Virus record (IMG/VR): IMGVR_UViG_3300027704_004384 | Coordinates: 1 to 40,851 of that record | Length of the DNA: 40,851 nucleotides | Strand: one strand, 5' to 3' | From: a virus | Shown: positions 1 through 40,851 of the stretch, piece by piece | How the letters are laid out: every line of letters begins with the position of its first letter | How positions within the stretch are numbered: position 1 is the stretch's first letter | Program-made: the position numbers and the translations under genes | The notes under the pieces: generated by a model | The model's input: the letters and a program-made list of their open reading frames with translations, nothing else | The model's database searches: none | Told to the model about the DNA's origin: nothing

Positions 1-1
1 C

Positions 2-73
2 CAAAGTAATTTTAGTGATACTGCGATTAAAAAACAATATGATGAATTATTTAAGCAGTGTGTTAAAAAATGA
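2..73 (+). CDS. C-terminal end of an upstream gene (partial)
   Basis: An open frame enters from the left edge and encodes about 23 residues ending in a lysine-rich tail (Q-C-V-K-K) before TGA at 71-73. Its stop overlaps the next start as ATGA (70-73), the translational-coupling arrangement used across this window. Too little is present to assign a family. The case for a real gene is the overlap with the downstream start, the same strand and the absence of a competing frame. Confidence 0.6.
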   Translation, partial: QSNFSDTAIKKQYDELFKQCVKK

Positions 74-387
74 GTTTTGAGTTAATACTTATTTTTTTGT
101 GTTGTCTGCTGTTTGTTTTATCACTGCTACTTTCCTGGAAACTCTATCAATTTTCTATTGTAATAATGGATATTGAAGATGCTATAGAAGAGTCACTTGA
201 CATTTTAAATGAAAAATATAGCAAAATGAACGAAATTATTCAAAAACCTGTATTTTTTGATTCGATTGAAGTTCGGCAAGTTATTAGCGAAATAAAAGAC
301 TGTCACAATGCAATACTGATTATAGCTAATAAACTAACAAAGAAAATAGGGGCAACTAGTGACGAGACTAAAAAAGAAGACAATTAA
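70..387 (+). CDS. small membrane-anchored protein, function unknown
   Basis: A 105-residue protein. Residues 4-24 are a strongly hydrophobic Leu/Phe-rich stretch that reads as one N-terminal transmembrane segment or uncleaved signal anchor. The remainder is a charged, probably helical region (about 35-100) ending in a Lys/Glu/Asp-rich tail. The start ATG sits inside the stop of the preceding gene, and the 3' end overlaps the sigma-factor gene by 29 nt. No family was recognised. The topology would fit a small inner-membrane phage protein such as a spanin-like or inhibitor protein, but no motif shows this. Confidence 0.65.
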   Translation: MSFELILIFLCCLLFVLSLLLSWKLYQFSIVIMDIEDAIEESLDILNEKYSKMNEIIQKPVFFDSIEVRQVISEIKDCHNAILIIANKLTKKIGATSDETKKEDN

Positions 388-1120
388 GACAAGTAAGCGA
401 ACCAAGTCAAAGGTAAAAAAATTATATTTTGGAAAAGAAGCGCACGAAGCAATTGTAGAGTATCAGTCGACAGAATGCAGAGAAAAACGACATCAAATTT
501 ATGAAAAAAAGATAATGAATTCTTTTCACAAACTTGTTGAGAATTTAATATTTATACACAGCTTTGCCAGAGATCAAGTTACATTCCAAACTTTAAAATT
601 TGACTGCGTTACTTTTCTATATGAAACTTTAGAAAAATTTGATCCTTCTAGAGGTTCAAAAGCTTTTTCATATTTTAATGTATGTGCTAAAAACTTTTTA
701 ATAATACAGTCAAATAAGAGAAATAAAAATGCCCGACGCAGTGTTAGTTTTGAAAATTATGCTAATCTTAACTCTGCAGATAAGAGAAGTATTGATCTTT
801 ATAGCTATGTCCCCTCTCCAGAGGCCCAATTAATCCAGGCAGAGGATAGAATGCGGATGTTTGAAGTTTTAAAAATTATTAAAGGTCGAGTTAAGAATGA
901 AAATGAAAGACTCTGCGTTCAAGCTGTCTATAAATTATTTGAAAATATTAACGAATTAGAACTGTTAAACAAACGCGCCATTTTCGTTTATTTGAGGGAA
1001 ATATCAGGCTTGAACCCCAAACAGCTCTCAGTAGCAATGTCAAGTGTAAGAAAACACTTCAGAGAAATAGTTAAAAACAATGATGAATATAAGTCAATGT
1101 TTAAAATGGGTTTTGGGTGA
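359..1120 (+). CDS. RNA polymerase sigma factor, T4 gp55-like (late transcription)
   Basis: A 253-residue protein with a very basic N-terminus (Lys/Arg-rich, 1-25). A sigma-70 region-2-like block lies at about 80-120: it reads FDPSRGSKAFSYFNV followed by AKNFL, the pattern of region 2 in phage late sigma factors of the gp55 type. Such factors bind core polymerase and recognise a late -10 element only. The C-terminal half (150-250) is helical and lacks an obvious region 4, as in gp55. GTG is chosen as start because TAGGGG at 347-352 is a good ribosome-binding site 6 nt upstream; the gene overlaps the previous one by 29 nt. It lies directly before the tail genes, which fits late expression control. 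In T4, gp55 is likewise encoded near gp46/gp47; here a gp47-like gene is at the far end of the window. Confidence 0.8.
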   Translation: MTRLKKKTIKTSKRTKSKVKKLYFGKEAHEAIVEYQSTECREKRHQIYEKKIMNSFHKLVENLIFIHSFARDQVTFQTLKFDCVTFLYETLEKFDPSRGSKAFSYFNVCAKNFLIIQSNKRNKNARRSVSFENYANLNSADKRSIDLYSYVPSPEAQLIQAEDRMRMFEVLKIIKGRVKNENERLCVQAVYKLFENINELELLNKRAIFVYLREISGLNPKQLSVAMSSVRKHFREIVKNNDEYKSMFKMGFG

Positions 1121-1123
1121 AAA

Positions 1124-1453
1124 ATGGAAAAAAATAAAAAAATTAAAGAATTTTCTGACCTTTTAGATAATCTGGCTGATACAGAAGATAAAAAAAAGTT
1201 ACTTTGGAAAGAATCGTACCAGAATGCAATAGAAGATAGAGAAAGCGCATCAATTTTATTAAGTGATTTATTAGTTACTATACCTGGAAATCCTACTAGT
1301 CATTCTACACACGGGTCTTTGGCAACAAAATATTTAGAAAGAATGTCAAAAAGTAATGATCAAATAATAAAATTGGCAGAATTGATTGCAAAAGAACAAG
1401 AAAAACAAGACGCAGTCTCCCCTGATGATATATTTAAAAGCATAGGGGACTAA
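1124..1453 (+). CDS. small helical protein of unknown function
   Basis: A 109-residue, highly charged and probably all-helical protein. It begins 3 nt after the sigma-factor stop and ends 1 nt before the next start, so the three genes look co-transcribed. A central segment around residues 55-75 (NPTSHSTHGSLATKY) followed by a heptad-like ERMSKSNDQIIKLAELI stretch suggests a short coiled coil or oligomerisation helix. No enzyme motif is visible. Its size and helical content would also suit a small terminase-type or assembly adaptor, but that is only a guess. Confidence 0.6.
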   Translation: MEKNKKIKEFSDLLDNLADTEDKKKLLWKESYQNAIEDRESASILLSDLLVTIPGNPTSHSTHGSLATKYLERMSKSNDQIIKLAELIAKEQEKQDAVSPDDIFKSIGD

Positions 1454-1454
1454 A

Positions 1455-3017
1455 ATGGCAAAAGGCAAAGATTATCGATTTTTAAAATCTACCTTAGGGC
1501 AGATAGCAGGTGATGGTCTTTTGCAAGGTGACGATGACTTACTGGAAAGAGGCGTAAAATATAATTTCTTAACAGGTATTGTTAATGATGTTATATCAAA
1601 TCCATACACGTATCTTAGAAAACAAATAGATGAAGAAAATAATCAAAAGATAACTGTAGGTGATATACTTTCTGGAAGGAAAAAAACAAAAAACATCAAT
1701 ATCGGTATCAAAAACAAAGAATTGGTCGACACTGCACCCATCAATTCAATTATTGCACAAATAATCGATCCAGGTAGTAGTTCAAAAGATGGTGCATTAC
1801 CTGTTTTATGTTATCCTTTTTTTCCTCCTCATATATCTTTGCCACTAAAACCTGGCGAATACGTTTGGTTAATAGAATGTGATGTAAAAGGTTCAAAAAT
1901 GTATTATTGGATGTGCCGACAAGTAGGAACAATACACGTCGACGATTTAAACTTTACAAATATGGAGCGTTTAATAGCGTCAGGTATGGCATTTGATAGA
2001 TATGTTAAATCTGAAAAAACAAAAAAACCTTCCGACGAATTATTAGAAAAGGCGTCAACTTTAAATAAGGAAGAAAACAAATTATCAAATTCAAATTTAA
2101 ATTTTGACAAACTGTTCTCTAATTCAAACGCCTTTAGAAGCGAATTCACCGGTGAGCCGGTCCCTAGAATGGTCAAGGATTGTGCTGATTTATTACTCCA
2201 GGGGTCTAATAATTCAGGTATTCATCTAACAACAGAAAAATTTTCTAATTTAGATACTATAAATATAGATACAACTAAGTTAACGGGAAAGTTAAAAACA
2301 GAAGACGTGCTGCCGACAAGAAAACCAGATATGTCTGCAATTGACATATTTGTTAAACGTAAAAAAAATGATTTAGATAAGATCGTAGGCGTAATTGACG
2401 ACGCAGAAAAATACGATAAAATCAATACAATTAAAAATAATTGTGATAATGATGTATATACTTTTCTAGAAAATGACAAGTTGGCAGATTTAAGATACAA
2501 AGATGATACTGTTTATGACAAAGAGTTAATAGACGACGCATCAGATGCAATTGATATTGGCGCAAGAATGTATCTGTCGCACAAATGTGATGTAGATAAT
2601 TCTTTTCTAGTTAATTTTGATGACTTGGCTGATAATGCAAAGCTAGGACCTTCAATTGTAACATACGCTCAACACAATAGAGTCATAGGTGACCAAGACG
2701 TCAGACTAGTCTCACGAGCCGGCCAGTCTTTTATTAATCTAGACGAAAAAGGTAACATAGTATTAAAAGCAGCACAAGGTGGTGCATATATTTCACTAAA
2801 GACAGACGGTTCAATTGTAATTGTGCCTGGTGAAAAGGGATTGTTGTACTTAGGTGGGGAATTTGGTGAAGCTATAAATGTACCACTCGGTAACGTCGGC
2901 GCTGGACCTACATTACCGGGTACAGTATTAGGCATTCCAATTGTTTCCACAATGGGTGGTGTAGTAGGACAAGAAGGCCCTACTGGTAATTTTGCCTCAA
3001 AAGTAATGTTCAAATAG
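1455..3017 (+). CDS. baseplate spike/hub protein, gp5/gpV-like OB-fold
   Basis: A 520-residue protein. Residues about 95-170 read as the OB-fold seen in gp5/gpV-type baseplate proteins, with a PFFPPHISLPLKPGEYVWL core followed by a strand pair containing YYWMCR. A long, low-complexity acidic linker follows (190-370). The last 110 residues are short alternating beta segments rich in Gly (for example SFINLDEKGNIVL, then AYISLKTDGSIVIV), as expected for a trimeric beta-prism or beta-helix needle, and the tail is Gly/Pro rich. No lysozyme domain is visible, so this would be a spike without the T4 gp5 muramidase. It precedes gp25- and gp6-like genes, consistent with a role at the tip of the tail tube. 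The exact equivalence to gp5 is inferred. Confidence 0.65.
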   Translation: MAKGKDYRFLKSTLGQIAGDGLLQGDDDLLERGVKYNFLTGIVNDVISNPYTYLRKQIDEENNQKITVGDILSGRKKTKNINIGIKNKELVDTAPINSIIAQIIDPGSSSKDGALPVLCYPFFPPHISLPLKPGEYVWLIECDVKGSKMYYWMCRQVGTIHVDDLNFTNMERLIASGMAFDRYVKSEKTKKPSDELLEKASTLNKEENKLSNSNLNFDKLFSNSNAFRSEFTGEPVPRMVKDCADLLLQGSNNSGIHLTTEKFSNLDTINIDTTKLTGKLKTEDVLPTRKPDMSAIDIFVKRKKNDLDKIVGVIDDAEKYDKINTIKNNCDNDVYTFLENDKLADLRYKDDTVYDKELIDDASDAIDIGARMYLSHKCDVDNSFLVNFDDLADNAKLGPSIVTYAQHNRVIGDQDVRLVSRAGQSFINLDEKGNIVLKAAQGGAYISLKTDGSIVIVPGEKGLLYLGGEFGEAINVPLGNVGAGPTLPGTVLGIPIVSTMGGVVGQEGPTGNFASKVMFK

Positions 3018-3023
3018 GATAAT

Positions 3024-4139
3024 ATGGGTGCTTTAAAAAATATAGGTATAGATTTAGAATCAGAATCATTCACCAATTCATTTATAGATATGATATCAGA
3101 AATGATCGAATCGGGTGTACAACCAGCAATTGAGTTTATTGATTTAAGTTTTGGTTTTGATGTAGAATTACCAAAAGGAGAAAAAGCAGCCCAACAAGCA
3201 AAGCTATTCAAACAAGAAGCGCTTAAGCCTGATTCAGAGTTTAAAAATAATTATATACCAGCTTTAAAGACAATTTTTGATATACTCGATTCGATACCCG
3301 CAGTTAACATACTTAAAGTATTTCAGATCACAGATCCAACAGCAGCACTCTTACCAATATCAAACATTATCACAGAATTATTAGCTAGTCTACGTATTCC
3401 TAATCCAAACGAAATACTGTTGACGAAACTTCCTTTAATTATTGAAAAACAGAAAGACCTTTTAAAACAAATTAAGAAAATTGCATCTGGTACTGAAGAA
3501 GAAATAACTAAGGCTGTTATCAAGTTGTCAGAAACATTGCAAGAAATTATTAATATTCCAGAGTTAACTATCTCCGATTTGCAAGCAAAAATCTTTGAGG
3601 TTGTTGATAAGATTCGTAGTTTATTTAATTTAGAATTACCTGAGTTGTCTATCCCTAACATAAGTGACTTTATTGAACTGTTTGGGTTAAAATTACCAAA
3701 TTTACCTGATTTACCTGAATTACCCAACATGGAAGATATTATTGCTATGTTCTTTGATTTTGAGTTAGAGATACCACCGATTGGTGCCATGTTTGTTGAA
3801 CTCTTAAAAGTGAAATTGGCTATGCTATTGGAATTAGCAGCAGGAATCCCCGGTTGGTTACAACCCGCAGTTGATAAAATTATGTCTCTTTTCCCAGCAA
3901 ATTTTGACATACAACAAATATTAAAAGCAATCGCTGAAGCGATTTTTGGTTATTTTTTTGAAAAAATTAATATGACAAAAATTAAAAATTTAATTGAAAA
4001 GGCACCTACACTCGTAGCAGTTTTGCACGGCACAATACTGGTTCTAGTCGGCTCACTTGTTACTTTGGTTGTAGGGATTTTGTTTGGGGAAGGTTTTATT
4101 ATGAAAACTTCAGCAATAGGTTTAGGAATTATCAGTTAG
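3024..4139 (+). CDS. hydrophobic tail-hub-associated protein with C-terminal membrane segment
   Basis: A 371-residue protein not matched to a named family. It is unusually rich in Leu, Ile and Pro. A Pro-Leu repeat (LPNLPDLPELPN) lies at about 224-235 between amphipathic helices. Residues about 329-355 form a continuous hydrophobic stretch that would span a membrane, followed by a short hydrophobic tail to the end. It sits between the spike-like gene and the gp25-like wedge gene, 6 nt and 28 nt away, so it is probably a virion component of the tail tip. A membrane-inserting or pilot role at infection is plausible from the composition but not shown. It could also be a chaperone for hub assembly. 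Confidence 0.6.
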   Translation: MGALKNIGIDLESESFTNSFIDMISEMIESGVQPAIEFIDLSFGFDVELPKGEKAAQQAKLFKQEALKPDSEFKNNYIPALKTIFDILDSIPAVNILKVFQITDPTAALLPISNIITELLASLRIPNPNEILLTKLPLIIEKQKDLLKQIKKIASGTEEEITKAVIKLSETLQEIINIPELTISDLQAKIFEVVDKIRSLFNLELPELSIPNISDFIELFGLKLPNLPDLPELPNMEDIIAMFFDFELEIPPIGAMFVELLKVKLAMLLELAAGIPGWLQPAVDKIMSLFPANFDIQQILKAIAEAIFGYFFEKINMTKIKNLIEKAPTLVAVLHGTILVLVGSLVTLVVGILFGEGFIMKTSAIGLGIIS

Positions 4140-4167
4140 GGGATAATTATAAGGAGCGGAGTTAATA

Positions 4168-4659
4168 ATGGGACATTCACAATTTAAATTTAAAAGCAGT
4201 GGTGTAAGAACAACTGATCACCAGTTTACTAAAAAGCCAACAACAATTGATCGTCCGATTGGGATTAAAACACCTCTTGAGCCTGGTGATGATATGTTTA
4301 AGATGCACACTAGTCCTATAAGACAACTGACAGATAATTTTAGAAATTTAATCATGACCAATCACGGAGAACGTCTAGGGATATTTAATTACGGTGCAAA
4401 TTTAAACAGTGTTGTTTTTGAATATAGTAATTCACCAAACTTAGAAGAAGCAATTGGTAACGTAATTATAGATGTAACTAAAAAATATATTCCTGCAATA
4501 ACAATAACAGATATATCACATGTTCTTGTTGATGAAGTAGAAAAAAACGAACTTAATAAATTAGGCTTAGCAAAGTTAAGAATAAGAATAGAATATAGAA
4601 TACCTAAGTTTAAAAGTCCGCAATTGGCTTTGGAAGTCGATTTAAATCTCGGAGGTTAA
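4168..4659 (+). CDS. baseplate wedge protein, gp25/gpW family
   Basis: A 163-residue protein whose residues about 45-160 follow the gp25/gpW family. There is a helix before TNHGERLGIFNYGANL (the usual GER/EPR-type turn of the family), then a conserved helix-strand region (EEAIGNVIIDVTKKYIPAITI), and a closing pair of strands (LRIRIEYRIP). gp25 binds gp6 and gp53 and nucleates sheath assembly in T4-type baseplates. It is the first protein of a canonical wedge pair: the gp6-like gene starts 3 nt after its stop. GGAG at 4158-4161 is 6 nt before the ATG. The N-terminal 40 residues (basic, Thr-rich) are longer than in compact gp25 proteins. Confidence 0.85.
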   Translation: MGHSQFKFKSSGVRTTDHQFTKKPTTIDRPIGIKTPLEPGDDMFKMHTSPIRQLTDNFRNLIMTNHGERLGIFNYGANLNSVVFEYSNSPNLEEAIGNVIIDVTKKYIPAITITDISHVLVDEVEKNELNKLGLAKLRIRIEYRIPKFKSPQLALEVDLNLGG

Positions 4660-4662
4660 TAC

Positions 4663-6507
4663 ATGGCGAGAAATATTAAAAAAGAAGTTCAAAAACATAA
4701 AGAACGAAGTTATACTAACAAAGACTTTAAATCTTTAAGGAACGAGTTGCGAAGATATGCACTTACACACTTTAGTGATAATGTAATTGATTTTTCTGAT
4801 GCAAGTATGGGTGGTTTAATTTTAGACCTAGCATCATACGTTGGTGATGTAATGACATTCTACATGGATCACCAGTTTAACGAAAACTCCATTGAAAATG
4901 CTGTTGAACGTAGTAATGTTGAAAGATTAATTAGGGAATCCGGATTAGAAATACCTGGAGCAGCACCTGCTTATGCTAATGTCAAGCTTTCAATTGTAGT
5001 ACCTTCACAAGTTGTTAATAGCGAATATGTACCTCAAAATTTAGCATTACCGATAATTAAGAGAAATTCCATTTTCAGTACATCAGGTGGTATAGACTTT
5101 GTATTGTTAGAAGATGTTGACTTTACATTGAGAGATGATGATAATAATTTGTTAGCAACAACAAGTGTTGGATCTTTAAGCGGTGGAAACCCACAAAACT
5201 TTGTATTATCAGCAGTAGGTGTAGCATCAAGTTCAAAAATAGAAACAGAAACATTTGCAATTGAAGACAAGCTAATACCCTTCCGGACTATTACACTGGC
5301 ACAAGGAAACGTAACAGAAGTAATATCAACCATGGACACCCTAGGTGATACATATTATGAAGTTGACACCTTATCACAAGATACAGTATTTAAAGTTTAC
5401 AAGAATACGTCTTATGACAGTACCGACGTTCCTTTTAGAATGGAGTTACAACATGCACCAAAAAGATTTGTAAAAATTAGAAGTGCAAATACAGGAAAGA
5501 CAACGCTAAGATTTGGCTCGGGTGATGATGATGCCTTTGATGAAGACATTATACCTGATCCTAGTGAGCATGCAATTAGACTTTTCGGGGATCGAACTTC
5601 AATAACAACAGTTGCCATCGATCCTAACAGCTTTTTAACAACACAGACGCTTGGTATATCACCTAAAAATACAACATTGACAATCACTTATAGACACGGT
5701 GGCGGTTTATCAAATAATGTATCTGCAGGAGAAATAACATCAATAAGAGTATTGTTAACACAGTTTAACACAGCAACACCACCTTCAATTGAAGCTTCTG
5801 TGCGATCGTCTACTGATGTGGTTAATTTACGTCGTGCTAACGGCGGAGAAGACGAACCAACATTAGAAGAGTTAAGAAACATAGCAATATTTAATAGAAA
5901 CGCACAAAATAGAATTGTCACACGTGAAGATTTATTGACGCGAGTTTATTCAATGCCTTCAAATTTTGGTAGAGTATTTAGGACAGCAGTTTCCGACAAC
6001 CCTAGGAACCCACGTGGCGCGCAACTTCATATAATTTCTAGATCATCATCAGGAAATCTAATAACATCAACAGACACACTTAAACAAAATTTAGCAAAAT
6101 ATTTGAATAAATTTAGACTAGTATCTGATGCTATTGATATTTTAGACGCAATTGTTGTTAATTTAGGTATAGAGTACACGGTAACAATAGAAAAAGGATA
6201 TCAATCCGCAGTTGTGTTAGGTTCAGTTGCATCTAAATTATCAACATATTTTAGTTCAAAAAACTTTCAAATCAACAAACCTATAATCATAGGCGAAATT
6301 GAAAATATTATTTTAAATGTACCCGGTGTCATGTCTATAATCAGTTTGAATATTGTCAATAAGAAGGGTATCATAGATAGCAGCATATACAATTCATATA
6401 GTTTTGATATTAAGCAAAATCTTAGTCGAGGCATGCTTTTCCCACCAGTTGGCGGAATATTTGAAGTTAAGTTTCCAAATAAAGATATTACTGGGAGGGT
6501 TATTTAA
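4663..6507 (+). CDS. baseplate wedge protein, gp6/baseplate J-like
   Basis: A 614-residue protein with the expected layout of gp6/gpJ proteins. The N-terminal helical segment has the Y-T-N-K-D-F-K-S-L-R pattern and then ASMGGLILDLASYVGDVMTF (about 50-69), the conserved start of this family. A central beta-rich insertion follows (150-370). The C-terminal core carries NRIVTREDLLTRVYSMP (about 420-436) and the final domain in which a long helix precedes IIIGEIENIILNVPGVMSI. gp6 forms the inner ring that holds the wedges around the hub. It has GGAGG 8 nt before its start and shares TAATG with the next gene, so the two are translationally coupled. Length is close to T4 gp6 (660 aa). Confidence 0.88.
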   Translation: MARNIKKEVQKHKERSYTNKDFKSLRNELRRYALTHFSDNVIDFSDASMGGLILDLASYVGDVMTFYMDHQFNENSIENAVERSNVERLIRESGLEIPGAAPAYANVKLSIVVPSQVVNSEYVPQNLALPIIKRNSIFSTSGGIDFVLLEDVDFTLRDDDNNLLATTSVGSLSGGNPQNFVLSAVGVASSSKIETETFAIEDKLIPFRTITLAQGNVTEVISTMDTLGDTYYEVDTLSQDTVFKVYKNTSYDSTDVPFRMELQHAPKRFVKIRSANTGKTTLRFGSGDDDAFDEDIIPDPSEHAIRLFGDRTSITTVAIDPNSFLTTQTLGISPKNTTLTITYRHGGGLSNNVSAGEITSIRVLLTQFNTATPPSIEASVRSSTDVVNLRRANGGEDEPTLEELRNIAIFNRNAQNRIVTREDLLTRVYSMPSNFGRVFRTAVSDNPRNPRGAQLHIISRSSSGNLITSTDTLKQNLAKYLNKFRLVSDAIDILDAIVVNLGIEYTVTIEKGYQSAVVLGSVASKLSTYFSSKNFQINKPIIIGEIENIILNVPGVMSIISLNIVNKKGIIDSSIYNSYSFDIKQNLSRGMLFPPVGGIFEVKFPNKDITGRVI

Positions 6508-8033
6508 TGCATAGAATACTAACAGCATCAAAAGATACATATATTACCAATAAAATAATAAGAAACAAGTTTAGAGCAACAGACGCTAACCTAGGTTCAG
6601 CAGGAACTTTGGACTTGTTTAAACTCTATAATGAAAATATAATAGGGTCTGAAACCAACCCAATAGAGCTAAGCAGAATATTAATTAAGTTTCCAATAGC
6701 AGAAATATCTACAATGGATACTAACGGTGACATTGATATCAATGACAGTTCTTTTAAATGCACTTTAAATCTTCACGATGTTTACGGTGGCCAAACTACG
6801 CCTAGTAATTTTAGGGCTATTTTGTTTCCTTTAGCAAAGGACTTTGATGAAGGGCCAGGTATGGATGTAGTTAATTTTTCAGATGTTGCAGCAACAAACT
6901 TTATAACTGCCTCAGTAACAGATAGCTCAGCAGTTGCCTGGGATACAGCAGGTGCCAATGCATCAGGTTCATTAGGTGCTTCTAATTTAGATGTTTACGT
7001 CAGCGGTACTCTCCAAGGTCCATCAGGAACATCAGCAATATCACTATCGCCAACACAGTTTTTTGTAACTGGAAAAGAAGATTTAATTTTAGATGTAACA
7101 ACTATAGTTTCCGGAACAGTATCGGGACAAATACCCGATAAGGGGTTTTTGATTGCATTTTCTGGAAGCTATGAAAAAAGTGATCGATCATATTTTGTAA
7201 AAAGATTTGCTTCTAGAGACGTGCAAGTTGCAGGTTTGAGGCCTAAGCTAAATATTGCCTTTGATGATTCGACCATAGATAGACATTCCGATTTTATATT
7301 TAACGTTACATCATCGTTGTATTTAAGAAACTTCCAATATGGTAGTTTAGCAAATATTATTAGCGGCTCTGCCGGCACTGAATTAACTGGTAAGGATTGC
7401 ATGATCTTAAAACTCGAAAGTGGAAGCTTTAAGAAAAATTATAATGTATCACAAGCATTGTTAGGAAGACACAGTAGAAGAGGTATCTATAGTGCATCTT
7501 TCGCAGTTTCAAGTTTCGAATCACTTTTGTACGACCAAGCTAATCTAACCGGATCGATAACTTTTGATGCAGTCTGGTCTAATAGCACAGAAACAGTAAC
7601 ATACTTATCTTCGTCTTTAAAGATAGCGCGCGCAAAAAGATCTTTAACTAATTCACAAAATCAAAACAACTTATTAGTAACAGTACTCAATGTCAATGAC
7701 GAGTATCGCACAGGTGAAAAAGTTAACATTAGAGTTTTTGCTGAAAGCAGGGATAGAGCTATTTCGTTGGTTCGAACACCTTACGAGAAAAAAAGTCAGA
7801 TATATTCAGAAATGTTTTATCGTATACGCGATGCTGTCGACGGAAAAATAATTGTTGATTTTGATTCAGTTAATAACTCAACAAAGCTATCGACAGATCA
7901 AGATGGGATGTTTTTTACTTTCTACACAGATTCTTTACCACCCGGCAGGATTTATGGTTTTGATTTTTTAATTAAAAGGAACGGTAGAGACACGGTTATA
8001 ACAGATGCAGCATCAAAATTTAGGATTATTTAA
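6507..8033 (+). CDS. virion protein with DNRLRE-like beta-sandwich domain
   Basis: A 508-residue protein. Residues about 5-255 resemble DNRLRE-type domains: an opening SKDTYI motif, a SRILIKF strand around 56-62, then DVTTIVSG and the closing FASRDVQVAGLRPKLNIAF. A short calcium-binding-like loop (D71-T-N-G-D-I-D-I-N-D) interrupts the domain. The C-terminal half is further beta-rich and ends near residue 508 with a compact SKFRII tail. The start ATG overlaps the gp6-like stop by 1 nt and its own stop overlaps the next start by 1 nt, so it is coupled into the baseplate operon. DNRLRE domains are mostly found in secreted surface proteins; an outer baseplate or fibre-attachment role is inferred. 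Confidence 0.6.
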   Translation: MHRILTASKDTYITNKIIRNKFRATDANLGSAGTLDLFKLYNENIIGSETNPIELSRILIKFPIAEISTMDTNGDIDINDSSFKCTLNLHDVYGGQTTPSNFRAILFPLAKDFDEGPGMDVVNFSDVAATNFITASVTDSSAVAWDTAGANASGSLGASNLDVYVSGTLQGPSGTSAISLSPTQFFVTGKEDLILDVTTIVSGTVSGQIPDKGFLIAFSGSYEKSDRSYFVKRFASRDVQVAGLRPKLNIAFDDSTIDRHSDFIFNVTSSLYLRNFQYGSLANIISGSAGTELTGKDCMILKLESGSFKKNYNVSQALLGRHSRRGIYSASFAVSSFESLLYDQANLTGSITFDAVWSNSTETVTYLSSSLKIARAKRSLTNSQNQNNLLVTVLNVNDEYRTGEKVNIRVFAESRDRAISLVRTPYEKKSQIYSEMFYRIRDAVDGKIIVDFDSVNNSTKLSTDQDGMFFTFYTDSLPPGRIYGFDFLIKRNGRDTVITDAASKFRII

Positions 8034-11000
8034 TGTCGAATAAAAAATTATTTGAAAGAGCCAGCGGTCGCCTTTTTGTGCCTAGGTTTTCTAGAGGTGA
8101 TAATAAAGCATCCAGTTATTTAAATGATCAAAACTATAAAGGTGAAGATAATAATATTTTTAAAAACACAAACCTAAGTAGTACTTCATCATTTAGATAC
8201 GGGGATAAACCTTATCTCGTATCAACACAACAGCTCAGGGTTGACTGGTCTAAATTTGAAAATCATACTTTTTTCCACTCAGCAGTTGCAAATGTTAATG
8301 AATCATTCGATAGAGTTGTAAACTTTTATCCTTTTGAGGGGAGCGAAAAAGAAATAGAAATATTTGAAGACGGTTTGACAGGATATGAAAAACATATTTT
8401 AGACCAATTTCCTAAAAATGTCGGCTATTTAAATTTTTCAGGTACTGTAGTTGGAGAATCCCTAGGTAACGGTACTCAAATAAGTGTAAATGACAAAAGA
8501 GGCACCTCAATAAATGGAATATCAAATAGGTCTGACGGCGCACCAGTATTAGATCCGAAAAAGGCACCTTTTTCAATTGAAATGTTTATTCGACCATCTG
8601 CAGAAGCAAATGATAATCAAATTATTTTGCAAAAATATAGTTCACTATCAAATCACTTTACACTTGCACTTTCGCAATCAGCTAGTACGACAGAATGTGA
8701 ACTTCATTTTGGTATAACATCAGGTTCAAATTTTTTATCTGTAAGCGGCTCGATTAACAAAGGCACATTTAGTCATATAACAGCGTTTTATGATAGTCTA
8801 AGCGATCAAAGATTGAAATTATTGATAAATGACAATATATTTTCTTCTAGTTTTTCTAAAAAATTTAGTAATCTAAACTACAGCGCTAACAATCTTACCA
8901 TCGGGAGCGGAAATACTTCTCGAATTAACGGTACAGTTTTTACGCCAAGAACGACATTTTCTGGATCAATTGATGATTTAAGATACTTTCATTCTGTTGA
9001 AACAGTTAAAAATATTAAAAAGCGAAAATATAGAAGCTTCTACCCTAGCGACCTAGATCCTACACTTAAATTGTATTATCGTTTTAATGAACCGGACGGT
9101 ATATATGACGGAAACAATATAATTTTAGATTCTTCCGGAAACTCTTTACACGAAAAAATTATTAATTTTAATATTTCTAATAGGCAAACTGGCTCTGATC
9201 AACCGGTCCTTTCTGAAGACCTATATAGGAATCCCGTTCTTTTTCCAACTTTTGATACAATAAAAAAATTAAATTCAAGGCTTTTGGTATCAGCATCATT
9301 GTACGACTCATACAATCCAAATATTATAACAAAACTAATCCCTACACATTATTTTCAGGAGGGTACAAACTTTAGAGAATTTAATGAAGAATTAGATAGA
9401 TTAGGTAGAGGTTTTCATACATTTTCTAACAATACTCCCGGGTCTAAGCAAAGTGAGTTATTAGGACCACAAATGTTAATAAAACTATTGTTGACGTACG
9501 CAAAGTTTTTTGATGAGCTTAAATTAATGATTGATGGCATCACTAGTATTCATCATGTAGAATACGAAGAGTACGATACAACCCCCGATGTCTTTTTAAA
9601 AGAAAAAGCAAAACACTCAAACACAACTTTGCCTGAAATGTTTACAGCTGGAGATATCGCCCAATATCTTAAAGGTATAGACCTAACAGATAATAAAGCA
9701 GCAGCAGCAAGATCATTAAATCAAATCCAAAATTTAGTTTGGCGAAGAATGTTATCTGAAGCACCTAAAATGAAATTGCATAAAGGTACAGTGTTTTCTA
9801 TTAAAAGTATTTTTAGGCAGGCTGGAATTGAACCAGACAATATACTTGCATTCCGTGAGTACGGTGGGTCAAAAGAAAAGTCGCTCAAATCATCAAGAGA
9901 GTTAAAGAGAGATGTTTACCGTTTTTTAAGTTTTACCGGCTCGTACAGAAAAATTACATCAACTATTGATTCGCTAGGTTATCCAACAAATGTTGAAATA
10001 CCTAAAATTAAATCAGGGTTTTTGTCAGGATCACGCATACAAGTAGGGAAACCTTTTATCCAAGGCTCATTTGTCAACAAAACAAGAAACAACCCACATG
10101 GGATTAGTAATAACATTAGTGATGGACTATTAACATCAGGTAGCTTTACATATGAAGCGTTGTATGATTGGGAACAAGGTTACAGCGGTGATAAAGAAAG
10201 CTTAGTTCGAATGCACTTAACTGGTACGTCTAGTCCTGCATCGAAAGAAGCACCGATTGTTAATCTTGTGGCTTCTGATAGTAGTTTAAACCTGTATATT
10301 AGAAACAATAATTCAGTTTCCGCCAAGACCCATCAGTTATTTTTGACTGGTGTTGATGTTTTTGATAAAAATGTCTGGTATATATCTTTTGGAAGGACAG
10401 CCGGCCATGATATATCATCGACAAATTATAGTTCTTATTTTCTTCGGGCAGCAAAACAGTTGAATGGGGATATCATAGAGCAGTATAGTACCGCGTCAAT
10501 TTTTGAAAACTCAACGAGTGCTTATTACTTTATTAACAAAGCTGACAATTATAATGCTAGCGGTAGCTTTTTAGTAATAGGAAGTCAGTCATTCCAAGAT
10601 GGCGGATCAAATCTTTTCTTGAATGGCGATACTAGCAATGTACCTGCTGATGCAAAAATAACAAATTTTCATGGTTTACTAGCAAATGCAAGATTCTTTT
10701 CAAAAAATACAACTCGCAAAGAATATCTAAATAGAGCAAGAAACTATGACAGTTTTGGTGTGAATGATCCTAGTGTCAATTATAGCTTTACCAATTTAGA
10801 AACAGGTTCATTTGAGCGTTTAATATTAAATACAGATGCAAAGCAAGGTACACAGACGACAGACGCTAGCGGAAATATAAGATTGTTTGATTTTTCTCAG
10901 AATAACTTTCATTTTGAAGGAAGCAATTTTAAATCATCCGCCAATGTTATGAAAAATATAAGGGTAGATTTTGAAGTGCTTTCTGATAAATTTGATTTAA

Positions 11001-11545
11001 ATTATACACGTGAAAAAGTAAGAGTTAGATCTTTCCAAGATGCTGATAATTTAGAACAAAGCTATTTTGCAACAACACCTCCCGTTTATGAAGTACTTCC
11101 TTTTGAAGAAAGCTTAGACGATAATCGTCTATCACTAGACATGTCAGTCATGAGAGGATTAAACGAAAACATCTTAAGAATGTTTAATAACTTTGACCCG
11201 CTAGACGATGCATTAGGTCGTCCAAATTTAATTTTTGGTGCGTCCTATACAGAATTGCGACATTTAAGAGAAGTTTACTTTAACAATGTACTGGAAGTCC
11301 TAGATCTGCAAAAGTATAGAGATTTATTTAAGTGGATAGATAATTCATTTACAGATGTAATTTATTCAGTTGTCCCCAGGACAACTAATTTCTTAGGCGT
11401 TAATTTTATTTATGAATCAAGTATTTTGGAAAGAAATAGATTTAAATATTTGTATGATGAAATATATATGAAGTCTGGTGAACGAGATGGCAATAGAGGC
11501 AATATATTTTTGTCACAATTTGTTGCTAAAGTAAAAAAATATTAA
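8033..11545 (+). CDS. large virion protein with two LamG-like domains
   Basis: An 1170-residue protein. A first LamG/concanavalin-like domain lies at about 180-330: FSIEMFIRPS opens it, KGTFSHITAFYDS gives the mid strands, and SGSIDDLRYFHS closes it. A second, more diverged one spans about 690-890 (SFTYEALYDWEQGY, then LLANARFFS). Between them is a helical region (480-620) containing YEEYDTTPDVFLKEKAKH. The last 100 residues are helical with a conserved-looking FIYESSILERNRFKYLYDEI segment. LamG domains usually bind glycans or proteins. Its position right after the wedge genes suggests a baseplate outer component or fibre connector. It begins in the TAATG of the preceding gene. Confidence 0.6.
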   Translation: MSNKKLFERASGRLFVPRFSRGDNKASSYLNDQNYKGEDNNIFKNTNLSSTSSFRYGDKPYLVSTQQLRVDWSKFENHTFFHSAVANVNESFDRVVNFYPFEGSEKEIEIFEDGLTGYEKHILDQFPKNVGYLNFSGTVVGESLGNGTQISVNDKRGTSINGISNRSDGAPVLDPKKAPFSIEMFIRPSAEANDNQIILQKYSSLSNHFTLALSQSASTTECELHFGITSGSNFLSVSGSINKGTFSHITAFYDSLSDQRLKLLINDNIFSSSFSKKFSNLNYSANNLTIGSGNTSRINGTVFTPRTTFSGSIDDLRYFHSVETVKNIKKRKYRSFYPSDLDPTLKLYYRFNEPDGIYDGNNIILDSSGNSLHEKIINFNISNRQTGSDQPVLSEDLYRNPVLFPTFDTIKKLNSRLLVSASLYDSYNPNIITKLIPTHYFQEGTNFREFNEELDRLGRGFHTFSNNTPGSKQSELLGPQMLIKLLLTYAKFFDELKLMIDGITSIHHVEYEEYDTTPDVFLKEKAKHSNTTLPEMFTAGDIAQYLKGIDLTDNKAAAARSLNQIQNLVWRRMLSEAPKMKLHKGTVFSIKSIFRQAGIEPDNILAFREYGGSKEKSLKSSRELKRDVYRFLSFTGSYRKITSTIDSLGYPTNVEIPKIKSGFLSGSRIQVGKPFIQGSFVNKTRNNPHGISNNISDGLLTSGSFTYEALYDWEQGYSGDKESLVRMHLTGTSSPASKEAPIVNLVASDSSLNLYIRNNNSVSAKTHQLFLTGVDVFDKNVWYISFGRTAGHDISSTNYSSYFLRAAKQLNGDIIEQYSTASIFENSTSAYYFINKADNYNASGSFLVIGSQSFQDGGSNLFLNGDTSNVPADAKITNFHGLLANARFFSKNTTRKEYLNRARNYDSFGVNDPSVNYSFTNLETGSFERLILNTDAKQGTQTTDASGNIRLFDFSQNNFHFEGSNFKSSANVMKNIRVDFEVLSDKFDLNYTREKVRVRSFQDADNLEQSYFATTPPVYEVLPFEESLDDNRLSLDMSVMRGLNENILRMFNNFDPLDDALGRPNLIFGASYTELRHLREVYFNNVLEVLDLQKYRDLFKWIDNSFTDVIYSVVPRTTNFLGVNFIYESSILERNRFKYLYDEIYMKSGERDGNRGNIFLSQFVAKVKKY

Positions 11546-11557
11546 AGGAATCATATT

Positions 11558-12670
11558 ATGTCAATTTTTACTAATAACTTTTTTATTGACGGTGTAACAA
11601 CAGCTGTCCCTGCGATGCTACTTTACTTGACGGGAGCTTTAGGCGAGAATATATACACAACTGCTAGCTTACCTAGTACTGCAAATACTTCTGCAACACA
11701 AAGAATTGGCACACCAATTCCTAGTAACAATGCTGATGTTAAGAATTTTGAAACAACAGACGTAGTCGGAGGCGTAAGACTAGGTAACGTAACAGTTTTT
11801 GAAAACGGAGAACCGGCTGATCAAATTAATATGTCAACTTTCGACGGTTTTAGAACTGGCAAGAATATTAAAACATTTGGACAATTTGGCGGCGCTACAA
11901 ACGTTAGGCCCATGATTAGAATATCTCCAGAAGGATTTTTTGAAAAAACGTCAGGAGGGAAAATTAATCATTTTGCATCATTTAATAATTTTGGTATGGG
12001 GATGCATTATAAGACTGTTGACGAAAACTTTACTTTAATCCCCTTCAATGATTTCTCAAAACTAATACCTAAAGATTTGATTGGTAGAACATCGGTATTC
12101 GCATATCCTTTCGTACATAATTCATTAAATAATCTAGATCAGTTCACAGACCCCTCGCATCCAGGCAACGATGGTGCGATTGACGTTTTCGAAGTTAGAA
12201 ACTCTTTAGTAAACTTATCACATTCTGATATAAGGATTTATGGCTGTCATGGTAGTTACCAAGGCGGTGGAATAGAAAACACAAGAAAGGGCGGCATCGC
12301 GATTGATAGTAAATATGAAGTAAATTCCGGTAAAAGCGCAATATTTTTAGATTCGCAAGAAACAGAATTTAGCGGTTTTAGTTTTCCAAAGATAGGCTTA
12401 ACAGGAAGTTCAGGCTTTACATTTCCACTGCCAGGTTTCATTGATGATAGCAAGTATAGACTAGCACCCTTCAAAGAAAATACTGATTACTTGCAAGGTA
12501 GTTACACATTTACATCGCCAAATGCAATAATGAGTAATTTTTTATCTAGCTCCAGAAACAATATAAGTGAAATAGGTACACGTTTTAAGTCGACAACTTG
12601 CGGGTTAGTATATGGAGAAAGCAATTCGCTAGGAACAGACTCGATTGCTTTTGGAGGTTTGAAAAAGTAA
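11558..12670 (+). CDS. virion-associated protein, unrecognised
   Basis: A 370-residue protein with no family recognised. It is rich in Asn, Ser, Gly and Phe with many short beta-prone segments and few charged helices, typical of phage surface or fibre proteins. An N-terminal hydrophobic patch (PAMLLYLTGALG, 18-29) is too short and broken for a convincing membrane segment. AAAGGAA sits just before the start (12-nt gap to the previous stop). Its stop overlaps the next ATG by 1 nt (TAATG at 12668-12672), so it is translated together with the following large LamG protein and may be its partner or adaptor. Confidence 0.55.
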   Translation: MSIFTNNFFIDGVTTAVPAMLLYLTGALGENIYTTASLPSTANTSATQRIGTPIPSNNADVKNFETTDVVGGVRLGNVTVFENGEPADQINMSTFDGFRTGKNIKTFGQFGGATNVRPMIRISPEGFFEKTSGGKINHFASFNNFGMGMHYKTVDENFTLIPFNDFSKLIPKDLIGRTSVFAYPFVHNSLNNLDQFTDPSHPGNDGAIDVFEVRNSLVNLSHSDIRIYGCHGSYQGGGIENTRKGGIAIDSKYEVNSGKSAIFLDSQETEFSGFSFPKIGLTGSSGFTFPLPGFIDDSKYRLAPFKENTDYLQGSYTFTSPNAIMSNFLSSSRNNISEIGTRFKSTTCGLVYGESNSLGTDSIAFGGLKK

Positions 12671-15600
12671 TGCCTAAGATTACAAAGAAAGGAAGCTATA
12701 ATCTAAATGACAGGTTTGCTTCAACAATTGTTGAAGCAAGCTATACTCAAAATGATTTTAAAAATTTAATAATGTGGGTTCAACCTGATAGTACAACAGC
12801 ACTCAAAGATGGCTCTAGTTTTAATCATACAATAGTAGAAACCAGTTTAGTGTCAGTAGGTAAAAATAGGATCAAAGATCAAGGCTACGAGCAAGCATTT
12901 AGTTCTGTCAACTTTAACGGCTCAGCTTCTCAGTTTAGAGTTGCTGATGCAGATGTTTTTTCCTTTACAGACGGTGCTAATAATGATAAACCTTTTTCCG
13001 CATCAATTTGGGTTCGGTTCACAAATCTTTCACAAATACAAGGTCTTTTTGGTAAAGCAGCTAGCACATCCACAAGAGAGTACTTTACATCTGTATCCAC
13101 AGCCGGAGCAATATCATTCCAATTGTTTGACGAGTCAGCAAATCATGCCATTACGAAAACCTCGATTGATGGTGTCGTCGTCGCCAATACATGGCATCAT
13201 GTAGTTGTGACATACGATGGCAGTGAAGGGCACGCCGGCATTAACATCTATGTTGATGGTGTGTTAACAACAAGCCAGAGCGCAGCCACAGGTGGTAGTT
13301 ATGCAGGTTCAGAGAACCTAGGGTCGTCATTTTTTGTTGGTTTGGGTATGGATCCATCGGGTTCCGGCACACTGAGGTACTTGAAAGGAGACGTAGGTGG
13401 GTTTGCCCTATGGTCGAAAAAATTAGCTTCCACTGCAGTTACTGCACTTTACCATAGAAAAGGCTACAACGCCTACCGGTCAGGATTTTTAAATAATCCA
13501 GTTCGAACGATTATAAGAGATAGAGATAATCATATCTCAGAGTACCCAACGATTCACAGAATGAATCGAAAAGACACTACTGGTATATTACCTGGTATAT
13601 TGTTTGACGATAACAGGACAGTTAAATTTGGAAACTTAATAAACGACGATTTCACAATTGAAGAAGCGACAGTTTTTACAAGAAAAGTTAATACAAGATT
13701 GTGGGATGTTTCAACAACCGACGTTTTAATAAAAAAAGAATTCAATCCTGGCGGAGATCTAGAATTGACAACCGGCGCAGTTGTATTAGCCGGCGTTGGA
13801 GACACTGACGGGAGATGGATTCAAACAAAAAACAAAGTAGGTAATCCAACACTTGCTTTTTCTCTTTTGCAAGGACCGTATGGCACTTCCGGAGTCTTAT
13901 CTAGATTTACACTAAATCTAGGCGAAGGTAAGGAAACTGATGTGTTTAAAGTCCAAGCTAGCCTAGACGGAAGCAACTGGACAGATGTAAAATTAAAAAA
14001 TGTGCATCTTGGTGCAAAAAATCGCCTTATCGTAAATGAAATAACAAATGAAATAGCACCAATAAATATATCCGATTTTACGGGCGCCAACGAAGTTGTA
14101 AATAGTCAATTTAAACCGCTTCATAAAATAAAAATTGATCCTATTGATTTTGCGCGTTCTGGTTTTACAGAACCGTTCTATATCCGGTTCATACAAACGT
14201 CAATAAGCGACACTAATATAGCAGTTTGGGCAATTGGAAATATTAAAATTAATTCGCGTAATGAGCAAGTTGAATATCCTTTCTTAGGTACCGGTACCAG
14301 TGATTCAGCTGCATTGCATTATTTAAATAAAACGATAGCAACGCCAAACCTCAGAGGCGGCTTAATATCCTCAGGTTCATCCATCACAGGTATAACTGAT
14401 CTAAAACCTGTTCCTGACATTAAAACAATAACTCCGTTTGATGAAAACATAACAATACAAAACAACAATAGTGGTTTTTTTAATGTAGGGACACAAGAAA
14501 GTATTACACCCGGATTTAGCCGACCGTTAAGCTCAAAAACAATAATTAATTATCACATGAACCCTAGCGATTCTGATGTAATTGGTACAGGTTTGACAAG
14601 ACAGGGGACTGCCGCGGACGTTGGCTTATCCAATGATGACGGCCAAGTATTGTTATCATATTGGAATTTTAAGCTAAATAGGTGGGAGGAGGTAGGTCAA
14701 CCGCTCCGAGATAATAGAGGTAATCATGCTTCCCAAGCCGCAGCGCATGAGCATTTATATGATAATATTACCGGATCTTGTGCAGGTTTCGGCCCTGGAC
14801 TAGATTCATTGGTTGAAGGTAAAGTAGGCAAATTTAACCTTAAATCCCCTAAGGCTTTTGAATATGCATATTTACCTATTTCTACTTTTGGATTTCCTAA
14901 TGCAGCAAAATATCACGCAACATCAAGCCAGCACGTAACTGCAAAAGATTTAGGAATAACCAAACCTTTTCTTTTAGAAAAGTTAAGTTTAGATTTTGAC
15001 ATGAAATTCACAGTTCCGGGGACTAGAAATAGTGCTCCGGGAAGTGGTGCTGATGCTGATGCGTTCACAACAATCGCAATCGATACAGAAACCGGTGGCT
15101 CGCCATATGAAATTAGACGACTTAAAATAATGACACCAACATTCTTCCTATTGAGGCAAACAACAAAGAAGAATAGTGCAGCTGTAAATGCATACACGAC
15201 CAAAACACCCGGAACTTTAGGTTTTCCTGGTAGAATATTTGAACCTATTCCCAAAGCTATAAAGCTAGCATCTGGAAGTCTTGACCTAACAACTATTTTT
15301 GATACGAGAGAATTGATAACTTATGGTCAATATAGCCTATTTGTAACAGCTAGTGATGACACAGCTGGTACGCCAGACCGGTTAGTTGATTCAAGTATTA
15401 CCATGGCGGATGTGCTCAATTCAGGTATCGTAAGGGACGGTTTTACTGTAAAGGAGATCGCTGATGCTGAAACTGACAATACTTTTCACATTAAAGATAG
15501 GATAAATTTCCCATCAAGAATAGCAGCACGTCATAGTGATGTACTATCAGTGTTGGTTCACAATAATCAACCTGCTGCTACTAATGGCGTAACCGTAATT

Positions 15601-16842
15601 AAATTAGAAAATGCCAATGAGTCTAGATTAAAAAGTTTAGACGGAGCCTCTAGAGCTATTGTTAATGGTGTTACTAATACAAGATTATCCAACCCTCAGC
15701 AATCATTAATAGTATCACAATCCCTACAAATCAAAACAGTGATCACCAACGAAAGTCTGGTTTTTGATTCACCTTATTTGATACTTCCGGAAGACAAAAT
15801 TATTTTTGGTTGGCAATATCCTATGCCTCGAGACTTAAGGTTTCCATTAGGAATACCTGGCAATACGCCTAATGCAGTAAAAATTCAAAGTTGTAATTTA
15901 AAAATGTTTGGATCACAAATTAAAAACGGGAAAGAATTTCACGAAGGACTGAACCAGAATCTTGTATCAAGTGCCATTCACGAAGTGATCGGCTCCGAGC
16001 CAGTCATTGACCAGTGGCAAGTTGCAACGCGAAACGAAATGACCGGTAGTCTAAGCGATCAATTTATGTTCGCCATCCAGACAGCCCCTGCAGGAACAGA
16101 AGATTTTACCCTAGGGTATGTTATAGGTAAAATAATCTCACCGCCACCTGATTCAAACACAAGAACTAGAATACAACTTCTTTGGAATGTTGGCAACAAC
16201 CCAGTGCGAAGAGTTAACTCCAGATTTAATGCTACGTTAGGTAATTCTTTTAGCCTTTTAGGCGATAAAGCATCTGTGATAAAGGTCATTGATGATATTG
16301 ATGGTCCAAGGCAGCCGGCAAACAGTTACTACCATCAAATACAAGCATTTACTAGTCTAGTAGATATAAAAAGAGTCTATAGCGACTCTACCATATTAAA
16401 TGGAAGCGACGCAACTCTCTCATATGGGAGTTCACAAAATTACACATATTTTGGTGGAGGTTCAAGCATTATTAAGCTAGGCGGTTCTCCTAAATATTAT
16501 TTTAGTCTAAAACACTATGGCTATTTTTCTGATTTAATAAGACAAGGATTAGATAGTAAGTCTGAAAGCGTTATTGAACGAGGCTTCCGAACAGTTGTAG
16601 AACCTGCTGTTAGAATACGTTTTGTTGAAGACGATTATGATGAAGAAAACCTCAACTTTAGAAAGTTTAGTTTGGTTAAACCAAGCGATATAGACGGGAC
16701 TGCATACGAGACATTCCAGAGTTCAAATATAAGTCTTTTTGCAACTTCTAGTTTACCCTTTAAAGAAGGTAAAAACGGTAGTGTAAATGACGATGTCCCT
16801 ACAAATAGAACATATTCAATATCAGCAGTTGAGGTGTCTTGA
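12670..16842 (+). CDS. very large fibre-like protein with N-terminal LamG domain
   Basis: The start is placed at ATG 12670, inside the TAATG overlap, rather than at an upstream in-frame TTG at 12598 that would bury 72 nt in the previous gene. The product is 1390 residues. A textbook LamG/concanavalin-like domain lies at about 80-265: FSASIWVRF, then TWHHVVVTYDG, INIYVDGVLTT and the closing GDVGGFALWSKKL. The rest consists of long beta-rich repeats without a recognised family; a discoidin-like or jelly-roll section around 310-460 (LDGSNWTDVKL) is possible. Codons over the LamG module are clearly GC-richer than the flanks. A role in receptor or glycan binding is inferred from domain type and position. 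Confidence 0.6.
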   Translation: MPKITKKGSYNLNDRFASTIVEASYTQNDFKNLIMWVQPDSTTALKDGSSFNHTIVETSLVSVGKNRIKDQGYEQAFSSVNFNGSASQFRVADADVFSFTDGANNDKPFSASIWVRFTNLSQIQGLFGKAASTSTREYFTSVSTAGAISFQLFDESANHAITKTSIDGVVVANTWHHVVVTYDGSEGHAGINIYVDGVLTTSQSAATGGSYAGSENLGSSFFVGLGMDPSGSGTLRYLKGDVGGFALWSKKLASTAVTALYHRKGYNAYRSGFLNNPVRTIIRDRDNHISEYPTIHRMNRKDTTGILPGILFDDNRTVKFGNLINDDFTIEEATVFTRKVNTRLWDVSTTDVLIKKEFNPGGDLELTTGAVVLAGVGDTDGRWIQTKNKVGNPTLAFSLLQGPYGTSGVLSRFTLNLGEGKETDVFKVQASLDGSNWTDVKLKNVHLGAKNRLIVNEITNEIAPINISDFTGANEVVNSQFKPLHKIKIDPIDFARSGFTEPFYIRFIQTSISDTNIAVWAIGNIKINSRNEQVEYPFLGTGTSDSAALHYLNKTIATPNLRGGLISSGSSITGITDLKPVPDIKTITPFDENITIQNNNSGFFNVGTQESITPGFSRPLSSKTIINYHMNPSDSDVIGTGLTRQGTAADVGLSNDDGQVLLSYWNFKLNRWEEVGQPLRDNRGNHASQAAAHEHLYDNITGSCAGFGPGLDSLVEGKVGKFNLKSPKAFEYAYLPISTFGFPNAAKYHATSSQHVTAKDLGITKPFLLEKLSLDFDMKFTVPGTRNSAPGSGADADAFTTIAIDTETGGSPYEIRRLKIMTPTFFLLRQTTKKNSAAVNAYTTKTPGTLGFPGRIFEPIPKAIKLASGSLDLTTIFDTRELITYGQYSLFVTASDDTAGTPDRLVDSSITMADVLNSGIVRDGFTVKEIADAETDNTFHIKDRINFPSRIAARHSDVLSVLVHNNQPAATNGVTVIKLENANESRLKSLDGASRAIVNGVTNTRLSNPQQSLIVSQSLQIKTVITNESLVFDSPYLILPEDKIIFGWQYPMPRDLRFPLGIPGNTPNAVKIQSCNLKMFGSQIKNGKEFHEGLNQNLVSSAIHEVIGSEPVIDQWQVATRNEMTGSLSDQFMFAIQTAPAGTEDFTLGYVIGKIISPPPDSNTRTRIQLLWNVGNNPVRRVNSRFNATLGNSFSLLGDKASVIKVIDDIDGPRQPANSYYHQIQAFTSLVDIKRVYSDSTILNGSDATLSYGSSQNYTYFGGGSSIIKLGGSPKYYFSLKHYGYFSDLIRQGLDSKSESVIERGFRTVVEPAVRIRFVEDDYDEENLNFRKFSLVKPSDIDGTAYETFQSSNISLFATSSLPFKEGKNGSVNDDVPTNRTYSISAVEVS

Positions 16843-18110
16843 TGGGCAAAAAGCTCAAACAAAAAAAAGTTTCTGATATTAAAAAAACTGAGTCTTACAA
16901 GAAAAATAATACGTTTGGTGACATTGAAAAGATTATATTTCCAAACTCCATTCAAGTAGGCTTAAATAATGATCTTTTTAATTCAACGATTAGCGGATCC
17001 ATTCAGCTTACACGTCAAGGTTTATCTTATCTGGTCGCTGGTTCAAATATAGCCATTGCATCAGGTTCTAATGGTCAGGTAACAATATCAGCTACAGCTG
17101 GGGCATCCGCGTCCCCAAATGTTTCTTTCACACGATCAATTATCCCAGTAAATACAGATGATACTGGCGGTGCACTTGATGATGGCGGCGATCTTAGCGA
17201 CGCAGACATATCTGATCAAGCTTTTACTAAAATAGACGTCAATGTAGGTACAACAAATGTAACGTTTGCAGGTCATAACGAGTCAGGTAACCCAGTAAAT
17301 AATACATATAAGATAGTTTCAGATAGCATAACAGCATTTACTGATAATGGTACAGAATTGACAGAAGCAAACTCTGCTTCTGAGGGCAATACCGCTTATA
17401 ATATCACTTTCGCTAATTCAGGGACACGACTAACATTAGCAGTTTCGACTGATAGCTCTGATGCAAAATTAAAAGTATCATCCTTGTCAGAACATGAAGT
17501 TAGTACTACAGATTTCAACAGTGTGCTTGTGAATGTGCCAGTAAAGTTGACGACAACTGCAGGCACTCAAACAGTTACAAGAAGTTTTACTGTTCAAAAA
17601 ATTAAAAAAGGTACAACAGGCCCTGATGGAACACTTGCACTTGCAATATTTGGAATTGATTCATCTAGTGCCGAAATAGCTGTAGTACCGACAGCTTCAT
17701 CAACATCAGCACTCACAACACCATATGACACAGCTATAATAAGCAATACAAATGTTGTAGCAAGTAACAGTTCGGGAGAACTAACATTAGCAGCAACTGG
17801 AACGTATTCAGTAACAGTGTCAATAAGAATACAACAGGAAGGCGATGCATCTAATGGTTACGAGTTAGTTTTATCTTTAGACGATGGCGCAGGAAGTTAT
17901 ACCTCTCTCTCATATCTAGATGATGCAACACCAGGTGGCGATGAAAAGACGTCAAATTTATTAATCAGTAATGCAATTGTTATTGTAGCAAGTAGTGGGA
18001 CAAAAAAAATAAAATCAGAAATAAAAAAATCAGCTGCAAACTCAACTTATGCACACATACCACAGTCAGATCAACGATTGGCAACTATACGGGTTGAAAA
18101 ATTAAGTTAA
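16842..18110 (+). CDS. tail-fibre-like protein with C1q/TNF-like C-terminal tip
   Basis: The ATG at 16842 overlaps the previous stop (TGATG) and is preferred over a TTG 3 nt upstream. The product is 422 residues. A basic N-terminus (Lys-rich, 1-25) is followed by a LVAGSNIAIASGSNGQVTIS stretch (about 64-83) of the kind that links trimeric fibre shafts. A Thr/Ser/Asp-rich beta middle follows. A C-terminal region (about 255-422) has the strand order of C1q/TNF-like jelly rolls, including TGTYSVTVSIRIQQ and a final strand LATIRVEKL. Such tips trimerise and bind receptors. It is the last gene of the first fibre block; a 29-nt gap precedes the next gene. Confidence 0.6.
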   Translation: MGKKLKQKKVSDIKKTESYKKNNTFGDIEKIIFPNSIQVGLNNDLFNSTISGSIQLTRQGLSYLVAGSNIAIASGSNGQVTISATAGASASPNVSFTRSIIPVNTDDTGGALDDGGDLSDADISDQAFTKIDVNVGTTNVTFAGHNESGNPVNNTYKIVSDSITAFTDNGTELTEANSASEGNTAYNITFANSGTRLTLAVSTDSSDAKLKVSSLSEHEVSTTDFNSVLVNVPVKLTTTAGTQTVTRSFTVQKIKKGTTGPDGTLALAIFGIDSSSAEIAVVPTASSTSALTTPYDTAIISNTNVVASNSSGELTLAATGTYSVTVSIRIQQEGDASNGYELVLSLDDGAGSYTSLSYLDDATPGGDEKTSNLLISNAIVIVASSGTKKIKSEIKKSAANSTYAHIPQSDQRLATIRVEKLS

Positions 18111-18139
18111 TGAATAGTTATTAGTAACATAGGTTAAAA

Positions 18140-19198
18140 ATGGGAATATTAGATAAAAAGACAAGATTTATAGACTTAGTTGTAACACAAGAAGGCAAAA
18201 GACAGATAGCAGCTGGCAAATTGCGTGCAGAGTTTGCTTCATTATCAGACTGCAATGCCTTTTATGATAAAGCTCATAAAGATGATGTCTCTCAAAGACT
18301 TTATTTCGAAGTAATGGAACGGCCAGAAAATTCTATTATTTTAGAAAAAGACGATAGTGGAAAACTTTTAAATTTTAATTTTTCGCCAACTGGGTCTATT
18401 GTGGGTAACAATATATTCCTCAAAAACACATCAACGGCACAAAAACTTAGTCTGCATGCAGTAACAGGAAGTCAATTTGAGATTGGCCAAAATTCTGTTT
18501 TAGACACGTCTTTACGTCATTTTAAACAAAATTATTTTATTGGAACAATAGATCGACTTAAAAATAACAATTTTGAATTAACACAAAAAGAAATAACATA
18601 CACTATCAATAATGTTCAGCCTTTTGGTAGGAGTCCGTACAGTGAAACGATTAATGTTAACAATGCAGAACCTTTCTTTTTGGACCCTAAGCTAACACAT
18701 TTGCCAAATTTTAAATTCTTACCACCTAAGAATACAGATGGTTCAAATTACGGTACTTATACAGACATCAGATCAACATCTAAAGAATCTTGGGATGATA
18801 TTAAGGATAGGTTAGGTCGGGAATTGTTTAATGACACAGATGTATTCTTAGACTCTGAAGATAACAACATCAAAAATAACTTAGTAACTCGCGGTAATAG
18901 AAAAAGTAGAAAAATTATTATTGATGGCCAACTACCAGTAATAACCCCGCCAAGAAAAGAATCAAAAGAAATAAAATTTATTAAAACTTCTGCTGATAAT
19001 AATTTAATCATCCAAATGTTTGAAGATGCGCCAGGTGCAACAATGAATAAGTTGGATATTGTAGATGCCGGAATATTCACTGACACTGAAGACAAAAATA
19101 AAAGATATCAAAAAAGAGTTTTCTATGTAGGCAAAACATTTTTTGATGATTTTAATACCCCTACTTTCGTCAATATATTTACTATCATAATGGATTAA
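18140..19198 (+). CDS. virion protein, MG(I/F)LD N-terminal family
   Basis: A 352-residue protein. Its first 40 residues (MGILDKKTRFIDLVVTQEGK and what follows) match in pattern the N-terminus of the gene at 28610, including a T-x-x-G-(K/R)-R step and an acidic turn. The rest is unrecognised, with mixed strands and helices. The C-terminus, around 295-352, has VDAGIFTDTEDKN, then VGKTFFDDFNTPTFVNIFTI. AGG at 18131-18133 precedes the ATG. It opens the second virion block and its stop is 1 nt from the next start. A structural role is inferred from context only. Confidence 0.6.
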   Translation: MGILDKKTRFIDLVVTQEGKRQIAAGKLRAEFASLSDCNAFYDKAHKDDVSQRLYFEVMERPENSIILEKDDSGKLLNFNFSPTGSIVGNNIFLKNTSTAQKLSLHAVTGSQFEIGQNSVLDTSLRHFKQNYFIGTIDRLKNNNFELTQKEITYTINNVQPFGRSPYSETINVNNAEPFFLDPKLTHLPNFKFLPPKNTDGSNYGTYTDIRSTSKESWDDIKDRLGRELFNDTDVFLDSEDNNIKNNLVTRGNRKSRKIIIDGQLPVITPPRKESKEIKFIKTSADNNLIIQMFEDAPGATMNKLDIVDAGIFTDTEDKNKRYQKRVFYVGKTFFDDFNTPTFVNIFTIIMD

Positions 19199-19199
19199 C

Positions 19200-22076
19200 A
19201 TGTTTATAAACGCAAAAACAAGAATTAAATTTTTAGCAAATCAAGTTAGTAAAGATATCGACATGACGCCGCAAGTCTTATCTGTACTGGAAGAAAAAGA
19301 TCATGATGGAAACACTAGAAAAGTTTTAGTTTTAAAATTTTTTTGTCGTGTCAATCAACGGTTACTAAACAAGTCCGTTTGTAGCAAAATAGACGTAAAA
19401 CTATCAAACCTTGGATTAACTTATTTTAAAGCAAAATCTAGCTTAACACAAACGAAGGTTATGATTGCTAGTGTAGGTAAGGAAAGAGGGGCAATTGAAA
19501 ACGTAGATAATAGTGAGTTGCAAAGTGCTTTATCTTTTAATACGCAGGATCAAAGAAAGGCCAGGAAAGAAAAAAGACGCCGATCCCGCAACCAAAAGAG
19601 TAAGGGTGATAATAGCAAAAAAAATAAAAGATTAAGAAGAACTAATCCTGTAAGGCAATCTTTAAATAGTAAGGTTGCTTTAGAACCAAAAAATTTAGCA
19701 GTAACAGCACAGAATGGATCAAAATTTAAGTTAATAAAAAATCAAAGTCTATACAATGGTGTAAAAAACATAGCATCGATCAGCGTCAACACATCACCAT
19801 CTTTCCTAGGAAAGACATTTAAAGAGCGAAAGACAAGTCGAGCACTTAACCAAAAGCCAGAATTGATTCTCAGCATAGAAAAAAAGAATTACTCAGATGC
19901 CAGCCAGCACGATTCGATCTACAAAAGCAACCCTATTTCTTTTAGAAGATTTAAGAGGAGCTATAATAGATTAGTAAACACTAGCATCGATCCGCTTTCT
20001 TTGTTTGAAAAAGAAATTAACAAGGCCAGTTACCAGCAACAAAGAAAAGGAATAAGCAACAAACCCACAATTAGCCGGTTCGCAACCAAACAAGCCAGTG
20101 AAGTAATTGAGGAAATACAACGAAGAATATCAATTGTTTCAAAATCAAGGTACGAATTTAAAAAAGTTCAGAGCCAGTCAAAATTTAAAATTTTAGAATG
20201 TACAGGTAGGATTAGTTTAAAAGATTTAAAGTTGATGGGTTCAACCGGTAATATTATTTTTATTGCAAAAGATAGAAATGGTATTAATCTAGAATCACAA
20301 GATATTGTTTTCAATGTTAACGAAATACTAAAACAAACAATCAAACAATCCACAGAAGCTTTCTGCAATGTAACTAGAAAGCCTAGCGGGGTTACTAAAC
20401 TAGTTATTAGTAATCTTACGCCCCAGTCTTTATTGGACGTTAACGTGAATGTTAAGAAAATTACACGCCAAGTAAACTTTTTAGAAACATTTTATGATAA
20501 CATAGTAGGCGATCGAAAAATACCTGCCAATTCCACACTTTCAATAATCGATGGAGCTATTGATTCAAATCCTAAAACCCCTGTTAACTTTAATGCTAGC
20601 GAAAGTTTATTTTTTAGAACAACATTGAATTATAGAGGTAAAGCCTATCAAAACGCGCATAGCGCGTCAATAAAAGGTGTCCGCGGCAGTAAAAAAAATG
20701 ATAATATTCCAAATTTAAATATTATTGCAAAATTAGACGAATTCTCTAGAGGTATTAATGTAGCCATAACAAATATTTCAGACAATGTTGTTGCAGTAAA
20801 GCTTAAAAAATATCGATACACATCTTCAGCAAAGGGAATGTTGCTAGAAACCCACGATCTAGATCGCAATATAAATAAATTTGTATTCTTAAGTCAGGAG
20901 ACAGGTTCAAAAAAAGCAAGATCTCTTAAACTTTTTGACACTGATGTTTTCGAAAATAAAGTTTATATGTATGTTGTTGAATGCATTATGAAAAATGGTG
21001 AAAAAAAATTAGCTACTGATTATTTTATAGAAAAGTATGAAGAAAGAAATGAGATATTAAAAATTGATAATATCACTATAGATGCTGAAAATTTAATACT
21101 TGATGCATCCGCTAGCTTAAACGAAGAAAGAAAAGCAACGCGAACAGTAAGTATTAATTTTAAAATAAGCAAAATTAAGACGGAAGTAGATAAAATCATT
21201 AAAAACTTATTCGGTAATTTATTTGAAGTATATAAAGAAGAATTACAAAAAATAAAAGATGTTCAAGGGTTAGTCTATTCAATTGAAGTACAACGAATTG
21301 AAGAATTAACTGGCAATACTATAACAGTTGATAAAATCACTGCTGATAAAGACGGTCAATGTAATTTTACTGATACAACAGCCCCGGTATTTTCAAATTT
21401 AATTTATAAACTGATACCTCGTGTCCGCCCAGCCAATGAAGTAATTGCAGCAGTAGTCGCCCAAACGCCTAATTTAGCAAAAAGGACCTTAAACTCACCG
21501 ATTAACTTTGTTTCTGCAGCAGCCCGTGTAAATGCAAAAAATAGAAATAGTGGTGTATATACATCAAAAAAGAATAAATACAACGACAGACAAGTATTTA
21601 AAAGAGGCAGAATTAGAACGCCGAAAGATATCTTAAATCAAAACGCTAATGATTTATTCGCAGACGCATCAACTGGTGATATAACATATGTTGAAGTTGG
21701 TGGGTTGTCATCGTCTAGAGTTTATGATGAAATTAATTTCACAAAAGGTACAGTAAGCGAGATAAAACACACTCATTCATTAGCTGATTCTAACAGTTCA
21801 TTAGTTAACAATATGATCACAAAGTTCTATGAAATGGAATTCAATTCAAACAACGATTATCTTGTTGATTTTTATGCTGTTTTTATTAAAGAAGGAACAC
21901 ATGTATACTTAGACGGCGCAATTCATAGCACAGATACATTAGTAGCAGACAAAAGATACGCATACTTAATTAAGCATACCGGTAGTGTAGGAGTTATCGA
22001 ATATTATGTTGTCCCTATTCTTAAAAATGGAAAAATTCTAGATCCTAAGCTTGTAACAGCACAATTAATTAAATAA
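19200..22076 (+). CDS. large virion protein with basic patch, unrecognised
   Basis: A 958-residue protein with no recognised family. Residues 119-147 are a striking basic patch with 17 Lys/Arg among 29 residues, followed by further Lys/Arg-rich sequence to about 300. The middle and C-terminal parts look like consecutive beta-sandwich modules (for example around 480-620). A short C-terminal region, about 830-958, contains an FTKGTVSEIKHTHSL segment and ends with VPILKNGKILDPKLV. The basic patch could contact nucleic acid, lipid or acidic virion partners. It is tightly linked to its neighbours (1-nt and 13-nt gaps). Confidence 0.55.
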   Translation: MFINAKTRIKFLANQVSKDIDMTPQVLSVLEEKDHDGNTRKVLVLKFFCRVNQRLLNKSVCSKIDVKLSNLGLTYFKAKSSLTQTKVMIASVGKERGAIENVDNSELQSALSFNTQDQRKARKEKRRRSRNQKSKGDNSKKNKRLRRTNPVRQSLNSKVALEPKNLAVTAQNGSKFKLIKNQSLYNGVKNIASISVNTSPSFLGKTFKERKTSRALNQKPELILSIEKKNYSDASQHDSIYKSNPISFRRFKRSYNRLVNTSIDPLSLFEKEINKASYQQQRKGISNKPTISRFATKQASEVIEEIQRRISIVSKSRYEFKKVQSQSKFKILECTGRISLKDLKLMGSTGNIIFIAKDRNGINLESQDIVFNVNEILKQTIKQSTEAFCNVTRKPSGVTKLVISNLTPQSLLDVNVNVKKITRQVNFLETFYDNIVGDRKIPANSTLSIIDGAIDSNPKTPVNFNASESLFFRTTLNYRGKAYQNAHSASIKGVRGSKKNDNIPNLNIIAKLDEFSRGINVAITNISDNVVAVKLKKYRYTSSAKGMLLETHDLDRNINKFVFLSQETGSKKARSLKLFDTDVFENKVYMYVVECIMKNGEKKLATDYFIEKYEERNEILKIDNITIDAENLILDASASLNEERKATRTVSINFKISKIKTEVDKIIKNLFGNLFEVYKEELQKIKDVQGLVYSIEVQRIEELTGNTITVDKITADKDGQCNFTDTTAPVFSNLIYKLIPRVRPANEVIAAVVAQTPNLAKRTLNSPINFVSAAARVNAKNRNSGVYTSKKNKYNDRQVFKRGRIRTPKDILNQNANDLFADASTGDITYVEVGGLSSSRVYDEINFTKGTVSEIKHTHSLADSNSSLVNNMITKFYEMEFNSNNDYLVDFYAVFIKEGTHVYLDGAIHSTDTLVADKRYAYLIKHTGSVGVIEYYVVPILKNGKILDPKLVTAQLIK

Positions 22077-22089
22077 AAGGTAATTTTTA

Positions 22090-25000
22090 ATGGCGATAAA
22101 CTTAAATAAAGTAAAGGTTAATTTAACTGCAAATCAAACAGCTAATCTGCCCTCAGTAGCAGGAAGTTTAATTGCTTCTTTAAAAGAATTTACTGATAGT
22201 GCACCAAAAACAGCTGAAGGGGAGATCGCTTTTACAGATGAGGATACATCAGCAAGATATATTCGCCTGCAACGAAAAGGTCTTAATATATTGCGAACAG
22301 AAATTATTGCTATTACCGAATATATTCCGGTTGCAGTAGGTAATGATTTAGATGAAAATGTTAATAAAATCCAATACCAGTTAGGCGATAACAAACAGGT
22401 AAGTATAACAAATGTTGCTAGATTAATAGAACTGCATAGACAGATTAGAGAATATGTTATGAGTGCTACAGAAGCTGTACTTAAAAAAATGTACCCAGAT
22501 ATCTACAAGCCTAGGTTTTTAAAAAAATTAAAAAAAGTAATTAATGATAATTTTGAAAACTTAGTTGAACCTGACATAGAAACTACAATTTTAAATATCG
22601 CAACAGTTGTTAAGGAATCAGAATCGGGCAGATTTGCAAGAATTATAAAGCGAAATGCAAACAATCCTTTTTTAATTGCAACAATGGAATATTTTATATA
22701 TGAAAACTTAATCAATACTATTATTTCATATTTAGGGCAAGTAGCACAGATTGATGAAGTAGCTTCAAAAAATTGGTCAATTGATAATTTTAATAAATTA
22801 AAAAGTTATAGTCCGGAAAATGTGTTTAAAGGAATAATAAAAAATTTATATACGTCAAGCTACACGACAAGGCTCGGCAACGCAAACTTCGTTGCCAAAA
22901 ATGTTTTAGATATGCACAAAAATTCTTCCAATTCTAATATTGATATATTTACCAATGCGCAATCTCACTTAGTTAGTTTAATATCGCTTAAAGACTCAGC
23001 CAGCGTATTATCAACCAGCAGCAGAACTGATAAATCAAATTTAGAAATTGACTCGGGTAATGTACGGTATGGTATTAATGGAGACTTGGCTAGATCAATT
23101 AATAAGTTAAAAAGTATAGAGTTTAAAGACATGGCAGCGGGTCTTCCGTCAGGGACAGGTGAAGATAAGAAAGCAATTGGTATCCGAAATTTCAATTCAG
23201 ACTTAAACATGTCAACACTAAAAAAAGTTTTTTCTTCCATTGAAACAGCATCAGGCGAAAAAACAGGTGATATCTCAGAAGGTATAAATGAGCTTTTAGC
23301 TGCACTATCATATGATTTTATTACTTTTGCAGTATGCAAAAATAACGTTGCAGATCAACTGTCAAGTCTCAAAGGATCAATTACCGGTAATCATAAGGAT
23401 ATCCTAAACCAATATTTGGAAGCTTCGCTTGGTGCGTCACCTAGTGATCAGCACACCCGGTCTGGCGCAGTATTAGCAACAAGAAACGAAATCCCAAACA
23501 AAGGGAATGTTAACAATAAAAGATATTTTGGAAATTTTAGCTTACCTTTGGCCGGCCTAAGGCAGGACAATATGCCGAATCAATTCGGTCAAGTTGATAG
23601 TGACGTTTTTTACACACCGCTAGAGTCGACAAGGAAAGAAGTAGGTGAAAATGGCCAAGGTTATATACCCGCCCCCCAATATTTTATTGAAAATGCAATT
23701 GAAAGAGCCGGCGCAGATGACAATGGAAATGTTAATATTGATTTTAAAGAGTTAGATAGCTTTACTGATGAATATAGAGCAGCTGCTGATAATCTTCATT
23801 TAGATATCATGACATTAATACCAGATACGAATAATAACCTTGAGCACATTGGTCGGAAATCAGCTGGAACAAAAGGCGCTTTTTTAGGAAATGATAACAA
23901 CACCTTAAGTTATCTTAAAAATTTAAATGAAGAATTAGCACAAGATATTCACGACATAATCATGGAAGGACGAGACACTGAGACAAGTATACTTCCTATA
24001 TTGGCAGTATTTATATCAGATGTTCCAGACAGTCAAAAAATTAAAAATTTTATGTCGATTTTCTGGTGTCTTATTGAAAGATATAGCAGCAGACTGGGTT
24101 TCGCCGATAACGGACGCAAATTAGTTACAGATGCTCTCAGAGATAAGGGCAATGTACACGATGACTTTGTAGAGACGATTGCTAGTATGGTCGAATATTA
24201 TAACGAATCCGCTGTACACGGGTTTTTAAATGATACTTGTAATTTTGATCTAAGATCTGGAGGCGTAGGTAAAAAGAAGCTTCATAAATCCAGGAAGAAA
24301 TTCACAGTTGTAATGGCTGAAGCCGGAAATGTTGTCCATAGTAATGGAAAACACACCAAAGACAAGATACCTTCTGACAAGGCATTAAATAGCGACGCGC
24401 TAGGTATCCCTAGAACAAATTCTACTGTTTTCAATATTGAGCCTGGGCAGATCGATAATGTTTTTGATAACTGTTTTGGTAATGGTAACAGACACCAGAA
24501 AATCAGAAAGACTGTCAGGAACGGGGCCCAACCATTTGGTTTTCACAGGATACTCCACAGATCCTTAGTCGCTGTTGCATTCGGAAAAGATAGTAAAATC
24601 GAGAGTGCATTAGGTAAAGACTTGGCATGGGGATCCAATTTATCTAATATAGCTGACAGGAATGACGAAGACGATAAGACGACTTTGATGTTCGACTTGG
24701 ATTCTAACAATGACGTCAAATTAACAACAGGCTTAGGAACGTTAGGTAGCATATGTCAACTTAAACTTCATCATCGATGTTTAATTTGGATATATTATGT
24801 TTATAACTTGCTTCGAAAAACAATTCAAATTCACATTAAAGCAGGTAGCTCCGGTAATCTTGAGCTTAAGATCGACTATGATCAACTGAGAGGTTTGAGA
24901 GACGCCTTACGTGGTAATGCAAGACCAGCAACGGCAGGTTCAAAACGACATTCTTACGATGAAGCAAGCGCAATTATTAATGACTTATATCTAAAAGTTG

Positions 25001-26439
25001 ACATTAGACAAGCTAAGATTAAAGACACATCAGCATTATTTACTTTACATGCTGACGCGCTAAAAGAAGTTAAGCGAACTGCTAAGAGTGTCATAGCAGG
25101 AAACAGTACGCAAGATAATAAGTCATCCTTAGCTATTAGTACAATGATAAAATTAAAAATATATTCTGATGCATTGACGCTAAACAATGACGAGTCACCC
25201 GCTTTAATAACTCAATCTTTTCAAAAAAACTATATGACGACCACAGATTCACTACTACCTCGAGACATATATTTTAGTGCAAATAAATCAAAATTTATGT
25301 TAAAATATATGTCTACTCCTGGATATGGATTTTTAAAGAATGAAAAGCGAGGAAATAAATCTGTTTTGCACGTAGGGATTCCTAATTCTATGATAAGTGC
25401 ACTTCGGTTAAATGCTTTTGAAGAGACAGATGACATTCGTTACTTAGATAGTCCTTACGTTTGCATTAGCGTTTTTAAAAAGAGTCACTTATATCCGGAT
25501 TATAACTTTCATCCAAAGAATTATATTTTTGATACTAGCGCAAATATTTTAGATTATAATCCAAAAAATGGTAAAGATGCACATCATTTATTAAATTTTA
25601 AAGATGACTCAACTTTTGATGAATTACTTAGAAGTATAGAAGTGAGTCGTTTTAAAGTAGATGAAAACGGTAATATGAATTCACGTGTTAGCAAGGGTTA
25701 CGGTCAATCTGCCTATCATGGCTTATATCGTAAAGATGTTTTAATTAACCATGCAACAGATTATGTGTTGAAAGAATATAATAAATTAACAACCGGTCTA
25801 GACTTTGATGAATCTTCTTTTTTGTTAATTGATGAACCTCTAGACTTTAATAAAATTAACCCAACACTGTTACTTGGTGACAAATTATCAGGAGAATATC
25901 TTAAAATTTTAGAAAAGATAGGCAATCTATACCCGGAAACTGAGACGGATCAACAATTAAAAAGCGAAGTATTTAGATTGACCAAGCTCATCAAACAGTC
26001 TGCACCTTTTTCTTTTGTTAACCGATTCAAAAAAACAGTCATACCGAAGTCTTTTGACAAAGTATATTCGATCATTGTTAATGAAAAAGATTTTATTTTA
26101 AATACAGCAGAAGATATATTTACACAGCCAGTAGAATTTCATATAAATAGCAAAATCCAAAGACCAGAAAAATTAAAAAATTCATTCGGGGATAAGCTGT
26201 TTTTAAAATCTTCTAGCACAAACGTAGCAAGACCTACTAGTCAACAATCTAAATACGCAAAATCAATAGCAGAAAATTATCCTGAAGTGTATAATTATTC
26301 TGTTGCTTTATCACTCCTACCTACAGAGTTTGAACCGGGTGCTGTTTTAAAACCGCCCTTTAAGGAATCCCAATCACAAATAATAACAATGGAACCAGCA
26401 CCCGACATTGGTGGTGCACACAACTTTAAAATAACATAA
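22090..26439 (+). CDS. giant virion-associated protein, unrecognised
   Basis: At 1449 residues this is the longest protein in the window. The first 450 residues are mostly helical with many Asn/Lys/Ser, including a helix-rich block at 110-260. An EF-hand-like calcium loop is seen at D543-E554 (D-D-N-G-N-V-N-I-D-F-K-E), with Val where Gly is usual at loop position 6. A His/Lys-rich region around 730-790 and the C-terminal 250 residues do not match a family I know. There is no tape-measure-like continuous coiled coil and no membrane segment. AAAAGG precedes the start. It is probably a structural or injected protein, judged from size and from being embedded between virion genes. Confidence 0.5.
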   Translation: MAINLNKVKVNLTANQTANLPSVAGSLIASLKEFTDSAPKTAEGEIAFTDEDTSARYIRLQRKGLNILRTEIIAITEYIPVAVGNDLDENVNKIQYQLGDNKQVSITNVARLIELHRQIREYVMSATEAVLKKMYPDIYKPRFLKKLKKVINDNFENLVEPDIETTILNIATVVKESESGRFARIIKRNANNPFLIATMEYFIYENLINTIISYLGQVAQIDEVASKNWSIDNFNKLKSYSPENVFKGIIKNLYTSSYTTRLGNANFVAKNVLDMHKNSSNSNIDIFTNAQSHLVSLISLKDSASVLSTSSRTDKSNLEIDSGNVRYGINGDLARSINKLKSIEFKDMAAGLPSGTGEDKKAIGIRNFNSDLNMSTLKKVFSSIETASGEKTGDISEGINELLAALSYDFITFAVCKNNVADQLSSLKGSITGNHKDILNQYLEASLGASPSDQHTRSGAVLATRNEIPNKGNVNNKRYFGNFSLPLAGLRQDNMPNQFGQVDSDVFYTPLESTRKEVGENGQGYIPAPQYFIENAIERAGADDNGNVNIDFKELDSFTDEYRAAADNLHLDIMTLIPDTNNNLEHIGRKSAGTKGAFLGNDNNTLSYLKNLNEELAQDIHDIIMEGRDTETSILPILAVFISDVPDSQKIKNFMSIFWCLIERYSSRLGFADNGRKLVTDALRDKGNVHDDFVETIASMVEYYNESAVHGFLNDTCNFDLRSGGVGKKKLHKSRKKFTVVMAEAGNVVHSNGKHTKDKIPSDKALNSDALGIPRTNSTVFNIEPGQIDNVFDNCFGNGNRHQKIRKTVRNGAQPFGFHRILHRSLVAVAFGKDSKIESALGKDLAWGSNLSNIADRNDEDDKTTLMFDLDSNNDVKLTTGLGTLGSICQLKLHHRCLIWIYYVYNLLRKTIQIHIKAGSSGNLELKIDYDQLRGLRDALRGNARPATAGSKRHSYDEASAIINDLYLKVDIRQAKIKDTSALFTLHADALKEVKRTAKSVIAGNSTQDNKSSLAISTMIKLKIYSDALTLNNDESPALITQSFQKNYMTTTDSLLPRDIYFSANKSKFMLKYMSTPGYGFLKNEKRGNKSVLHVGIPNSMISALRLNAFEETDDIRYLDSPYVCISVFKKSHLYPDYNFHPKNYIFDTSANILDYNPKNGKDAHHLLNFKDDSTFDELLRSIEVSRFKVDENGNMNSRVSKGYGQSAYHGLYRKDVLINHATDYVLKEYNKLTTGLDFDESSFLLIDEPLDFNKINPTLLLGDKLSGEYLKILEKIGNLYPETETDQQLKSEVFRLTKLIKQSAPFSFVNRFKKTVIPKSFDKVYSIIVNEKDFILNTAEDIFTQPVEFHINSKIQRPEKLKNSFGDKLFLKSSSTNVARPTSQQSKYAKSIAENYPEVYNYSVALSLLPTEFEPGAVLKPPFKESQSQIITMEPAPDIGGAHNFKIT

Positions 26440-26455
26440 GGGTAAAAAATAATTT

Positions 26456-28549
26456 ATGGACTTTATTAAAATTATAAAAAATAAAATTTCTGAAGCAATC
26501 GATAACACGATTGACGATTTATATGACGATGCTATTGAGATATCGCTAGAAGAGTCTGGTATTGAAACAGACGTTTTCGAAACGTTTTTATCTAGACCGG
26601 CTGATAAGATTAACTTACCCGAAATAGTTCGTGCAAGATCAACTTTTATTTATAATTACTATACACGAGATGAAAGGGTTCGAGAAGGTACGACTAATGC
26701 AAAAGAAAAAATATTATCTTTAGATGCCAGTCTAACTGAAGAAATATTTTTCCAGACAAAAAATAAAAAATTGCCCAGGTATGTCAGAATAGCAATTAAA
26801 CCGCCTAAGATTAATGATAATTTGATCAATACAACGCCATTAAACCAGTTAGGCATTGATTTAGAAAAAAGTTTAAATTTAATAGTTACAGAAGGCGCCT
26901 CTTCGTCACAAATATTTACTGGTGTGGAATTAATTGACACAGGAAGAGAATCAAAATTATATTCAATGTTGAAAGGTACAATGGTTTTTTCAGAATTAAA
27001 CGTTGAAAAATCTTCCCAAAAAGAAGCAGCTGCCAAGCTGCATTCAACATTAAAAGAAAAAGGTGGACTTTACGGACAAGATAAAAAGTTAATAACTGAA
27101 GCTCTATCCAATATAGCATCAGAAGGTTATAATTTAGCACCTTCTGACGTACCTGCTGATATCGCTGCATTTGCTAGTGATCCAGTCGGTAAACAATCTT
27201 TCTCAGTCCAGTTTAACAACTTGTTAATGGCAGACATTATTGCAAATTCAACTATAATACCAGATAACACATTCCAAGACGAAGTTAGAGGGCTTAGCTC
27301 TTTTTCTCGTGATGTTAAAAGAGAAGTATTGGGATCGATCCCGCCACCAAACACTTTTAGAGAAGCTGACTATGACTTACAAGTAAAAGCTATTCAACAA
27401 AGAGAAATCGTTGGAAGTGCTAATTATATTAATCAAATTAAAGCGCAATATCCTAAGATTAGATTCACTGGGTACTTGATTGAAAAATACGAAATCTTGC
27501 CTGATGAGAGCGTTGAATTTTTAGGGCGTATGTTCGTACAAGGGCACAATTCAACATTTGCAATTGATAATAGAGTTCGTTATGGCGCCGCTTATTTTTA
27601 CAAGATAAGAACTGTCTGCCTTGTAGAAGCAATTGCAAGTAGTGAAAACAGAACAGACTCTTCGCTTAATCAAAACGTATTAGCAAAGATGCTAATGGCA
27701 TCAGAAGGCGTCATGACTAGTGTAAGTTGCGTTGAAAAAATACCTCCTCCAGCACCAGTCTCTATGCGTGCTACTTTTGATTTTGATTCGTTAAAGCCTA
27801 GAATAAGTTGGCAATTTCCATTAAATAAACAGCGTGATATAAAACGTTTTCAAATATTTAAAAGATTCTCAATAGAAGCACCTTTTATTTTACTGAAAGA
27901 ATATGATTTTGATAATTCTTTAATACGCGGCGCAGTACCAGAAATCGCACCAAAAGAAAGTATTGTTAAGTTGCCTCGACCGGTCCTTTCTTTTGTCGAC
28001 ATTTCACATGTGGAAGGTGAAAAACCAATATATTCAATTGCATGTGTTGACGCACACGGTATGAGTTCAAATTATGGCCCGCAAGTAAGAGTTGAAAGAG
28101 ATCGTTATACGAATGTAGTTACGCGAACTATAATTAGTGGGCCTAATGCACCTAAACCGTATCCGAATCTTTTTATTAATGTTGACGCGTTTCAAGACTG
28201 CATCAAAGTTAGCGGTTATGATAGAATTAAAGTTATCTTAGATCCCGAGTATTACAAATTGACGCGTACGAAAGAAAATATTAATTTAACGAATGCAACA
28301 GCTAATGATTTTCAAATAAATACTGTTGAACAAACTACAAATGAAATTGACTTAGGTTTGTTAGCAATCGATCCTAACAATTTTAGGTATAAATTGCACT
28401 TTATGAACATAGATAATCAAAAAGACGCTATTGTTAAAATTAAACTACAAAACTTTGCTAGTCCAGGAAGTGCTGATGAAAATGCATTTGAGGTTAGCGC
28501 AGCAAAGTTTTCAGAAAAAAATATTAACTTTCAATACGGTATTGAATAA
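26456..28549 (+). CDS. virion protein with two FnIII-like modules
   Basis: A 697-residue protein. The N-terminal 300 residues are helical and unrecognised. Residues about 325-395 resemble one fibronectin-III-like sandwich (FTGYLIEKYEI, then RVRYGAAYFYKIRTVCLVE). A second one lies at about 425-545, opening with PPPAPVSMRATFDFDSL, with SWQFPLNKQRDIKRFQIFKR in the middle and a closing YSIACVDAHGMSS. FnIII-like modules are common on tails and capsids as adhesion or spacer domains. It follows the giant gene by 16 nt and precedes the largest gap in the virion region (60 nt). Confidence 0.55.
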   Translation: MDFIKIIKNKISEAIDNTIDDLYDDAIEISLEESGIETDVFETFLSRPADKINLPEIVRARSTFIYNYYTRDERVREGTTNAKEKILSLDASLTEEIFFQTKNKKLPRYVRIAIKPPKINDNLINTTPLNQLGIDLEKSLNLIVTEGASSSQIFTGVELIDTGRESKLYSMLKGTMVFSELNVEKSSQKEAAAKLHSTLKEKGGLYGQDKKLITEALSNIASEGYNLAPSDVPADIAAFASDPVGKQSFSVQFNNLLMADIIANSTIIPDNTFQDEVRGLSSFSRDVKREVLGSIPPPNTFREADYDLQVKAIQQREIVGSANYINQIKAQYPKIRFTGYLIEKYEILPDESVEFLGRMFVQGHNSTFAIDNRVRYGAAYFYKIRTVCLVEAIASSENRTDSSLNQNVLAKMLMASEGVMTSVSCVEKIPPPAPVSMRATFDFDSLKPRISWQFPLNKQRDIKRFQIFKRFSIEAPFILLKEYDFDNSLIRGAVPEIAPKESIVKLPRPVLSFVDISHVEGEKPIYSIACVDAHGMSSNYGPQVRVERDRYTNVVTRTIISGPNAPKPYPNLFINVDAFQDCIKVSGYDRIKVILDPEYYKLTRTKENINLTNATANDFQINTVEQTTNEIDLGLLAIDPNNFRYKLHFMNIDNQKDAIVKIKLQNFASPGSADENAFEVSAAKFSEKNINFQYGIE

Positions 28550-28553
28550 AAAA

Positions 28554-28584
28554 ATTTACTATAAGCTTAATTATGCATATATTT
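28554..28584 (+). promoter_or_regulatory. candidate sigma-70-type promoter before the 28610 gene
   Basis: In the 60-nt gap after 28549, TTTACT (28555-28560) and TATATT (28578-28583) are separated by exactly 17 nt. They match the bacterial -35 and -10 consensus at 4 of 6 and 5 of 6 positions. The gap is the largest in the virion block and is followed by CGGAG before the ATG at 28610. The AT-richness of the genome makes chance matches easy, so this is tentative. Confidence 0.3.
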
Positions 28585-28609
28585 ATAGGTAATAATCACG
28601 GAGAATAGA

Positions 28610-29335
28610 ATGGGATTTTTAGATCATAGTACAAATAATATTATCGTTGATGCTGTGTTGACTGACGCAGGTCGTCGTGCACTCGCAAGAAATGATGGGT
28701 CGTTCCAAGTGTTTCAATTTGCTTTAGGTGACGACGAAGTTGATTATGAAATAGTTGAGCATTTTGGAAGAACTGTTGGGAAAGAAAAAATAGAAAAAAA
28801 TACACCTATTTTAGAAGCACTAACAGCCGGAAGTTTAGCTTTGAAACATAAGCTTGTGAGTATAGACAACGAATTTGTTACTCATTTCCCCTTGATGATA
28901 ATTAGGGCAAACGCTGAAACAGTTACCGGAACTGGATCAACAATCCCAGTATTTAAGCGAACAAATGCAACAGGTGCTAATAAAACAAAAACAATTAACA
29001 TTGAGGTTTCACCTGCAGCCGGAACTCCTGATGTCGATGTCCAATTAATTGACAGTTCGTTTAGGATTGAAGTAAATAATATTTTCCTAAGATTAGATAA
29101 TGAATCACCTGATATTGTCTACACAGATAACATTTCTGTTTATGAAAAAGGTGCAAGCATCGGTGCGGGAAATGTAAGTGCAGCTGCTTCTTTTAATTTA
29201 TCTTTAAAAGAAATGACAGATACAACATTTAACGTCTATAGTACATCTGGCGGAAACTTTATTAAAACATTCGTAAAGATAACTGGAATTAATTCCGGCA
29301 TATCATCAACTTTTGAAATACGAATTGAAAACTAA
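28610..29335 (+). CDS. virion protein, MG(I/F)LD N-terminal family
   Basis: A 241-residue protein. The N-terminal 60 residues contain MGFLDHSTNN, a DAVLTDAGRRALA step and FALGDDEVDYEI, a pattern shared in part with the gene at 18140. The remainder is beta-rich (residues 100-240) with alternating short strands, ending STFEIRIEN. CGGAG lies 6-10 nt before the start. It is unrecognised by function; conservation of the first segment between two genes suggests an assembly or attachment module. A gap of 19 nt leads to the next virion gene. Confidence 0.62.
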   Translation: MGFLDHSTNNIIVDAVLTDAGRRALARNDGSFQVFQFALGDDEVDYEIVEHFGRTVGKEKIEKNTPILEALTAGSLALKHKLVSIDNEFVTHFPLMIIRANAETVTGTGSTIPVFKRTNATGANKTKTINIEVSPAAGTPDVDVQLIDSSFRIEVNNIFLRLDNESPDIVYTDNISVYEKGASIGAGNVSAAASFNLSLKEMTDTTFNVYSTSGGNFIKTFVKITGINSGISSTFEIRIEN

Positions 29336-29354
29336 ACATACAAGGAAATAAAAT

Positions 29355-30566
29355 ATGGCTACCTTTAAAACAATATCAAGCGATGATATTAAAGAAACAA
29401 CATCAGTATTGAATCAACTGGTTGACTTTGTCGAAGAAGATATATCTGGATCAAATACACGTAAAAAATTCCAAGTTTTTGTAACTAGTTCAGCTACAAA
29501 TTCAATTACTTCTTCACTTTTCCAAACTGTCTTTGATCAAAATTACACCTTGCAAACTGCAAATGAATTATTTGATACGACAGTAGGTCTATATTATAAT
29601 AGTACGACTGTAACAGGCTCGAGAACTAGTATTGATGCAAATGGGAAATTTTTGTTTCCATCACAGTCATTGATGATGCGTGAAAAGATAAGCGTCTATA
29701 AACAGTTTTCACAATTGTTGCTAGGTAGTTCAACCTCCAGATTTACTGCACCCTTTTCAAATGCAACATCAGGTAAAGACGAAATTGATGAAGCATTTTT
29801 TATCTCTTTTAAGCGCCTCTTTGTAAGAGACGGAATTAAAAGAGAGACTTTTGCAATGAAAATGATCCAAAGTTCGTCACAGCCCCAAGACACAAATGCC
29901 GCTCACCCACGTGATGTGAATGCAACAAATATTACGATCACCCAAGATCACCCAGCAACAGGTTCCGCGATTTTTACAGATGTAGGTTCATCAACAAGTG
30001 TAGAAAGGTCTCGAGCAGGCGGGGATGTAGGTAATATTGTTGATGCTTCTAATACCGGAACTACAGTAGGCTTAATGTTTTATCAACAAGGTATCGCAGT
30101 ATTTGATTTGAAAAAAATATTAAATGGTAACGGTGTAATATCCGGCTCGATATCATGTGTTGGTGATCATGCAACAACACCAGTAAGCGCATCATTGATA
30201 CCTGGCTTTGTCACATCAGCATCGATCGATCAGATCTTAGATCATATTTCTGAAACACGCTTTGGTTCCGGCTCAAATACAGTCATGACATTCCAGAACA
30301 ATACAAAAATTAACTCTACTTTGTACTTTTGTAGAGCAACTGCTGATGAATTTAATTTCTCAACAAACCCTTCTTACACAAACACAGAAGGTCGAATTAG
30401 AGTTATTGACACTGGGCAGGAAGACATTGAAAAATCTTTTGCTTTCGTATCAACTGTGGGGTTGTATGATGCAAACGAAGAATTACTGGCAGTAGCAAAA
30501 CTAAGTCGTCCAGTGGAAAAAAATGACGAAAAGGACTTAACATTTAGAGTCAGATTGGACTTTTAA
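29355..30566 (+). CDS. virion protein sharing a C-terminal module with the next gene
   Basis: A 403-residue protein. The N-terminal half has helices with a KFQVFVTSSATNSITSSLF segment. The C-terminal 230 residues contain the ordered blocks RDGIKRETFAMKM, VGLMFYQQGIAVFDL, VSTVGLYDANEELLAVAKL and a final RVRLDF. All four have counterparts in the downstream gene, so the two are probably paralogues over this region. AAGGAA precedes the ATG. It is likely a structural component of the tail or baseplate; the specific part is unknown. Confidence 0.6.
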   Translation: MATFKTISSDDIKETTSVLNQLVDFVEEDISGSNTRKKFQVFVTSSATNSITSSLFQTVFDQNYTLQTANELFDTTVGLYYNSTTVTGSRTSIDANGKFLFPSQSLMMREKISVYKQFSQLLLGSSTSRFTAPFSNATSGKDEIDEAFFISFKRLFVRDGIKRETFAMKMIQSSSQPQDTNAAHPRDVNATNITITQDHPATGSAIFTDVGSSTSVERSRAGGDVGNIVDASNTGTTVGLMFYQQGIAVFDLKKILNGNGVISGSISCVGDHATTPVSASLIPGFVTSASIDQILDHISETRFGSGSNTVMTFQNNTKINSTLYFCRATADEFNFSTNPSYTNTEGRIRVIDTGQEDIEKSFAFVSTVGLYDANEELLAVAKLSRPVEKNDEKDLTFRVRLDF

Positions 30567-30575
30567 GGTAGGTTG

Positions 30576-32930
30576 ATGTCGTTCGTTAAAATAGACAATA
30601 ATAATTTTGAATATTCGGGATTGAAATTAAGACCTAATGTAGCGTTTATTTCTTCATCGATAGGTATGGGCGTGACCGGTTCTAGTTTTGTAGCACCAGT
30701 TAGATCTAAATGTCTAAAGCAGGTGATACCAAGTAATTTTGATTTGAATAATGATGGTAAAGTAACAATAGGTGAAGCATTAATATCAATTTTTACTAGT
30801 CCTGCTTTTACCCAACAAACAATGCAAAACCAGCCATTGAGTTTTGGAATAGTTAATAATCACATGCAAACTGTGGGTAAGGCCGGCCAAATTGAAAAAA
30901 ATACAAAAACAATTGATATGTTTAGGTTTGACTTGCCTGTCTTTTTTAATGCAAATAGAACAGTAAAAAATGTTGTCCGCAATGTACTAATGCCATATCA
31001 TCAACATCGATATGATAATTGTGCATTTACATACTCAAATTATCATTCACTTAACTTTTTTACTTCTGATACAGTTCCAACTGGATCTGCTTTAATATAC
31101 CCGAATAAATCAGTTGATGGAACAGGAGTCTATAATTTACCTAAAAACTTTAGTGTTAATTTTTGGATTAACCCTAGGTACACTAATGAAAATTATAGAG
31201 CAGGAACAATATTGCATGTTTCTTCATCCTTAGCTGTTTCTTTGGTGTCTGGTTCATCGCGAGATGAAAATAATAATCCGAATGATTTTAAGTTAATGTT
31301 ACAGCTAAGCCAGAGTGCAGACACACCACCCTCAGCAATTAGCTTAAACTCACCTTCTAGCGCTTACCCTAATGACCTAATTTTTACTTCATCACATACA
31401 CTAAGTAAAAATCATTGGCATCACGTCTGTATACAGTGGTCAAATTCAGTTAATAATTCGACGGGTTCAATTTTCATTGATGATAAAGAAACAAATTTTC
31501 ATATTCCATCAGCCTCAATCGCAGCCAATGTCAACTCAGATCCAAGCGGTATAGTTTTAGGTAATTATTTTGATAGCGACAATATTACTTTAAACAATCT
31601 ATTAAATAATAGTTTGGCAACAACACAAGGATTTACTAGTATCGGAAATCCAGCAGAGACGCCTGTTAATGTTGATGAAAATACATTTTCACATCCGTTA
31701 AACGCTGAAATACACGAGGTGAAGATATATAACAAAGTACTTGAAGATCCAGAGGTTGTGTTTGAAACAGAGCGACAAGCAGCACGCAATAAAGGGCCTA
31801 CTAATTTTAATAATTTAGTTTTTTATGTTCCGCCTTTCTTTTACCCAACAACACCGACAAGAGAAGTTCACATAACACCGTTCCAAACAATTACCAGTAC
31901 AACAGACGATCCTTTCAATGTTGCATTTTCTTTTGGTGTAAATGGAAAACTAATTAACTTAGAAAACTTTACCAGAGAATTTGTCAGAGGTACTAATCCT
32001 AGATTGTACAACTTGTTTCCTGAAACTATAGACGGCACAATTCAAAACATAACTGCCGATCAATACATATACGACTCTGGGTCACATAAAAAGCGCAACA
32101 TGACCATACTTCCTAATGACAATGGACTGTTCGAACCGAACTACTTTGCTATAGCTAGTTCTGAAATGTCTTCAAGTGCAAAATTCTATCAAAACCCACT
32201 GCAAACAAAAGGACTAGCTGATTATTCAATAATCAGCTTAGAAAACCTCATACCTAGTGGCGTAATTTATAAAAATTTAGCAGCAACATCCGGAAGTATG
32301 TACAATTCATTAGTAGCATCAACTAGCATTGAAAGTCCTGGTATCGGAAAAAGTGTCGACTTAGATATTGCGCAAAGAACAGGTGATAGAAGCAGTAATG
32401 AAATTGTAATTTATGACATATCGAACCTTTACTACGGAAACAGAATTCACCCAGGTTCTTTTGAATTATTTGAAAAGGACTTGACCGGATCTGATGGCAA
32501 GATACAGATAAAACTAAAAGATAATGAGCGCGGTTCCCTATATAGAGCTGATGCACTAACAAAGCATGCAAAATGGAACAATGTTGGTACTGTTTTATAC
32601 GATGAAGGTATGGCCGTTGTAAAATCACCTCATCTTTTCTTTTTCAATAAAAATGAAACAAACGTTACTTTTCGAGGTGAACAAAATTTACACACAATGA
32701 TATTAAATGTGCCGGCCTTTAAAGAAATGTTTACGTCATCATCCAACCCAACCTTTACTGTAATTCCGCCGTCTGATAATGCAAATGATGAAGAATTATC
32801 CACTTTATACATCACCACAGTTAACATTCATGACGATAACTTTAATATTATAATGAAGGCAAATTTTGCCCAACCCATCTTTAAGACAGAAGAAGATGAA
32901 TTCATTATAAGATTAAAAGAGGATTTTTAA
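30576..32930 (+). CDS. virion protein with EF-hand loop, LamG domain and shared C-terminal module
   Basis: ATG at 30576 is preferred over a TTG at 30573 (AAGGTAGG lies just upstream). The product is 784 residues. A canonical EF-hand/dockerin-type calcium loop (D56-L-N-N-D-G-K-V-T-I-G-E67) is near the N-terminus. A LamG-like domain spans about 190-405: FSVNFWINP, then NHWHHVCIQWSNS and AEIHEVKIYNKVL. The last 200 residues carry the module shared with the previous gene (HPGSFELFEKDL, then VGTVLYDEGMAVV, TTVNIHDDNFNIIMKANF and a final DF). It closes the virion block; the resolvase-like gene begins immediately at its stop. Confidence 0.65.
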   Translation: MSFVKIDNNNFEYSGLKLRPNVAFISSSIGMGVTGSSFVAPVRSKCLKQVIPSNFDLNNDGKVTIGEALISIFTSPAFTQQTMQNQPLSFGIVNNHMQTVGKAGQIEKNTKTIDMFRFDLPVFFNANRTVKNVVRNVLMPYHQHRYDNCAFTYSNYHSLNFFTSDTVPTGSALIYPNKSVDGTGVYNLPKNFSVNFWINPRYTNENYRAGTILHVSSSLAVSLVSGSSRDENNNPNDFKLMLQLSQSADTPPSAISLNSPSSAYPNDLIFTSSHTLSKNHWHHVCIQWSNSVNNSTGSIFIDDKETNFHIPSASIAANVNSDPSGIVLGNYFDSDNITLNNLLNNSLATTQGFTSIGNPAETPVNVDENTFSHPLNAEIHEVKIYNKVLEDPEVVFETERQAARNKGPTNFNNLVFYVPPFFYPTTPTREVHITPFQTITSTTDDPFNVAFSFGVNGKLINLENFTREFVRGTNPRLYNLFPETIDGTIQNITADQYIYDSGSHKKRNMTILPNDNGLFEPNYFAIASSEMSSSAKFYQNPLQTKGLADYSIISLENLIPSGVIYKNLAATSGSMYNSLVASTSIESPGIGKSVDLDIAQRTGDRSSNEIVIYDISNLYYGNRIHPGSFELFEKDLTGSDGKIQIKLKDNERGSLYRADALTKHAKWNNVGTVLYDEGMAVVKSPHLFFFNKNETNVTFRGEQNLHTMILNVPAFKEMFTSSSNPTFTVIPPSDNANDEELSTLYITTVNIHDDNFNIIMKANFAQPIFKTEEDEFIIRLKEDF

Positions 32931-33470
32931 TTGTTACTAGCATTAGATATATCGACAAGCTGCACTGGGTATTGCATCTTTGACGAGGATAAACTTATAG
33001 ACATCGGAAGTATAAACCTAAGTAAACATAAGGGGTTGTTCGCGAAAGCAGCTCTAGTTAAATCTGAGATATTAAGATTGAGCAGCACGTACCAAATTAG
33101 TAATGTTGCTGTTGAGGAAAACTTGCAGGCATTTCGACCGGGCCTGAGCTCAGCCAAGACATTAATGACATTGGCACAGTTTAATGGTGTTGTACGATGG
33201 ATATGTCACGAAAGATTAGATGTGCCAGTTGTTTCAATTAACGTTAATACAGCACGAAAAAATGTTGGATTAAAAATTAACAAGAAAGATAAAACTAAGA
33301 CAACGAAAGAAAAGGTGTTAGATTGGGTAGCAGTTGAGCTTCCGCAGATAGAATGGCCAACAAAAATATTAAAAAGCGGCCCAAACAAAGGAAAAGAAAG
33401 GATTTGCACTGAAGCATATGATATGGCAGATGCTTATGTGATAGGTAAATCATTTCTACTAGAAGTTTAA
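32931..33470 (+). CDS. RuvC-like Holliday-junction resolvase
   Basis: A 179-residue RNase-H-fold nuclease. LALDISTSCTGY at 3-14 gives the first catalytic Asp (D6), VAVEENLQAF supplies the Glu (E62 or E63), and the final AYDMADAYVIG supplies the Asp pair (D164 and D167). This is the order D-E-D-D of RuvC-type resolvases, which cleave four-way DNA junctions; T4 uses the unrelated gp49 for the same step. The start is TTG directly after the preceding TAA; AAAGAGGA upstream is a good binding site and no in-frame ATG precedes the catalytic Asp. It would resolve recombination intermediates before packaging, and pairs with the gp47-like nuclease at the window end. Confidence 0.8.
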   Translation: MLLALDISTSCTGYCIFDEDKLIDIGSINLSKHKGLFAKAALVKSEILRLSSTYQISNVAVEENLQAFRPGLSSAKTLMTLAQFNGVVRWICHERLDVPVVSINVNTARKNVGLKINKKDKTKTTKEKVLDWVAVELPQIEWPTKILKSGPNKGKERICTEAYDMADAYVIGKSFLLEV

Positions 33471-33525
33471 TTATTTGCCAGATATGTATTCATAACTGTA
33501 ATATCTTACACAAATGGAGTTAATA

Positions 33526-34080
33526 ATGAAAGTTTCTAGAAAAGAATTGAGAAAAATGATTAACGAAGCCTTTAGAGGCTATCAATATCCGTCTAGCGAC
33601 GGAAGTAGATTTCAAGGCGCTGGCCCATCTCGTGTTTTTAACTTAAAAAGCGCAGATGTCCGCCTGCTAGAACAAGTTATTGTAGAAAGCTTGCAAGAAT
33701 CTTTAAGATTAGGTCACCAATTAGGTACTGCAGTGCACACTGCTTCTTTTAACATCAAACAGTCTAACGCAATACCCGTTCTTAACATGTCAGTTAGTGA
33801 GTTTGATGATGAATATATAAAGGACGCAACAGGAGTTACATCATATGCAGATTCAGAAGGAAATCCGCGCCCATATGGCCAGCAAGGTGACGAAAATCAT
33901 GCGAATAGCATAATGACAATGACTAGAGACACAGAAATGGCATTAGAAAAAGCATGTGATAAGGCCTATTATAAAGTACTCGACAGCGCAGAAAATGTAT
34001 CTAATGATATGGTAGATTTTGTTATTCAATTTATGCAGATGCTCAAAAGAGATATTTTAGATGATGTTAGAAACATTTAA
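33526..34080 (+). CDS. unrecognised protein with basic N-terminal helix motif
   Basis: ATG at 33526 is chosen because GGAG (33516-33519) sits 6 nt upstream; an earlier in-frame ATG at 33514 overlaps that binding site. The product is 184 residues. The N-terminus reads MKVSRKELRKMINEAFRG, a short amphipathic basic helix also hinted at in nearby genes. A helical block follows (45-75), then a beta-prone stretch (80-100), an acidic and Gly-rich middle (100-135) and a C-terminal helix. No family was recognised. It lies between the resolvase and the primase genes but is separated from each by 55 and 108 nt. Confidence 0.6.
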   Translation: MKVSRKELRKMINEAFRGYQYPSSDGSRFQGAGPSRVFNLKSADVRLLEQVIVESLQESLRLGHQLGTAVHTASFNIKQSNAIPVLNMSVSEFDDEYIKDATGVTSYADSEGNPRPYGQQGDENHANSIMTMTRDTEMALEKACDKAYYKVLDSAENVSNDMVDFVIQFMQMLKRDILDDVRNI

Positions 34081-34095
34081 GAAAGGAGAACTATT

Positions 34096-34157
34096 ATGAA
34101 ACTATCAAGAAGTTGTCAATGATGTTGAAAGCCGCCGCAACAGTTAAATTTTATTGA
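34096..34157 (+). pseudogene. possible relic or mini-gene after the 33526 gene
   Basis: After AAAGGAGA (34083-34089), ATG at 34096 opens eight codons (MKLSRSCQ) ending in TGA at 34120-34122. A second short frame begins in that stop (ATG at 34119 and 34122) and runs to TGA at 34155-34157 (M-M-L-K-A-A-A-T-V-K-F-Y). Read together with a shift of frame they resemble the beginning of the 33526 protein (MKVSRKELRKMI then E-A). This could be a broken duplicate of that N-terminus, or a short translated leader. Confidence 0.3.
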
Positions 34158-34188
34158 AAATATAAAAAATACGTAATACAATTCCAAT

Positions 34189-35157
34189 ATGGAAATTGTT
34201 ACAAAACAACAGAAGATTGACGCATTAGAAGGTATATTTGGTGAATCCACGTTAGCAAACAGTGGTAAAAATATATCAGTCATATGCCCAGCATGTAAAT
34301 CAGACTCAAAATCTAGTTCTAGAAAGAAAAAACTATCAATATGTCTTAATAAGGGCATATATCACTGTTGGGTATGTGAGTCAAAAGGTCATAATATTGC
34401 TAAGTTTGCAATACGCAATACTTTTATTAATAAGTCCGACGTCGCAACTCTAAACGATTTATTTTCATTTGATGATAATAAAGAAGAAAAAGAACCTGAG
34501 TACATCTTAAGGTTGCCTGAAGATTTTTGTTTGTTAGTAAATGCACCTGGTAGGATGGCCAAGATTGCTATGAGTTATCTGCACAAACGAGGTTTAACAC
34601 AGAATGACTTTCTACGTTATAAAATAGGAATAAGTGGCGAATATGAATTTAATAACAGAGTGATATTTCCGTCGTTCTGTGATGATATGAAATTAAACTA
34701 TTTTTTATCTAGAACATATGATGATAACCAATTTAGAAAGTACAAAAACTGCCAAATACAAAGAAAAGACGTTATTTTTAATGAACACTTAATTGAGTGG
34801 GACAAACCCGTTATTTTAGTTGAAGGTGTTTTTGATGCAATTAAGGCAGGGGATAATGCTGTACCTATGTTGGGCAGCTGGATTAATGAAAGTCATTATT
34901 TGTTCAAGAAGTTAGTTCATGAAAAGTCAGAAGTTGTAATGTGCCTAGACCCGGATGCAATAGATAAAACCATGAAATTGGCAAAAAGCTTTAAACAATA
35001 TGGTTTAAATGTTAAATTGGCAATGCACACTGATAAAGACTTTGGTGAAATGAAAAAAGAAGAAGCAAATTATTACATACAATCTGCGAAGAAGTATGAA
35101 CTTACTGATAGAATAGGATATTTAATACAGAGTATCAGTTCAGGTTCGATATTTTAG
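34189..35157 (+). CDS. DNA primase, DnaG/T4 gp61-like (CHC2 zinc finger and Toprim)
   Basis: A 322-residue primase. The zinc-binding region is at 33-63: C33-P-A-C36 and H59-C60-W-V-C63, the CHC2-type finger that reads the template. The Toprim core has VILVEGVFDAIKAG (catalytic E212, with D216) and VVMCLDPDAIDK (D254, D256), plus D282/D284 later. It makes RNA primers for lagging-strand synthesis with the replicative helicase, which is not encoded in this window. Length is near T4 gp61 (342 aa) and much shorter than bacterial DnaG, so the helicase-binding part is reduced. There is no clear Shine-Dalgarno before the ATG, and the 108-nt gap upstream is the longest in the window. Confidence 0.88.
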   Translation: MEIVTKQQKIDALEGIFGESTLANSGKNISVICPACKSDSKSSSRKKKLSICLNKGIYHCWVCESKGHNIAKFAIRNTFINKSDVATLNDLFSFDDNKEEKEPEYILRLPEDFCLLVNAPGRMAKIAMSYLHKRGLTQNDFLRYKIGISGEYEFNNRVIFPSFCDDMKLNYFLSRTYDDNQFRKYKNCQIQRKDVIFNEHLIEWDKPVILVEGVFDAIKAGDNAVPMLGSWINESHYLFKKLVHEKSEVVMCLDPDAIDKTMKLAKSFKQYGLNVKLAMHTDKDFGEMKKEEANYYIQSAKKYELTDRIGYLIQSISSGSIF

Positions 35158-35165
35158 GAGACATA

Positions 35166-35714
35166 ATGAATGAGTTAATGAAGGCCAAAATTCGTAAAAT
35201 GGTTATGCAAGAATTGGCGTCTATGGTGGGTGAAGATGCGCTTATTAGCCGCGGCAGTACAAGAGATGAGTATCGACGCACACCTCACAATTTAAGCCTC
35301 ACAAAGCACAGTGATAGCTACGATGACTTTGGCGGGGCTCAAGATGTATGTGAGCAATGCGGAAGCAATGATGTGTATGAAGGTGATTGTATGGAATGTG
35401 GATATAGTAGTGGCAGAATGTTACAAGAGGGTGGCTGCGGTTGCAGTGGTGAATCTAAAGATGACGAATCAGACTATTCATTAGACACAATGATGGAACC
35501 TGGTCACGGCGAAGTTCATAAACACAAGCATAACAACTACATGGCAAAACCTTCACTTTATAAGGTCGCAAAATACGCACAAAAACTTTTACATATGATC
35601 CCAGATGGTTATGAATTAGATGACTGGCAACGCACAAAAATTGCCCAAATATCTGATGATATATCAGAAGTATATCATTCATTAGATTACGACTTTCACG
35701 ACGACGAGTATTAA
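35166..35714 (+). CDS. zinc-ribbon protein with DWxxxKI helical tail
   Basis: A 182-residue protein. N-terminal helix MKAKIRKMVMQELASM (5-20) is basic/amphipathic like that of the 33526 protein. A four-Cys zinc ribbon follows: C62-E-Q-C65 and C75-M-E-C78. A Gly/Cys-rich turn holds C91 and C93. The C-terminal helical region (about 129-175, SLYKVAKYAQKLLHMI, then DDWQRTKIAQISDDISEVYH) is followed by an acidic tail. AGGAG overlaps the primase stop, so it is coupled to primase. The last base of its stop is the first of the next ATG. No function is recognised; a small nucleic-acid- or protein-binding adaptor is plausible. Confidence 0.6.
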   Translation: MNELMKAKIRKMVMQELASMVGEDALISRGSTRDEYRRTPHNLSLTKHSDSYDDFGGAQDVCEQCGSNDVYEGDCMECGYSSGRMLQEGGCGCSGESKDDESDYSLDTMMEPGHGEVHKHKHNNYMAKPSLYKVAKYAQKLLHMIPDGYELDDWQRTKIAQISDDISEVYHSLDYDFHDDEY

Positions 35715-37015
35715 TGAGATCGATTAGAGGACTATTTGAAGCAACAAATCAAGATATTGATGGAGACCATTTAGATCGAATGGCCAGGAGACATCGATAC
35801 TTTGATAGCGATTGTTATGACAATATTCCAAAAATGAAATATCCAGCTGAAGGGACGCAATCATTCCAAAATGATTTTAAAGAAGTTTTGAGATGTCATA
35901 ATCACCCAAGTTTAACAACAAAGTTTTTACGAAACAGTGACGACTCTGTTGCAGAAGTATTTGAAGAATTTTGTAAAGAAAGTGGAATTACGCTGATTGA
36001 TTGGCGGAAAATTAAAGATATCGTAAGCGACGTTGATTCGATTGTCCTTAAATTAAAATATGACAATAATCGGCCGCGACCTATTCACTATCTTAGCGAT
36101 GTGTCAGATGATGAACTTCATATAAAATACAAAAAATCGCCAAGTTATCCTAGCGGTCATACCGCAATTGCCTATTTTTTGTGTGATATATTATCTGCAA
36201 ATATTCCAGACTTGCAACAAGACTTGCAAACTTTAGCCTCACTAATAGGACAAACAAGAATTGAAAATGCAGTTCATTTTCCAACTGATATTGATTACGG
36301 ACGTCTAGTCGGTGAAACTTTGGCAAATTTATTTTTAAGCCAAGACAATAATAAAATTAGCTTTGGATTAAAAACAAAAAATTATCGTGAATTTGGTAAT
36401 AGGCTTTGTGATAAAGCACAAGAAGTTTACAGTGATGACATTGAAATTGATGCATATGAAAACTATGCACGTGATATGGCTAGCTTTTTGCACCGAACCA
36501 ATGAAATAGAACTTTATAAAACACCGTATTCTGAATGCCTAGAAGCAGCAAACCACGCAATGATGGGTTTTCCTAGTAGCTACGCTACAAAAAACAAACA
36601 TATTCAATCACAATTGGACGGTTTGACAATGTCTAATAAATGTGGTGTTATCGACAACAACCATAAGATAGTTCGAATACATGAATGCTTCGACACAACA
36701 GTGCTAGAACGCGGTGCACCCGGTGAATTTCGTAATTTTTCACATAAGTCGCGTGCAGGTGTTCAATTTCCAGAACCGAGTGATCTTCATAGGAAGCTGA
36801 AATCGTGTCATTTGATTAGAGCTAAAGCTTGGATACGTCATCTATTATATGAATATATTCATCCATTCTGTGATGGTAATGGAAGGTCAGGCCGCATTAT
36901 ACTAGCTAATGATTTAGACTATAATTTTAAAATGATAAACAAGATGATTGGTCTAGACTATATACCTACGATTGTTAAGCAAATGGAAGCTAATAAATTA
37001 GAAAAGTTGTTATAG
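35714..37015 (+). CDS. PAP2-family phosphatase fused to a Fic domain
   Basis: A 433-residue two-domain protein. The N-terminal part carries the complete soluble PAP2/acid-phosphatase signature: K115-x6-R122-P123, then PSGH with H149, then R182-x5-H188-x3-D192. There is no transmembrane segment, so it resembles secreted/soluble class A phosphatases or haloperoxidases rather than lipid phosphatases. The C-terminal part is a Fic domain: the flap region around G337-E-F-R340, a long helix, and the catalytic H383-P-F-C-D-G-N-G-R-S-G-R394, which matches HxFx(D/E)GNGRxxR fully. Fic enzymes usually transfer AMP (or other nucleotide or phosphate groups) to protein hydroxyls. A possible inhibitory helix motif at T262-N-E-I-E-L is degenerate (Leu instead of Gly/Asn). 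It begins in the TAATG of the zinc-ribbon gene. Substrates are unknown; host-protein modification during infection is an inference. Confidence 0.85.
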   Translation: MRSIRGLFEATNQDIDGDHLDRMARRHRYFDSDCYDNIPKMKYPAEGTQSFQNDFKEVLRCHNHPSLTTKFLRNSDDSVAEVFEEFCKESGITLIDWRKIKDIVSDVDSIVLKLKYDNNRPRPIHYLSDVSDDELHIKYKKSPSYPSGHTAIAYFLCDILSANIPDLQQDLQTLASLIGQTRIENAVHFPTDIDYGRLVGETLANLFLSQDNNKISFGLKTKNYREFGNRLCDKAQEVYSDDIEIDAYENYARDMASFLHRTNEIELYKTPYSECLEAANHAMMGFPSSYATKNKHIQSQLDGLTMSNKCGVIDNNHKIVRIHECFDTTVLERGAPGEFRNFSHKSRAGVQFPEPSDLHRKLKSCHLIRAKAWIRHLLYEYIHPFCDGNGRSGRIILANDLDYNFKMINKMIGLDYIPTIVKQMEANKLEKLL

Positions 37016-37043
37016 TGTAACTCTTGACTTTACATATTATAAT
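37015..37043 (+). promoter_or_regulatory. promoter P1 of the GTGYAAC-N17-TATAAT family
   Basis: GTGTAAC begins at 37015, on the last base of the Fic-gene stop codon; TATAAT is at 37038-37043. The two hexamers are 17 nt apart. The same layout occurs before two later genes. ATG of the next gene is at 37062 with AGGGGG between. Confidence 0.6.
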
Positions 37044-37050
37044 AAAGTCA
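37025..37050. repeat. perfect 8-bp inverted repeat across the P1 -10 element
   Basis: TGACTTTA (37025-37032) and TAAAGTCA (37043-37050) are perfect reverse complements around a 10-nt loop that contains most of the -10 hexamer. It has no trailing T-run, so it is more likely an operator-like site or chance in AT-rich DNA than a terminator. Confidence 0.45.
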
Positions 37051-37061
37051 TAGGGGGAAAT

Positions 37062-37526
37062 ATGTCACGTAAATTTAAAAACAAACAATTAAGTAAGGTG
37101 AAAGCTGCACTAAAAGAACAAAAGATTGCAGAAATTGATGAATCAGCCCAAGAAGACCTAAGCTTACAAGAACAGACTCTGTCAAAAGAAGATATTAAAA
37201 AGATGTTTAAAGCAACAGTTGAAACTGATGAACAACTACAACCACCCACCAGAAAACAATTAAGTAAGTTAAAACGGAACTTGCGAAAACAAAAAGTGAT
37301 ACCAAAGAAAACAATTTCTTGGCAACATGAGATAGGTGACTTAGTACAAATTCCTTCAGATGCAAGGATTCGTTCGAAAGTTATGAAAACTGCTGAAGAT
37401 AGTTTTGGTATAATCGTCAAAATGACTGAAGGCGACAATGAAACGAAATTACATGATTCGCAGTCACTGGTTTTCTCTCCTAGCGGAAGAAGCTGGTACT
37501 ACACTAAAACCTTGAAAAAAGTGTAA
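37062..37526 (+). CDS. small basic protein with C-terminal SH3-like barrel
   Basis: A 154-residue protein, strongly basic at the N-terminus. A short sequence is present twice: NKQLSKVKAALKEQKI (7-22) and RKQLSKLKRNLRKQKV (64-79), joined by an acidic linker. The C-terminal 70 residues read as a small beta barrel, with WQHEIGDLVQIPSD, FGIIVKM, LVFSPSGRSWYYT and a final KTLKKV, typical of SH3/KOW-like or Tudor-like folds that bind RNA, DNA or protein. It has its own promoter (P1) and strong AGGGGG binding site. No specific family is recognised; an RNA-binding or polymerase-associated role is a guess. Confidence 0.55.
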   Translation: MSRKFKNKQLSKVKAALKEQKIAEIDESAQEDLSLQEQTLSKEDIKKMFKATVETDEQLQPPTRKQLSKLKRNLRKQKVIPKKTISWQHEIGDLVQIPSDARIRSKVMKTAEDSFGIIVKMTEGDNETKLHDSQSLVFSPSGRSWYYTKTLKKV

Positions 37527-37549
37527 CAGCATAAACAATAAGGTATAAT
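37521..37549 (+). promoter_or_regulatory. promoter P2 of the GTGYAAC-N17-TATAAT family
   Basis: GTGTAAC begins at 37521, overlapping the Val-stop codons of the previous gene; TATAAT lies at 37544-37549 after a 17-nt spacer, followed by AAAACCACAACC. The same tail (AAAACACAACC) follows P3. The MoxR-like gene starts at 37585 after AGGAGA. Confidence 0.65.
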
Positions 37550-37584
37550 AAAACCACAACCAAATAAACCATTTAGGAGAAATA

Positions 37585-38640
37585 ATGGATATTAATACAT
37601 TCGTCCAAGTAATTTCAAAACTACCACCTCAAATAGCAGTTCTTGCCAAAGGCCCAACAGGTATCGGTAAATCACATATTGTTCACCAGATTGGTGATCG
37701 TTTAGACATGGAAGTTATTGACCGTCGTCTGTCACAAATGACTGAAGGTGACATTATTGGTTTACCAGAATTGGTTGACGGCGTCACTCGCTTTGCACCC
37801 ATTGATTGGTTTGTTCGTGCATGCAATGAACCTGTTATCTTGTTCTTTGATGAATTAAACCGTGCCACTATCGAAGTTCAGCAATGTGCTTTTCAAATTG
37901 TGCTAGATAGAGAACTCAATGGTCACAAACTACACCCAGAAACACGTGTTTATGCAGCAGTTAATGAAGGTAGTGAATACCAGGTAACTGAAATGGATCC
38001 GGCTTTGCTGCGTCGTTTCTTTGTGTCAACCCTGGAACCAACAGTGCAAGATTGGCTAACATGGGCTCACAAAACAAAAAGAATCGACCCGTTAATGATA
38101 TCTTTTATTGAAAAATATCCTGCGCGTTTGCGACACACCGGTCAAATAGAACCTGGTAAGGTATATCCTAATCCTGCATCTTGGGACCGTCTTAATACTT
38201 CATTATCATATGCAAACATGTCACCCACTAGTTGCTGTGGCGCAAACTATGATATTCTCTTTTATTCAATGTGCTCAGGTTTTCTTGGCACTGAAACAAC
38301 GGTTTCGTTTGTTGACTATGTTAAAAATTATGAGTTTAAGTTTTGTGCTGAAGATATCTTAAATGACTACGAAAACAAAAGCGCCAGCATTGATACTCTT
38401 TCAACAGATAAGAAAAACAATCTTCTTAATCTTATCGTCACATATTCAATTAACAATAATATAACTGTTACACAGGCACAAAATGCATGCAATTTTGTAA
38501 ATAAATGTTCTGATGAAATGCTTGTTAACTTTATGAACATGATTATGGAAACAAAAAAATTACCAAACATTCGTAAGTTTCATAAAATCATTGGCAATAA
38601 GATTGTCGAAGTTGTAAATGCTGCTAATGATGTAAAATAA
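37585..38640 (+). CDS. MoxR-family AAA+ ATPase
   Basis: A 351-residue AAA+ protein with Walker A GPTGIGKS (23-30), Walker B VILFFDELNRA (84-94), a sensor-1 Asn in AAVNEGSEY (N127) and an Arg-finger-like DPALLRRF (138-145). This order and the ELNRA after the Walker B Glu are typical of MoxR-type ATPases, which partner VWA-domain proteins to remodel or load metal/cofactor sites in target complexes. The C-terminal 150 residues, helical, form the lid and a partner-binding extension with no recognised motif. It has its own promoter (P2) and sits 55 nt before the metallopeptidase/VWA gene, the usual companion. Confidence 0.88.
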   Translation: MDINTFVQVISKLPPQIAVLAKGPTGIGKSHIVHQIGDRLDMEVIDRRLSQMTEGDIIGLPELVDGVTRFAPIDWFVRACNEPVILFFDELNRATIEVQQCAFQIVLDRELNGHKLHPETRVYAAVNEGSEYQVTEMDPALLRRFFVSTLEPTVQDWLTWAHKTKRIDPLMISFIEKYPARLRHTGQIEPGKVYPNPASWDRLNTSLSYANMSPTSCCGANYDILFYSMCSGFLGTETTVSFVDYVKNYEFKFCAEDILNDYENKSASIDTLSTDKKNNLLNLIVTYSINNNITVTQAQNACNFVNKCSDEMLVNFMNMIMETKKLPNIRKFHKIIGNKIVEVVNAANDVK

Positions 38641-38641
38641 A

Positions 38642-38670
38642 GTGCAACCTAGGCTGCAATAGTATATAAT
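38642..38670 (+). promoter_or_regulatory. promoter P3 of the GTGYAAC-N17-TATAAT family
   Basis: GTGCAAC begins at 38642, 2 nt after the MoxR stop; TATAAT is at 38665-38670, 17 nt after the first hexamer. AAAACACAACC follows. GGAG at 38687-38690 and the ATG at 38696 fit a start just downstream. Confidence 0.65.
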
Positions 38671-38684
38671 AAAACACAACCTAG
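38645..38684. repeat. 8-bp direct repeat flanking P3
   Basis: CAACCTAG occurs at 38645-38652 and 38677-38684, one copy within the -35 side and one just after the -10. The first copy also forms an imperfect palindrome (GCAACCTAGGCTGC, one mismatch). A repressor or activator could bind such paired sites; chance is not excluded. Confidence 0.4.
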
Positions 38685-38695
38685 TAGGAGTACTT

Positions 38696-40024
38696 ATGAT
38701 AAAAGAATCATCAACTGAAGCAGAAGTTGAATTATTGACAAAAGAACGATTTGACAAGGTGATGTTAAAATTTCTAATTGACGAACCGTTCTTTTCAGAT
38801 ATCATGCGTTGTATGCGAAAAGAAATGACAGATTCTATTCCCACAGCAGGAGTGTTATGCAAAGATGCTGACATTGTTATGTATTGGAACCCTAAGTTTG
38901 TATCAAAGCTACCTGTACGTCAAATATTTGGTTTATTAAAGCACGAATGTTATCATTTGATATACCAACATTGTACTTCTAGAAAACAAGAACCTCACTT
39001 AATGTGGAATATAGCTACTGATTTAGCAATTAATTGTACAATCAACCATTCAGATCTTCCAAAGGGTGGACTGATTCCTGGTCGAGCATCAGAAAAGCCT
39101 GACGATACATCACATTTATCAAAAGAGGTATTGGCACAGTCCCAAAAGCTATCTGATTTTATTGAACAATTGCCACCTTACAAATCATCAGAGTGGTATA
39201 TGGAAAAAATCATGAGTAACGATGATATCCAAGACGCAATCAACGATTGTATGGGCGGTAAATCAATCATGATAGGCAAGCCAGGTGAAGGTGAAGGTGG
39301 AGGATGTAATGCTACAAGTGCTGGTTTTGATTATCACTTTGAAAACGATGACATGTCAGCAGGCGATCAGGCAATGATTGATGCGAAAATCAAAGATATT
39401 ATTAAAAAAGCAACAGAGCGAGCCGATCGGTCTAATTCTTGGGGTACAGTTGGTGCTGAGACTCAAAAACAAATTCGTGCCATGATGCACAAAGAAGTCG
39501 ACTGGAAAAATGTACTTAGATATTTTTGTGGCACAAAACAGCGTGCTAATCGTTCCCGAAGTTTTCGAAGAATTAATAGAAAGTATCCGTATATCCATCC
39601 AGGTCGAAAAACTAGTCATACATCAAGTATTGTTATTTATATCGATCAATCCGGATCAGTAAGTGATGAAGACCTGACGTTACTATTTAGCACCTTAAAT
39701 GACTTAGCATCAAGAGTAACTTTTACATGCTATCATTTCGACACAAAAGTTGATGATAATAGTAAATACGTGTGGAAAAAGAATAAAAAGGTTGACAAAC
39801 CGTATCGTACACGATCCGGCGGTACTTGCTTTAATGCTGCTGAAGATCATTATAGAAAAATCTCAGCAGCATATGACGGTTACATTGTTATGACTGATGG
39901 TTATGCGCCTAAACCAAAAACTTGTATATCTAAAAGATGCTGGGTATTATTACCAGGTATAAAACCTTCGTTTCTAATTGACAACAGAGATACTGTTGTT
40001 TTGATGGAGAGGAATAAATCATAG
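38696..40024 (+). CDS. DUF2201-like metallopeptidase/VWA protein (MoxR partner)
   Basis: A 442-residue protein. The N-terminal domain has a zinc-peptidase HExxH (H83-E-C-Y-H87) with WNIATDLAIN following (D109 a likely third ligand), the pattern of DUF2201-type putative metallopeptidases. A Gly-rich linker (PGEGEGGGC, 196-204) follows. The C-terminal VWA-like domain has a MIDAS: D317-Q-S319-G-S321, T377 in SGGTCF, and D401 in MTDGYAP. MoxR ATPases commonly pair with such VWA proteins. It starts from its own promoter and is followed within 7 nt by the gp47-like gene. Whether it cleaves proteins or acts as a chaperone adaptor is not evident. Confidence 0.82.
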   Translation: MIKESSTEAEVELLTKERFDKVMLKFLIDEPFFSDIMRCMRKEMTDSIPTAGVLCKDADIVMYWNPKFVSKLPVRQIFGLLKHECYHLIYQHCTSRKQEPHLMWNIATDLAINCTINHSDLPKGGLIPGRASEKPDDTSHLSKEVLAQSQKLSDFIEQLPPYKSSEWYMEKIMSNDDIQDAINDCMGGKSIMIGKPGEGEGGGCNATSAGFDYHFENDDMSAGDQAMIDAKIKDIIKKATERADRSNSWGTVGAETQKQIRAMMHKEVDWKNVLRYFCGTKQRANRSRSFRRINRKYPYIHPGRKTSHTSSIVIYIDQSGSVSDEDLTLLFSTLNDLASRVTFTCYHFDTKVDDNSKYVWKKNKKVDKPYRTRSGGTCFNAAEDHYRKISAAYDGYIVMTDGYAPKPKTCISKRCWVLLPGIKPSFLIDNRDTVVLMERNKS

Positions 40025-40031
40025 GAGATTC

Positions 40032-40851
40032 ATGAAAATATTACACATTGCTGATGTGCATTGGCGAGGCTTATCTAGACATCAAGAATACGTATTAGCG
40101 TTTAAAGACTTATTTAGACAAGCACGTGAGCTAAAACCGGATATTATTTACATTGGTGGTGATATTGTTCATTCTAAGACTCAAGGTATATCACCAGAGT
40201 TAATTGAGTGTTTGTGTTGGTGGTTTAATGGCTTAGCAGCAATAGCGCCAACACATGTCATTCTCGGGAACCATGATGGTTTAATACTAAACAAGGATAG
40301 ACAAGATGCTATCACACCGATCATTGAAGCAATTGATAATAAGAATATTTTCTTATATAAGGACTCAGGTACTTACACATTCGCTCCCGGGTTTGAGTGG
40401 TGTGTTTTGTCTTGTTTTGATGAAGAAAATTTTCATAGGGCAAAGCCAAGCAAAGAAAACGTTAGTATTGCGTTATATCACGGTGCTGTGAGGGGTAGTT
40501 TGACTGATGTTGATTGGCAGTTAGAAGGCGAATCTGATCTGGACTTATTTAAAAGCTATGATTTTTCACTGTTAGGTGATATTCATAAAAAACAATTTCT
40601 TAATAAAAAAGGTACAGTTGCTTATTGTGGTTCAACAATCCAACAAAATTTTGGTGAAGATAGCGAGAAAGGTTTTTTGTTGTGGGATATTAAGTCAGCA
40701 GATGAATTTTCAGTTGAGTTTTACGAAGTAGAAAACCAATATCATTTTGTAACAGTCGACTGGCAAGGTGACGTACAAAAAACTGTTAATAAGTGTAGAG
40801 AGTATCCTAACTTGTCACGCTTCAGAATCAGGGCAGATAATTATATAAGTC
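40032..40851 (+). CDS. SbcD/T4 gp47-like recombination nuclease subunit (partial, 3' end outside)
   Basis: The first 273 residues are present. The calcineurin-like phosphoesterase motifs of Mre11/SbcD/gp47 appear in order: D8-V-H10, GGD44, GN80-H81-D, H150 in LYHG, and GDIH185. With an SbcC/gp46-type ATPase, this nuclease processes DNA ends for recombination-dependent replication and host DNA breakdown in T4-like phages; the partner gene is presumably just beyond the right edge. AGGAG overlaps the stop of the VWA gene. In T4, gp47 lies beside the gp55 late sigma gene; here the two are at opposite ends of a 40-kb block. Confidence 0.88.
   Translation, partial: MKILHIADVHWRGLSRHQEYVLAFKDLFRQARELKPDIIYIGGDIVHSKTQGISPELIECLCWWFNGLAAIAPTHVILGNHDGLILNKDRQDAITPIIEAIDNKNIFLYKDSGTYTFAPGFEWCVLSCFDEENFHRAKPSKENVSIALYHGAVRGSLTDVDWQLEGESDLDLFKSYDFSLLGDIHKKQFLNKKGTVAYCGSTIQQNFGEDSEKGFLLWDIKSADEFSVEFYEVENQYHFVTVDWQGDVQKTVNKCREYPNLSRFRIRADNYIS

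Follow-up and report, generated by a model that had tools for sequence, protein, structure and literature searches.

This work supports the existence of a real viral protein in which a PAP2 phosphatase and a Fic enzyme are joined in a single chain, with both active sites apparently intact. The stretch of viral DNA analysed here (a virus record of 40,851 nucleotides, hereafter the window) carries at 35714–37015, on the plus strand like the other genes, domains and motifs of the window located below, a reading frame of 433 codons that stays open without internal stop. Its product of 433 amino acids exceeds the curated cut-offs of two Pfam families, namely PF01569 (PAP2; residues 113–214, nucleotides 36050–36355; 48.4 bits against a cut-off of 27.2, E 9.9e-13) and PF02661 (Fic; residues 332–397 for the core of the domain, nucleotides 36707–36904; 32.6 bits against 24, E 1.5e-7). 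The first-pass annotation had read both signatures in this one frame, and the profile searches bear it out, not only in the window copy but in all 19 full-length members of the family collected here. A frameshift or a chimeric assembly joining two genes is ruled out, since the identical single-chain layout is carried by 19 contigs. The two domains are known ones; it is their architecture that looks new, and no two-headed enzyme of this sort is described in the sources searched.

The chain shown here holds two predicted active sites, each complete and invariant, with the Fic site accompanied by an inhibitory glutamate (E266). The catalytic signature of the PAP2 superfamily and the class A acid phosphatases, KX6RP – PSGH – (S/T)RX5HX3D, occurs in all 19 members, its three motifs lying in the window copy at K115-x6-R122-P123 (36056–36082), P146-S-G-H149 (36149–36160) and R182-x5-H188-x3-D192 (36257–36289). 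This is the numbering originally proposed, and K115, R120, R122, P123, P146-S-G-H149, R182, H188 and D192 are the same in every member; an alternative register, K113-x6-R120-P121, was rejected because K113 varies across the family and K115 is constant. The Fic (Fido) motif HPFx(D/E)GN(G/K)RxxR is present in 19 of 19 as well, in the window copy as H383-PFCDGNGRSG-R394 (36860–36895), again as first reported, and in the family as an invariant HPFxDGNGRxGR at positions 383–394.

The same cannot be said of two further claims of the first-pass annotation, that the inhibitory motif of the Fic half is degenerate and that its activity may therefore be unrestrained. The motif of the window copy, T262-N-E-I-E266 (36497–36511) followed by L267, deviates from (S/T)xxxE(G/N) in its last residue only. 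Across the family S/T262 and E266 are kept in all 19 members, four of which (L012, L022, L029 and L044) have the final N and so the full (S/T)xxxEN, and E266 belongs to the small number of positions beyond the catalytic motifs that never vary. The motif aligns where stand-alone Fic proteins have SNxIEG or SNAIEN, and it is placed N-terminal to the Fic core, which is the class II layout. In EfFic and FICD, the conserved Fic glutamate holds AMPylation down, and deAMPylation requires it (PMC6408439). Going by these residues, autoinhibition is expected of the Fic half, which by precedent may also deAMPylate. With class II-type Fic enzymes (SoFic, FICD and the Clostridium Fic 4x2c) it has in common HPFxDGNGRxxR and the (S/T)xxxE ahead of the core, but it differs from them in having PAP2 in front and, in the window copy, an inhibitory motif that ends without G/N; against the SoFic equivalog of NCBIfam, the window protein scores 23.1 bits, the cut-off being 550, and it falls outside that group.

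A structure prediction, proposed in the first-pass annotation as a check on both active sites, was made with AlphaFold2, which from an alignment of 47 sequences (the 19 fusions, 15 cellular PAP2 and 13 Fic sequences from viral and cellular contigs) folds both halves confidently (pLDDT 93.4, pTM 0.89); this run supersedes one with five sequences, where pLDDT was 44.7. Foldseek pairs the N-terminal half with class A acid phosphatases (7f17, PhoN, PhoC and 1d2t; TM-score by target about 0.60–0.69) and the C-terminal half with FICD and other Fic enzymes, the FICD alignments overrunning the Fic fold (rmsd 16–20 Å) and showing the presence of this fold, not its fit. The complete signature and a soluble all-helical fold are what the N-terminal half shares with class A acid phosphatases (PhoN, PhoC and the Escherichia blattae enzyme), whereas the absence of a signal peptide, an identity of about 19–24% and the joining to Fic set it apart. 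It is not a class A acid phosphatase proper (i.e., PhoC/PhoN), as it has no hydrophobic N-terminus and the window protein reaches 28.6 bits against the PhoC equivalog, far under the cut-off of 430 bits. Neither a membrane segment nor a signal peptide was found in the family, where the highest 19-residue hydropathy is 1.21, and for this reason the protein should stay cytosolic; a membrane-bound lipid phosphatase is ruled out by the same absence of hydrophobic segments. Secretion is typical of class A acid phosphatases, and as the fusion has no signal peptide, the substrate of its PAP2 half cannot be inferred from these relatives.

The fusion is not confined to the window. At least 19 distinct full-length PAP2–Fic fusions, the window copy included and duplicates removed, are found on viral contigs of IMG/VR, which reach 237 kb; they were collected by pattern scans, which miss distant relatives, and it is these 19 that make up the family alignment, in which the others are 34–72% identical to the window copy. 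Between the window copy and L001, dN is 0.15 in the PAP2 half and 0.18 in the Fic half with synonymous sites saturated, and both halves are under strong purifying selection. A clade of large viruses has thus kept this gene for a long time, and T4-type head genes are present in at least one of them.

The first-pass annotation knew of no described phage protein with this pairing, and none emerged from the phage records or the literature searched (where coverage is thin for subscription journals), nor did any such fusion turn out to be already characterised there. Compared by tblastn to 50,697 GenBank phage records, the window protein matched in parts of its PAP2 half only, and a distant member of the family (L033) in either half, never in both. 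The fusion was not found in plasmids, the PDB or BFVD, and no entry of the viral structure library spans both halves. Two pattern scans of genome contigs (84,980 genomes), with the reach that such patterns have, gave no cellular PAP2–Fic fusion among the matches listed, and the loci retained from the second of them have PAP2 alone or Fic alone.

In all the contigs that carry it, the fusion occupies the identical position, within a block of replication and recombination genes. The order is a RuvC-like Holliday junction resolvase gene (32931–33470 in the window; phrog_159, E 1.8e-15), a DnaG-like primase gene (34189–35157; phrog_47, E 2.7e-35), usually a gene for a Cys-rich protein of 182 amino acids (35166–35714), the fusion and then mostly a MoxR-type AAA ATPase gene (37585–38640; PF07728, E 5.6e-12) and a VWA/DUF2201 metallopeptidase-like gene (38696–40024; PF13203, E 3.6e-20). 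The last two are missing from the stretch in L043, L044 and L048, where the next conserved gene adjoins directly, and among 19 contigs fetched through the AAA neighbour the fusion is present in 16 and absent, within the stretch examined, from L027, L028 and L034. Pairwise identities of the PAP2 half correlate with those of the Fic half (r 0.74), and the two correlate with those of the primase (r 0.84 and 0.73, respectively) and of RuvC (r 0.29 and 0.50), the pairs not being independent in any of these comparisons. As the identities of the halves covary with each other and with the primase, they are consistent with inheritance as one unit; the weak correlation with RuvC means that not all of the neighbourhood has been inherited together. 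The Cys-rich gene has no Pfam match, and the one-base overlap between its stop and the start of the fusion (TAATG) makes it probable that the two are translationally coupled. Compared to its counterpart in a 202-kb sister phage (G001, loci L195–L205), the Cys-rich protein is 95% identical in its last 64 residues and 61% as a whole.

What could such an enzyme be doing? In Fic enzymes the histidine of the motif activates the acceptor hydroxyl, ATP donates AMP and PPi is released, and in PAP2 enzymes a phospho-histidine is formed and phosphate released. PAP2 enzymes cleave phosphomonoesters or pyrophosphates; protein deAMPylation is the cleavage of a phosphodiester. On this background we consider it reasonably probable that the fusion is a cytosolic two-headed phage enzyme, in which a class A-type PAP2 and a Fic of class II layout act as follows. 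The Fic head, turned on once E266 is displaced, would AMPylate a hydroxyl group on a protein of the host or the phage, with ATP as the donor, and it may remove this AMP too. The PAP2 head might hydrolyse a soluble phosphoester or pyrophosphate, be it a nucleotide, PPi set free by the Fic reaction or the same target in a phosphorylated form, and the pair could perhaps tune one modification or the surrounding nucleotide pool, this part of the scheme being the weaker one. In the infected cell, the purpose would be to take over replication or to protect it. That the two heads cooperate, be it by the opposing or sequential chemistry on one target suggested in the first-pass annotation or in another way, is a conjecture. 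PhoN2 is a class A acid phosphatase. This phosphatase-family protein is described as an apyrase (ATP-diphosphohydrolase; PMC3937361). Fic proteins with the inhibitory glutamate can themselves deAMPylate (PMC6408439). Several Fic proteins with a canonical motif showed no detectable activity in vitro, so that the motif does not guarantee AMPylation, and GyrB and ParE are known substrates that bacterial Fic proteins AMPylate (PMC7479194); given this precedent and the replication neighbourhood of the fusion, enzymes of DNA topology would be a sensible first guess as target.

A more daring version, which we hold to be improbable, makes the protein a phage AMPylation switch that is delivered or made early and places AMP on a host protein of replication or transcription, with the phosphatase head resetting or driving the reaction; it would have no known counterpart. 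Discussion of Fic enzymes usually centres on their roles as toxins, effectors and stress regulators of bacteria. If the reading as a two-headed enzyme is true, phages would have a new route to rewire the proteins of the infected cell, in the form of a Fic that is fixed in a viral clade and joined to a phosphatase, and H149 and H383, together with the switch at E266, would offer a clean two-site system for probing how AMPylation relates to phosphate hydrolysis.

The early timing in this version leads to the N-terminus of the fusion, where a conserved peptide, MxS(I/L)xxLFxET (35714–35749), has L7 and F8 invariant in 19 of 19 members, although model confidence is low in the first 10 residues and lowest there. 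It is tempting to see in this peptide a capsid-targeting signal, and in the fusion a takeover enzyme that is packaged in the head and injected, like Alt of T4, for immediate modification of the host. When 424 candidate T4 starts are scored with a weight matrix built on the N-termini of the 19 members, alt (MELITELFDED) comes out on top, and a pattern (L/I)xE(L/V)FD is kept by most of the Alt homologs examined. In T4, residues 4 and 7 are used for capsid targeting, and 8 and 10 for processing (PMC9026906). In addition, the sister phage has a prohead protease, a portal and a capsid protein of T4 type. However, Alt was picked for comparison partly on general grounds, the remaining T4 internal proteins score poorly with the same matrix, no further protein of the sister phage carries the peptide, and the gene sits among replication genes, not head genes. 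Furthermore, Alt, which is packaged in the head, has its first six residues removed (T4 Alt record), and the glutamate at this cleavage is not conserved in the fusions, being at position 6 in one of the 19 only, with further Glu at 9 or 10. Beyond the N-terminal pattern, and possibly a parallel as early protein-modifying enzymes, no common domain was recognised between the fusion and Alt, an ADP-ribosyltransferase of different chemistry. We thus regard head packaging as an unlikely explanation. LFxE, taken as a prohead protease site, is not clearly enriched in the proteome of the sister phage (20 seen against 15.4 expected), and a sliding-clamp-binding peptide (of QLxLF type) was rejected as another identity for the N-terminus, position 4 being I or L and never Q.

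Equally doubtful is that the fusion is a defence or superinfection toxin carried by the phage, whose Fic half kills or stalls the cell once a competing phage enters and is restrained by PAP2 or by the coupled upstream gene. Fic proteins do function in toxin-antitoxin and anti-phage systems (PMC12249575), the SoFic and candidate defence models of PADLOC match the fusion weakly (SoFic with E 9.8e-10, residues 315–397), and the overlap of its start codon with the preceding stop is of the kind such a reading would draw upon. Yet the fusion is fixed at one locus through a divergent clade, unlike defence genes, which are scattered, and its inhibition motif is already in cis. As for an adjacent antitoxin gene of the Fic/Doc sort, the neighbour observed is the overlapping Cys-rich gene without Pfam match; L023 and L024, both of which have the fusion, lack this gene or have no recognisable copy of it.

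Returning to the two-headed enzyme, its Fic half has viral relatives without PAP2. Seven loci (L050–L056), which code for six distinct proteins (L053 and L054 are the same), have Fic domains 33–37% identical to that of the fusion over the Fic half, inhibitory motif included. Those of L050, L051 and L056 stand alone, and the others are joined to a Nudix hydrolase (L052, 7938–8924), to a poly(A)/CCA-polymerase head (L055, 6813–10310) or to LRV repeats (L053/L054; 5997–9074 in L053). By their predicted domains, this viral Fic lineage has several partners, of which PAP2 is one, and the variety of heads joined to related viral Fic domains (PAP2, Nudix and poly(A) polymerase) points to a possible mobile module that would deserve a survey. 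That PAP2 is instead the working part, serving phage DNA synthesis as a pyrophosphatase or nucleotidase and regulated by Fic through AMPylation in cis or in trans, would agree with the surrounding replication genes and with Nudix and poly(A)/CCA polymerase both being enzymes of nucleotide chemistry, but it is quite improbable, since the other relatives, alone or with LRV repeats, indicate that the Fic half is useful without such a partner.

Leader peptides of another sort were observed in the sister phage, where about 29 of 235 plus-strand ORFs of G001 start with MKITRRQLRKLI(N/S)E, against 2.3 expected from internal segments. The proteins bearing them differ in length and sequence and are encoded in runs of neighbouring genes (e.g., G001 146839–151777 and 155292–157643, and the window from 33526 onward). 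Similar leaders are found in the gene directly upstream of the fusion and in the stand-alone Fic proteins L051 and L056. These strings were not found in the literature searched, and it is possible that they are a capsid-targeting or other sorting signal. In the sister phage, the major capsid protein (650 amino acids; L197, 7895–9844) matches the T4-type capsid family only from residue 319, and has before this residue a long N-terminal extension. Downstream of the capsid gene lie two adjacent and similar ORFs of 169 amino acids each (L197, 12491–12997 and 13013–13519), which have no PHROG match and both start with MPKVTYT.SKGLFQE(T/S)G.
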